A stretch of 64,000 bases of DNA from the NCBI RefSeq assembly GCF_027595985.1, contig NC_073308.1, positions 11,501,260-11,565,259 of the forward strand. Direction: 5' to 3'. The position numbers and the translations under genes are program-made. Within the stretch, counting starts at the first letter, position 1; the number at the start of each line of letters is the position of its first letter. Source of the stretch: Sorex araneus. Taxonomy: Eukaryota > Chordata > Mammalia > Eulipotyphla > Soricidae. Below the pieces are notes generated by a model. That model saw nothing but the letters and a program-made list of their open reading frames with translations. It made no database searches and was not told the DNA's origin. Positions 1 through 64,000 of this stretch are shown one piece after another.

Positions 1-286
1 TTTTACACTGACAAATGTTTCATGTATTCTTTTTACTTGTTTATATAGAGATCTATATATGCCTATATATATAGGGATATCTATATCCCTATATGTAACA
101 TATATTCCTATGTACATAGGGTTATAAAATTATATACAGTAAATTAATATCTTTTTAAATGAATGCTGTCAAGTTTGTGTAGACATATGAAAAAAATTCT
201 ATCATTCCTTTGTGATAAACTCTAGTTCTTTTCTCTGGGGTCTTTGAAATTATTGATATCGAAGTGGTTTCTGTCCCCATATATTT
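1..286. other. AT-rich flank, no gene seen
   Basis: AT-rich DNA with a TATA-type simple-repeat patch at about 45-125, including a small palindrome around 68-91 (TATAGGGATA / TATCCCTATA). I recognise no gene or repeat family here. Confidence 0.5.
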
Positions 287-530
287 ACTGGAGCAATGGC
301 ACAGCGGGTAGGATGTTTGCCTTGCACGCAGCCAACCCAGGTTCAATTCTTCCATCCCTCTAGGAGAGCTCGGCAAGCTACCAAGAGTATCCCACCCAGC
401 AGAGCCTGGCAAGCTACCCGTGATGTATTTGATATGCCAAAAACAGTAACAAGAAGTCTCACAATGGAGACGTTACTGGTGCCTGCTCGAGCAAATCGAT
501 GAGCAATGGGACAACAGTGCTATAGTGCTT
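287..530 (+). mobile_element. tRNA-derived SINE, RTE-tailed subclass (S2)
   Basis: The head has a box A-like region (TGGCACAGCGGG) and a box B-like GGTTCAATTC. The middle is specific to this subclass (GAGAGCTCGGCAAGCTACC, then TATGCCAAAAACAGTAAC). The 3' end reads GGAGACGTTACTGGTGCC and AAATCGATGAGCAA, which matches the 3' end of the RTE LINE at 30440-30494. It ends in a GTGCTATAGTGCT repeat rather than poly(A). Confidence 0.85.
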
Positions 531-1463
531 CATTTACTTCTTCAGAATGTCAGAGAGCTGGAAAAAACATTTCTCCTCCACTTATAATATAAAAGAGTCA
601 AATTAGCTTGGAAAAAGAATCACTACTTTTTCTATTCTCTTCTTCTAAGAGAAGAGCTATGAACACAGTGATCAAGTGGCCACAAATGTGGAACTATCTC
701 CTGCAGGAAAGAAAATATCTAACACAAGCTTCTGAGGGCAGGCATGTACCGGCACTCAGGCTTAAGCCAGAACCAGTGAGAACCCATAAATGTCATGTCT
801 GTGCTGCTCGTACAGTTTGAATGCTGGCTTGTCCTTCCCACGAACCCCACTTTGTGTTCATAGGACTGCAATAAATCCAAAAATACAATAATGAGGAAGG
901 GGTAGACCTGGCTTCCCCAAACAGGCCTCTATGATCTCTAGTGCTAAACCATCTGGGTGGGGGGAAGGGGGTGCAGGAAGAAAAATGGACAAACCTGTGT
1001 TGGAATATAGCTCTAAATATTTTAGGACAAACCTGGACTTGGAAAGTTGGTTAACACCCCTCCTCCTCACCACCCAAAAAGGATTTGAGAGTTATGCTTG
1101 GGAGCAGAGGAATTCTATATAGAGTTTACAGATGTGATTGGAAGGAGGTAGCATTGTCTGAGGTTGGACCTCAAGCAGGCATCAAAGTCAATATACCTTA
1201 CCCTGTCCTGCTACTAAGAGAACAAACTTGTACAGATTATTATTTCTGGGAAAGTAACAAGAGAGGAACAAGGTGATTTGAAGCAACACATTAGCTAGGC
1301 CAGGGACAAGGAGATAACGTAATGGGCTGGAGAACATTCTTTGCAAATGAGAGCATGGGCTCAACCCTGGCACCTCAGGTGAATTAAAATTAACTAAGGA
1401 TTTATAGGGGTTTTGTTTTTCTTTCGTTAATTAAAAGCCTTATAGAATTTTGCCTGTCTGGTT
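531..1463. other. Intergenic or intronic DNA, nothing recognised
   Basis: No gene or clear repeat family. A short run at about 1324-1375 (GGGCTGG ... CAACCCTGGCACC) could be a badly decayed SINE head, but it is too diverged to call. Confidence 0.4.
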
Positions 1464-1469
1464 AGTCTT

Positions 1470-1612
1470 TGTTTCTGGGTCACACACAGCAATGCTTGGG
1501 GCTTACTCCTGGCTCTGCACTCAGGGATCACTTCTGTGGTGCCAGGGATCAAATCTTGGTCAGCTACTTGCAAGATCGATACCCTACCCACATTACTATT
1601 ACCCCAGCACCA
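1470..1612 (-). mobile_element. SINE, A-tailed subclass (S1), diverged
   Basis: In antisense, GGGTCACACACAGCAATGC corresponds to the 3' body, TTACTCCTGGCTCTGCACTC to the core, and a decayed tRNA head lies at the right end. Many substitutions suggest an old copy. Confidence 0.75.
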
Positions 1613-1789
1613 GACCCCACCTTCACCGTATATGCCTGTAACATTGAGACTGTGGACTGAGTATGGTTCAAACCTCAGGTCCTGTGTGAATAGTCCTGGA
1701 TGACATCATGCATTCTACAATTCTAATGGGAAGCCTATTTTAGCAGGATAACAGCTGTTGAGCTCAACACAGAGTAGGCATACACATAA

Positions 1790-1856
1790 CCAAAATGTAC
1801 AAAGATGCTCAATGTCAAGAATCATCAAGGAAAAACAGATCAAAACAATGAGGCAT
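1790..1856 (+). mobile_element. L1 remnant, left part, split by family A
   Basis: AAAGATGCTCAATGTCAAG and AATCATCAAGGAAAAACAGA resemble the conserved region just downstream of L1 ORF2 in old mammalian L1s. The sequence resumes at 3586 after a 1.73 kb insertion, with the duplicated target AAAACAATGAGGCAT at both joins. Confidence 0.7.
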
Positions 1857-3585
1857 TGCCCTTTCCGGCCCCACGCAAGATCGACCCCGGAGGCAACTGA
1901 ACCACTTTGGACACGAGCGGCGCCCCCAACATGCCTCCAAACTGTGTGCTCGGAGCTTCTGGCCCAGGAGCTGCCGGCAGGGTATGGTCTTTTCTCTCTC
2001 AACTCTTTCTTTTTGAACGCAGCGAGGCAATAGCCGGTTTTTAGACTTTACAGGAAGCCCGGGAAAGCCGATGGGGCGGGACTTCCGGATCCGCCCTGTG
2101 CCGGCCGACATTTAAGCACAGAGCCATGTGGGGACGCTCCTTTCCGGCCCCGCACGAGATCGACCCCGGAGGCAACTGAACCACTTTGGACACGAGCGGC
2201 ACCCCCAATATGCCTCCAAACTGTGTGCTCGGAGCTTCTGGCCCAGGCGCTGCCAGCGAGTGATGCAATTACCAAAATAATTTTCCCTGGAAATCCAAAA
2301 ATCCATTATAGAAATCCAAAACCGCGCGGCTGCGATAGCAGCCTCGCGACCTAATATCTCTTGATTGTCAGCAACATGTAAATCTTCCTTTTTGGCAGGG
2401 CTTAACGTGGGGGGAACTCCAAACAATAGTACTGAGTTTTTTGTTGAAGGGTAAAAGATTGTAGTGATAGAATTTTAGGCAGACTTTTCCCTGGACTTTA
2501 TATAGAAACCCAAAACCGCGAGGCCACGGCAGCCTAATGTCATCTAATCATCAGCAATATGAAATGGTTCCTTTGTAATGGGTTGGACTTTGGGGGGACC
2601 ATAATAGGGTTAAAGTTTGTAGCGATGTGTAATTTCTGGCTGTACTTTCCCTGGACTTTAAACAGAAATTCAAAGCCGAGAGGCCGCTGCCATGGCCGCG
2701 CAACCTATTGTCATTTAGTCATCACCAATATGAAATGGTTCCCTTTTAACGGGTCGGACTTTGGTGGGAAATCCTAACAAGAATAGTAAGTCTTTTGCTG
2801 AAATATTGAAGGCCACCAAAGTGGTAGCCATCTCTATAGACTGAACTAAGCCATATCCCCACGCCGGCTGAGAAGAAATATCCTTCTTTCTCGGGAAGAA
2901 ACGCAGCGTGGCGTTAACCATAGTATGATGTCCATTAAGCTGACACGGACCTGGTGGCATGGGAATGGGATACAAGGGAATAAATTATTATGTACTTGGA
3001 ACATTGGGACGCTGGTGGAATCTCGAGCCGGGGCCGATACCAGCGTATTACTTTTGGTTCCAGAAACTGCTTGCAGACATTCTACCAGACTATCAACTAA
3101 GCCAGAGCCCCACGACGGCTGATGACGAGAAATAACCATCTTTTTTGGTTTGTTTTCCCTTTGTCAGGCAGCGTGGTGATTACTAAACAGGCGTGATCTC
3201 GGTGGCACGAGACGAGGGGGGAAAAAATAGAAAAGTTATGTAACAAACAGCGGGACTTAATATCTCTACATTCTCAGCAATGGAGAGCCATCAAATGCTT
3301 CCTTGACAGTGGAACTATCTTTTCTTTTTTGGGGGGAAACCCTAGCAACAATAGTGAGTTATGTGTTGAAACAAGGACTGTAACCAAGATAAAGCGTAAA
3401 CAAAGTGAAACTTATCACTTACAAGGGCGGGGACTGGGGGGCGGGAGGGGGCGGGAGGTATAATGGGGAGGTTGGTGATGGAATATGGGCATGGGTGAAG
3501 GGAAGGGTGTTTGAGTATTGTATAACTGACATAATCCTGAGAACTATGTAACCCTCCACATGGTGATTCAATAAAATTAAAAAAA
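1857..3585 (+). mobile_element. Family A composite retroposon, longest copy (A1)
   Basis: A CpG-rich element of 1729 bp flanked by a perfect 15 bp target-site duplication (1842-1856 and 3586-3600). It has internal tandem repetition: a ~120 bp block at 1860-1980 recurs at 2142-2262; a ~170 bp block containing TTTCCCTGGACTTTA recurs at about 2280, 2487 and 2648; and a CCCCACG-CCGGCTGA block near 2858 recurs near 3108. The 3' end is TGGTGATTCAATAAAATT with AATAAA at 3570-3575 and an A-tail. It has no coding capacity. Target-site duplication plus A-tail imply L1-mediated insertion. The layout resembles primate SVA, but no homology to SVA is claimed. Related copies: 40790-41360, 45156-46291, 60395-61132, and part of 51130-51691. 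Confidence 0.8.
1860..2262 (+). repeat. Duplicated GC-rich block inside A1
   Basis: Two ~120 bp near-identical units, at 1860-1980 and 2142-2262. Both contain TTTCCGGCCCC, ATCGACCCCGGAGGCAACTG, ACCACTTTGGACACGAGCGG and TGTGCTCGGAGCTTCTGGCC. Spacing is 282 bp. Confidence 0.85.
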
Positions 3586-3780
3586 AAAACAATGAGGCAT
3601 CTCCCTAAGGTGTCATCTCACACCTGAGAGAATGACTATTCTCAAAAAGATAAGAAATAACAAGTGTTACAAGGGTGTGGTGAAAAGGGGATGGCTGTGC
3701 ATTTGGTAGAAAGGTAACATGTAGCAGTCTTTCTAGGGGAAAGTGGATGGTGATTCCTCATGGAATTAAAAACAGTAATT
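3586..3780 (+). mobile_element. L1 remnant, right part
   Basis: It continues the 1790-1856 L1: CACACCTGAGAGAATGACTA, AAGATAAGAAATAACAAGTG and GTGTGGTGAAAAGGGGATGG are typical of the conserved 3' ORF2/UTR segment of old eutherian L1. Confidence 0.75.
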
Positions 3781-3984
3781 CCATGTATAACTATAAATCC
3801 AGAGGATCTATTGCCTTTGATTTTTAAATGTTTGATGAGTTATAGGTTTATGTCACTTTTAATAATGTATATCCACTACAAGGCTGGTTCTCAGGAGCCA
3901 GCACTAGTGATTCCCACCCACTTCCCTAAGTGGATCATAGTATGTGGGTTTTTTCAAGGGATTCACATATTCATTTGTTTATCC

Positions 3985-4215
3985 TGTCAGTCAATGCCTA
4001 CTTTGTACTTATTTTATGCCAAACATAATTCTAGGTTCTACGAAGACTTGGGAAAATGAACATAATATTCAAAATCCTTTCTCTGAAGAATATTTAATTT
4101 CAGTATAATGGGTTAGGAGACAAACAGAATAAAAATTAGCACAAGATATGCCAGGAGACAAAACATATAAAAACAATGAAGCAGGGCAAAGTGATGGACA
4201 TAAAGGTTGTTAGTA
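3985..4215 (+). repeat. Ancient mammalian repeat remnant, class not assigned
   Basis: The passage CAATGCCTACTTTGTACTTA, ATGCCAAACATAATTCTAGG, then a purine-rich stretch with GGAGACAAACAGAATAA resembles a common ancient repeat (the '...ACTATGTGCCAGGCACTGTTCTAGG...' type). I cannot assign its class. Confidence 0.4.
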
Positions 4216-4229
4216 GAGGATATTATGTT

Positions 4230-4530
4230 TAAGCTTTTGTCCTCCAGTTTAAGTCTTTAGGTAGTTTACACAACTGTGTGTATATTTTAGGAGTACAATT
4301 TTACAACTCTTTAAAATTTATGTTACTGCGACCACCAACAACCAAATTTCTTCCACCATTCTTCACTGGACTCACTCCCCATTATACTCTCTTCTTTTCC
4401 TGTACCGGCCCCCCTCTGATAACTTCAGTTTTGTAGTCTGAGTTGGTGGGCATCTTTGTTTTGCTTCTCTGTATCTCACATATGAGAGAGATCATCGCAT
4501 GATTGTCATTAAAGATCTGCTTTATTATGA
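4230..4530 (-). mobile_element. L1 3'-UTR remnant, antisense
   Basis: TTTTAGGAGTACAATTTTAC, CCCCATTATACTC and CTCACATATGAGAGAGATCA resemble the reverse complement of an old L1 3' region. Confidence 0.45.
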
Positions 4531-4589
4531 AAAATAAGGATTTCTCCTTTACATGTTGACTACAAACACTTCAGAAATCAAACTTCATT

Positions 4590-4815
4590 TTCTAAAGGAA
4601 AGTATTTCTTTAAGAACTGGAGCTATCATGATGACCAAAATAAATCAGAGTGAGAAGAACAAGTAGCAGATGATCTCACTCATCTGCAGTGTGCAGACAA
4701 GCAAGGATGTAGACAATATCAATTGATAAACCTTGGGCAACGGATTACAGAACTGAGAGTTCCAGGTTGGGGGAGAGGAGAGGGAAACAGCGGGCTGTAC
4801 TGGAAGTAACAGGAG
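4590..4815 (+). mobile_element. L1 3'-end remnant
   Basis: GATGATCTCACTCATCTGCA followed by purine-rich sequence (GGGGGAGAGGAGAGGGAAAC) matches the sense 3' region of L1 (normally 'ATGATCTCACTCATATGTGG'). Confidence 0.5.
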
Positions 4816-7475
4816 GGTTTTGTTGTGTGTGTGTTAATGTCTCTGTCAACTCAATGTGAGCTCAGGTGGGGAGTGATGTGGTACTGGCCAGCCTGTGGGA
4901 CCACTCGAGTTTGGACAATTAGTGTATGTTTGTTTGTCTTATTCTCTGTGACCAGCCTCTCTGACCAAGGCTGTGGGATCTGTTTGGCAAGATCCGTGAC
5001 ACTTGTCTATTAGCACACAGTCAGCAGATAATCAATATCAGAGGCCACTCCTGCATGCTAGTGTTCTGATGCTCATTCTGGAAATTCAACACTGTAGGAA
5101 TTTCCCATGCTGCAAACAGACAAAGGTGCAAGGCTGCAGGCAGCTGACAAGAGGAAGGTTAGTCGGGATGCTACAGTTCCTCTCTTCAGCAGGAAACGTT
5201 CATTCAATCAACAATTGTTGGTCACCTGTGCCCTTACTCTTGCTCTGCTGCTAAGTGGCTTTCAATCCGAAAAACTTCAGAGATCCTCTGTCAATAGGCA
5301 GTGACTGACTTTTACAGTTATTAGAACTAGAGTTTAGGGAACACTGAAGAAACCTGCTTGCAAAGTCACTTCTGATGACATTATCACTAATCAGGAACAA
5401 ATCATTATGCCAAGCATTACCTGGTGCAAATGATGTGCACCATGTAAAGGTCATCCATAGAGAGCAACGTGCAACAGCCATGTTCTCAACGCTGTAACGT
5501 GCAGGCCCATGAGAAAGTCTCTAAGGAGACTTTCTAAATAGTCGTCATTTCTGGTGAACAATTAGGCATCTTCACAGGTGTTTATGGGTTCTCACCTGTA
5601 TTTATTCCCTATGTTCACCTACATTGAATTCCCCAACCAATTAGGACATGGAGTTTTAAATGTCTATTTTTTTTTTGTATTCTATAACTAGCATCTTAAC
5701 TAAGAGCTCAAAACTCAATGACTTGGTAGTAAGTTTCGTGACTATGCTTTTGATCAATTAGTGAGTATGAGATCTAGCTTAGGTAGAAGATGAAGGAGGT
5801 GGAGCAAATGATAAAGGGAGAGATTGACAACAATTCTTGTGAGGACTTTTGCAAGTAACTGAGTTTGTAATAGTAGAGAGGGGCAAACAAAGGCAACCAA
5901 CAGGTTTTCTATAGTTAGAGAAGAACCAGTACCTGGAGCTGTGCTGACTTCTTAGAAAAGATATGATCTAACAACAAAGCATGACTTCGTTTTTCATTTG
6001 TGTTACTTTTTATTTTTGGTTTACAATGCTGTTAATAATAGTTTCTCGTGGGCATAATTCTAACACTCCACGCATCACCAGATACATATCTCCCTCCCTT
6101 AAGGAACTCAGCCTCCTCCTTCTCAGCCCCATTTTAGTCCTATGGACTAGTTTCCCTGATATGTTGCCTTTTACAACAGACATGAAGGTGAGGATACACA
6201 CTGTAACAAAAGCCTGCCTGACAGGAAGACAATTCTTCTAATTGGCCTCCACAGAACAGAAATTTCAAACGGTAACAGTTAAAATGAAGTCAATGGAGTA
6301 AACCTAATCAATGTGCGTGGTGTCCTGTAGGACACAGATGAAGGTCCCTCCTGAGCCATTGGAAAATAGAGAGACAGTCATGTAGAGACCTGGGAGGGGC
6401 TGCAGGAAGGACCGGCCTGAGCACTCCCAGTCTTCAGGGCTTCGGGACAGTACATTTGCAGTTTAAGTCACCCGGAGTGTGGTATTCTGCCTAATGTGTT
6501 AACATGGAAATTGCTCCGTCTAATCCATCTGATGATGCTGGGAGAAAGGCACACGAGCCTGACCTGAGGCAGGTACTGGCTGAGAGCTGGGGTCTGGGAA
6601 CAGAGAGCCAGGGAGTCAGCTGCCAGCAAGTGGTCATCCCTTGAATGCAGTTTGGGCTTCTGGGCACTGTCTTCTTGTTTGTGGGGGAGCTAATGAAGAA
6701 GTCAAGCAGCTTTCAAAGCTCAATTTGGAACACAAATAGCTGGTTTATGTAATTAGCCCATGTGCAATTACACAGAATGCCATCAAGTGGCTTTTTCGTG
6801 AACCAGATTGGCACCACCTGATTCTTATAAACATAAATAGATCAAGTTGTTAAGTAACAAGTAATTAAGCAGAGCACATGATATTCTCTCCGGGCAATTC
6901 AGACTACCCACGTTTAATCTGGTTTCTGTACTATTCAGTGGAACCAGAAAGAGGTGGTGTAAAGCTTTCAAAATACTGAGTGGAAGAGGTTTGGATCAAG
7001 TTCAAAGGAATAATGAAGGGCTTTGTGGTCACCTAACTAAATCTAAACTAGAGAGTAAGTGGTAAGAATGCAGTTTTCCTCCAATGTTACTCTTCTTCAA
7101 ATGAATCTGTTATTCTTAAGTTACAGCTATAATTTAAAACGACATTCACAGCAATTACTCTAATGGGTGAACCACTTTTAATCTACAAAGAACTCATACA
7201 AATTGAGAAAATATTATGACTTGCCAAAATATTTAACTTGCCAAAGGACTTAAATGTTGTGTCTTAAGGGAAATACAAACAACCATGGCATTTATGATGA
7301 AATTAAATTTCACTAGTAAAAAAATGTAGATAAGCCGTGAAGAAATGCTTTTTAGTCATTCATACTTCAGCAATTATTTAAATCCTGGTTTTGCACCCCC
7401 TTTAGTCCTTCTGGAAACCCCACTGATGACTTTATAGTAGCTCAGGAAAGATTATACCCAGAAAAGCAGAGAAGG
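4816..7475. other. Unique non-coding DNA
   Basis: No repeat or gene recognised. A short hairpin lies at 5512-5535 (AGAAAGTCTC / GAGACTTTCT, 4-nt loop). An AT-rich stretch at 6690-6950 contains several homeodomain-like cores (see findings). Confidence 0.4.
6690..6950. promoter_or_regulatory. Candidate conserved non-coding element
   Basis: Unique, repeat-free sequence with clustered TAAT/ATTA cores: GTAATTAGC at about 6750, CAATTACAC at about 6765, and AAGTAATTAAGCA near 6860. The first two form a 7-bp inverted repeat (TGTAATT / AATTACA). Function is inferred only from motif density. Confidence 0.25.
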
Positions 7476-8020
7476 GTGCAGTTATTCAGAGCAGGTGACC
7501 TGAGGCAGATGAAGCCAGCAAGAGGAATAGGACAGTCCAAGCCCAAGCAGGGAACACCTGGCTTTGCCACCAGCCTCTTCCCCAACAGGCAGAGCCAGAG
7601 CCGCCTCTGGAAAGAAATCAGACTTCCAGCGCCGGGGATGGGCCCAAGGGGAAAGCGCAGACTTCAGACCTTAGTTCCACCCACAGCACCACACACGCAT
7701 ATCAAGCTTTATGGGGAGCTCCAGGGTTCCCACTGTGTTTCTGGACACCTGGGTGAACACCATTCTTCTGGAATGTGGGTGAATGACCACGGAGGCTTCC
7801 TGTCAGAGGAAGTAAAGTCGGCTGCATCAGAGCCTAGGGGTCCTGCAGAGAAAGCCAGAGCAGGTAGAATGCAGATTCTCCAACGGGAGAACCTCTCAGT
7901 CTCTGGGAGAGCAGCCGCCTGAGCTAGCAGTCATAGCGCGTGGCTGGGCATCCGCCTCTCTGGGCGCCATGACCCTGCTCACTGCCCACTGCTCCAAGCT
8001 GTAGCTCGGCTGCTCTGTTC

Positions 8021-8605
8021 TCCCTCTCTCTCTCCCTCCCTCCCAGTCTCTCTCCCTTCATTTCTCTCCCTCCCTCTCCCTCTCTCCCTCCCTCTCTTTC
8101 TCCTCTCCCTCTCTCTCCCTCCCTTCTTCCTTCCCTCCTCCCTCTGTCTCCCCCTCTCTTTCCTTCCCTCCCTCTCTCCCTCCCTTCTTCTCTTTCTCTC
8201 CCTCCCTCTCTCCCCTTCTCTTTTCTTCCCTCCCTCTCTCTCTCCCTCCCTTCCTCTCTCTCCCTCTCTACCTCTCCTTCTCTCTCTCTTCCTCCCTCTC
8301 TCCCTCCCTCTCTCCCTCTCTCCCTCTCCCTCCTTCTCTCTCCTCTCTCCTTCCCTCTCATCCTCTCTCCCTCCCTCTCTCTCCTTCTCTCCCTCCCTCT
8401 CCCCCCTCTCTCTCCCTTCCTCTCTCTCCATCTCTTTCACCCTCTCTCTCCCTCCCTCTCTCCCCCTCTCTGCCTTCCCTCCCTCCCTCTCTCACTACAT
8501 TATACAGACTTTCCAAGTCTCTCTCTCCCCCTCTCTCTCTCCCTCTCTCTCTCTCTCTTTGCCTCTCTCTTTGCTCCTTCCCCCTCTCTTTCCTTCTCTC
8601 CTTGT
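8021..8605 (+). repeat. Long polypyrimidine (CT/CTCC/CTTC) tract
   Basis: About 470 bp almost entirely of C and T on this strand, interrupted at about 8493-8519 by a short non-repeat spacer, then a further ~85 bp. Its complement gives long Arg/Glu/Gly-rich open frames that are repeat artefacts. Confidence 0.95.
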
Positions 8606-9090
8606 AGCTGTAGCTTTCCTGCTTTGCTGCTGAGGCAGGCAGGCAGATAGGTAAGGGCCTGCATGGCACTGGAGTTCTTGGGAAGTTATAAACCAATAAT
8701 CCCAAGGCTGCATAAAGGGATTAAGACTGACCTTCATCTGGTGCCAGCAGCATCCCCTGAGGAAGCTGGACCTGTCCCTACGGAAAGGACAAACTTTAAT
8801 AGAGACAAAGACTGCAAGAAGAACCTGAAGGAAATTCTCCTAAAGTCCCAAATTTCTTTATTTTATGAGAATGCCTGATCAGAAAACTGCAGGCCAAGGT
8901 AAGCACCCTAGCCTGGAACCCTGCCTAGGAGGAAGCTGCACCCCAGGTAGAGCAGCTTGGAAGAACCCCTAAAAGCCAACGTGAACAGAAGAAGCACAGG
9001 GATATGCTGCATGAGCCCACGTGCTGCCTGTGCCCATGTCTCGTGCCAAGCGCACCATGTGGCCCCGAGCACACCCCCTCTTAGATGTGT
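8606..9090. other. Unclassified non-coding DNA
   Basis: Between the pyrimidine tract and an LTR-like end. No recognised gene. Confidence 0.3.
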
Positions 9091-9099
9091 GCTCTCATA

Positions 9100-9410
9100 C
9101 CTCGGGTCTGATGCTGGGGTATGCGCGGGCTCTCTCCTCCTGTGGAGAAGCCTGTGTTCTCTCTTGATCGTGTTTCTCTCCCTCCCTCTGTCTCTCTATC
9201 TTTCTGTCTCTGTCTCTCTTTCTCCTCCCCCTCCTTCTCCTCCTCTTTCTCAAAAACCTCCAAATAAAATCTGTTTTTACTTGGCTGCTTTTCTCCTCCT
9301 GAAACTCTTTCCTGTGAGAAGACAAGGACCCCAAAGGTCTGGGTAGGGCTGGGACTGACATTCCTTTCCTGCAGAGCAATTCCTCGCACCAATCTAAGTC
9401 CACAGTTTCC
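9100..9410 (+). mobile_element. LTR-like 3' segment, family D copy 1
   Basis: GGAGAAGCCTGTGTTCTCTC, a CT-rich stretch, AATAAA at 9263-9268, then CCTGAAACTCTTTCCTGTGA, GAGAAGACAAGGA and GAGCAATTCCTCGCACC. The same order of motifs recurs at 10330-10600 and, truncated, at 54755-54950. A polyadenylation signal followed by a U5-like region suggests an LTR; the 5' boundary is not defined. Confidence 0.5.
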
Positions 9411-9600
9411 TAAAGTGACCGGGTGTTGGGGGTCAACTCCCGTGCCGGGCAGAACAAGTGGACATCAGATTCGGCTTGATGGCTCCCTAGTAGGGCTGGC
9501 ATGCTGGGGCTCATGGCACATTTTATCAGCCTAGCCTTCCCAGCCAGCCCAAGAGCGGCAGAGATGGAGAGGTGGATCCAGAGAAAATGGCTGTCTCTGT

Positions 9601-9604
<4 letters not shown>

Positions 9605-9662
<58 letters not shown>
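9605..9662 (+). repeat. (CT)n microsatellite
   Basis: About 29 uninterrupted CT units. Confidence 0.98.
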
Positions 9663-9669
<7 letters not shown>

Positions 9670-9714
9670 GTCTCAGAGATCCTCTACCTTCTTGGTGGCC
9701 AGGGGCAGTGACAA

Positions 9715-9763
9715 TGTGACAGCATTAAATGTTTTGGTGGCCAAAACATTTAGTGCTATCACA
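9715..9763. repeat. Long near-perfect hairpin
   Basis: Inverted arms of 23 nt (core TAAATGTTTTGG / CCAAAACATTTA) around a 3-nt loop (TGG). The only imperfections are one C/A mismatch and one G-T wobble. It could be a stem-loop RNA, a palindromic transposon relic or neither. Confidence 0.85.
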
Positions 9764-9839
9764 CTGAGAGATGTGGGTCTGGTAATGTGTACTGGAGGGA
9801 AAATACTGGACCCTAAGCCAGTGAAAAGGCACAAAGGTC

Positions 9840-10060
9840 TTTGAAACACAAAACCTATCTCAGGAGCCTAAGAATCACAGAGCTGCAGAGGCCAGACCCA
9901 AAGCACGCCTGGATCCCAGAAAGGAGAAGCTCCACTGAGGAACAGAGGCCATGCTTAGAACAGCAAAAAAAGGTCATCAAACTCTCCCCCAGACAAGCAT
10001 CCCAGAAACAAACTTTAGTGGGCAGTTGGGAAAACTCTGTGTCATCCCCTGTTGGTGGAG
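9840..10060 (+). repeat. Family F interspersed segment, copy 1
   Basis: It shares ordered similarity with 47200-47430: ATCTCAGGAGCC, AGAGGCCAGACCC, GGAACAGAGGCCATGCTTAG and CAGAAACAAACTTT. Class unknown. Confidence 0.5.
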
Positions 10061-10329
10061 GGAATGGTCTGGCTACACAGGGACAGGGCAAGAATAAAAG
10101 ATAATGGCTGAGACAAAATATTCCTGAGAATGGGCCCAGGACACGCACCTGGGGTCTAAAACAAATCTCAAACTTCTTAACAGCTCACCTTTCTTCCCCA
10201 GGGCCTTTATCGGCCCATCTTGCATGTCTTAAGTCCGATCGATCCAGGGCTCACCCTTGCCCGTGAAGAGAACAGAGAGAAAGTCTCTGCCTTTAGAGCA
10301 GAGGCCCAGTTCCCCGCTCTGAGAAGGGT

Positions 10330-10600
10330 CCTGAGGTGTGGACTTCCTCACTATTTTGCATGTTTACTTGACTCTCTCCACTCTGGAGACGCCCACAGTC
10401 TCGTAAGCACAAAACTTCCTCTCCCCTCATTTCCTAAATAAACCTATCTTACTTTATTACTCGTGTATCTTCCTGAAATTCTTCTCCAGAGGGAGACAAC
10501 AGAAAGTCTGAGTCGAATTTAGGACTAATTTTTCTGGTCTGCAAAGAGCAATTCCTTGCTCCAGGCTGGGTTCCACAGATCCCTGAAAAATCAGGTGTCA
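10330..10600 (+). mobile_element. LTR-like 3' segment, family D copy 2
   Basis: ACTCTGGAGACGCCC, AATAAA at 10437-10442, TTACTTTATTACTCGTGTAT, TCTTCCTGAAATTCTTCTCC and AGAGCAATTCCTTGCTCC. Same order as 9100-9410 and same strand, 1.2 kb apart. Confidence 0.55.
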
Positions 10601-10834
10601 GGAATTATTTTACACCTGGGAGAACCAGTGTGACTCAGGTGCTGTTTGACAACTGCTGTGAGGAGAAGGTGGGCTACCCTGTATAGTGCGGGTGCTTATG
10701 GAAGACTCCCGCTGAGTCCCAAGCTTCCCCAGGCCCTTCAAGGATAGCAGAGATGTGGAGAAGGGGAGCGGACTCCTCCAGACTGCCACCTCTCCTTCCC
10801 ACTTCACATAAATCACCCACGAGAGAAGTATTCT

Positions 10835-11430
10835 ATAAAGCTATAGTACTCAAAACTGGCTGGTAATAGAATAGACTCTCAGACTAGTAGAATTGAGAGC
10901 CCAGACTTAAACCCTCAGATGTATTAGCTGATTTATGATAAATATTCCAGGTGCATTAGCTAGCACAAGAAAAACCTCTAATGAATCATGCTGGAAAAAT
11001 TGATTTTGTGTAAAAAATGATAATAGTAGACCCCATCTCACACCATATACAAATGTTAATTCTAAGTCCATCTAATACCTTGATAGCAAACTGGTATCTA
11101 TAAGGTAAGCTGAGGAAAGCAGGCAGAGCTCCCCACAATACAGACTTCAGAGAAGTCTGCAATTAGACATCCCACTGATTGAATAAAAGGAATAAACAAA
11201 ATAAGCAAAAGCGGAATTTCAAATGTAACTATAATCAAATTTAGCAAATAAAATTAAGCAAATGGAACCATATCTAAGTAAGGAGCTTCTGCATAGTAAG
11301 AGAAACAATGACTAAAAGCAAAATCTCTCACCCTACTGAATGGGGAAAAAGCTCTCATTTTTGGTGCTCACATTTTCCTTCCTTTACACACCTAACAAAG
11401 GACGAATATCTGAGGTATGTAAAGCACCAT
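10835..11430 (+). mobile_element. L1 ORF2 3' region remnant, part 1
   Basis: Reads like the C-terminal part of L1 ORF2 with stops and indels: AGCTATAGTACTCAAAAC, AATAGACTCTCAGACTAG, CCATCTCACACCATATAC, GGAGCTTCTGCATAGTAAGA. It continues beyond two SINEs to about 12225. Confidence 0.75.
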
Positions 11431-11442
11431 AAAACTCAGTAT

Positions 11443-11640
11443 CAGGGCTGGAGTAATAGCACAGCGGGGAGGGCATTTGCCTTCCACGCGGCCGACCCAG
11501 GTTCAATTCCCATCATCCCATATGGTTCCCCGAGCACCACCAGGAGTAATCCCTGATTGCAGAGCCAGGAGTAACCCCTGAGCATCGTCAGGTGTGACCC
11601 AAAAAGCAAAAACAAACAAACAAACAAACAAACAAAACCC
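11443..11640 (+). mobile_element. SINE S1, full length
   Basis: Clear tRNA head (TAGCACAGCGGGGAGGGC, GGTTCAATTCCC), core AGAGCCAGGAGTAACCCCTG and a (CAAA)n tail. Imperfect target duplications AAAACTCAGTAT (11431-11442) and AAAACTAAGTAT (11641-11652). Confidence 0.92.
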
Positions 11641-11693
11641 AAAACTAAGTATTGACGCCAAGGAAATAAACAACCCCATTTAAAAATGGTCAG
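11641..11693 (+). mobile_element. L1 remnant between two SINEs
   Basis: GGAAATAAACAACCCCATTT and AAAAATGGTCAG correspond to the L1 region normally reading 'AACAACCCCATTAAAAAATGGGC'. Confidence 0.7.
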
Positions 11694-11839
11694 GGGGCTG
11701 GAGCAATAGTACAGTGAGTAGGGTATTTGCTTTGCTTGTGGCCGACCCGGGTTTGATTCTCAGCACCCCATATGGTCCCCCAAGCACCATGAGTAACCCC
11801 AGAGCATCACTGGGTGAGACTCAAAAAGAAAAAAAAGTC
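11694..11839 (+). mobile_element. SINE S1, internally deleted
   Basis: Head GGGGCTGGAGCAATAGTACA, box B GGGTTTGATTC and a shortened body. Perfect 11 bp target duplication AAAATGGTCAG at 11683-11693 and 11840-11850. Confidence 0.93.
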
Positions 11840-11850
11840 AAAATGGTCAG

Positions 11851-12225
11851 AGGAACGTAGCAGACACCTCCTCCAGGAAGACGACAGGCCACCAGGCCTT
11901 TGAGAAAGTACTTGTCATCACTGACTCTCAGGAAATGCAAATCAAAGTAACAATGAGCTCTCACATCAGTGCAGATGGCCTATGTGAAAAATTCAGAAAC
12001 AGCCAGTGCAGTGGGGACACAGTGAGAAGAGAATCCTCATTCACCACTGTTGGAACTATTATCTGGTTTATTCTTTAGGAAAAAAAATATATGAAGACTT
12101 CTCAAAAAATAAAACCTCCATATGATCCAGAAATTCCACTTCTGGGCATCTATCCTCAAAATACAAAAGCATTCATTCATAGATAGAGGTATTGATGTTC
12201 TGGAGAGAAGTACGGTGCAACAACA
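11851..12225 (+). mobile_element. L1 remnant, part 3
   Basis: GGAAATGCAAATCAAAGTAA, TTCACCACTGTTGGAAC, CATATGATCCAGAAATTCCA and TTCTGGGCATCTATCC are hallmark 3' L1 motifs. Confidence 0.85.
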
Positions 12226-14540
12226 TCTTAAATATGACATTAATATTAATTGTATTTTAAATCAGGATGCCTCAAAAATTGTTTAAAGAGACGGGGTCTC
12301 TCACCACACTTCACTCATGAGACACCTCAGTAGTCTTTTAAAAGGAGCAGAGTCCCTCACCTCACTCCACAGATAAGAATACAAGATTCCTTCTTGTGGT
12401 GGCTGGAAATTGTCATCAAAGGATCTTGAAGCCCATCTTAAAGCCCAGTCTTAGGAGGGAGCCTTTCTACTCTGTCGTAGGGGTGTGGCAAAGAGGCTTC
12501 AGGAGCAGAGAGAATGTTCATAAGATTCTGAAGCAATCATTGTCCAGTCTACACTGGGTTGTAATTGGATGGCCAGAACAGAATGTCTCCTCTCTTGGGA
12601 CACCTCAAGGTCCCATCTCTCACATGTGTGATTTTTGCATATCTCATAGGAGATAAAAGCTGGGAGTATCCTCAGTGATAAATTTTTATTTTTGTATCAT
12701 GAAATTACTTCATTTGGTTTCTCCTACAGCAAAGAAAATCATCATTAATGAATCTGATTTTTCAAAATCTGGTTTTCTAATTATCTTTCTTTTATATTTC
12801 CTCCACAGACACCTGAGAGTACTTATCACAAGCAAAAAGAAAAAAATTATAGCTATGTCCTAGCTATTTAAAAAATATCATTTGTCTAATTGTATTCCAT
12901 ATCATAGTGCCTATCAGGATTTATATCTTATCAGCTACACGACGGAGACAATTTTCTTCCATTTCTGTGATGAGACTTTCATTATTTGGGATTGCAACAC
13001 AGAATTTGGGGTGTTTATTTTTAATGTGATGCAATTTCTCCTTGAAGAATTTATTTAGAATGTCCCATACTGCATTTTAAATTCTAAATTGAAAAGCAAC
13101 TTCTATGCCAGAAACTATTCTGCAGACACCCAAATTGGCTATTGGCGTACAAAGGAAAATGATATAACTTTGCCAGTTAGAAAAGTGTGGGGGAAAGTCG
13201 TGCTTTTTCAGAAAGAATCCTACATAATAATTTTAATCTAAAAATAATGAGATTCATGTGATGAGTATTATGAGAAAAATATAAATAAAAATAGATTGTC
13301 TCAAATTTATTAAAAGTAATAAATGACCTCTAATTTACCAGCCAGAGATGATAACCATTTTTGTTATGTTGGTGTACTTCCTTCCAGCCTTTCTTTTATG
13401 AAATGTCTGTATTATTAATACATGAATGTTCACTGATCTCCCCCAGAAAACTGAGGTGTCTCAAATGTTGTACAATTAGTAGATCACACACAACTTCTGG
13501 TAGGCATGAGGGGGAGTGTGACACAGCAGTTTCAGTTCCTAAGAAGACTACCAGGATATGCCATATATCTACAGGTCACTTGAATGTCATCATTTATAAG
13601 TCAACTGTCCTGCTCTTCTCCTGGGTGCTGTATTTTCTGATTATTGACTAGTAAGAGCACCTTCTTCATTCCAGGCATGAGGCCACTGTCAGTGACAGTT
13701 GGTGCTGGGTATTCACAGTACTGTCTAAAAGGTTTCTGTGAACACCAATTTGGCAAAGACCCACTCACTGGCCCTAGAGTTAATTTCCTGTGGGGATCCA
13801 GTCACGATGTGTCCATTAACCCAACTCTAGGTTCACTTGCCCATGCCCAGGCCAACCCAGCTGGGGACCCTGAGCTCTCAGACCAACCCTGCAGTCCTTT
13901 CCCTGTAGAATAGTTAGCGGGTCTTTCAGGCAACCTCTGCAGACTCCTGCCAGCGGCCCAGCACCTCTCGTGTGTGGGATGCGCTGGCCAGCCCTTCGCT
14001 GAATTGCACTTGCTGCATGACCCTTCCTTCGTTCCTTCACTCCCAGCTGCCTTCAGATGTGTTCACTGAGCCAGCTTCCCAGGTACCCTTTCTGCGCAGT
14101 TATTCTTTATGTTTTGTGCCAGAGTATTACTGTAGATTCTTACTTGTATATTGAATCCTTCAAAGGTTCTTTCCACTCATGGAAAGAACTCATGGGTAGT
14201 TTGCTGCTGGAGGAATGGATACAAAACCTGGTGTTTTCTATTCTGCCATTGTGCAAGCACCCCACCTCTAAGATTTATTCTTAAAGATGTTTTGGTACTT
14301 TAAATCATTGTCCATTTTAACAAGTGACTCATCTTGATGTTGCCATCATGTTAACCTTTCTCACTAAAGTGATATTTTTCCTGGTTCTTGTTCTAATTGA
14401 CTATTAAAAATCACGTTCTAGGCATCTGGGATATTCAGGTAAGAGATTCATGGTCCTATATGGACTTCACCTTGTTATAAGATTCACTTAGTTTTATGTA
14501 GAGATGGGTTTGATATGTAAGTTCAAAAGCAACAGAATGT
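12226..14540. other. Unique or unclassified non-coding DNA
   Basis: No gene recognised. The stretch near 13345-13385 (GGTGTACTTCCTTCCAGCC) has the look of an ancient repeat but I cannot assign it. Confidence 0.35.
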
Positions 14541-14554
14541 GATTTTTATGTCCA

Positions 14555-14655
14555 GAGAGAGAGCAAGAGAGACAGACAGACAGACAGACAGAAATAGAGA
14601 CAGAGAAGAGACAGAGAAGAGACAGAAAAACAAAGAAACAAAGCAAGAGAACAGA
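14555..14655 (+). repeat. Purine-rich simple repeat (GACA/GAGACA)
   Basis: GACAGACAGACAGACAGA followed by degenerate GAGACAGAGAA units. Confidence 0.85.
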
Positions 14656-14853
14656 CAGTGATAACTGAAAACAAATCCTTGGGCTCTGACAATGATCCTG
14701 GGATGGAGGGAGAGGGTGAGAAGGACCTCGGGCTACTGGTGAGGTTTGGGGCTACCGGGTGTGGTAGTCATGGTGGTGTGCCAAAATCACAAATATGAAC
14801 ACCAGTGTAAATTATGTTATTTCAGTAACAATTTTTAATTAGTTTTTAAAAAT

Positions 14854-15012
14854 AAGGCCAGAGTGTCAGTACAGAGGATGGGCACATGCCTTGCACATGT
14901 GCAGCCAAGATTCAATTCCCAGCACCCCATGATGGTTCCCTGAGCCCTGTCAGGAATGACCATTGAGCCAAGGGCCAGAGTTTCTGAGCGCCACCAGGTG
15001 TGGCCCCTCAAT
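14854..15012 (+). mobile_element. SINE S1, diverged
   Basis: GCCAGAGTGTCAGTACAGAG, CATGCCTTGCACATGTGCAG, TTCAATTCCCAGCACCCCAT and CGCCACCAGGTGTGGCCCC follow the SINE order; anticodon-side and core regions are diverged. Confidence 0.8.
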
Positions 15013-15831
15013 TTTTTCAAAAAGAGGGAAAGTTTTGGTTGTGTTTAAACAGACACTCCTATTTATTTAGTCAACGACAATGGTTTAGGTTCCAGTCTCC
15101 TTTGATCTTCCTTCTTTGAGCACTCTTTCCCTCCCCTCTTTCTCTGGCGTAGGTTCTGGAAACAAAGCCTCTTAAATTTTGGTCCAAATTACCCAGGAGA
15201 TAAAAAGACAAACCAAGGAACTCACTGGGGTATCAGTCAGTTCTGACATCCACTGTCTTTCCCCTTAATTGTGTTCTTTGTTGTTGTTGTTAACTTATTT
15301 GGGGGTGTTTAAGGGCATTTGGAGGTCAGACCATACAGAAAAGAATACCTGACAGTTTGTTCTGGAACCAAAACCTGCAGATTTATTTTTGATCACACAT
15401 AAGAATTGATTCCAAATGTTTATCAAAAATGTTTATATCATCACTAAATCTGAATTTATTTACAGTGATTAGTCAAATGTTAATCCAACTATGACTTATA
15501 TGAATTCTATATGGTGCTTATTCTCTGCTTTCTACTCCCCTGTCAATACCCACTAAACTGATTTTTTGTTTCTTTGGGGCCATAAGAGGTGAGCCTCCCA
15601 TTCTGCATTTCAGGTCTCTTACCCTTCACACTGGGAGACTGAATGGGAATGATAAAGCTCGGAGGGAGGGAACAGAGAGGGGGTTTATAATATCTCCTGC
15701 CTCTACCCACATGCTAAAGACAGATATACTGAAAAATAAATTTAACCGGTGAGAAAAATATTTTCTTGGGAACCCATTTTTCTGTTCTCTTATTTCTTCA
15801 TATATCTAGTAAGTATATTACTGGATGACCA
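15013..15831. other. Unique non-coding DNA
   Basis: No gene or repeat recognised. Confidence 0.35.
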
Positions 15832-16257
15832 TTTTAAAAATTTTTATATTTTAATGAACTTGTTCACAATAATTTATTACATTCAATATTTCAACACCAA
15901 GCCCATCACCATTACACCATCCCACCATCAATATTTCGAATTTTCACCACCACCACCACCACCCAAACCTATACCCAACAGCAGGCCCTAAATTTGCATT
16001 GCTTATTATATATAATCTGCTAAAAATGATCAAAGTATCCCTTAGAAGAAAGTGTCTGAAGATTGTTGTATTTCAGTCTGGAAACATAAAGCCCCGTATA
16101 AGAGACTTACTAACATGCTGATACAGGTAGAGTCATGGTAGTGTACCAATATATTTTATATTATATATAATGCAAAGAGTTATAGTGGACTAGTCTCAGA
16201 TGTCAGCCTAATAGCCTGAAGCCATAGCATTACACCTTGGTAAAAGTTTGAGATAAG
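15832..16257 (-). mobile_element. Family B retroposon, 3' part (B1)
   Basis: Antisense. The 3' A-rich end lies at the left (TTTTAAAAATTTTTATATTT). CATTCAATATTTCAACACCA, CCATCAATATTTCGAATTTT and GAAGATTGTTGTATTTCAG follow. The same order is found at 22185 and 47910, and in sense orientation near 55230 and 56310. Class not assigned; the A-rich 3' end suggests L1 mobilisation. Confidence 0.6.
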
Positions 16258-16270
16258 AATGGAGAATTTC

Positions 16271-16444
16271 CTCTTGGAGTGATAGCACAGCAGGTTGGGT
16301 GTTTGCCTTGAACGCGGCTGACCCGGGTTTGATTCTCAGCATCCCATATGGTCCCCTGAGCACCGCCAGGGTGATTCCTGAGTGCAGGGCCAGGAGTAAC
16401 CCCTGTGCATCGCCAGATGTGACCCAAAAAGCAAAAAAAAAAAA
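16271..16444 (+). mobile_element. SINE S1, full length
   Basis: GGAGTGATAGCACAGCAGG, GACCCGGGTTTGATTCTC, CCCATATGGTCCCCTGAGC and an A-tail. Target duplications AATGGAGAATTTC (16258-16270) and AATGGATAATTTC (16445-16457) differ at one base. Confidence 0.93.
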
Positions 16445-16837
16445 AATGGATAATTTCATGGAAAATGTGGGAACTTTTACTGACTATTAATCAGTCTGTC
16501 CAGTATGTGAAAATGCATGCTATTATTATAACTTTATTTCATGCAAAGCCTTGTCACCAGGTATCAACCTAGCCCTGATCTTCAGAGAGCTTTGTACACA
16601 AGTGTGAAATCCTTAATGTTTCATGATAATCTATGAGTATTTTAACCTATGTTTATATTATATCTATGTTTATATTATATATTTAACATTATATCTATGT
16701 TTTCCTAGAAATCAGAATTCTAAAATGTCTCCTGGTTAATTTCTAATGTGAAGTGGACTTTTGTCCAGCGAATATATGTTGTAAGAACTTTATTTGTGAA
16801 TATCTTTAAAACTTTTTTGAATATCTATGGAACTGAT

Positions 16838-17084
16838 GGGGCTGAAGCAATAGCACAGCAGGTAGGGCATTTGCCTTGCACATGGCCAACCTGAGTTCAA
16901 TTCCCCTGTCCCTCTCAGAGAGCCCAGCAAGCTACCGAGAGTATACCCCCCACACTGGGAGCCTGGCAAGCTCCCCGTGGCGTATTCGATTTGCCAAAAG
17001 CAGTAACAAGTCTCGCAATGGAGACATTACTGGTGCCCACTCGAGCAAATCAATGAACAACAGGATGACAGTGATACAGTGATA
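16838..17084 (+). mobile_element. SINE S2, RTE-tailed, near full length
   Basis: tRNA head, then CAGCAAGCTACCGAGAGTAT, GTATTCGATTTGCCAAAAGC and the RTE-derived end (GGAGACATTACTGGTGCCC, CAACAGGATGACAGTG). It ends GATACAGTGATA repeats, not poly(A). Confidence 0.92.
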
Positions 17085-17700
17085 TATTAGATATATATTA
17101 TATATAATATATATATTTGAAATCAGTTGCCTTCTACTTTATTTCCCGTCCAATATGGTGTTCTACTCCTGGTATATCAGTGGTGCAGAGTATGAGATGT
17201 TTCAGCCCATGCTCCAGAAATTCTAAAATTTTAAAGAGGTTGATACAGCTGGTGTTAAGTTTTTAACTGGATGGTGACTTTGGGGTCTGCACGCATCTCT
17301 GCAGCTTCTTGCTCTCCTCCAAGATTTATTTGTGCATCTCTGTATCGTGGCTGTTAATGACCTTATATGGTGCCAGAGGCAGTTTGTGGGAATTACTGCC
17401 AGGCTCCTGGAAGCACAGGGAGATGGGGGAGGTGGTCCATTCCCAACTCTCTGCAAGCCTGGAGATTTCAGTCACAAAACTCACATACCTGAGTTCTTCA
17501 GCAGATTCCCCGATGAATGTAGCTCGTCTGAGCATGTGGAGATCATCAGCCTTGAACATGGCAGTGATTGAGTGCTGGAGGTTTTTGGCTGCCAGGGCTC
17601 TGTTAGGGCAGGTGTGTCCCTCTACTCATCCTCCTCCGAGCTGCCCCAGATATGAGGTCCAACCTGGGCAGGGTCTAGAGACATGTCTTGCATGACCATT
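17085..17700 (-). mobile_element. Family B retroposon, 5' part (B2)
   Basis: After a TA-rich patch at 17083-17122 comes sequence shared with 40190-40320, 48480-48710 and 49000-49280: TGGCTGTTAATGACC, GGCAGTTTGTGGGAATTAC, GGGAGATGGGGGAGG, GAACATGGCAGTGATTGAG. In antisense this is the 5' portion of family B. No ORF of note. Confidence 0.55.
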
Positions 17701-19462
17701 TCTTTATTCGGTAATAGCTAACTTGGTTTTCTGTGACTTACCTGCCACTAAAATACGTGTTTGTGTTATCACATTGAGAGAATGATCAACTTTAAAAAGT
17801 AAATTTGCATTTGCATGAGCAATTTTGTGTGGTTTATTTTTAATTGAACAGTTTTTTAATTATGCTGACTCCATAAAATATAATCCATTGATGAAGAAGT
17901 GGAAACAACCTTATTTTCTACCCAGAGGAGCTAATGAATCTAACAAAGTCTAATAGTTTTAACTGGTTTTGAAGTTTTTCTGTAAGTGAGAACCACATAT
18001 TAACTGATAAATCTTTTCTTATGCACACAAAATATCCACAAATAAACATGAAAAAGAAACTTTAGGACAGTAGCCCTTCTCTCTCATATGCAGTGCTTTC
18101 CACAGTATGTCCTATTTCTTGTGCATCTTGGCTTTTCACCTTCTAGCTCTATGTTTTTTAAATATTTATTAGCTTTTGAACAACAACTCAGGATTTCAAA
18201 GAAGACTTTGTACAACAGTCTGGTGGCAAGTGCCTGTCTACATGTCAGAGGCCATGCCATGTTACTCACCCTTCAGATTTAACCATGTTTACAGTCAGAC
18301 CTTTGCTTCCTACACATTTTTCTCGCCCACCATTAGACAAGTCCATGACAGACACTGGGAAACAAAGTAGTGATTGACCAAGATTAGCCTTGCAGAGTTT
18401 TGAATAAATGAATTAAATGAAATAATTTTATTTTAAAATAAAATGACTAAAATTTAAAACCCAAGATAAGTTATATGCTATGGGGAATGTGAAGATAATT
18501 GGGGATATTTGAAACATTTAATCATTCTCTTGATTGATTTTCTTGATCTACATTTTGCAGTTTTCACACTTCTGCAATCTAAACTATATTGAGGTGGCAG
18601 TGTGTCTGATGGCCCCCCCGGTTTGCAGAGGGAGTGGGGTATTTCAGTCTTAGGAGGAATGTGATTTCCAAGGAGCAGCGCTCCGGCTGCTGACAAGACA
18701 CACTGGATCCGGGAACTCAAATCGTTCCATAAGCAATCATGCTCACTGCTGTTCAGAGCAGACCATGCAACGTGTCACTTAGATTAGTGTTCAGAGGGAT
18801 GGGATGGCCCACATAGGTAACCCACATATGAGTCATGCATGTGCACTTAGAATAAAACTTGTTCCCATGGTGGTAGATGTCAGTGGGACTTGCCATCTCC
18901 AAGAGGTCTGTGAAAATAGATGTGCAACGTAATGGAAGCATCAATACTGCATGAGCTTGGAGATATTGCTGGAGAGTCAAGTTTCCAGTGACTTTCCAGT
19001 GCTATTAACGTTCATATGCAAATGATTTAGGGGGAGTTTTAATTCCTTGTCTGTGGGTAATGAGTGAACCAATTGTTTCACATGTGCAGTGAAGTGTCAC
19101 ATAGCCAGTCAGACCTGCTACTTATCACAGCGCCTTATGTTTAAATTTTGCAGGGTAGTTTTTAATTATTATGAGGTGGTCAAATTTAGAACAAACATGC
19201 CTTAGGAAGTAACAAATATAACCAGGAAATGATTCTCTGGCTTTCATGAATTCTGACTGATGATTTAAGACTTGTTAAATCCTATTTTGACAGCAGAGTG
19301 CCAATATAATAGCTACCATTGACACTTTATTTAGAAATTCACATCCTCCTAAAAAATTGCATAAATCCGGTTCTGCCTACATGGTGCTTGTCAGAAAAGA
19401 AATGACAAAATCACCACTGCAGTGGGAGTAACTCAGTTTCCACTCAACCAAATAGATTTTAT
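17701..19462. other. Unique non-coding DNA
   Basis: No gene. Overlapping POU octamer-like motifs at about 17804-17823 (ATTTGCATTTGCATGAGC) and another at about 19015 (ATATGCAAATGA). Confidence 0.35.
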
Positions 19463-19478
19463 TGACCCTCTATTCCAG

Positions 19479-19657
19479 TTTTTGGGGGAGTTGTTTGTTT
19501 GGGGCTATGCCCAGCAGTGCTCAGGACTTACTCCTGACTCTGCATTTAGGAATCACTCCTGGTGAAGCTTGGAGACCATAAAGTGTGCTGAGGTCAAACT
19601 CAGGTCAGCCATGTGCAAAGCAAGCACACTAACTGCTGCACTATTTGCTTCAACCCC
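19479..19657 (-). mobile_element. SINE S1, diverged
   Basis: Antisense body (GGCTATGCCCAGCAGTGCTC, GACTTACTCCTGACTCTGCA) and decayed head. Imperfect target duplication TGACCCTCTATTCCAG (19463-19478) and TGACCTTCTATTCTGAG (19658-19674). Confidence 0.85.
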
Positions 19658-20023
19658 TGACCTTCTATTCTGAGAGACATTCCTGGTGGCAGGGACAGGT
19701 GCTGAAGAAACTCCTATCCTGACTGGGTCTACTGACCCAAGAGCCAAAAAATCAAGACACTCTGGTGTTAGAACAATCGTTTTTCAAGCACAGGTCCTCA
19801 GACTTCTCTGAATACTGGTTCACGGGAAGTGCAGAAAAGGCAAAGGCCACTACAATAAGGTGGGAGCAAGAGAGGCAGAGATGTCAAGGAAGACATGAGT
19901 AGGGGCTGCTTCTAGAGAATGGACAGCCTGCACCACAAATGGAAGAATGAGCAAGGGGCCGGGAGACTCACGGAAGGAAGTGTGCTCCTGGGCTGAGAGC
20001 AGTATTGCTTTGTTAGCCTGTTG

Positions 20024-20148
20024 TTGGTTGGGGGTTTGGGGGTGCACCAGCTGCCCTCAGGGATCACTCCTAGCGAGTACTGGTGCTTGGTGGTGGGCTG
20101 CATGCAAGGCAAGTGCTTTAGCCACCACTGCAAATCTCTCCTGCCCGA
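20024..20148 (-). mobile_element. SINE S1, strongly decayed
   Basis: CCCTCAGGGATCACTCCTAG, GGGCTGCATGCAAGGCAAGT and TTAGCCACCACTGC follow the antisense SINE order. Confidence 0.55.
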
Positions 20149-20819
20149 GAGGTTTGTAAACTCAGTGGTTCTAAGCCTCTTTTGTGACTTTGGAAAGCCC
20201 CACGAGTCTGAGCGCAAATGTGGCATAGACACAGCCTGGAGGAGAACTCACAGAGGATATTCTTGGATCGTTCCGAGACATACGGTTCAGTCCCAGAGAA
20301 GATGACAGCCAGGGGGTCTCACACTGCCCAGTCGGTCTCTTATAAATAAGAATATTGGTGGCACAAGGTGTAAGCATCGTGCTGTAGCTTGAAGACTGGT
20401 GGGGGTGGGTCAGATTCTTGCCCAGAACTAGTCTGAGATCCACAGTCCAGCTAGTTTGGAGCTGGACAGAGCTTAGGTTGCAGACAGCTGCAGCGCGTGT
20501 CTGCCCTGAGCACTGTGCATTTCTTTCCCTCAGTTTATAAAGTGATCCAAGACTGGGAAATAAAAGAGAGTGAACTTTCCGTGTATTCTGGGTATCCTGT
20601 TTGAAGCCCCAGTCTGCTGGTGACCTTCAAAATGTCCTGGCCTCGTGCCCCTCTGTGACTTGCTCTTTCTCTGTGATGCAAGGCTGTTTTCTACGGCAAC
20701 AGAGCTAGTCGCATATGCATGGTCTTGGATAGCAGGGCTGATCATTTTCATCAGAGGAACAATAGTGCCATGTATGCAGTTTATTACCTTATGGGATATA
20801 GATGACAGAGTGGATTCTT
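20149..20819. other. Unique non-coding DNA
   Basis: Nothing recognised. Confidence 0.3.
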
Positions 20820-20947
20820 TTATCACTGTATCACCATATCACTGTCATCCTGCTGCTCATCAATTTGCTCAAGCGGGCACCAGTAACATCTCCATTGTGA
20901 GACTTGTTGTTACTGTTTTTGGCACATTGAATATGCCACCGGGTTCT
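20820..20947 (-). mobile_element. SINE S2, 5'-truncated
   Basis: Antisense RTE-type tail only: CACTGTCATCCTGCTGCTCA, ATTTGCTCAAGCGGGCACC, AGTAACATCTCCATTGTGAG, TACTGTTTTTGGCACATTGA. The tRNA head is missing. Confidence 0.88.
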
Positions 20948-22184
20948 CTCATATTCTTATAAAATATAAAAGACATATTTCACCAAGCTAACCATTGTAT
21001 CTCTTAGGAAATCAATTTCAACATTTGTTTGACTGAAAGGATCTATAACTATCTTCAAATTTTCTTTTTAACCAGTAATAAACATCTCGTTTGTTTTTTC
21101 ATCATTGGATGACATAAGAATTTCAACTAGGGCATCATTTTATATTTACACGAGACTTATGGGTTGGGATGCCTTGGTTTTAAATGAAGTAAGTATACCT
21201 GTCCTCTTGAAGTCAAAGAGGAAAATCAGATTCAATGCCCATTATAGCCACCCCGCCATGCACAGCAACCTCTACCTGTGTTTCTTGGTAGTTACAGCTG
21301 GAATTCAGCAGGGAGCCATTGCTGCGTCAGCATGAGCTAAAGCACCCCGGTGAGCTGACACTGCCAGGACACTTTATGAGGTCTGTGCCTGGCTCCCAGC
21401 CAAGGGAAGCCCTTTCATTTGCCAGGCTCTGCTCTGCCCCACCTGGAGTGTTCTCCCTACAAGCAAAGCAGCAGACCCCTTCTTCCTAGATCTCTCCCAG
21501 TCCTCTTAAGAGAATTTCGCTAAAAAGGTGCCAGCATTTGCATGTATTAGATGTGTGTGGATTTGTCAGTATTGCCTGATGCTGCAAGTGAACAGTGACA
21601 CACTCCACATTATTCCCCAAGAGTTGCCACAGTGAAGGGCCTCGCAGACTCTCTCCCCAGCCACATCTCAGAACTTCCTCGCCAGATGAATTAGCATCTG
21701 AACATCTAACAGACCAGTTGTCCCTGTATTTTAAGCTTATATAAATGCTGCCTTACAAATACTTGCTTTAGTTCTTTCAATATTTTTGATAAAATGCATT
21801 CAAAATTGCATATTGGTGCAGTGACTTTTCCATATGCTTAGACTACACATTACTGTTCCCTTGTATTGCCAACAGACTTTCCCTCAAATTTCAAACTCAG
21901 GGGATACACTACAAGTGATTGATGTTCACATGATTCTTGTGAATAACTTGAATATTGACTTAATAGGTCATATGATGTGAATATACTAGGTTGGTGAAGA
22001 TAGTTCGGGAGTTTCTAACTGGTAAGTTCACTCTCACCATCCATGTGTGAACGTCTGAGTCGCTCCACATCCTCGTGCCATCCAGATCATCTTATTAACT
22101 TGCCGTTGTTGTTGAACTAATACTTTACTTTTGAACTTCCTTCCATGAGGTGCTTCCTCTAATCCGGTTCTCTTTTGATTGTCT
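20948..22184. other. Unique non-coding DNA
   Basis: No gene recognised. Confidence 0.35.
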
Positions 22185-22770
22185 TGATTTTTTTAAATTT
22201 TATTTTCATAAGGTTATTTACATTAATTGGTTACATTCAACATTTCAAACACCAGTCCCACCACATTATACCTTCCCACCACCATTATTTCGAATTTTCC
22301 CACCACCATTCAAGCCTGCCTGCCAGAGGCAGGTGCTAGATAATTTATTTTCTATTGCTTATTATGAATACTAGGAGAGGTCTCCAGGAATTCTAAAACT
22401 GTAAATGGTTGAGGTCCAGAGACATCTCTGTAGAGAGCGAATCCATTTTGAGTTTCATTTGGGAGTCTCTGGATCAAGGTTCTTGATGGGCTGAGATGGC
22501 ACCTGGAGGCATATTGTGGGCGTGACAGCCAGGACCCTCGGAGGGTGGGGAGAGGGGGAGGGCCAGCTCGTCTTCACTCCACCATTGGCCTGGAGCCTGA
22601 GTACCTGGGTTTTGCTTCTGGAAGCTTGTGGCCACCGGGGGTTCATCTGTAGCAGGTGGAGAGGACGCACCCTGATGGAACTGGCTCTGCATGGGGTCTG
22701 GAGAGATCTCTGCACGCTGCCGTCTTCCAGGACTCTGCTGTGTCTCGGGATCAAGGCTGTTTCTTCTTGG
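22185..22770 (-). mobile_element. Family B retroposon (B3)
   Basis: Antisense. T-rich 3' end (TTTTTTAAATTTTATTTTCA), CATTCAACATTTCAAACACC, CCACCATTATTTCGAATTTT, then a GC-rich 5' portion (GGGTGGGGAGAGGGGGAGGG). In sense orientation the 3' end carries an AATAAA-type signal before the A-run. Confidence 0.6.
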
Positions 22771-22981
22771 TTTTCATGAGTGCATCTGGCCTCCTTCCTT
22801 TTCCATTCAACTTTTCTTTTTTCTCTCATGTTCCTTTAGTGGAGAGAAATTGGTCATTTTTAATATGTTCTTTTTTTTTCTTTTGGCTAGTGAATTTCCC
22901 CTAAATTTCCTCTGTGTGTATGCTATGAAGACATTGCTTAATGGTAACTTCTAGGAATTTATTGCTTATTATTGTGTACGT

Positions 22982-22984
<3 letters not shown>

Positions 22985-23020
<36 letters not shown>

Positions 23021-23215
23021 GAGAGGGGGATATACTCTACCTGGAAATTAATTTGTACATGATGGGAAATGGGATTATTTCCCCAATTGAATATGAAGTG
23101 ACCCAATTTGATCTCTCTGTGTACATGCACATGTCTGTATGCCCACATGTACACATATGTGATCGTGTACATGCATATACAGGTATGCTCATGCGTGCAC
23201 ATTGCATGCCTGTAT
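22985..23215 (+). repeat. (GT)n and degenerate TGTACATG simple repeat
   Basis: A (GT)n run at about 22987-23017, then a degenerate CATGTACACATATG-rich stretch at about 23120-23230. Confidence 0.85.
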
Positions 23216-23454
23216 GTGCACATATGTAGTGATCATGTGTGCGTGGGGTGGGATGCCAACTTGCACATTAGTACCTGCTAGGCCACGCCCAGGACCAGCA
23301 TTCGCTCGCGGTATGTTCTTGCTCCAGTGCTGGGGCCCAGTCTCTCCTGTTTCGGTATTTTCAGACAAGAAAATGGACACCTTGTTTCTCTTTAGAAAGT
23401 TCTCCAAGAAGAGAAAGGAGAAGACTGAGCCGGAAGTTATTCTGAACCTGGGAG

Positions 23455-23900
23455 ACGCACGCAGGGTTGCGCGCTGCTCCTGGCTTGCCTAGAAGCGCCT
23501 GCAGAGGCACGGCGAGGTGCCGTGTCGGGAGCCCATCCGAGTGCCCGCAGCAGGCCCCAGCCCTACAGCCCCCGGCTGCTCGCCTCACCCCCGGCCCAGT
23601 GCGCCTCAGCGGAGACCTGTACCCACTTGACACTCAGCACCAGGCCTGTTTCCGCTCTTTGGTGGAGGGGGGCAGGGCCACGCCCGTGGTGCTCAGGGGG
23701 TTGCCCCTGGCTTTCTGCTCAGGCGTCACTCGGTGCCAGCGTCCAGTGGGCATGTGCAAGCCAAGAGCCCTCCCGCCGTGCTTGGCCCTGCGCTGCTGTC
23801 CTGCTGATGCCGCTGTCTGTTCTGTGTCCCCCGGCCCCCCACCGTATCCTCATGCCTCCCGCTTGCGCTTGTCCTCCCGGCCCCTCAAAGCTACCAGAAG
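23455..23900. other. GC- and CpG-rich patch
   Basis: About 14 CpGs in the first 180 bp, in an otherwise CpG-poor window. It contains the longest open frame here (23467-24228), which overlaps a decayed SINE and has no recognisable domain. It could be a small CpG island or an undecayed repeat. Confidence 0.4.
23668..23812 (-). mobile_element. SINE S1, GC-rich diverged copy
   Basis: GTGGTGCTCAGGGGGTTGCC, CTGGCTTTCTGCTCAGGCGT and GGCATGTGCAAGCCAAGAGC follow the antisense SINE order with many changes. Confidence 0.5.
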
Positions 23901-25400
23901 GTGGACTCATTCCTCCTCCTGTGCAGGTCCAGAGCTGCCAGGAGCTGCGCTGCTGCGAGTGGCAGACACAAACACTGTGGGTCAGGCTGGACACAGAGAA
24001 CAGAGTTCTCAGCACTCTGGAAGCAACTGGGGGCTTGAGAGACGGGAGCTCAAAAGAAACACAAACCCCGTGCCCTGCTTCTGTCCTCAGAGGCCCCTTC
24101 CTGCTGCTGTCTCTCAGAGACAAAGCCACACCCTCACCCCATATGCTCCTTGGTCTGACCTAGACACAGAGGCCATTGCTGGCCAGTCTGCCTCTGTGGG
24201 ACGGGAGGCCATGACAAAAACGAGCTGAGTTATCATACCCAGGACAATGGGGAGGCAGGCTGGGAAGAGATGCTGCTCTCAGCTGTCATTCCTCATAGTC
24301 TTCCTGGAAGCCCCTGAGTGAGCGTAAAAACTCAGTTTATATTCACGCTCATCAAAATCCAGGTGCGGAACAATGATCTGGCAACCCTAGTAGGTCACAG
24401 CGGCAGTCCCTGCTTTGTGTGTGTCACTCTAGGATGACTGGGTGGATTGTGTGTGTTGATTAACAAGAACCACCATGGCCAGACCCTATGGCTAGACGAC
24501 CCAAGCTTCATCCTTCAGTTCTGGCAGCAGAACAGGTGAGACCAGGGTACTGGCACAATCAGTTCCAGTTAAGTTCTTACTGCTCACAACCATTGCCTGT
24601 ATCCTCGCCTGGAAGAAGGAGAAAGCTCTGAGGGCTTCCGGGCTTCCTCTTCTTGGAGGGCACTAATGTCATCACCCCAGGAGCCTCCCACTGCTTCACC
24701 TTCACACACTCTCCCATTGCGGGGTGGGGGGGGTGCTCTGGGGCCAAATCCAGATGGACAGACACATAGACTTGCAATCCGTTATATTGTGTAAGTTGCC
24801 TTACACAAGGCCAACTGGGTATCGCAATTCAATGCAGCACTTGATAAACACCTCTTACCTGGAACCCCAAAACCCTGGGAAAGTGAGGAAACCAGTGTCT
24901 TCGTCTACTTGGGCTGCCACACTGAGATCAAGGTGCTAATCACCTTGCTTTACTGGAACCACCTCTGTAAAGACTCTCTCAGGAAACACACCATTCTGAA
25001 GTAAAGACATCCTGAAGGGCTGAGGACTACCTGGCAAGAGAAAAATCTAAGTGACACAGTTTGGCCTACAAAACCCTCCTTAGCCAGCCTGGTCCTCACA
25101 AGAACTCAGGCATGCATGAAACAGTCCTTAAGCCCATTTCACACATGACAACAGGAAGGTTCTAGGGGGCCAATGCTTGGCCATGGACACAAGTACAGGC
25201 TATCTGTGGACTGCCATCAATCCCTTTGGAGTCCCCTCCCCCTCCTGGAACCAGAACAGAGGAGCACAGGAAACAAGCATCTCGCTTTCTCCCTTTCTCT
25301 TTCTCTCTTCCTCTATCTGACATAACAAGTGTAAAGCAGCAAAGACTTGTATTGTTCATTATCATTTTCCAAGTAGTTCTGCATGACATATTGTTAAAAG
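23901..25400. other. Unique non-coding DNA
   Basis: No gene recognised. Confidence 0.3.
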
Positions 25401-25401
25401 T

Positions 25402-25632
25402 CACTGTATCACTGTCATCACTGTCATCCCATTGTTCATCGATTTGCTTGAGCGGGCACCAGTAACATCTCCATTCATCCAAGCCTGAGATTTTAGCAGC
25501 ATCTTCTTACTCTTTTTTCCCCAATGACTGGAGGCTCTTTCAGGGTCAGGGGAATGAGACCGTTATTGTTACTGTATTTGGCATATTGAATACGCCACAG
25601 GGAGTTCGCCAGACTCTTCCTGTGGGCGGGCA
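25402..25632 (-). mobile_element. Composite element C, 3' part (C1)
   Basis: Antisense RTE-type tail (CGATTTGCTTGAGCGGGCAC), followed by the C-specific insert (CAATGACTGGAGGCTCTTTC, AGGGTCAGGGGAATGAGACC), then the S2 middle (GGCATATTGAATACGCC). On the complement the tail still reads as WRCYWCPLKQIDEQWDD, close to the RTE C-terminus. Confidence 0.85.
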
Positions 25633-26320
25633 AAAGTTGGTAAAAATCAACTTTTGAAATACACATGTTTATGTCCCTGTCCTGGGTGAGCTACCAGTCA
25701 CTTATTCAACTTATCCAAAACACTATCCAAAGAATTAGAATGTGAGACACACCTTAAAAAAAGAATATTTTATAACATATTTAAGCCAAATGCATCCAAA
25801 ATATTGTTACTTCAACATGCAATCAATATAAAATTACTGAGCTATTTTAAATTATTTGTCACACTATGGTTTAAAACCTCGTTCGACATAGAAAATATGC
25901 CTTGGTGGTACAGCCCCATTTTCAACTGCCAACGGTGCCCGGACTGTGGGCAGCATGTGAGGAAGAGTGGTGGAGAACAGTGTCCGTCACTGTGAAAACC
26001 ATGGGAAATCTCGCTGGGAAGTCTGTTTGGATTTCCATGTTTGACAGTGTGCATGCTGAGATGCTCAAGAACCCTCTGGGTATGGAGAAAAGAAATCATC
26101 TGGACACCGAAGCAACCGAGCCTGGACCCCAGGTGATCTTAAACAGCCATTTTTTTTTTATCTTATTTCTCCCTTCTAGAAATGGAATCATCCCTCCCTT
26201 AGTCCTGCAGCACTGCTGTGAAGCTCCGGTAAGGGGAAGATGGCTCGGATGGTTCTAACTGCACTATACTCACATAAGCATACAGATTCGTTTATCAGGC
26301 ACACAGACTTAACCATGCAT
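25633..26320. other. Unique non-coding DNA
   Basis: Short hairpin at about 25631-25657 (CAAAAGTTG / CAACTTTTG). No gene. Confidence 0.3.
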
Positions 26321-26329
26321 CCATGCCCT

Positions 26330-26360
26330 CAAACACACACACACACATGAGATCAGATTT

Positions 26361-26393
<33 letters not shown>

Positions 26394-26720
26394 CATACAA
26401 ACACATACACAAGATCAGATTTTCTCTCTCTCTCTCTTACACACACATACAACGTGCAGGCACCTGCACTCACCTGTTCAATCAGTCACACACATGTTAC
26501 TTTACCAGCCTGCTCTCTCACACACAATATCAGGCTCACAATAGAAAAACATGAGCACACACACACACACGCACACCAGCTTAGCACACATCACACACAT
26601 GCATGTACATGCTCAACCACACACACATCTTACTAGATGCATATATATACAATTCTTGCAGATTCACATGCACATATATGCACTCTTCCACACATATGTG
26701 AAGTCACACACATACTGCCA
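26330..26720 (+). repeat. CA/CT compound simple repeat
   Basis: Alternating (CA)n and (CT)n blocks with two similar AGATCAGATTTTCTCTCTC modules at about 26350 and 26412, degenerating toward 26720. Open frames here are artefacts. Confidence 0.9.
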
Positions 26721-26934
26721 GGCTTATATACACACATCTGAGGCAAATATCGTAAGTCTTCCATACACGCTCACACTACAGATTATGATAGGCATTGAGA
26801 ATAACGGTGATCAATAACTGCATCAATAAGCAATTATAAATTCACTATTAGAATAAGTGAAAATATCAAACCTCAGCAAAGAAAAAAAAGTATGAGCAAA
26901 ATTATATGAATATGTGTGTTGTTGGTTAAATTAT

Positions 26935-27335
26935 ATTCCAAAAAAATCTATGTGAAAGTATTAGCTCTCATAGTTGTGAACATGGCCTTACCTGGAAGTA
27001 GGCTCTTTGCAGATGTAAGCAAGAAAAGATGAGATTGTGCTGGTGAGAGTGGAATCTAATCATCCCATCACATACAGAATCCATGAGGAGAATAGGAGGA
27101 AGTCTTGGATGCCCCATAGCATGACACCTATGGGAAAGACAGAGGCAGCTTTTGGAAAGTTGCATCAAGGGTTCTGACATGTACCGGAGGCGGGGTGGGG
27201 GGTGGGGAGTCGGGCTTTCCGTGCATGGAGAGCTTAAGCTTCACCTTGACTTCTGTCTTTGGCCTCCAAAACACAAAACAAATCTTAAGCTACCCAGTTT
27301 GTGGCAAATTGTTGTAGTATCCTAGGAAAGTCAGA
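26935..27335 (+). mobile_element. Old LTR remnant, MaLR-like
   Basis: GTAGGCTCTTTGCAGATGTA, AAGATGAGATTGTGC, TTCTGTCTTTGGCCTCCA, CTTAAGCTACCCAGTTTGTG and TAGTATCCTAGGAAA follow the order of a common ancient mammalian LTR. The exact family is not assigned. Confidence 0.5.
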
Positions 27336-27479
27336 CAATATACAAAGGGAAAGATGACAGTCTGGGTACTGAACACCACCAGGTGACCCAGCGCCCAAGC
27401 ATCAAGCCATCCTGGGACCCTTGTAATGAACCAGTGTCCTGGCTGGTATGAGCCCCTGGGCCTCCTGAGCACTGCTTGG

Positions 27480-27590
27480 AAAACCACCCCCCCCACACAC
27501 ACACACACAAATGAAAGGAAGGGAAGGGAAGGGAGGAGGGTGGGAGTGGTGGACAGGGGAGGGGAGAGCACAGGAGTGGGGGAGGGAACT
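27480..27590 (+). repeat. (CA)n and purine-rich low-complexity tract
   Basis: CCCCACACACACACACAC followed by GGAAGGGAAGGGAAGGGAGG. Confidence 0.8.
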
Positions 27591-27607
27591 ATAAGAAAAT
27601 GCTTTTA

Positions 27608-27778
27608 GGGGCTGGAAGGATAGTACAGGAGATAGGGTACTTGCTTTGCGCATGGTCAGCCAGGGTTCAATCTCCTGCACCCCATTTGGTTTGGTGAGCC
27701 CCACCAGGAATGATCTCTCAGTGCAGAGTCATGAGTAAACTCTGAGCACTGTAGGGTGTGGCCCAAAACCAAAACCAA
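27608..27778 (+). mobile_element. SINE S1, sense arm of an inverted pair
   Basis: GGGGCTGGAAGGATAGTACA, GGGTTCAATCTCCTGCACCC and a (CCAAAA) tail. Target duplications AAAATGCTTTTA (27596-27607) and AAAATGCTTTAA (27779-27790). Confidence 0.9.
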
Positions 27779-27792
27779 AAAATGCTTTAAAA

Positions 27793-27973
27793 TTTTTTTT
27801 TCTTTTTGGGTCACACCCAGAGATGCTCAGGGGTTACTCCTGGCTTTGCACTCAGGAATTACTCCTGGTGGTGCTCAGGGGACCATATGGGATGCCGGGG
27901 ATCAAACCCGGGTCGGCCGCGTCGGCCGCGTGCAAGGCGAACGCCCTACCCGCTGTGCTATCGCTACGGCCCC
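27793..27973 (-). mobile_element. SINE S1, antisense arm of an inverted pair
   Basis: Well preserved: TTTTTGGGTCACACCCAGAG, CCATATGGGATGCCGGGGAT, GCCCTACCCGCTGTGCTATC. An internal tandem duplication of GTCGGCCGC at about 27913-27930 is unusual. Confidence 0.95.
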
Positions 27974-28845
27974 TTAAATTATTTTTAATAAAATTTATAC
28001 TCAAAAAAGTGGTCAGGAATAAGTCACCCACTCAGGAAGTCATGAGAATTGCAGGAGGTACATTTTCTGCTGTCCACATTATTACTCTCTCTGTCTCCCT
28101 TACATTTTCTAAATAAAAATACCTCACTTCAGAGAGAATCGCAGAAGGAAGTGCAGGCTGATCTTGCCTTGTCTGAGGCACCTCTTCTGATGGCTTTTCA
28201 AACTCAGCATGGCTGCCTCCCCTCTGTCTCCCACTAGGCAAGGTGATGCAGCAGAAGTGACAAGGTGAGACCTGGAAGGGCTGAGGTCAGCAGGGGTCCA
28301 GAAACACCTTGTGGAACAGCCAAGGGCAGTAAGAACTCACTTCTCTTCACTGCAGGCAGAAGTCTGTCTGAGCTGCAGGATATTGCGCCTTCACTAAGCA
28401 GGGAAGGATGGGAGATTTGGAGAAGAGGATGGAAGAAAGCAGAGCCAAGTGCACCAGCCATCTGGAGTGGCAGCTATTCTGGTCCTGTGCTGCTGGAACA
28501 AAGCAGGGTGTCCCAGAGTCTTGGAAGAGAAAGCACTGGAGGTTCCCGATGGGAGAGGACAGAAGGCTGGGCTCTGGGCAAGGGAGCAAACGGGGGCTGG
28601 GGAAGGAAACCGGCATTTGTTGTTCACTTCCGTGGAAGTGTCATGCACCCATTAGCAAGGAGCTCCTAGCCCAGTGGGACCCACCCCTGCGAGCCCAGAG
28701 CCAGCTCCTGCCATGCAGGCAGGGTCAGCTCTTCGTGCATCCACAGAGGGGACCACTCCAGCTTCCCCCTTTGGTGAGAAGAAGTTCAGGAGTGAGGTGG
28801 GGCAGAGTCTGGGGATATACCCAGCAGAGTTGGATAAAGTTTGGA
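27974..28845. other. Unique non-coding DNA
   Basis: Several overlapping open frames without recognisable domains; no gene supported. Confidence 0.3.
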
Positions 28846-28849
28846 GGAT

Positions 28850-29000
28850 TCTTGGCTACACCAGCAGTGCTCAAATCTTCCTCATGACTTCACTCGGGGA
28901 TTACTCCTGGCAGGATTTGGGGGCCCTGTGGGTGCCAGGGATCAGATCAGGGTCAGACGCATGCACAGGGAATGTCCTTCTGGTTCTGCTCTACCCCAGT
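28850..29000 (-). mobile_element. SINE S1, strongly decayed
   Basis: GGCTACACCAGCAGTGCTCA, GGGGATTACTCCTGGCAGG, GTGCCAGGGATCAGATCAGG and GTCAGACGCATGCACAGG keep the antisense order. Confidence 0.55.
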
Positions 29001-29461
29001 GCTCAGGAATTCTTTAATAGACACAGACAATGCTGCCCTATATTTTTCAGCTTGTGGCAGTCCCATTATGCCCTCCTTGAAGACACGAGTCAGGCTCATG
29101 TCTTTATTCCTGCCACATGTCTCCAGTGTCCCTTGTATTCTGACACATGCTCACCTGCTTGATGTGAGCCCTCCTCGGCCTGGGCCCCTACACAGCCATA
29201 GCCCTCGGGCCTCTGGGAGTTGAGACCCAAAAACAGAGCCCAGGACTGTCCTTCCCATGTATCTCTGCAAAGCAAAGAGTGTTTCAAATGCTGTGACACT
29301 TTCTTCCAAAAATGACAGATTTAAATACATTTCTTTTGAAAAACAAAATGACAAGAGCAAGCACAAGTGAGAGGTTCCAAATGAATGACAGAGAAGCTCC
29401 ATTTTGCTTAGAACCAACCCCCAAAAAATGTTGCTTTCTGAGATAAAATATGATATATTCT

Positions 29462-30505
29462 TGTTCAAACTCAGTATATCAGGATCCTCTGTGAGCTGTA
29501 TTCACCACCAGGATCTCAGCATTCTACAAAGAAGTGATCATTAACGTAAAGAGAGGGGTTGTGCAGGGTGATACCATTTTGCCAAAACTCTTTAGTGCCA
29601 TTTTCAAGACCATCATGTGACAACTGGAATGAGATGGAATGGGAGTGAAGATAGGCGGTCGGCAACTACATCACCTCCGCTTCGCTGATGACATCATTCT
29701 AATAACACCAAACGTTAGCCAAGCAGCACGAATGCTGATCAACTTCGACTGTGAGTGTGGAAAGATTGAACTGCAGCTGAATCTCACAAAGATAATGTTC
29801 ATGAGAAACAGACTAGTTCCTGATGTTCCATTTGCTCTCAACGGAATGAACATCTCCGAATGCAGCAGTTATGTGTACCTAGGTTGAGAACTCTACATGA
29901 CAAACAACCTGGCACCTGAGTTGTGCAGGAGGAAGAGAGCACCGTGGAATGCCTTCAAGAGCATCAAAGAAGTTAAGAGGACGAAGAACCTCCAGCTCTG
30001 GTCACATCTTTTTGACTCCGCCATTCTTCCTGCACTAACATACGCTTCAGAGACCTGGGCCCTATGAAAAAAGGATAAGAATGCTATTCGGGTATCCCAG
30101 AGAGGAATCAAAAGAGCTATGCTCGGAGTATCATGTTTCACTCAAGTGAGAGAAGGAATCCAGAGTTCTGACCTCTGTCAATGATTTAGAATCAGGGACA
30201 CTGTCTTGTTTGCCAAGGCATCGAAAATCTGATGGGTCGGACATGTAATGCAATTTGGAGACAACCACTGAACTAGAGCTGTTACCAACAGGATTCCACA
30301 GGATGTCAAAAGAACGCCTAGCCGCCCACCTATGAGATAGTCAGACTTTGTCAAGCCCCTGAATGAATGGTTTAAGGCTCTTCGTGTTCCTAGAGCCAGC
30401 AGACGCCATTGAGCAACACTAGGATGCAACAGGGACAAATGGAGACGGTACTGGCGCCCGCCCAAGCAAATCGATAAGCAACAGGATGACAAGTGATACA
30501 AGTTA
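29462..30505 (+). pseudogene. RTE-clade LINE, 3' fragment of reverse transcriptase
   Basis: Conceptual translation across several stops and at least one frameshift gives roughly 340 codons of a non-LTR reverse transcriptase. Seen in order: YIRILCELY, TTRISAFYKEV, a GVVQGDTILP segment, LHHLRFADDIILIT (the catalytic FADD box, about 29665-29706), LQLNLTKIMFMRN, SECSSYVYLG, LPALTYASETWAL, FTQVREGIQSSDL, WVGHVMQFGDN, RIPQDVKRTPSRPP and the C-terminal RDKWRRYWRPPKQIDKQQDD ending at about 30491. Order and motifs are those of RTE-clade elements. The endonuclease and 5' part are absent, so this is a 5'-truncated dead copy. After the stop comes GTGATACAAGTTATACAAG, a short-repeat tail rather than poly(A). 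The last ~55 bp match the 3' end of the S2 SINEs and C elements of this window. Confidence 0.88.
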
Positions 30506-30576
30506 TACAAGAACAATAGATTCTAAAATTTGAAAAAAATAATTGAGACAGATAATAAATTATTTAAGTAAATAAT

Positions 30577-30740
30577 TTTTGCTTTTTTGGGGGGGGCGAT
30601 GCACAGGGGTTACTCCTGGCTCTGCACTCAGGAATCACTCCTGACGGTGCTCAGGGGACCATATGGGATTCTGGGAATCGAACCCGGGTCGACCGCGTGC
30701 AAGGCAAACGCCCTACCCGCTGTGCTATCGCTCCAGCCCC
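30577..30740 (-). mobile_element. SINE S1, antisense arm of a second inverted pair
   Basis: Well-preserved head in antisense (GCCCTACCCGCTGTGCTATC, GCTCCAGCCCC). Flanking TTAAGTAAATAATTT and TTAAATAAATAATTT form a target duplication with one mismatch. Confidence 0.94.
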
Positions 30741-30761
30741 TTAAATAAATAATTTATTAAG

Positions 30762-31009
30762 TGGACTGGAGCAATAGCACAGCAGTAGGGCATTTGCCTT
30801 ACACGTGGCCAACCCGGGTTTGATTTCTCCTTCCCTCTCGAAGAGCCTGACAAGCTACTGAGAGTATCTCACCTGCACAGCAGAGCCTGGCAAGCTACCT
30901 GTGTCGTATTCGATATGCCAAAACCAGGAGCAACAAGTCTCAAGATGGAAACGTTACTGGTGTCCCCTTAAGCAAAATCGATGAGCAACAGGATGACAGT
31001 GACAGTGAC
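30762..31009 (+). mobile_element. SINE S2, RTE-tailed, near full length
   Basis: tRNA head, S2 middle (GACAAGCTACTGAGAGTATC, GTCGTATTCGATATGCC) and RTE-like end (CAACAGGATGACAGTGACAG). Perfect 11 bp target duplication AATTTATTAAG at 30751-30761 and 31010-31020. Confidence 0.94.
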
Positions 31010-31138
31010 AATTTATTAAGCAATTAATAATTTAAAATAATTACCTTTAAATATGGAGATAACCTCTCTTTTAGGATCAATTTGAATGATTGCAATCAAA
31101 GAGAAAATGTAAAAATAAAAGAGAAACACTTAAGCAGT

Positions 31139-31312
31139 AGAGACCAGAGAGTACAGCAGGTAGAGCAGGTAGAGCCTTGCCTTGCATGCCACTGACCCCA
31201 AGTTCCTCCAAGAGTAAGCCCTGACCAAAGAGCCAGGAGTAAACCCTGACACCTCCACCCTGACACCTCCAGATGTGATCCAGAGCAGAGAGGAAACAAA
31301 CAAACAAAAACA
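31139..31312 (+). mobile_element. SINE S1, diverged
   Basis: GTACAGCAGGTAGAGC, CCTTGCCTTGCATGCCACTG, AAAGAGCCAGGAGTAAACCC and a (CAAA) tail. An internal repeat CCTGACACCTCCA occurs twice near 31246-31272. Confidence 0.8.
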
Positions 31313-31540
31313 GAACATTCTGAGCTGACTCTGGAGGCAGGTTCCTCCTCGGGACCTCATAGCCCTGCCTTTGATAGTTGTAAGAAGGTTCCTTCCACTC
31401 CTGGCAAGGACTTCCTGAGGAGACTGAGGTTGGAGGTGTGTGGGTCTGAGAAACACTGCACAGCTGCTCTTTCCCCAACCCAGAATGAGAGATGGGTAAC
31501 CCCACCAGGGGGGACTGAGAGGGAAATAATTATCAGGCTA

Positions 31541-31660
31541 TTTTTTTGTTTGGGGCACACACTCTATCGTGCTCAAGGCTTACTCCTGGCTTTGAGCTCA
31601 GGGACCACTCCTGGTGATGCTTGAGGAACTATATGGGGTGCTTGGGCTGGACCAAGCATT
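31541..31660 (-). mobile_element. SINE S1, 5'-truncated
   Basis: TTTTTTTGTTTGGGGCACAC, GGCTTACTCCTGGCTTTGAG, CCACTCCTGGTGATGC and ACTATATGGGGTGCT; the tRNA head is missing. Confidence 0.8.
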
Positions 31661-34600
31661 TCTAAAACAGCATGTGTTTTAGAAACTGGACAACACATCT
31701 CTGTGGTATAGGAAATTACCTCGTTAGTTGCCCAGTGGAATGAACCATCAGCAGACTTGTCCATCTGGTTATAGCATTGAAATTTTATATCAATAATTTG
31801 CAGACTTTAACCTGAGTCATGTACAGATTACATTTTAAATACAGCATGGAGATATCCTCACTGAACACATCTGAGCTCCCTCAGAGGGCTGAAGTGACCC
31901 ACCCACCCCATCCTTCAAGACCAAACTACTTCCCTCCAGGAAGCAGAGGTTAGTACAAGGTACTGCCAGAAAATAAACACAGAAATAATAGAAATTTTAA
32001 TGAGTCCTTCAGGTCATGTGTGGGCTAACAGGTCTAGATCACTATGATTTATAATTAGAAATGTGTGCTTGACTTTGTCCCCATTTATTTCCCGAGTGAT
32101 GCGAATGGCAAGAATGCTTTTGTGAGGTTAAATGATGTGACTTTGGGCCCCACATAAAAATAATGTTTACTTGCCAGAGAACCAACCGGGAGTAGAAATC
32201 TGGGACCTTTAGCCCCACCTGCCTGCCCAGTCTCCTGAGAGAAGCAAGCAGTTGAAGTTTGAGTCAAAGTCAAAGACCAATAATTAAACCCCCACATAGT
32301 GAAGCATCCTCTACAGTCAAAAGGACAAGCTGTGAGTTGGTGAGCCGGAATATTCCGATGTGTGGTGGGGTCCTGAGAAAGTCCTTCATGAAGGATCTAC
32401 CCTACATGGTTCTTTGTTTACCTGTGGTCAATGTACTGACAGCTCAGGTCAATAGTCACTGGGCAGAGCCTCAATATGCAAGGTGGTGTGAGATCCCAGA
32501 TGACAGGCGGTGGGGAGAGGAGATACTCCTGGGAGAGTGGGTGAGGTCTGGTTTTACAGTAAAAGAAATATTCCTGATGGGAAAGGCACAGGGAAACATC
32601 ATAAACATAAATTATAATCAAAATTTTGTTGCCACTCAAAAGCTGGGCATCCACAGATGAAGCCCCCTTTTCTATACCCAAGTGTAATGGCATCCTTTGT
32701 TAGTACCCTTTGTCAAGAATTGGTGACCTAGTGAGAAAACCAGCTTCCCTAACTCCTGGGAGCTGCTTAGTAAATCACTTGAGCTATAGGTAGGCGTCAT
32801 GGGCAAGTGTGCCCTTCTGCGTCACCTGGTTTCCTTCCATTCACATGGGTGCTTCTCAGGTTCTCCTCATCCTTCTCCTGTTCATCCTGAAAAGTACCTG
32901 CCTACCTTGGGGCCTGGCAGGTTGGTGTTGATTTCACCTGTATTGTGGTCATGTGTGCTGGCAGCCCTTTTCCTTCCTGGGAGCCCATGTCTGCTCAGCC
33001 CTTCCTGGCCCTGGAGCTTGGAGCAGCTCCTGGAACAGAGCTGGCACCTCCATCCCAGAGGTAGCAAAGCAGAGAGGGGGTCATTCCTGCAGTACAGGGA
33101 GGCCAGCCCAGTGTCTACCCACAAGTAATGGGAACCCCAGCTCTGGCTGCACTTTTTGGAAAATGAATGAAAGGTAGAGTCTGTGGAAGGGAAGTGCAGG
33201 GTCTCCCCCTGTTGATGAGTTTTTTTAACTAAAGACAGAAAAGAGTCCTGGGATCCAGGAGAACCCCAGGGCACTCAGGGTATTCTCGTGGCCAGAAAGT
33301 GAGTGAGATACAGCTCATCCAGTCTGGCAATTATCTGTGCTTCTAAAAGTCAAACATACTGCAGTATGTTTCTAGTTGTGAGCAGTAGAAATAGACTCAG
33401 TAATTCAGAGATAGAATTCATCAAAGAGTACCTGCCATATTGGAGCAAAGATACAGAGAGACAGAGGAAGAGGGAGCCTGGGTCATGAGCAGAGAGGCCT
33501 CAGGAAGCTCCTAGACATGTAACTATTATGCAGCCTTGTTTGTGCAGAGCCAGTGACTCTGATCCATGGGTCTCCCTGAGTGGCCATGGCTGCCAGAATT
33601 ACCTCTGTTCTAGCTAGTGGCATCTTTTTAAATAATTTGACTGAGAGATTGGTCAAGGCAGCCTATTAATGGCCTCAAGACAAACTAGTACTCAAAGCTC
33701 TGTGCAAAGTCAGGACCTTGCCCCTATGTCACATTCTCTGCTCAGCCTCCTTCGAGGCAGGATCTGTTTCCTTCCTTCTAGTAATCATCACTGAGGAAGA
33801 TGGACCCAGTTTCTACACTAAACATGCGGCAGGGCAGAGCCCTCAAAGAACCCTGAGGAAGAAATTCAGTCCCCATTCACCACATACTGTGCAGAGCAAA
33901 CATCAGAGACCCCAAAGAAGGACAGTCCCTTCAGTATCCAGTATCTTTTGGGCTTGAGACTCTGCAGTTAAAGAAGGAAAGAAGTCAAGGAGGAAGAGCA
34001 TGGAAAGTAATGGGTGAACAGGCACCAGGGCTTAGTTATCCCAGTGATACAAGTGAGCGGTATAGCCATATACCAAAACACAGGCTCAACAAAACGAAAA
34101 ACTTGAGATTTAAGTGCAACCCTGGCGGCCTCCCAAACCACGGGCCTCTATCAGGCCCATACTTATGGTTCAGGGCTCCTGGGAATGGCCCCAAGAGGCC
34201 CAGAGCTCTTGTGTGGTCACCAAATGGGGTACGATACGGGGCAGAAACTGGAAACTGGAGGAAGAGTGGAGCCCACCCTGCCACTCCCACACCCCCAAAT
34301 AAAGCTGAGAGTGGCTTCTGGCCTGCAAGTAAAGGCACGCTTTCCTGCCAGTCTGTGCGTCCATGGGTAGCTGTAGTAGTACTGGGGTAGGTCCCAAGTA
34401 TACGGAGAAGACAAATAGAGACCCCAGTGATCTCCCTCACTTGCTGGACTTCTGATCATGCCAGTCCTCACTGTGAAGCTGTTGTTCAAAGAATACAATT
34501 TATTTTGTTGAATATAAAAACTTCTTTCTACCAACTGTGACATATACATTTGCTACAACATCTCAGTTGTAGCAAGTGTGATTTACAGAATAAGTAGTGT

Positions 34601-35135
34601 GTTGTAGGGTGGAAGGTAAGATGTCTGGGATCTGGAGACATGATCAAAGCTAATGCCCCACCTTAAGAACCTATATTAGCATGCAGTAACATGTGATTCC
34701 CATCTCCCAGTATCTGATAATAAGTCACTGTGTCTTATTGCAGAAAACTTAGACTCATTTAAGTTAGAATCAGGGAGCTTTGAGAAAGAATTGACTTGCG
34801 GGGCTTTTTACAAAACTATAGAACCTAATGAGAGAATCACAGAGCAGCAAAACGGTGATGAATCAAAGCAAGTTTCGAACACCCCTGAAGCAGAGGGTTT
34901 CTGAAGCACAGCCCTCACTTCCTCTGCAAGTTTCCTCTGCAAGCCAGGACTCCCAGCAGTACCTCCAAACCATCGCTGCTGAACTCCGCATGTACCTTTC
35001 CTGTCTCAGCTCTTCTCAGCCCACTGACCCCTGAGGTTGCCCATCCTTGGGGAAGGGAGTGAAGATGCAATGCCGCCTTCACTCCCACCTTCTCCTATTT
35101 CCCCACTTTGTTTCTGCACATTATCTCCATACCAC
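31661..35135. other. Unique non-coding DNA
   Basis: A long repeat-poor stretch without recognised genes. Open frames in this interval (for example 33718-33957 and 34010-34390) carry no domain I recognise. Confidence 0.35.
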
Positions 35136-35139
35136 TCTT

Positions 35140-35450
35140 CTAAACATACGTGAAAGCATGTCATTTCTCCGCTCAGCATCCTTCAGTGCTCCCAGTTCCT
35201 GGGAGTCTAGTCTGGACTTCACGGCTGGGCTCTTGTTCCCCGTGCTGCCCCACACTCTGCTCCTGCTGGGTCGAACATGCCCAGCCCTCCCCCACTCTCC
35301 CAGCTCATAGACTGACTTCATCAGAGGCCCTGATTTCTATTTGCTCTGGAAATATGAAGCTTCATTTCATAGTCTCTATTTCTTGTCTTTACTCGTGTTT
35401 GACATCACCTACTGGCAAAGCTTTCCCACTCAGGGCAAGATGTCACACCA
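35140..35450 (+). mobile_element. L2-like LINE remnant
   Basis: CATGTCATTTCTCCGCTCAG, ATCCTTCAGTGCTCCCAGTT and CCTGGGAGTCTAGTCTGGAC resemble the ancient L2 3' region. Diverged. Confidence 0.4.
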
Positions 35451-35983
35451 GCATGGCCCCATTAGGGAATGTTTGTCTTCTCACCCCATGGCCTGGCCTT
35501 CAGGTTTCTGAGGTTCTCCTTTAGTCCTGGGGCCTCATGGGGTTTGACCATGTCTTAGAGGGATCCACTGGTTCATGCAGTAGAATATTCTGGTCTGCAA
35601 AAATGATGTACATGAACAAATTGCTTTAAATTTTTGTCTTGCTTGGTAGTGGAGGTTGTCAGCCCTCGTTGATAGGTGGCACAAATGTGACAGGCCTCAA
35701 GCTCTTCCAGGAGAGTGACCATGTCAGACGTGCCTCAGTGAGTCTTGGTTGTCAGCTTTTTGGATCTCCTTGGGTTCTTCCTGCACAATTCTGCTCAAAC
35801 AACCAATGCTCGTGGTAGTAAGGGCTGATGCTGAGAGGCTGGACGCTGGTGGGTAAGGGCTTCTGTCTCAGTTCTGTCAGAGAAAGATCACACTTGATCT
35901 CCAGCATCTCCTTTGGCATGTGGAGTCTTAGTGGCAATCCTCGGAGCCTTAAGGAATCTCGGGCTAACTTCCCAAAAGCTATT

Positions 35984-36186
35984 ATTATCATTTTTAAATT
36001 GACGTTTGTGCTGTTATTTTCATTTGGGGGACACACCCAGTAGTTCTCAGGGCCTACTCCTGGCTCTTTGCTCAAGGATAAATCCTGGCAATGCTGAGGG
36101 GACTATATCAGGTACCTGGGATCAAACCTGGGTCAACCTCCTCGTGCAAGGCAAGCACCTGCTCATTGTACTATCTCTCTAGCCCC
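35984..36186 (-). mobile_element. SINE S1 with long T-rich tail
   Basis: GGGGGACACACCCAGTAGTT, GGCCTACTCCTGGCTCTTTG, GTGCAAGGCAAGCACCTGC. A perfect 14 bp target duplication TCCCAAAAGCTATT (35970-35983 and 36187-36200) places the antisense tail at 35984. Confidence 0.93.
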
Positions 36187-36295
36187 TCCCAAAAGCTATT
36201 CTTAAATTTATACGGGTGATGTAATCTTGATGTGAGGTGAGTTATTCAGAGTTTGCACTTACCTAGCCCCCTTCTTGAATCTGGGAGATAAGGGA

Positions 36296-36455
36296 AGGAT
36301 CAGAGAAACAGCACAACAAGCAGGACACTGGCCTAGCAAGACCCAGCCTGGGTTTGGTGCCCAGCACCTCATATGGCCCCCAAGAGTGATCTCTGAGAAT
36401 AGAAGAACGAATCAGCCCTGACCACTGCCAGGTGTGGCGAAAAAGTCAAATTTTT
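36296..36455 (+). mobile_element. SINE S1, diverged
   Basis: GCCTGGGTTTGGTGCCCAGC, CACCTCATATGGCCCCCAAG and CACTGCCAGGTGTGGCGAAA keep the order. Confidence 0.72.
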
Positions 36456-36851
36456 CAAAAGAAGCACTATCTGTAGGTACAGTCAGGTGTGAGAACGAAA
36501 CTTGGCTGCAGTAGCCATGTTTTTGGACCTGGGTGAGCAAAAACACACAGAGAACCCTGTGACCCAAAGCATGTGATGTGGAATAAGTATCCAGAATTCT
36601 TGCCAGCAGGGCTCAGGAACAGGGGCCATAGTGGCTCCTTCCAAGTAAACTGGAGACAACGCTTCTCTTCACATACTGAAGAATCAGCTGTTTTTCCAGC
36701 ACTGCCTACAACTCAGTCTTGAAAGTGTTTCTCTTTGCATCACCTTCCCCCTCTGTATATCAAGCCACCACCGTCATCCCTTACTGAAATCCTTGCAATT
36801 AACTCCATCTGGAATCCTCTCTCCACATTTGGTACCTTTGGAAGAAACTCT

Positions 36852-37005
36852 TGGTACTACAATAAGGTAGGGTGCTTGCCTTGCTACACAGCTGACCTAG
36901 ATTCGATGCCTGACACCACATATGATCCCCCAGGCCTGCAGGGAGTGATCTCTGAGCATAGAGACAAGAGAAATCCCTGAGACCACTAGAAAAACAGAAC
37001 AAAAT
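36852..37005 (+). mobile_element. SINE S1, diverged
   Basis: GGTAGGGTGCTTGCCTTGCT, GACCTAGATTCGATGCCTGA and CCACATATGATCCCCCAGGC. Confidence 0.72.
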
Positions 37006-37149
37006 AAAACATTAAAATTTTCAAGTCTTTATGACCACTCCATACTCAAGTTCATTTTAGTTAGGTAAATTCATACATGACATGAAAACAGAGAAGAGCA
37101 GGACTTTTGTTAAAGTGGCTAAAGTGCTTGAAGTCAGTTAAGACAAAGA

Positions 37150-37390
37150 AGGGACCATTATGACAATGATAGTTGGAGACAAGAAGTGAGTGCTGGAAGG
37201 ACGTAAGTGATACACTGATGCCCTTTCAATGAGAAAGATAGCAACCCACCGTGCCTAGAGAAAAAGGGGAGAGTGAGAGAGAGATGTGGGAATTGTGGAA
37301 AATGTACACTAGAACATTGTATAGTTGAAACCCAATCATGAACAATTTTGTAATTGTGTGTCTCACGGTGATTCAATCTTTAAAAAATGC
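37150..37390 (+). mobile_element. L1/family A-type 3' end
   Basis: GGAAAATGTACACTAGAACA, TTGTATAGTTGAAACCCAAT, AACAATTTTGTAATTGTG and CACGGTGATTCAATC are the shared 3' end seen at 54600 and 57200. Confidence 0.6.
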
Positions 37391-38140
37391 TTGCTTCTGT
37401 GTGTGTATGTGTATGTGTTTGTGAATAGTGGGGGAGGTGAAGGCTAGGGGGTTCCTGTAGCTGCTCTAGTGTCCTTGCACTAGACTTGTGAGTGTTGTAG
37501 ATTGTAGAGACAAGATTGCAGTGAGAGAAGTGGGTCCCAAAACTTGGATTTCAGTTCAGGCATGCCTTATTCTCAGAATGAAATACAAAACATTGCCTGA
37601 AAAATTCAGAGTATTATAAAACACTTATATGCAACGAAATACAGACTATTACCTAAAAATGAAGAATATTACAATGAAATACAGCATATTAACCCCAAGA
37701 TACACAATATTGCCCCCAAAATCTAATCAGATTATAAATGGATAAGCTCATGAAAGTTTGCGGGAACAGAACAGACCCAAGCAGCTTTGGAATGGAGTCC
37801 ATGTACTGGAGTCCAGAAGACCCAGGCAGGGAGGAAAAAGACTCAGGTACAAGCCCCGCACCTTGGGACATGCCAGGGCCACTAAGGTGGATGTGGTGAC
37901 CCCTTGAGATTTTCCCAAATGTGGGATGCTCAACTGCAGAGTTTGAGGTAATAAGGGACTGTGGGGAAAAAAGAGACATAGAGAGAATTAAAAAGCGCTG
38001 CCCTCTAACTGGAAAAGTTCTCATGAGCTATGACCTAACAAATCTAAAATCAATCTACATGTGTGTATTGAAAATGGTAAATTGAGTAACTGGATGGAGG
38101 GTGATGAGAATCAATTTTCACAGAGCCAAAAATTCAGATA

Positions 38141-38235
38141 GAGGCCAGAGAGATATTCCAGTGGGTAGGGCATTTGCCTTGCATGCTGCCAACCCAGGTT
38201 AGATCCAAAGACACAAAACAAAGCAAAACAAAACA
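38141..38235 (+). mobile_element. SINE head fragment
   Basis: GGCCAGAGAGATATTCCAGT, GGGCATTTGCCTTGCATGC and ACCCAGGTTAGATCC, then an A-rich (CAAAA) tail; the body is missing. Confidence 0.75.
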
Positions 38236-38494
38236 GAAGTTCAGAATAAACAATAAGAGAAGATAACAATGAATGATGTGGTTCTAGAAGCAAAATTATT
38301 TACTTATGCTTACCCTCATTGGAGTCAGTTGAAAATGCACATGTGTACTTAGGTGCTTTGTATCTGTGTGTGCCTGTACAGATACATATGTGCATAAGTG
38401 TGTGTACAGACAGATGAGCACAAAAACATTTCCCAGCACCATGTACCAAGAGGAGCACTACAGAGGTTCCCTTTATTTAAAAAAATTAAAATAT

Positions 38495-38672
38495 TGAGGC
38501 TGAAGTGACAGTACATCAGGTAGGTCACTTGCCTTGCATGCAGCTGACCTGGGTTCAATCCCCAGTACCCAATATGGCCTCCCAAGCTTGCTGGGGATAA
38601 GTTCTGAGCACAGAGCCAGGAGTAGCCCCTAAGTATAGCCAGATGTGGCCAAAAAACTTTTAAAAATTAATT
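38495..38672 (+). mobile_element. SINE S1, full length
   Basis: GGCTGAAGTGACAGTACATC, GACCTGGGTTCAATCCCCAG and GAGCCAGGAGTAGCCCCTAA. Perfect 15 bp target duplication AAAAAATTAAAATAT at 38480-38494 and 38673-38687. Confidence 0.93.
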
Positions 38673-38923
38673 AAAAAATTAAAATATCAAGACAGAGAGA
38701 AAGTTGATTGGCAAGTGAGAAAGGCTTGAATACAGGCCTGCTTCTCTGCCATCCCACACAGCTAGTTTCCAAAGCTGACTCAGCTGTGAGCATGTGTTGC
38801 CCAAAACCCAAAAGAAAACAATAAAATATTCACAAAAAGAAACACATGTAATTTTGCTTTTCTTGGTATTGAGGCTCCTAATGAAATGACTTCCTAGTAA
38901 ACAATTTCCTTTATAAAAGAAAA

Positions 38924-39127
38924 TCACTGAATCACTGTTTCACTGTCATCCTGTTGTTCATCCATTATCTCGGGCAGGCACCAGTAACATCTTCATTTGT
39001 CCCTGTCAAGTGCTAGTGTAGCCCGATGGCATCTGCTCACTCCAGGAACACAAAGAGCGTGTTGTTGTTACTGTTTTGGGCATGTCAAATACGTCACGGG
39101 TAGCTTGCCAGGCTCTGCCATACAGGG
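38924..39127 (-). mobile_element. SINE S2 variant with an extended RTE tail
   Basis: Antisense. After the normal tail (GGGCAGGCACCAGTAACATC) it carries about 70 extra bp (39000-39065). Its complement translates as CVPGVSRCHRATLALDRDK, collinear with RVPRASRRH-ATL-RDK of the RTE at about 30388-30439. It then joins the S2 middle (ACTGTTTTGGGCATGTCAAA, GGTAGCTTGCCAGGCTCTGC). The head is missing. Confidence 0.85.
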
Positions 39128-39254
39128 AAAAATAAATTTTAAAAAATAAAAATAAGGAGGTCGCATGGCCAAAAATGCGGCCGCATGCTCCAGGAAAAAT
39201 TGTGTCACTCCATTTTTCCTCTATGATTTATAAGTTTAACTTTTCCCTCAGGGT

Positions 39255-39440
39255 AAAATATATTTTTAATCAATAGTTTATTTTTAATTAGCGAGTCAAC
39301 GTGAGGGTACAGTTACAGATTTATACATTTTTGTGCTCATGTTTCTCCCTTACAAAGTTTGATAACCCATCCCTTCACCAGTGCCCATTCTCCACCACCA
39401 GTAAACCAACATCCCTTCCAATATTTTAGCCACCTGGCAT
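39255..39440 (-). mobile_element. L1/family A-type 3' end, antisense
   Basis: TTTTAATTAGCGAGTCAACG, CATCCCTTCACCAGTGCCCA and TTCTCCACCACCAGTAAACC are the reverse of the shared GTGATTCAATAAA-type 3' end. Confidence 0.6.
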
Positions 39441-39637
39441 TTATATATCCAATGGAATTAGACAAAAAAATTTAGAGCAAATTTCTGAAAGACTGAAACA
39501 TAAGGATTTCATGTTCTGTGTAGTCTTCTAAAAATATCTAAATGAATTTTTTTGTGAAACCCAATAAGAAATGTTTTAAACTCTCATTATTATATACATG
39601 CTGTAACATCAGCAGTCTGTATAAAAATTCTGAGGAA

Positions 39638-40371
39638 GGGGCTGGAGAGCTAGTACAGCTGGTAAAGCACTTGCCTTATACATGGACAACCTGGATTCTA
39701 TCTCCAGCACCATATGTGATCCCATGAGCTCTGCCAGGAGTGACCCCTGAGCACAGAGCCAGGAGTAAGCCTTGAGTACTACTGGGTATCACTGTATTAC
39801 TGTCATCCCATTGTTTGTCGATTTACTCTAGCGGATACCAGTAATGTCTCTGTTACACTCAGCCCTGAGATTTTATCAGCCTATCCTTACTCGTCTTTCC
39901 CAATGATTGGAGGCTCTTTCAGGGTCAGGAGAATGAGACCTATCCTTACTGTTTTTGGCATATTGAATACGCCACAGGTAGCTTGCCAGGCTCTGCCATG
40001 CGGGCGGGATACTCTTGGTAGCTTGCCGGGCTCTCTGAGAGGTATGTACATATCTGTTGCTGTATTTTGGATATGAATACACTACCGGGAGCTTGCCAGG
40101 CTCTCCTGAGCGGGCAATGGACTCTCTCTAGCTTGTCAGGTTCTCCGAGAGGGAGAACTAGGCTATAAGATGTTCTGGGAGCTTGGTTTTAGAGTCTCTG
40201 GATGTTGGCTGTTGATGGAATTACACGGCACTGGGGGCAGTTTCTGGTTGTGACCACCTAGCTACTGGAAAATGGGGGATCTGGATGGAAGAGGTCCAGT
40301 CCCGATCTGAGCAGCCTTGGTATCCGAGCATACCACTGGGTATGGCCCAATAAACAAAAACAAAACAAAAC
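39638..40371 (+). mobile_element. SINE S1 split by composite element C
   Basis: Left part 39638-39789 (GGGGCTGGAGAGCTAGTACA ... GAGTACTACTGGGTAT). Right part 40344-40371 (GGCCCAATAAACAAAAAC). Outer target duplications AAAAATTCTGAGGAA (39623-39637) and AAAAGTTCTGAGGAA (40372-40386). Confidence 0.92.
39790..40330 (-). mobile_element. Composite element C, near full length (C2)
   Basis: A 541 bp antisense insertion inside a SINE, with target duplications TACTACTGGGTAT (39777-39789) and TACCACTGGGTAT (40331-40343). In sense order: a head shared with family B (GCTCAGATCGGGACTGGACC, GTGTAATTCCATCAACAGCC), two S2-middle-like repeats (GAGAGCCTGGCAAGCTCCC; GAGCCTGGCAAGCTACC), a CCTGAAAGAGCCTCCAATCA block, then the RTE-derived tail ending in GATGACAGTAATACAGTG. 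Non-coding; inferred to be RTE-mobilised. Confidence 0.85.
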
Positions 40372-40789
40372 AAAAGTTCTGAGGAAATCTTATTGCAGAA
40401 AAGTTCAAAAGTGGCCAACAGGTTAAAAGGCTTCCCTCAAAACTTAATCGTAAAGTAAACATAAAGACAGTGGTGGAGTGTCTTGGTACCCAAGATGATG
40501 ATTGGTGACGGTGAAGGTGCATACACCAAAAATGATGTCACCAATATAGTCATGCTACCTAAACTGCAATAAAAACTAAAATGTTCTTTAAAACCCTCAA
40601 CAAAGTATTTCAAAGTCTTTCCTTGAGTGACTCAAAATTCTATTCAATATGTTTTTGTGAAAAAAAAATAAAAACAGTTTTTGTGGTCAAATTAGTTTCC
40701 AAGATATTGCCTACTCTCTTGGAGATGTTCAATGTTATCTTAGATAACTAAAGGCTCAGAAGATTTCTGTGGTAAAAAGACTTGATTAG

Positions 40790-41360
40790 GAGAACCGGAG
40801 CGGCCACACACAAGAAACGGCTCCTCTGCTCCTTAAAGACTATGATCCTGGAGGGCTACTTATCACTTGGCACCCAGCGACTTGGTACAGAAATGCATCT
40901 AGACAGTGAACTGAGCTACAACCCCAGGCCGCCGGGGGAGGGGAAAGGTTTTTCTCTCTCGGCCTTGTTTTTCGGTGACTTCTGGCAGAAATCTCTCTGG
41001 ACCTAATTACTACAATATCAGAAATCCATATATAGCTCATATATTCTTCACTCTCAGCAATGAAAAACAAATGATCAAATGATGCCTTTTCAGCAGGTTT
41101 GATTGTTGGGGGAAAATTCTAAATAATAATAGTGAGCCCTCTGTTGAAATATTGAATGTACTCAAAGTATAGAGAGAGTAAAGTGAAGATCATTAGCCAC
41201 TCAGGTGGGGGGTGTATGGGAGGAGGTATATCGGGGTTCTTGGTGGTGGAACATGTGCACTGGTGAAGGGATGGGGGTTTGATCATTATATGACTGAGAC
41301 TTAAACCTGAAAGTTTTGTAACTTTTTTCATGGTGATTCAATAAAATAAAAGTTCAAAAA
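40790..41360 (+). mobile_element. Family A retroposon (A2)
   Basis: AAACGGCTCCTCTGCTCCT, ATGATCCTGGAGGGCTACTT, GAACTGAGCTACAACCCCAG, GCCGCCGGGGGAGGGGAAAG, AATTCTAAATAATAATAGTG and the 3' end TCATGGTGATTCAATAAAAT. Target duplication not found. Parallel to 60660-61115 of copy A4. Confidence 0.82.
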
Positions 41361-41454
41361 AAAGTTGTGTCACTCTTTTCTGGGAGCTTTGTATCTGGAT
41401 CTTGGCCATTGATAAGATTACATGATATTTATAAAGAATATAAAATTTTTAACT

Positions 41455-41602
41455 TTGTTTTGTTTTGGGGTCACATTATGCTCAGGGCTTACTCCTGGCT
41501 CTGTGCTCAGGGATCCTGGTGGTTCAGGGTGTTGGGGATCAAATCCAGGTCAGCCACCAGCAAGGCAAGCCCCCTGCCCACCAACTTATCTCCCCATCCC
41601 CA
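41455..41602 (-). mobile_element. SINE S1, diverged
   Basis: GGCTTACTCCTGGCTCTGTG, GTTGGGGATCAAATCCAGG and AGCAAGGCAAGCCCCCTGCC in antisense order. Confidence 0.82.
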
Positions 41603-42285
41603 TAAATAAGAAATTTTTTAATGAAGGAAAAACCCTTATTCAAGTTGTTAGCATTTTTTAACATAAATGAAGATCTTAACTCCAAAACGCTAAAGTGTTT
41701 CTTCTCCACATGCCTCCTTTCTTTCCTTTGTCTTTTTCTATTGATTTCTCCTCATGACTTCCTTAACCCATATTAGTTCTTGGTTTGCTGTTGCCAATTC
41801 TGGTCTCAGCCTGAAGTCATCGGAAAGCTATCTCAGGTCTACAGTCTGACAAATAGAGAAACAAGAAGGATGGTTAGTTTGGCCTCTTAAATTCAGGCAC
41901 TTCTTTATTTTATTTAAATCCTCTTCAGAACTCCTGAATTAACAGCTTATCTTTTTTAATTTGTAAATAACCTTTAGTGTCAAGCTCTTAATTTTTTAAC
42001 AAATAAATGAGGTTAGACACAGCGGTGCCTGAAGTAGTTACTACCTGATGATTGTGGTGAAGTGTTTTTCTGAATACTTCCAAATTTCTAGCCAGAAAGT
42101 GGATGGTTTTATTTGCATGATTCCTAAAGGCAAACTGCATTTGACAGTGGACTTCAGACAATGTGGATCACAGACTGTTCTTCAGCATGTTCACAGACTC
42201 TAATGTAATTTGGAAATAGATAAACCTGATGAACATTAGTCTGGAAGCTCTATTCTCAATTTTTTGAGAAGTCTCCAAACCATTC
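41603..42285. other. Unique non-coding DNA
   Basis: Nothing recognised. Confidence 0.3.
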
Positions 42286-42289
42286 CCCA

Positions 42290-42560
42290 AAAGGCAAAAG
42301 TCTCACCAGCAGTAGCATTTTTTGCCACTAGCCCTCCAGCACTTACTATTTCTAGACTTTAATATGGATGATTCTTACCAAGGTGAGCTGGTATCTTATG
42401 TCATTTTGATTAGATTTTTCTGATAATCAGTGATGTATAGGCCATCTTTATGTCATTTTTGGGAAATTCATTTCTCTCCCCATTTTTGGATGGGGTTGAT
42501 AGTTGTGTTGAGCTTTGAGCATGTTTTATACATCTTGGATATTAGCCTTTTATCTATTTT
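42290..42560 (-). mobile_element. L1 ORF2/3' remnant, antisense, part 1
   Basis: AAAAGTCTCACCAGCAGTAG, GATAATCAGTGATGTATAGG, TACATCTTGGATATTAGCC and TTTTATC are the reverse complement of L1 3' sequence. Confidence 0.7.
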
Positions 42561-42639
42561 GGGTCAGCCCAGGGGGCTAAGGGCAAAAGAACATCTTGAC
42601 ACCTGCATATGCAGCTTGTGAAACTGGGATTTCTTTTTT

Positions 42640-43085
42640 TTTTAGAGCATTACAAAGCCGTTCATGATTGAATTTCAGTCATACAGTATTCCAGCACCCA
42701 TCCTTCCACCAGCTACATTTCCCAAAACCAGTATCCCCAGGTCCCCTCCCATCACTCCCACCCTCCTGAACCGGGATTTCTGATCTTGAACCGGGATTTC
42801 TGATCTCTGCCACTTTCCTGGACCTTGCACCAAAGCCCTTGTCTGACAGCAATGGACTCTGGGCTATCCTGCCCTTGTTCTTGTATGATCTAGTCATGCA
42901 TTCTTCCCCTCCTCAGGCCTCCTTTACTTTATTATAACCCCCCCAAGGCATGTTGGGCTCACCCTCAATGCCTCCTCTGAAGGCCTGCCAGCCTCCCCCT
43001 GAAGGACCCAGTGAGCCTGTCTCAGCCTCATTCTCCTCTCGGCCTCTACTTTGCCTTCCGCAAACCCATCCCCAAACGTTCAATC
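42640..43085 (-). mobile_element. L1/family A-type 3' end plus unclassified body, antisense
   Basis: GTTCATGATTGAATTTCAGT, CATACAGTATTCCAGC and CATCCTTCCACCAGC begin an antisense 3' end inserted within the L1. A 21 bp unit containing CTTGAACCGGGATTTCTGAT is tandemly duplicated at about 42767-42808. Confidence 0.55.
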
Positions 43086-43089
43086 TGAT

Positions 43090-43307
43090 GTGCAATATTT
43101 TCTCTCCATAAATGAAGAGAAAATGTTTTTTACTTTGGACCTCATTTCTTCCTCAGTGTAAAAGCTTTTTAATTTGGCATCACCCCAATTTGTTTATTCG
43201 TGCTTTTGTTTTCCTTAACAATGTGTCATCTTAGTAAAGATTTCTCTGAGGTTGAGTCCTTCCTATATTTTCCTCATTTTTTTTCTAGAAATGGATTTGA
43301 TATCAAG
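43090..43307 (-). mobile_element. L1 remnant, antisense, part 2
   Basis: AAGCTTTTTAATTTGGCATC, CCCCAATTTGTTTATTCGTG and TTTGAGG-type motifs are the reverse of L1 ORF2 3' sequence. Confidence 0.75.
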
Positions 43308-43485
43308 TTCTTTCCCTCCCCCACCCCAGTTTTTGGGCCACCCTCAGATATGCTCAGGGTTGATGCCTGGCTCTATGCATGAAGATCACTCCTGTTGGAC
43401 TTGGGGGCTGTATGGTTCCAAAGATTAAACCTAGATTGGGTGCACACAAGGCAAGTGCCCTACCCACTGTCCAATTTGTCTCGCC
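43308..43485 (-). mobile_element. SINE S1 inside L1
   Basis: TTTTTGGGCCACCCTCAGAT, GGGTGCACACAAGGCAAGTG, CCCTACCCACTGTCC. Perfect 10 bp target duplication TGATATCAAG at 43298-43307 and 43486-43495. Confidence 0.88.
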
Positions 43486-43731
43486 TGATATCAAGGTTGT
43501 TTTAGCCATTTTAAGTAGCTTTTATAAATGGCTTGAGGAGAAGTTTCTAGTTGATTTGTTTTACCTTTGCATGTGGCCCGTTGAGAAGCAGGCTGCAGGG
43601 TGGGAGGGAGCCTGGGGGCACAGGTGATGGAACATGGATGCCTAAAACTCAACTATGAATTTCTTTGTAAATAAGGGTGCTTTAATACAAATTTTTATAA
43701 AAATTTATTCCTAGATATTTGAGCTTTCGTT

Positions 43732-43908
43732 AATTTTTGGAGGTCTGGGGGCTGTTCCCAGTGGTACTCAGAGCACCCACCCCCTTGGCTCTGGGCTCTG
43801 TAATCACTCCTGGTGGAACTCAGGGGATCACATGCAGTGCTGGGCTAGAACCTGGGTCAGACTCATGCAATACAAGCCTCCTGCCCACTGTCTAATCTCC
43901 CCACCCCT
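43732..43908 (-). mobile_element. SINE S1, diverged
   Basis: GGGGGCTGTTCCCAGTGGTA, GTAATCACTCCTGGTGGAAC, ATGCAATACAAGCCTCCTGC, then CCCACTGTCTAATCTCC. Confidence 0.78.
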
Positions 43909-43909
43909 A

Positions 43910-44760
43910 AAGGGGTTTGTTTTGGTTTGTTTGTTTGTTTTTGCTTTTTAAAGAACCTTCTTTAATGCATATTCAAACCTTTGTTTCAAGACTGTGAAGT
44001 TCCTAAATTGCTGCTTGTCTATGAAATTTTGTATCATTCCAAATTTTGGATAATTTACCTGGATATAGAATTTTGATGATGCACTGATTTTATTCAGCTT
44101 TTTTACTATATTCCCCATTCTCTTTGGCTTGTAGTTTCATTTGAAAGATCTTTTGTGAATCTTACAGAATTTTGCTTGTATGTGATTTCCTTCCTTGATC
44201 TTGTTCTGTTTGATCTTCAGCTTCTGTCATTCTGACTACAATGTGTCTCAGAATTTTTTTTAAAAATTTGGATCCCTCTTGGTTGGAATCCTTTGGGCCT
44301 TTTGATTCTGGGTGCATGGACTCTTCAACTCTGGGAAAATCTCATTTATGACTTCTTGAAGTGCTGTTCCTCGGGAACAGAAACCCTAATGGTGCTTATA
44401 TTATCCTCTTGAACTCTCACCTAGTTCTTGAGTGTGCTGTTCATTTCTTTTCAGCCATTTTCCATCTTCTGTTGGTTTCTAGAGGTTTCCTGCTCACTAA
44501 CTTTTTCCATTACCTCTTGTTTGTTACCCTGTTGTTAAAGCCTTCCCCTCCACTGAGTTTTTCTATTTCACCTATCATACTCTTCGTAACTGTCACTTCA
44601 GACTGTAGCTTCCTCATATCTGCTCCTGTGCTTTACTGTACCCTTGTTACTTTGAGCTCATTGAACATCCAAATCATAGTGTCCCTTAAGTCTGTATCTA
44701 AGTGGCTATAGAGCTGGTAGACTGGAAGAGTCCTCAAGGCTATTATCTTCCCGCCTTGAG
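43910..44760 (-). mobile_element. L1-like remnant, antisense
   Basis: CTTGATCTTGTTCTGTTTGA, CTTCAGCTTCTGTCATTCTG, GACTACAATGTGTCTCAG and GGATCCCTCTTGGTTGGAA resemble the reverse of an L1-type internal region. Boundaries approximate. Confidence 0.5.
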
Positions 44761-45155
44761 CTTGGTGGGCTTTTGTGCAGCTTCCACCCATGTGTCTGCT
44801 GTTCTCAAGGGTGGATCTTCCTAATCAACTCCCATGAGAGTGTTCTTAGTGATTCAGCTCCTTGAGGCAGGGAGGTTACTCCAGGATTGTGGACTTCCAT
44901 TGGAATATAGGTATCTTCAGTGTAAAGTTGACATAGAAGTCTTGTGTGGTCCAGTGTTTAGGTGGAGGAGGGGGAAGGAAAGACGCCATTCCTCTACCTT
45001 TGGAACTTTGTTGATCGGCTGGGCTGAGAGACTGCAGACGGGCAGGAAGCAGAGCTCCCCTGGGGTTGGTTGGTTTTTCAACACGATCATAAACAGAATC
45101 ACTTTTTGTTTCTTTCTCTTCAATGTCATCATTAACATATAAGAATGTAATTGAA

Positions 45156-46291
45156 GGGACCCTCTGCGCCTAAAGACTTTGATTCCAGAGACCTTCTAAC
45201 ACATTTTGCATCCAGTGCAGCTTCTTACAGCAATGCACTGGGACTGTGAGCTGGGCTACAACTCCGAGCTGCCCGGGGATGGATCTTTCCTCTCCACCCT
45301 GTTTTTCTGCATGGAAAATGGCGGTGGCAGCAATATCCACGTGGTGAAAGCCACCTTCTAAGACTCCTAACCCAGAGGTATACGGTTTTTACACTTTGGG
45401 GCTCCTAGGTAATCATGGGAAGTTGGTGTAACTGGCACACCCTCGGCCAGGTAAATCTGGAGCTGCTGAGAGCGAAACGAACCCTCTGAGCCTAAAGACT
45501 TTGATTCCAGAGAACTTCTAACACATTTGGCATCCAGCGCAGCCTCTTACAGCAATGCACTGGGACTGTGAGATGGGCTATGCAATTTCTGGCAGAATTT
45601 TACCTGGGCTTTATACAGAAATCCAAAACCGCGCGGCCGCAGCTTAACATCTCTTAATTGTCAGCAATGTGAAACAGTTCCTTTTTAGCAGGTATGACTT
45701 TGGGGGGAAACTCCAAATAATAACAGTGAGTTTTTTTTTTTTGTTGAAATATTGAAGGTAATCAAAGTAGCAGCCATTTCTCTAGACTGAACTAAGCAAC
45801 TGCCCCACGCCAGCCGAGAAGAGGAAATATCCCTCTTTCCCGGTTGTTTCCCATTTTCGGGGAGAAACGCGGCGTGGCATCCACCATACTATGAGGCGCG
45901 GGAAGGGGGATGAAGCGGGGGGTGGGGGAAAGAAAAGGAAAAAAAAGAATTATGTACTTGGAGCAGTGGGGCTACATATCTCCTCATTCTCAGCAATGGA
46001 AAACTAATTATCAAATGCTTCCTTGGTAGTAGGGCTGTCCTTCTTGGGGGGAAACTCCAACAACAATAGTGAGTTTTGTGTTGAAATATGGAATGTAATC
46101 AAGGTAAAGAGAAAATGAAGTGAAATTCATCAGTTATGCAGTTGGGGGTGGGGGGACGGGAGCGGGAGGTATACTGGGGTTTTTGGTAGTGGAATATGGG
46201 CACGGGTGAAGGGATGGGTGTTTGAATGTTGTATAACTGAGACATAAGCCTGAGAACTTTGTAAATTTCCACATGGTGATTCAGTAAAAAA
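45156..46291 (+). mobile_element. Family A retroposon (A3)
   Basis: 1136 bp. The 5' unit (CCTAAAGACTTTGATTCCAG, AGCAATGCACTGGGACTGTG) is present twice, at about 45165-45255 and 45487-45577. It then shares CCAAAACCGCGCGGCCGC, AACTAAGCAACTGCCCCACG and GAAACGCGGCGTGGCAT with copy A1, ending ACATGGTGATTCAGTAAAAA, where the usual AATAAA has become AGTAAA. Candidate target duplication AATGTAATTGAA (45144-45155) / AATACAATTGAA (46292-46303), two mismatches. Confidence 0.82.
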
Positions 46292-46317
46292 AATACAATT
46301 GAAAATGTTTAATAAAT

Positions 46318-47090
46318 AAGAATTCAATTGATTTGATATTGGTATTTGATACTGATACTGTGGCCTGCTACAAGTTTACTATTTCTATTGGGTTTTTTTT
46401 TTTAGTGAAGTCCTTTAGGGTTCTCTATGCACAATATATCAATATCTGTAAATAGTAGTAGTTTGATATATTTTTAACTAATCTTATTCTCTCTCTTGCC
46501 TAATTGCCCTGGCAAGAACTTTCAATACTCTGGGGGCTGGAGTTATAGCACAGCGGTAGGGCGTTTGCCTTGCACGCGGCCGACCCGGGTTCGATTCCCA
46601 GTATCCCATACGGTACCCTGAGCATCACCAAGAGTAATTCCTGAGTGCATAGCCAGGAGTAACCCCTGTGCATCGCCGGGTGTGACCCAAAAAGAAAAGA
46701 AAAAAAAAGAACTTTCAATACTCTGTTAAACAATAAAGGTGAAAGTGCATTCGTTTGTGGCTGACTTTAGAACAAAGTCATTTTTTCCCTTTAAGGATGA
46801 TGTTAGCTGTCTGTTTATTGTACATGGTACTTACAATGTGTGTATCTTAAATTCCTCCAATCTCAGTTTTGTTGAGGGTTTTCATATTGAATGGGTTTTG
46901 GATCTTGTCATTTGTTCTCTGCATCTATGGAGATGACTATATGGATTTTGTCCTTTTATTAATGTGGTGTATCACATTAATTGATTTGCATATATTGGAC
47001 CACACTTTGTGATGAATTATTTTTTTCTACTATGGGATTTTTATTGTTGTCTACATAATACTTGGGATAGAAAAATTGAGATCACATCAC
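46318..47090 (-). mobile_element. L1 ORF2 remnant, antisense, split by SINE
   Basis: TTTAGGGTTCTCTATGCACA, CTCTCTTGCCTAATTGCCCT, TTGTTGAGGGTTTTCATATT, CTCTGCATCTATGGAGATGA and ACATTAATTGATTTGCATAT are the reverse complement of a conserved L1 reverse-transcriptase region. Confidence 0.88.
46533..46706 (+). mobile_element. SINE S1, best preserved copy
   Basis: GGGGCTGGAGTTATAGCACA, GCACGCGGCCGACCCGGGTT, intact box B GGTTCGATTCC and CGCCGGGTGTGACCC. Perfect 19 bp target duplication AAGAACTTTCAATACTCTG at 46514-46532 and 46707-46725 inside an antisense L1. Probably the most recent SINE insertion here. Confidence 0.96.
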
Positions 47091-47199
47091 CTTTCCTATT
47101 GATGCAGACTGATGACTGCATCATCATCAGAGGGGGCTCCATTAATGTGTATTTGGATAAACACTGTATCTGGAACCCAAACCAGCATGAAAAACCAAA

Positions 47200-47430
47200 A
47201 GCCTTTGAAATAAAGAACCAATCTCAGGAACCTGGAAGACTTCTGAGATGCAGAATATTAGGCCCAGAGAATTTTCTACATCCATTGAGAGGAACAGCTC
47301 CAGTACTGGAACAAAGGCCATGCTAAGAATATCAGAGAAGACCATCCACATCTCTAAGGTCTCCTCTTCACACCATCTAAGCAACAAACTCTGAGCAGAG
47401 GCAAGAAGCAGTTTGGAAAGAACCTTGTGA
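47200..47430 (+). repeat. Family F interspersed segment, copy 2
   Basis: CAATCTCAGGAACCTGG, TAGGCCCAGAG, GGAACAAAGGCCATGCTAAG and AAGCAACAAACTCT parallel 9840-10060. Confidence 0.5.
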
Positions 47431-47482
47431 TGAGTTATTAAGCTACCAATCAAAGTGACTAGTTAAAGACTATGTAGCAATT

Positions 47483-47515
47483 AACAAAGACACTTATGAT
47501 GCAAGTGTCTTTGTT
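47483..47515. repeat. Perfect hairpin, 13-bp arms
   Basis: AACAAAGACACTT / AAGTGTCTTTGTT with a 7-nt loop. No U-run or gene context that would make it a terminator. Confidence 0.85.
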
Positions 47516-47654
47516 TGCACACCCAGGGATAAAGGATGGACAAAAAATGGGGCACAAAGCTAGTACATGAGGTTTATCAAATGAGGTATCTGTTATACTA
47601 TTGGTTATTCAATAAGATAATTTTTAAAATTTATTTTATAAAGTAGTTCACAAT

Positions 47655-47901
47655 GGCTGGAGCAATAGCACAGCCGGTAGGGCGTTTGCCTTGCATGCGG
47701 CTGACCCAGGTTCGATTCCTCTGTCCCTCTCGGAGAGCCCGGCAAGCTACCGAGAGAATCCCGCCCGTACAGCAGAGCCTGACAACCTGCCCATGGTGTA
47801 TTCAATATGCCAAAAACAGTAACAACAAGTCTCACAATGGAGATGTTACTGGTGTTCGCTCGAGCAAATCGATAAACGGGATGACAGTGCTACAGTGCTA
47901 C
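47655..47901 (+). mobile_element. SINE S2, RTE-tailed, full length
   Basis: GCCTTGCATGCGGCTGACCC, GAGAGCCCGGCAAGCTACC, CAATATGCCAAAAACAGTA, GGAGATGTTACTGGTGTTCG, ending in GTGCTACAGTGCTACAG. Perfect 10 bp target duplication AGTTCACAAT at 47645-47654 and 47902-47911. Confidence 0.95.
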
Positions 47902-48197
47902 AGTTCACAATATTTGATTACATTTAATATTTGAACACCAACCCTACCACCATTACACCTTCCCATAACCATATTTCAGATATTTCCATCCTGAGCCTCA
48001 AGCCCTTCCCCAAAGCAGAACCAAAATAATTTATTTTTTATTGTTTGTTATGAAAAAAACGCTGAAAATGCTACAGTGGAGCATTTAAAAGAAAGAGTAT
48101 GAAGACTGTTGTATTTCACCCAACTCCATCTCTTCTATAAGAGATCACTAACAAGTTGTTAAATGTTGAGCCTTGTGTGCATGTGTGCATATACATA

Positions 48198-48706
48198 TAG
48201 CACTGTCATCCCGTTGTTCATCAATTTACTTGAGCAGGCACCAGTAATGTCTCTATTACAATCAGACCTGAGATTTTAGCAGCCTCTCCTTAGTCATCTT
48301 TCCCAACAATTGGAGGATTTTTCAGATTCAGGGGAATGAGACCTATCTTTACTGTTTTTGGCATATCAAATACACCACGGGTAGCTTGCCAGGCTCTGCC
48401 ATGTGGGTAATTGACTCTTGTAGCTTGTCAGGTTCCCAAAGACAAAGAACTAGGTTATTAGATTCAGGGAGCTTGGTTTTATAGGCTCTGGATGTTGGCC
48501 GTTGATGGGATTACACAGCACTGGGAGCAGTTTCTGGGTGTGACTGCCTAGCTACTAGAAAATGGGGGATATGGGTGGAAGAGGCCCAGTCCCGATCTGA
48601 GCAGCTTTGGAGATCTCACCCCCGGGTCCTGCACACCTGGGTTCCTCTGCCAGTTCCTTCATGCATGAGGCTCGTTTGAACTTGTGGAGAGGAGCCTTGA
48701 GCATGG
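48198..48706 (-). mobile_element. Composite element C, near full length (C3)
   Basis: Antisense RTE-type tail (CACTGTCATCCCGTTGTTCA, TACTTGAGCAGGCACCAGTA), GGAGGATTTTTCAGATTCAG block, S2 middle (GGGTAGCTTGCCAGGCTCTG), then the family-B-like head (GTTGGCCGTTGATGGGATTA, GTCCCGATCTGAGCAGCTTT). Parallel to C2. Confidence 0.85.
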
Positions 48707-48990
48707 CTATATATATACATCTATATAAGTATATATATGCATATATTTATATATGAATATATAATATGAATTATAATATATTTATATATTATAAAATTAT
48801 AAGATAAGATAATTATAATTACATTATGTTATTAATATAATGTTATGACATGATTGTATGTATTATATTCTATATTATAATGTATTATATATTTATGTGT
48901 ATTATATATATAAATATACATGTATTTGTATTTATTTATCATGTATATATAAAATATTTTATATGAATATATACAAAATATACATTTCCC
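48707..48990. repeat. AT-rich (TATA) minisatellite-like expansion
   Basis: About 280 bp of nearly pure A and T with irregular TATATAAT motifs, located inside family B. Confidence 0.9.
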
Positions 48991-49285
48991 TCTAAGATTG
49001 GTTGTCTCCTACTTTGAACCCCATTAAATGTGATCCAGTGCTCTTGGAGTATGGGTGGTATGTGGTATGAGTCTAGGAATTGGTTCACTCGTGGGTGAGG
49101 CACGGCCCGAGTGTGTGGGGTGCGGCCATGAGCATGGCAGCGGTTGAGTTCTGGACGTTTTCAGCTGCCAGAGCTGGGTCCCTTGGAGCAAGACAAGGTC
49201 TCACCTGCCCCCTCCATGGTGGCAGCTGCCACCGTACTCATGGCCACTCTCCATGCGCTTGGGTCGAGTCTCATTAGATAAATTT

Positions 49286-50589
49286 TTTAAGTCTGAAATA
49301 ACTTAACTTTGGGTGGGAGGGGTGAAATGGAATCTTACTAGGGCCTTATGTGGCCTATCCCATTTCAATTCCTGGCACCATGTGGTACCCCAGGCATTGT
49401 TGCATATAGCCCTGGAGGCACCCAAGAACCACCAGATTGGCACTGAAGACCTCTCAGCTGGGATTTCCCCAGGTAACCCCTGGCACCACAGGGCCCAAGC
49501 AGCAATGCAAGTTCATCCCTCCCCAAGAGGGAGGGAACCACTGACCCACTGGGCCAACAATCGCCATAAGGGGCCCCTGGAGTCCTGCTTAGGAGGTCCC
49601 CCAAAATGAAATAACAGATTCCTGATGGAGTGACTTTATCTAGTTGCAATCATCCACTGACACCAGGAGGATACGAGCTACACACATCAATACCATACTT
49701 AGGCCATGCAAATTGAAGAGAAACCTCTGGATTTTCATGCTGTGCTACGTTTATTAAAAATTATTCAACTTTATTGACAATAAAAAATAATGGTCCATTA
49801 AACATTCTGTTTCATTATTTGCAATGGTGATTTCATTAAATAGTAGCCATTCCAAAGCTGTGTAGTGTGAAATTTAATTTGTTGGTTAGTTAATTGGAAG
49901 AATGTAGCAACTTCATTCTACTTAGAGATTATGGCATTTGAGATTGAAATTAGTGATCTATAAAATTACTCGCAGCATAGTAAAGTCAAAACAAGAGGAC
50001 AAGTACACTTATCAACTTTTAGAAACCAGCAAGAACAAACTATGATGTAATGCTGCTTAAGTAGAGAATTAACATACATATTCATTAGCGGGTATTTTTG
50101 CTTTTGACAGAATGTGAGTTTGTAGTGCATATTCCCAAAGACAACCAATGCTCTTATTTAAGAGCACATTCTGCTGAAATATATCTTTTCTATTAGCTCA
50201 TTACATACCTTCCAGTTAAAAATTATGACAATAAACATCCTATAATAAGGTTATTTTGAAATAGTTGACTTCACCTCCATATGATTGACCTCCACTGATG
50301 AGCCCACAAATTAGCAATTCTAGTGAGATGGGACTTCACCTGTGAATCAGCAAGGATTACAAGCCTGAATTATCTCAATAACAAGGATTGGAATGTTTTC
50401 TTTCAATTTTCCCATAGTTTTTCATTGAATATGCCTTTGTTCATTAAAATAAAAAAATAAATAAATGAATAAATCACAAAATTGTTGAAAACACAGTCAT
50501 AAACTGCCTCCCAGAGGCATGTGGTCAGGGCAGGAGCATATGTCCCTCAAGGGGCCAGGGACAGAGGCCACACAGCCAAAGCCACAAGG
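49286..50589. other. Unique, AT-rich non-coding DNA
   Basis: No gene or repeat recognised from 49286 to 50589. The part around 49790-49960 is rich in TAAT/ATTA cores. Confidence 0.35.
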
Positions 50590-51130
50590 TGCCATCAGTG
50601 AGTGAGGACTGCCATGGCTTATCACAAAATCCAAACTTTTGTAAAACATCACCTAGAAATTCTCTGTGACAGCCAGCAAATATGTCCCTTTTTCCAGCCT
50701 TGGCTCACATCTTTGCTGCTGACCTCATTATCTATTCATTTCCTCTCCCCATGTTTTGATGGCCTTTTGGTTGTTGAGATTTGAGAGTACTTGATACATC
50801 TTTTGTCTGCTGTGTGATGCAAGAATAGTTTCTCAATTGATGAGATATCTCTTTATTTTAGGCCCTGTTTCTTTCACAGTGAAAAGCTTTTTCTATACAA
50901 TTCCACTTTTTCATTTCTTCTTTTGTTTTCTTTAGCAATGGAGTTTTCTCATTATATACTTCTTTGAGGTTCAGATCCTGTAGAATATTGTCCATGTTTT
51001 CCATATTTCCATATTTCCTCACTAACTATGCAATATATTTTATAGAAACAGGTTTGTGGGGAGTAATTTTTTATTCAATCACAATGAGATACACATTTAC
51101 AAAATTGTTTATTTTGTTTTTCAGTGATTT
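50590..51130 (-). mobile_element. L1 ORF2/3' remnant, antisense, part 1
   Basis: GGCCTTTTGGTTGTTGAGAT, CTTTTGTCTGCTGTGTGATG, GTGAAAAGCTTTTTCTATAC and CTTCTTTGAGGTTCAGATCC are the reverse of L1 3' sequence. Confidence 0.78.
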
Positions 51131-51327
51131 TTGTTCAGGAACAATGAACAATTATGAACAATCATAAACATGATTTTTGTTCATAGTTTCAGGCATATAA
51201 TGTTCTAATATCCATTCCTTCACCAGTGTACATTTCCCACCACCAATTTCCACCACCAATGTCCCTGCCCCCCACAGCCCATAAAAGAGATTTTTCTTTC
51301 TTTCTCTCTCTCTCTCTTTCTTTCTTC

Positions 51328-51369
<42 letters not shown>

Positions 51370-51691
51370 CTCTTTCTTTCTTTTTCCTTTCTTTCCTTCT
51401 TCTTTTATTTTTTCTTTCTTTCCTTCTTTCTTTCTTGCTCTCTCTCTTTCCTTAATGGGCATTATGATTTGCAATACGGATATTGAAAGGTTATCGAGAA
51501 AGATCTTTCCCCTCCTCGGCCAGCGTGGGACTATGGCTTAGTTAAGTCTAGAGACATTGCTGGAATCAGTTGCTGGTACCAAAAGTAGTCTAGCTGGCCT
51601 CCAGATCATGGTTGATCAGCAGCAGAGCTGCTTTGTGTGGCCACCCAGGTCGCATCTCGATGGAGCACACACCGGTATCGCCCCGGCCCCT
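51130..51691 (-). mobile_element. Family A-related element, antisense (A5), with (TTTC)n
   Basis: 3' end in antisense (CCTTCACCAGTGTACATTTC, CCACCACCAATTTCCACCAC), a (TTTC)n tract at 51293-51450, then GGCCAGCGTGGGACTATGGC, TTAGTTAAGTCTAGAGACAT and GTTGCTGGTACCAAAAGTAG, which parallel the complement of A1 at 3018-3120. Confidence 0.65.
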
Positions 51692-51960
51692 TGAAAGGTT
51701 ATCATTTATATCCCTTTACCTACTTTAAACACTCAGTTCTTGTCCAGAGTGATAATTTCTAGCTATTATTGTCATACTGGCCCCTTCTCTACCCTAACCG
51801 TGCCTTGCCCCCAACACACACTTGTGTCAAGCTTCCAACCTAGAAATAGATTTGATGTTCAAATCTTTCATTCATTTTGAATTAATTTTTGTGAATGGTG
51901 TGAGGTAATGAACTATTGTTTGGTCAGTATTTGGAAGCTTCCTTAAAAAGTAATAACAGG
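51692..51960 (-). mobile_element. L1 remnant, antisense, part 2
   Basis: CTTTCATTCATTTTGAATTA, ATTTTTGTGAATGGTGTGAG and TTTGGTCAGTATTTGG continue the antisense L1. Confidence 0.78.
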
Positions 51961-52130
51961 GGGCTGGAGCAATAGCATAGTGTGTAGGGCATTTGCCTTG
52001 CACCCGGCCGACCCAGGTTTGATGCCCAGCATCCCATATGATCCCTTAAGCATCGCCAGGGGTACTTCCTGAGTGCATAGCCAGGAGTAAACCCTGTGCA
52101 TTGCCGGATGTGACCGAAAAGCCAAAAAAA
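51961..52130 (+). mobile_element. SINE S1, first of a tandem pair
   Basis: GGGCTGGAGCAATAGCATAG, GCACCCGGCCGACCCAGG, AGCCAGGAGTAAACCCTGTG and an A-run, placed directly before the second SINE. Confidence 0.92.
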
Positions 52131-52146
52131 AAAAAATTAAGAACAG

Positions 52147-52320
52147 GCGGAAGCAGAGCAATAATTTAGCGGGTAGGGCATTAGACTTGCATTCAGAAGA
52201 CCCGGGTTCTATCCCCAGCATTCCATATGGTCTCCTCCCAACACTGTCAGGAGTAATTCCCGAGTGCATGAGCCAGGAGAGTAACCCCTAAGCATCGCTG
52301 GGTGTGACAAAAAATGGAAA
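52147..52320 (+). mobile_element. SINE S1, second of a tandem pair
   Basis: GCAATAATTTAGCGGGTAGG, AGACCCGGGTTCTATCCCCA, GGAGAGTAACCCCTAAGCAT. Perfect 16 bp target duplication AAAAAATTAAGAACAG at 52131-52146 and 52321-52336. Confidence 0.92.
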
Positions 52321-52329
52321 AAAAAATTA

Positions 52330-52840
52330 AGAACAGAGCTTCCCTTTGACCTTAGGGTCCCACTTCTGGGCATATACTCAAGTATCTCACCTGACTCACT
52401 ATGTCCATTGCAGCATTATTTACAATATGTAAGATCGGAAAATAACCCGTGTTCAACAACAGGTGGGGAGAAATATGAGTGGATAAAGATGAGTGAATAA
52501 AGAAATCGTGGCATATATACATAATAGAACATTACCCATATCTGAGGAAAATAACATCATGCATTTTGCTGAAACCTGAATGGTACTGGATGAAGTCATG
52601 CTAAGTGAAGTGAGTCTGAGAGGGAAAAAAAGATAAGCACTACATGATCTGGCTCATCTGTAAATTATAAGGAATTAAACAGGACATGAGACAATTCCCA
52701 GTGGAAAAGGGCCTGAGAGACAGACAACAGAACAGTGCTCTGAGGTGCTGCGGGGGCGGGGAGGGGGTGCTGGAGGACTGTGGGATAAAGTGCAGGGTCT
52801 GAGCACCTTCATGATCAGCGTGATGTAGCTGCACTGCAGG
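52330..52840 (+). mobile_element. L1 3' remnant
   Basis: CCACTTCTGGGCATATACTC, GTCCATTGCAGCATTATTTA, GTGGCATATATACATAATAG and CTACATGATCTGGCTCATCT are classic L1 3' motifs. Confidence 0.88.
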
Positions 52841-53049
52841 TATAAAAATTAATATTCAAGAGACTCACAAGTGAATCTCGGAACTGAGCAGCTTGCTGCA
52901 GGGATGGCTCCCGACCAAGTGCAGGGCTGATTTCACCAGGGCACCTCAGATGGGAACAGGTCTCCTCTCTGCCTGCACCAGATGAACCCTGGCAGCCCCA
53001 AGCCTCCAGAACCCAATCGCCAAATGATATGTTTGCAAAAATTCTCATA

Positions 53050-54035
53050 AAACTAAATAGATATACTGGAAGAAAATATTTACCTACCTCTCATCTGATA
53101 AAGTGTTACTATCCAAGATGCAAAGCTTTACAAGCAAGAAAACAACTCCATTTTTAAGAATGGGGCAAGATGTGAACAGAAATTTCCTCAAAGAAGACAT
53201 ATAAATGGCTTTTTTTTTTTTGCTTGCTTTTTAGGTCACACCCCGTGACGCTCAGGGGTTACTCCTAGCTCTACACACAGGAATTACTCCTGGCAAATGA
53301 CCACGTGGGATGCGGGGATAGAACTCAGGTTAGCTGCATGTAAGGCAAATGGCCTCACCACTGTGCTATCACTCCAGTCTATGGATGGCTTTAAGACACA
53401 TGAAAATATGCTCTGTACCACTAATCACCAGAAAAATGCAAAACAATACAACTATGAGATATCACCTCACATCAAAGATACTGGTACACATCTAAAAGAA
53501 CAAAAACAAGCAGTGTCGGCATAGATGTGGAGAAATAGAAACCCTTATCTACTGCTGGTGGGATCAACTAGTTCAACCTTTTGGGAAACTAACTAGGAAA
53601 AAAAATAGAAATTGAGGTTCTATACGACCCAGCAACTATACTCCTTGGCAACCCCAAGGCCCGAAAACTCAATTCAGGAAGACATTTACACTCCTATGTT
53701 CTTTGCAGCACTGTTCCCAATATTCAGGTGTGGATATTATAAACAACCAGTGTCCAAGAACAGATAATCAGATAAAGAAACTATTCAACTCTAGGAAGAG
53801 GCAAAATCATGTAATCTGCTGCTACGTGGATTGATTTGAAGAGAGGGCCGGATGCTCATTAGTAGATACAAAGAAAGTAGGGGAATAACAAATGACGGGG
53901 AATAGGACATGTGGGGAGAACACTGGGACAGTGGTAGAGGGAAGCAGAGGGCGTGTGCTGGAGAGGGTTATGCACGAAATTTTACGTTAACAGCATTATA
54001 AACTACTGTGACTAAATAAAATTTAAAACAAATAT
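53050..54035 (+). mobile_element. L1 3' remnant, split by SINE, with 3' end
   Basis: AAGAATGGGGCAAGATGTGA, CCTCAAAGAAGACATATAAA, then after the SINE GATATCACCTCACATCAAAG, TACTGCTGGTGGGATCAAC, TTTGCAGCACTGTTCCC, ending TGACTAAATAAAATTTAAAA. The AATAAA and A-run mark a true 3' end. Confidence 0.88.
53211..53377 (-). mobile_element. SINE S1 inside L1
   Basis: T-tail, TTAGGTCACACCCCGTGACG, GGGGTTACTCCTAGCTCTAC, CCACTGTGCTATCACTCCAG. Flanks ATAAATGGCTTT and ATGGATGGCTTT are a degraded target duplication. Confidence 0.9.
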
Positions 54036-54319
54036 ATAGTCCTGGGTCCAAGCTCTTAATCTCTTTATGGTCCCTGCGAACTTAATCCCTCTCTCCACTC
54101 CCCTTTGCTCCATTCTCCAAAGTGCCAAAGGGCCTTCCACACACAAAATTCCATCCCAGGAGACAATAGGAAAGAATAGTAGTACCATCCCCATCACTCT
54201 CTTTGGCCCCGCTTCCCGTTGGCCTAGTTTTCAGATAATGTGCTCAGTGTCTGAGCAGGAGTTAGATTTGGTGAAGGACATTTTCCAGAATAAATACACC
54301 TGTCTGTTGGGTGCTGTTA

Positions 54320-54497
54320 AAAACAAAAATCTGTATACAAAAATCTATTGCAGTTCTGTATGTAAATAATGAGAAGAAATTAATAATGATAAATAATTTA
54401 TAATAGCTTGCAAAGGAATATATTTCTTAGAAATAAATTTAGCAAAGTATTTGAAATATCTGCATAATGAAAACTACGACACTGTTAAAAAGACACA
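54320..54497 (+). mobile_element. L1 ORF2 remnant, part 1
   Basis: AAATCTATTGCAGTTCTGTA, GGAATATATTTCTTAGAAAT and AAACTACGACACTGTTAAAA correspond to the L1 ORF2 region that resumes at about 55366. Confidence 0.8.
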
Positions 54498-54715
54498 TGA
54501 GAATGAGAGAGAGAGAGAGAGAGAAATACAGAGAAAGAAGAAAAGTACCTACATAGAGGCAGGCTGAGGAGCTGGTGGCAGGAGGGAAACTGAGAACATT
54601 GGTGGTGGGAAATATGCACTGGTGAAGGTGTGGGAGCTGGAACATTGTATGGCTGAAACCAAATGAACAATTTTATAACTGTCCATATTATAGTGTCAAT
54701 AAAATTAATAAGTTA
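54498..54715 (+). mobile_element. L1/family A-type 3' end
   Basis: A (GA)n run, GAGGCAGGCTGAGGAGCTGG, GGTGGTGGGAAATATGCACT, ATTGTATGGCTGAAACC and GTGTCAATAAAATTAAT. Shared with 57020-57217. Confidence 0.65.
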
Positions 54716-54754
54716 TTGGTCAAGAGACATACAAGACATCAAGAAATTAAAAGA

Positions 54755-54950
54755 TAGCTTGGTCTTCAAGCCCTTGTTCTTCCTTAAATATGTATCTCAC
54801 TTGCATGCCTCTAAGTTTCTTTGCTTGCTTATTTCTATTCTGGAGAAGCCTGCATTCTCTCTTGAAAACACTTCTCATTTTCCCTCCCCTCACATCTTTC
54901 TAAAATAAGTTTCAATAAAACCCATCTGGCTTCACTAAAAGAAAAAAGAA
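54755..54950 (+). mobile_element. LTR-like segment, family D copy 3 (truncated)
   Basis: GGAGAAGCCTGCATTCTCTC matches 9145-9165. AATAAA at 54914-54919 is followed by CCCATCTGGCTTCACT. Confidence 0.45.
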
Positions 54951-54959
54951 AAGAAATTA

Positions 54960-55365
54960 AAAGACAAAAAAAAAAAGAGAAAAAACTAGCAATCACACCC
55001 ACAAACTGCTCCCAGGCCATATAATCTTATCAATGGCAAGATGCAGAGACTATGACATAAAGCTCCCGGGAAGGAACAACACAACATCCTGGAGCGCACA
55101 GCCGTATTTGCTGCCATGCAACCTCTTCTACTCTAATCCACTGAAGTGCCAAAAGCAACACACATTTGTTCTGGTTTAACATACATGCTTGTAATCTCTT
55201 ATACAAGGGTTTAAACAGCTCCAGGACGAAATACAACAATCTTCACACACTTTCCTCTTCTGCTGGCAGGAAGGTGCGCAGTGGTGGGATTGGTGGTTGA
55301 ATATTAAGTATAATGAATTGCTGTGAGCAACTTTATAAAAATAAAATAAAATTTTTAAAAAAGAA
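54960..55365 (+). mobile_element. Family B retroposon (B5), sense
   Basis: CACAAACTGCTCCCAGGCCA, TAATCTTATCAATGGC, GAAATACAACAATCTTCACA, GGTGGGATTGGTGGTTGAAT and ATAAAATAAAATTTTTAAAA give the sense order of family B, including its A-rich 3' end. Confidence 0.6.
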
Positions 55366-55856
55366 AAGACATCCATTTACATAAATGGGAAGACTTAATA
55401 TAGTCAGAAAATCCACTCTACCAAGGCAATATACATATTTAATGCAATCCAAATCAGAATTTTGGTGGCTTGTTTTAAGTCTCGGGGATCAGAAGGATCC
55501 TTCCAGCTCTGCCCTGGAAGGATGCTTTTGGAGGTGCTCAAGGGGACCATGTAGTGCTCAGGTCAAGCCCATGTTTCATACATGCAAGGATGAGCTCAGC
55601 CCGTTGAACCCTCTCTGCATCCCTCTAAAGACATTACTTAAGGAAATGGACTAATAAAACTAAGTTATACAGGGAACCACAAAATAGTTTGACTGGCCAT
55701 GGTAATCATGAGAAGAAAAAGAAAAATGGAAGCCTCGTATTACTTGACTTCAAACCTGCTACAAAGCAGCAGTACCTACATTTTCTATAATATTGGGTAA
55801 AGGATATTTGGATGAATTGAATGAAAGAGAAAGCTCAGAAATAAACCATACAGGGC
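55366..55856 (+). mobile_element. L1 ORF2 remnant, part 2
   Basis: GACATCCATTTACATAAATG, CCAAGGCAATATACATATTT, AATGCAATCCAAATCAGAAT and CTTGACTTCAAACCTGCTAC. It is interrupted by a decayed SINE-like stretch at about 55490-55625. Confidence 0.8.
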
Positions 55857-56572
55857 CCAGAACTCACCACTGCCACAATATAAGCTCATCTACCAGCCCT
55901 GTTCCAGAAATTAATTAATTAATTAATAAACTCGCTGAAAAAATTTCTCGGATACCCATTCCTGGCTGAGACCTCCAGGGCATTCTCAAGAGGGAGGTGG
56001 ACCAGCTCCCACCTAGCAAAGCCCCAGCAGCTGCTCCCACACCCAAAGCCACTACTATGCCTCTGGCCAGATTGCCGAGTTAAATATTCAGTATTTTCTT
56101 GAGTGATGTCTCCAAATTCTACAACTCTGATATCCATAAGGAATCTGATGTGCTATAAAGTAGCACATCAGATTGGATGGGAATGTAATGTAGAAGCCAA
56201 CCAATCTCTATGAACAAAAACATTAACCCAGAAGGCTTAGCTAGCAACAACTTAGTAAACTCTCAGACAAGGACTTAATGTCCCCATCGTGAGATACAAC
56301 AATTTTCACAAATTTTCTTCTACAGAAATATTTTTGATCATTCTGTTAGCCACCTAGTGGTAACACACAATATAAAATAGATTATTGGGGGTCACTATGA
56401 GGGAAGGAGTGAGATATGATTGGGAAAATAGGGACAATGGTGGAAGGAAGGTGGACATGGTGGTGGGATTGGTGACGGAATGTCTGTATCTAACAAATAC
56501 AGTAACAAATCATCGTGAACAATTTTGTGAATCACAGTGTTTTTTTAAAAAGGGGAGTGGGTAGAGGGGAGA
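55856..56572 (+). mobile_element. Family B-like retroposon (B6), sense, complete insertion
   Basis: 717 bp between target duplications GAAATAAACCATACAGGG (ending 55855) and GAAATAAACCTATACAGGG (ending 56592), inside the L1. Contains CCATCGTGAGATACAACAAT, GGTGGTGGGATTGGTGACGG, and CAGTG followed by a T/A-rich 3' end. It carries the hairpin at 56142-56174. The GGGGAGTGGGTAGAGGGGAG after the A-run is unusual for an A-tailed end. Confidence 0.65.
56142..56174. repeat. Perfect hairpin, 14-bp arms
   Basis: AATCTGATGTGCTA / TAGCACATCAGATT with a 5-nt loop. Confidence 0.88.
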
Positions 56573-56592
56573 GGAAATAAACCTATACAGGG

Positions 56593-57019
56593 AGTTGAAG
56601 GTGGGCAGATCCAAGCCCTCCTATGCATGAATATGCCTCCTTAAAGTGTCTCAAAGAGAAAACACTGAAAAACAGAGCCACCACCTCAGGGATAGTTGAC
56701 GCTGCACACAGAACCACAGATGCAGTCAGGGCCAGTATGGGCAGGAAATGCCAACCTGAGGCAGGAGGGTTCCAAACACAAAGGTTTTATTTGCACTCAG
56801 TGATTCAGACTCAAGACTGAGGAGCCCAATAAAGTGGGTGGCCACTCCTGGTGCAAGCTGGGAGTAGCCCCTCCTGAGGTGAGCCTGACCCATCAGGCCC
56901 AGCTGCACTAATGCGGTTCAACACACCTCTCAGGTTGAGCCAGGGTGACGAGCACAAACGTTGTTTTACAGAAACTCACCCTTTCACCTTACGGAGTCAA
57001 GAAAAGTCCCAGGATTCAT
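56593..57019. other. Unclassified non-coding DNA
   Basis: No gene recognised. Confidence 0.3.
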
Positions 57020-57034
57020 TAAATCTGAAAAAAG

Positions 57035-57113
<79 letters not shown>

Positions 57114-57217
57114 AAAGTAGAAGAGTGCCTGCCATAGAAGCAGGCTGTGGGGTGGAGGTAAGGTGGCGCTAGTGGGAGAGAAACTGGGGTTAATGGTGGT
57201 GGAAAATGTACACTGGT
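57020..57217 (+). mobile_element. L1/family A-type 3' end, left part, with (GA)n
   Basis: A (GA)n run of about 37 units at 57037-57110, then GAAGCAGGCTGTGGGGTGGA and GGTGGTGGAAAATGTACACT. Broken at 57217 by a solo LTR and resuming at 58318 (GGTGAAGGGGTAAGTATTAG ... CAGGGCGATTCAATTCATAA). Confidence 0.7.
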
Positions 57218-58317
57218 TGTGTAAAAAACTAAAACTCGCCGAGGGGGCGCGCGCACTCGGGCTCTCTGGGCGGTTCTGTCTCACCGCCCACGTTTGGTAC
57301 CCCAGAACTGCTGTGTGTGCCATTGGTCAAGGGCAGGCGATGGAAGGAAGAAGGCCAAACTGGTTGCTCGATCGGTTTATTTCATTCTCTCTCCCTGCTT
57401 CTCTCCCGGCTCTCGGTCTCTCTCTCGATCTGTGGATCTGGCCCCCAACCCACTCTTACAGCCTAGTTAAATATCCACAGCATGAGGGGGTTGGGGCATA
57501 CATCGGTGTGGTCAGCAATAGGGTAAGGTTCCTTTCCCTCAGGGGATGCTTCTCTTTCAGCAGGAGGATCCACCCAAGTGTGGAGTTCCATGAGTGTGTT
57601 TCTCTTCTCCTCAGCCAGCAAACATATAAGAATTCATAATATTAATCATTTTGTATGGACACGATAAGAGATGCATTAAAGCTTATAGAATTGCTCTCCT
57701 GGGGCCATCTCAATCTCAGACTACAGTGCTCAGGCCAGAACAGTCTTTCCTATCCCTAGCAGGGTCCTAGTCTAGTCATTACTTTTGGATCATCACAGCA
57801 TTTGTCTATGATCAAGCTCTTAACTTATAGTTAAGCACTAGACACTTTGGCCAAGCCCATCTGGATGCCAGGGTAGCACATAACTCACCGCTTGCCCTGG
57901 ATCCTTCCTGTCCCTCGTCGGGACCCTGCTTTTGGGGTTCTAGGAACTGAGGGCAACTGAGGCTTAAGTGGAGAAAGCAGATGCCCGGGAGGGAATAATA
58001 TTTGAGGCCAATTAAGTCCCAGGTTACAAAAACATAATATTGTCTTCTTGTGTCTATACAAAAAAGACATAGCTTTAAAGTAAATTATTCAAAAGGCATA
58101 AAGAGGAGAGAAAGGCAATGTTATAATATTCAGTGTCCTAGGAAGTTCTGACCTTACAAATTAGCAGAGTCAGATTAAGGGAAGAGCAGATAAACTAGTA
58201 GAAGTGGCTACAGATAAACAAAGGAATGGGAGTGACTCGAAGCACTTTGATGGGTGTGACTGATAAACCTAAGCTCCTAGTGGCAAGGGGGAAAGGACAA
58301 ACCAATGATATCAAACA
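57218..58317 (-). mobile_element. Solo ERV LTR, copy 1
   Basis: 1100 bp with terminal TG...CA and a perfect 6 bp target duplication ACTGGT (57212-57217 and 58318-58323). On the minus strand it begins TGTTTGATATCATTGG, has an AATAAA-type signal (TTTATT on this strand at 57376-57381) and ends TTTTTTACACA. The 6 bp duplication fits class II (ERVK-like) or class I; no internal proviral sequence remains. Homologous along its length to 61424-62742, which lies in the opposite orientation. Confidence 0.9.
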
Positions 58318-58440
58318 ACTGGTGAAGGGGTAAGTATTAGAACATCACATCACTGAAATCCAACCATGAACAACCTTGTAACTGTATCTCAGGGCGATTC
58401 AATTCATAAAGGAATAATTTTAAAATATTTTTAAAAATTA
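58318..58440 (+). mobile_element. L1/family A-type 3' end, right part
   Basis: Continuation after the LTR: AACATCACATCACTGAAATC, CATGAACAACCTTGTAACTG and GGGCGATTCAATTC, with an A/T-rich end. Confidence 0.7.
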
Positions 58441-58783
58441 AAGGAGGCAGCCGCATCTCACCCAGACTGAAGCAGCCACTCCTGATGTGTCCTTCCCAAA
58501 GGGGTCAAAATTTTGGTTCCTTCCTGATAGGCCACAGACTTCACCCCACCTCCAGGTTCGCAGCTGCTGCAGGAACAGACAGATTTGTAGCCACAGCAAG
58601 CTCAAAATGAAAGGAAGCTTCCTGCATGTTGTGCCAGATTTAATCTATACTTAATAGAAATTAAATTTATTAAATGTAACATAAATAAGGAATAAATGCA
58701 TCTAATATGAAAAATATGTATTTATGTGACCACACAAATATATATCAAAGATGAAAAATTGAAGCTTAAAGTGAGAAAGTTAA

Positions 58784-58821
58784 TTCCACATGGTGAATCA
58801 ATAAAAGAATTTTAAAAAAAG
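58784..58821 (+). mobile_element. 38-bp insertion of a family A 3' end
   Basis: Only CCACATGGTGAATCAATAAA and its A-rich tail are present, between perfect 13 bp duplications GTGAGAAAGTTAA (58771-58783 and 58822-58834). Confidence 0.8.
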
Positions 58822-59694
58822 GTGAGAAAGTTAAGAGTTAAATGACATGACCTGATTTTCTGACCTGATTTTCCCTCAACTTTAGAAAAAAAAGATAACT
58901 ACAGATCATTCATTAATCTTGAAAAGTATAAATACAAAATAATTTCATGAAAAATACTAAAACTTTTCAACAGAATATTATTGGTATCTTACACTGTGAT
59001 CTAAAGGAATCCAGGAATGCAAGAATTGTGCTTCAATATCTGTTCAATAATTGCTACATTAATAGTAACATTAATCGAATGGATGATAATAGCCTGCATC
59101 TCAATACAAAAGGAATATTGACAATGTTTAACATTCTTTTATGATAAAAAACGCTTGATAAAATAAATTTTGAAGAAACATATCTGAACATACAAAAGCC
59201 ATGTATTGCAGACCCTAAGCTAATGTGATATTCAATGGTGAAAGATTGAATTTTCCCCTCTAAGATCACAAGCAATGCAAGGCATCCTCACCAACCACTC
59301 TGCTTTAGTGTATCACTTTTGCATTTCACAGGGAGTTAAGCATTTCACAGAAGTAGAACACACAACCTCAAATTTGTATGGAGCCACAAAAAACTCAAAC
59401 AACCAAAGTAATTGAGAAGAACAAAACTATGGGAACCATACAAATTTATTTTAAACCATATGACATAGCTATAGTAATCAAAATAGTGAGTAACTGGCAT
59501 AAAAACATGCCAATGGAACAGAATAGAAAGCCATACATAGAGAGTCAACTATGTTTGCAGATAAACTCAAAAATATTAAATGGAGTACCCACTACAGAAA
59601 TAAGTGTGTAAATTTCTCAAGTACTTAAAGATAGAACTACCACATGATCCACCAATTCCATTACTAGGTATATATTCAAAGTTAATGAAAACAG

Positions 59695-59863
59695 AGACTG
59701 GAACGATAGCTCAGCAGGTAGGGCATTTGCCTTGTATGCGACTGACCTGAGTTCGATTCCCAACATCCCATATGGTCCCCCCAGCACTGCCAGGAGTAAT
59801 TCCTGAGTGCATGATTCAGGAGTAACCCCTGTGCATATCCGGGTGTGACCCAAAAAGAAAAAA
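59695..59863 (+). mobile_element. SINE S1 inside L1
   Basis: GAACGATAGCTCAGCAGGTA, GAGTTCGATTCCCAACATCC, CAGGAGTAACCCCTGTGC. Target duplications AAAGTTAATGAAAACAG (59678-59694) and AAAGTTAACGAAAACAG (59864-59880), one mismatch. Confidence 0.95.
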
Positions 59864-59967
59864 AAAGTTAACGAAAACAGAATATCAGAAGGACACCTGC
59901 ACTTCCATATTGATTGTATCATTATTCACATTAGTTAAAATACAGAAAGTGCCCCTAGACAGATGCA

Positions 59968-60185
59968 TATCACTGTAGCACTGTAGTACCGTTGTCCCGT
60001 TGTTCATCGATTTGCTCAAGCAGGCACCAGTAACGTCTTCATTGTGAGACTTGTTGTTACTGTTTTTTGCATATTGAATATGCCATGGGTAGCTTTCCAG
60101 GCTCTCTGAGAGGGACAAAGGAACCAAACCTGGGTCTGCCGCATGCAAGGCAAATGCCCTACTCGCTGTGCTATCGTTTCAGTCC
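59968..60185 (-). mobile_element. SINE S2 inside L1, internally deleted
   Basis: Antisense: GTTGTTCATCGATTTGCTCA, CAGGCACCAGTAACGTC, TTGCATATTGAATATGCC, then the tRNA head (GCAAATGCCCTACTCGCTGT). One of the two S2-middle repeats is missing. Target duplications AGACAGATGCA (59957-59967) and AGACAGACGCA (60186-60196). Confidence 0.94.
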
Positions 60186-60394
60186 AGACAGACGCACAGA
60201 TTATCAAAATATGTATAGTGGAATATTATTTGGTCATTAAAAAGAAAATCCTGCCATTTCCAACAACATGGTGGATTTTGATGGCATCGTTCTGAGTGAA
60301 ATAAGTCACACAGAGAATGACAAATACTGCATAATCCTCCTGACAAGTAGAACCTAAGTATCCAAGCACATGCAAACAAAGGTAGTTATTTAGG

Positions 60395-61132
60395 GCTCCT
60401 GAACAGCCACGTTCCCAGAGGCACACAAACCAATTTTGTAACCCAGCAGCTTCTTCAGAAATGCGTCTAGACTGTGAACTAAGCTACAGCCCCATGCTGG
60501 CCCGACAGGTTTTTGTCCCTCGGCCCTTCTTTTTGGCTGCAGCAGCATGGCGACCACCATCTTTTAGAGCCATTGGATGGAGGTACGAGCTTGCAGTGAC
60601 GGGGTGCACAGGAAATCTCAAGATGGGGGGTGGGATGGTACCGGTGCTGCTTTCCGCCCAGTTGAGACCCCGAGTGGCCACCAACAAACGGCTCCTCCGC
60701 TCCTGAACGGCCATGATCCCGGAGGCACACAGACCAATCTCGGAATGGAGTGGCTACTGGCAGAAATACCTCTGGACTTAATTACTAAAATACCAGAAAT
60801 CCAAAACCTCATTTGCGCTTCAATATCAGCAGTAGAACACAGATTATCAAATGATGCCTTTTCGGCATGTCTGATTGTTGGGGGAAAATTCCTAATAATA
60901 ATAGTGAGTTTCCTGTTGAAACATTGAATGTAATCAAAGTATAGAGAGAGTAAAGTGAAAATCATCAGCCACACAGGCAGGGTGAGGGGTGAGATGGGGG
61001 TATACTGGGGTTCTTGGTGGTGGAACATGTGCACTGGTGAAGGGATCATTGTATGACTGAGACTTAAATCTGAAATCTTTGTAACTGTTCTCACGGTCAT
61101 TCAATAATAAAAACTAAATAAAATTTTTTAAG
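60395..61132 (+). mobile_element. Family A retroposon (A4) inside L1
   Basis: 738 bp. GCTCCTGAACAGCC, AAATGCGTCTAGACTGTGAA, GCATGGCGACCACCATCTTT; the 5' unit CTCCTGAACGGCCATGATCC, with GAGGCACACAGACCAA, recurs near 60700. 3' end GGTGGAACATGTGCACTGG ... CATTCAATAATAAAAA. Target duplications AAAGGTAGTTATTTAGG (60378-60394) and AAAGATAGTTATTTAGG (61133-61149), one mismatch. Confidence 0.88.
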
Positions 61133-61149
61133 AAAGATAGTTATTTAGG

Positions 61150-61423
61150 TCTGTGAGGACTGGTAAATGGGAAGATTTTGATAGAGGACACAATCTTTTA
61201 TTCAAAAAATTGACTAGAAGAACTGATTGTGATTATTGTTATGATAGCTAACAATGAAGTATTGTTGAGTTGCTAATGAATTGCTGAGTAAATTCTAGGA
61301 GTTCTCATCACACACACAAGTTTAACTATGAGGTGATGGATGTGTAAACAAACCATATCGGAGTAATCATTCATAATATATGTCAAAGAATTACATTGTA
61401 CATCTTAAAGTTTTACAATGTTA
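61150..61423 (+). mobile_element. L1 3'-UTR remnant, second part
   Basis: AATTACATTGTACATCTTAA and GTTTTACAATGTTA lead into the LTR. The continuation GTTATATGTTAATTATATCT at 62743 completes a familiar old L1 3' end. Confidence 0.75.
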
Positions 61424-62742
61424 TGTGTAGGATATCATTGGTTTGTCCTTTCTCCCTTGCCACGAAGAGTTTAGGCATATCTGGTAATAATCTCTAAACA
61501 ATTCTAGACTACACTGGTATGTCCTGCTCCCCTTGCCACCAGGAGCTTAGGTATATCAGTCACACCCATCGAAGTGCTCCCGAGTCACTTCCATTACTTT
61601 GTTTATCTGTAACCACTTCTACCAGTTTATCAACTTTTCCCCTAATCAGACTCTGTTAATTTGTAAGGTCAGACCTTGCTAGGACAGTGAACTCGTATTG
61701 TAAGTTAATATTGCCTTACTCCTCTCCTTATGTCTTTTGAATAGTTTACTTTAAAACAATGTCCTTTTTGTATGGACAAAGAAAGACAGTTCTTAATATG
61801 CTTTGGTAACATGGGATTTAATTGACTTCGAATATTATTCACTCCCGGGCATCTGCTTTCTCAACTTAAACCTCAGCTGCCTTTACTTTCTAGCACCCCC
61901 AAAAGCAGGGTCCCGACAAGGGACGGGACGGACCCAGGGCAAGCGGTGAGTTATGTGCTATCCTGGCATCGAGATGGGCCTGGCCAAAGTGCCTAATTCT
62001 TAACTATAAGTTAAGAGCTTGGTTATGGACATGTCATGTCATGATCCAAAAGCAACGACGAGACTAGGACCCTGCTAGGGATAGGAAAGACTAATCTGGC
62101 CTGAGCACTATAGTCTGAGATCGAGATGACCCCAGGAAAGCAATTCTATAAGCTTATACATCTCTTGCTATGTCCATACAAAATGATTAATATTATGAAT
62201 GTTTATATGTTAGTTGGACAAGGAGAGGAGAAACACACCCATGGGACTCTGCTCTTGGTAGATGTCCTGCTGAAAGAGAATCTGTCCTAGAAGAAGCATC
62301 CCCTGAGGGAAAGAACTTTACCCCTATTGATTGTGACCACACCTATGTGTAAGCCCCAACCCCTCATGATTGGGGATTTAACTAGGCTGTGAGAGTGGGT
62401 TGGGGGCGAGTTCCAGTGCCAGATCTGGAGAAGCTAGATAGAGATCCAGACCCAGAGGAGAAGGAGAATGAAGTAGGATGGGGGAGGAAGAAGCAGGAGG
62501 AGACTCAGAGGAGAATGGAGATGGAAATGGAGTAAACTGCAACTGAGACAAACCAGCCTGGCCCTTGTTCCTTCCTTCACCTGCTTCGTCATTGCCATCA
62601 ACCTCCCCGGAGTGGGGGAAGCGGCTGGAGACTACCGAACGAGGGCATGGGAGAGACAGAGCGCCGCTGCCCTGTGTGTGCGGTGCAGTGCCCTGCGTGG
62701 ACCCCTCTTCCCCCTTTCCTTTCTTTTTTGTGTTTTTACACA
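61424..62742 (+). mobile_element. Solo ERV LTR, copy 2
   Basis: 1319 bp, TG...CA ended (TGTGTAGGATATCATTGG ... TTTTTACACA). Flanked by GTTA (61420-61423 and 62743-62746), a 4 bp match. Collinear with the complement of 57218-58317, with extra sequence near the 5' and 3' parts. The usual polyadenylation site is degraded to AGTAAA at about 62531. Confidence 0.85.
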
Positions 62743-62800
62743 GTTATATGTTAATTATATCTCAATATACTGACAAGTAAATGAATAAATCAATAGCCTG
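62743..62800 (+). mobile_element. L1 3' terminus
   Basis: GTTATATGTTAATTATATCT and CAATATACTGACAAGTAAAT close the L1 that starts near 58880. Confidence 0.65.
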
Positions 62801-62845
62801 AGCTTTTGAGGACTCAAAGAAAACTGTTACATAAAATGAGGAGAA

Positions 62846-63209
<364 letters not shown>

Positions 63210-63904
63210 TGAGGACAAAAGCAGGGGGAAGCATCAGAGCTGCTTTTGAAACAGCGCCAATACATCAAATGGATTTAATAAATTATGACTCTCATGTGAA
63301 CATCTAATCAAACTCTCACTGAGAAAAGGGCCTGGGCTGTTTTCTCTGAGGCCCCAGATAGTGGGGCAGAGATCAGTATTGCCCACACTTTCTCTCATTT
63401 ACTGAGTCATTTGCTGAGTTAAGTGGTTTCTTGCAACTACCTTGGCTGTCAATGCACTTGTTTTTGACCAGCGAAACCCTGGGTCTCTGTGGCTCAGGAG
63501 AATTCAGCATACAGGCAGCCGGAAATGAGCGCTTCCAAGCCTGCCTGCCAGGTCCCTGCCTGTGGAGCTCTGCCTCAGACGGAGCCAGGCCCTGCCGCCC
63601 AGGGGAGCCCTCAACGTGCTCTTCAGGAAAGTGGCTGTTTTCAAATGCCAGCATGGGCCTCTTCCCAATGTCGGTGCTTCTGATTAGTCTGAGAAAACAA
63701 ATTGTTCTTCCATCAGGGGGGAAATATTGAGTGGCAGCTAGTAATCAGCTTTCCTCCCAGCAGCTGAGCCAGCCTGGGGCACAAATGCGATGACAGGCCG
63801 CTGCCCACCCCCTGCCCGCTGCTGCCTCCTTCTCACCAGTACCTCACCACCCCCGACTATCAGCCGGAATCCCCAATATTTTCCTAAGGATAGGGTGCGA
63901 GTGA
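63210..63904. other. Unique non-coding DNA
   Basis: No gene recognised. A comparatively GC-balanced stretch at 63400-63780 is free of recognisable repeats. Confidence 0.35.
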
Positions 63905-64000
63905 ATATTTTTTTAAGATTTATTTATTTATTTATTTATTTATTGGCTTTCTCAATTATGTGTTTTTTCTTTACTTTTTTTTTTAATTGAGTCACCGTGA
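63905..64000 (-). mobile_element. L1/family A-type 3' end, antisense, cut by window edge
   Basis: (TTTA)n at about 63922-63944, then a T-run and AATTGAGTCACCGTGA, the complement of TCACGGTGACTCAATT. The element continues past the window. Confidence 0.6.

Follow-up and report, generated by a model that had tools for sequence, protein, structure and literature searches.

L1 mobilises nearly all SINEs of placental mammals. SINEs carrying tails of RTE-clade LINEs are known from ruminants (Bov-tA, Bov-A2), the springhare (Ped-1, Ped-2), the horse, Afrotheria and the opossum according to a survey of mammalian SINEs, which also tabulates a body derived from the RTE 5' end for Bov-A2 and RTESINE1 (PMC3747384). 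Bov-tA, counted at 381,457 copies in giraffe, combines a tRNA head with the 3' tail of Bov-B, an RTE-clade LINE which was itself horizontally acquired (PMC3747384, PMC8620236), and springhare Ped-2 carries the head of an ID SINE on an RTE-clade tail, its partner being BovB_Pca (PMC3747384). RTE-clade LINEs and their SINEs are described as inserting with a T stretch about 10 nt upstream and with a target site duplication (TSD) starting at T/A, the Tn-TA signature (PMC13295347). From shrews, Sor is described as a T-minus SINE (PMC11240701, PMC7279448), and RTE1_Sar as a LINE which the common shrew Sorex araneus has in common with strongylid nematodes by horizontal transfer, its authors favouring a nematode origin from its distribution, with copy ages that did not confirm the direction (PMC6542046). 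The words shrew and Sorex are absent from the main text of the SINE survey (PMC3747384), as is the word SINE from the main text of the RTE1_Sar paper (PMC6542046), and a literature search conducted mostly at the level of listings returned no shrew RTE-SINE pair recognised as such; Repbase, Dfam or SINEBase may name the SINE analysed here.

RTE-tailed SINEs are already known, and the pair reported here, the SINE S2 and an RTE of Sorex araneus, adds a shrew pair with a LINE shared with nematodes and with a control SINE, S1, bearing the same head. S2 resembles Bov-tA in joining a tRNA head to the 3' tail of an RTE-clade LINE that is itself horizontally acquired, but differs in both parts, Bov-tA combining a tRNA-Glu head with Bov-B and S2 a head that reads tRNA-Ala, common to S1, with an RTE1_Sar-type LINE. 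Ped-2 is comparable in that a SINE head changed its partner as from S1 to S2, in another host and with another head and another LINE. The published account of RTE1_Sar covers the LINE alone, without a SINE.

The window, i.e. the whole stretch of 64,000 nucleotides analysed, contains an RTE copy (Table 1) encoding an RVT_1 domain (E 8.3e-8) and matching the Nippostrongylus protein P0002 at 66% over residues 209-541 (333 residues). Among the best 120 of 403 matches to its read-through translation, the relatives with a name are strongylid nematodes (the genera listed being Nippostrongylus, Heligmosomoides, Haemonchus, Necator, Ancylostoma and Angiostrongylus), Sorex fumeus and Sorex araneus, a few being unnamed, and Sorex is the only named mammal; the best 120 of 683 matches of the P0119 protein search also hold no named mammal except Sorex. 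Judged by protein similarity among the matches listed, the closest relatives outside the shrews are parasitic roundworms. The window copy is very probably RTE1_Sar, with the same host group and the same strongylid nematode relatives, a name that rests on host and relatives rather than on a comparison with the Repbase sequence. No TSD of score at least 8 flanks it, the best score being 6.

For sampling we drew 80 regions of 10 kb within coordinate bounds from 10 contigs of the genome (2.406 Gb, 65 contigs) and took them in sequence up to the 26th. The window together with the earliest 20 of these regions yielded a consensus of 239 bp for S2 (26 copies) and one of 142 bp for S1 (75 copies), and 11 RTE ends entered the RTE 3'-end alignment. 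Positions 183-236 of the S2 consensus equal the 3' end of the RTE consensus at 53 of 54 bases, with a Smith-Waterman score of 103 compared to a best score of 29 in 2000 dinucleotide shuffles, and, against the RTE, neither the S1 3' part nor the S2 body rises above background (scores 13 and 15; shuffle mean 14.7). The initial annotation had described a shared 3' end of ~55 bp at 80-85%, matching nine further places in the window, and had suggested aligning the consensus 3' ends; the alignment bears this out, and all nine places were recovered and joined by a tenth at 38931-39126 on the minus strand. The 57-base S2 tail consensus matches the window RTE (30438-30491, 89%) and these ten places at 83-93% by blast, nine of the ten being matched directly by the RTE copy at 79-86%. 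The RTE segment itself is 91% identical to the RTE tail consensus, and single copies show lower identity than the consensuses because they have decayed.

The shared part was further said to be coding in the LINE and peptide-like in SINE copies, which agrees with the consensus readings WRRYWCPLEQIDEQRDD for S2 and WRRYWRPLEQIDEQRDDK followed by a stop for the RTE. The RTE stop codon sits inside the first tail repeat, so that the shared signal is coding sequence. At their C-terminus nematode RTE proteins have this peptide or one resembling it (WRRYWRPLEQIDDQRDDR in P0002, WKNYWRPLDQFEDQRESR in Necator), and the C-terminal motif is reached by 43 of the 120 proteins listed (41 from named nematodes, one from Sorex fumeus and one unnamed). 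As the nematode proteins carry this peptide at their C-terminus, the comparison assigns the shared 3' end to the LINE, from which the SINE took it. Both tails fold into a similar hairpin, which is no better than in shuffled sequences (z -0.7 and 0.0), and a conserved 3' stem-loop was dropped on these grounds. A 51-base stretch of the S2 tail has 0 exact matches in the viral contigs searched.

The terminal repeats separate the two elements. Of 63 shared-end matches, 11 carry ACAAGTGAT and are RTE copies, 41 carry ACAGTG[AC], the last 11 being either degenerate or unclassified; the 9-base unit ACAAGTGAT occurs in 11/11 RTE ends examined, and the S2 unit has 8 bases. The view that S2 copies end as RTE elements do thus holds insofar as both have short repeats instead of poly(A), but the units are related, differing by one base, and not identical. 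The claimed lack of poly(A) in S2 was found: an A6 run lies within 60 nt downstream of 1/23 full-length S2 copies, compared to 45/71 for S1. S2 tails come in CTACAGTG or ATACAGTG repeats (e.g. 47890-47901, 17074-17082), and these two types perhaps mark two subfamilies.

Table 1. Features of the RTE, S2 and S1 elements in the window.
Position	Strand	Feature	Evidence or detail
29462..30505	+	RTE LINE copy, decayed, 5'-truncated: C-terminal part of the ORF and tail	Pfam RVT_1
30438..30494	+	Segment common to RTE and S2; coding in RTE (WRRYW...KQQDDK)	consensus comparison
287..519	+	S2 copy	
16839..17082	+	S2 copy, tail GTGATACAGTGA
20837..20942	-	S2 copy, 5'-truncated
25409..25617	-	S2 copy, 5'-truncated
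30564-30578 / 30741-30755		TSD of S1 copy 30591..30740	14/15 positions equal
30591..30740	-	S1 SINE (probably SOR), same tRNA head as S2, A-rich tail
30751..30761	+	5' TSD of S2 copy 30762..31009: AATTTATTAAG
30762..31009	+	S2 copy, full length, tail GTGACAGTGAC (GTGACA), without poly(A)
31010..31020	+	3' TSD of S2 copy 30762..31009, directly adjoining the tail
38931..39126	-	S2L (long-tail S2 variant): S2 body and some 120 bp from the RTE 3' end, S2-type tail
39799..40154	-	S2 sequence, either a broken copy or two that overlap	tail 39850-39799; body pieces 40042-39949, 40154-40065
47655..47901	+	S2 copy, tail GTGCTACAGTGCTAC, TSD AGTTCACAAT on both sides	TSD 47645-47654, 47902-47911
48201..48435	-	S2 copy, 5'-truncated
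59968..60186	-	S2 copy, internal deletion	imperfect TSD TGC[GA]TCTGTCT, score 7 (below threshold)

S1 and S2 have identical consensus heads (63/63 bases), in which putative boxes A and B of the internal promoter of a tRNA-like head can be recognised by eye. ARAGORN makes five calls in the window, namely tRNA-Ala(TGC) at 47658 (S2), 46538 and 62851 (both S1), and Val and Thr for the S1 heads at 53305 and 59699. S1 fits the description of Sor and is probably SOR, an assignment for which host, abundance and poly(A) tails speak rather than a comparison with the Sor sequence. S1-like copies at 72-75% identity (27608, 36048, 38498 and similar ones in the window) form an older S1 layer, and one random 10-kb region, L021, stands out among 20 regions with 21 S1-specific matches, the runner-up having 10. 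S1 and S2 insertions stand back to back at 30564-31020, their targets having five bases in common, which places an L1-type S1 (15-bp duplication) compactly beside an RTE-type S2 (11-bp duplication).

K2P divergences span 0.027-0.145 for S2 (26 copies), 0.025-0.346 for S1 (84 copies) and 0.012-0.183 for the RTE (11 copies, seven of them search hits to the window copy, which biases this range towards that copy). The S1 span encloses that of S2, so S1 activity apparently preceded, accompanied and outlasted that of S2. The S2 values lie within the RTE range, and on these divergences S2 activity would fit the RTE's time. We infer that the S2 head came from the S1 lineage.

The marks left at insertion sites were compared for 57 S2 copies with a 3' end from about 355 kb (68 rows minus 11 RTE copies recognised by tail unit), of which the window contributes 10, the 26 random regions 43 and other fetched loci 4; S2 occupies about 3% of the sampled DNA (8434/260000 bases). 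A TSD of score at least 8 was found for 13 of the 55 S2 copies with flanks compared to 3/275 in a control with swapped flanks, a clear TSD being absent in 42/55. These 13 duplications measure 8-14 bp, with T at -1 in 11/13, A or T at +1 in 12/13, TTT at -14..-7 in 7/13 and an AA start in 2/13, and none of these 13 copies has a tail of five or more A. S1, with TSDs of score at least 9 in 50/128 copies (control 14/640; 9-21 bp), shows the L1 pattern: an A5+ tail in 46/50, an AA start in 37/50, T at -1 in 21/50 and TTT in 5/50. The differences between the two SINEs are significant for TTT (Fisher p 0.0015), AA start (0.00019), T at -1 (0.011), A tails (2e-10) and TSD length (p 0.0002). RTE copies have TSDs of score at least 9 in 4/10 cases, of 9-12 bp and with T at -1 in 4/4 (control 0/90 at score at least 9 and 6/90 at score 8), and the 6/10 copies without a TSD of score 9 include that of the window. 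S2 hence carries the Tn-TA signature in a small sample (n=13) on a T-rich background, T occupying 25/65 positions at -20..-16 compared to 38/65 at -12..-8; as the flanks are T-rich further out too, part of the upstream T signal is background. The L1-type signature, poly(A) and TT|AAAA-like sites, is found in S1 and is lacking in S2.

These data support a model according to which S2, as a composite SINE with an RTE1_Sar-type tail, was spread by the RTE machinery and not by L1, a reading that we hold with high confidence from sequence comparisons and that was already put forward in the initial annotation, the nematode-shared type of the LINE and the head common to S1 and S2 being added here; 3' end, tails and TSD pattern (n=13 S2 copies) all agree with it. 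S2 consists of the S1-identical tRNA head, a body of about 115 bp, the last 54 RTE bases and short tail repeats. Its RNA would presumably be an RNA polymerase III product transcribed from the head, whose 3' end may be recognised in trans by the RTE reverse transcriptase. The RTE protein would cut beside a T, in many cases with a T stretch lying upstream, and priming at the tail repeat would result in duplications of 8-14 bp without poly(A). S1, lacking the RTE tail, would be moved by L1 via poly(A). One tRNA head would thus have been spread by two LINE machineries, and as the RTE type is published as horizontally transferred between strongylid nematodes and the shrew, probably with nematode origin, a mammalian SINE would have exploited a nematode-type machine.

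That L1 moved S2 as well, the RTE-like end being a passenger acquired once, would agree with the general role of L1 for placental SINEs and with the same-head S1 being L1-type; S2 tails without A runs (0/13), an RTE end kept almost unchanged in the consensus, and TSDs whose length, initial bases and upstream T stretch set them apart from those of S1 make this very improbable. Less remote, though still unlikely, is a mover closely related to the RTE at 29462 but of another subfamily with an 8-base tail unit. The 9-base unit in every RTE end examined, set against the 8 bases in S2, speaks for such a relative, as does the presence of older, divergent RTE copies (L019 and L025, K2P about 0.18), but the 8-base unit itself occurs in 0/11 RTE ends examined (seven of which are targeted search hits), the consensus match leaves scant room for divergence, and a change of one base would suffice to explain the difference in a SINE tail, which is prone to slippage.

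The similarity taken alone would allow the shared segment to be of SINE origin and acquired by the RTE from S2, but the segment forms the C-terminal coding end of strongylid nematode RTE proteins, and we regard this direction as extremely improbable. A match by chance or through a simple repeat can practically be dismissed given its score far above the shuffle maximum and the same end in all 57 S2 copies.

Three old copies, with long tails or headless, may hint at the route by which S2 was assembled. S2L (38931-39126) combines the S2 body with roughly 120 bp from the RTE end, yet has an S2-type tail, and a second long-tail copy, L022:7608-7801, is 77% identical to it and crosses the same junction, only about its last 93 bp aligning to the RTE consensus. 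Further upstream this locus (L022:7463-7801) has a stretch, X (L022:7463-7560), in place of the tRNA head, then body and RTE tail. X recurs at L031:9248-9592, where X and body are inverted beside the same kind of RTE end, an arrangement which by analogy looks like a 5' inversion during target-primed copying. L1 twin-priming yields comparable inverted 5' parts, but the end here is of RTE type. For the S2 body in relation to the RTE 5' end, the upstream stretches of two loci, L029 and L030, were inspected, at which the RTE copies are 5'-truncated; the S2 copy directly upstream of the RTE at L030 inserted separately and bears a TSD of its own.

A tentative scenario, which we consider possible but slightly less probable than its being wrong, is a stepwise hijack: the LINE entered shrews via parasitic nematodes, an RTE-tailed, nonautonomous headless element arose (the type seen in L022 and, 5'-inverted, in L031), its body received the head of the L1-spread SINE in exchange, with roughly 60 bp preceding the shared end being lost, and S2 then multiplied by means of the nematode-type machinery until it made up roughly 3% of the genome sampled, its twin staying with L1.

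Two SINEs with the same 63-base head and with differing tails, TSD lengths and targets point to the 3' part as choosing the LINE, and with the 54-base shared stretch being LINE coding sequence a recognition region is easy to propose. If the stepwise reading were true, S1 and S2 would be a pair provided by nature, alike in the head and unlike in tail and mover. The published transfer between nematodes and shrews also gains a consequence beyond LINE copies, namely a SINE family, amounting to about 3% of the sampled DNA, that apparently spread by that machinery.
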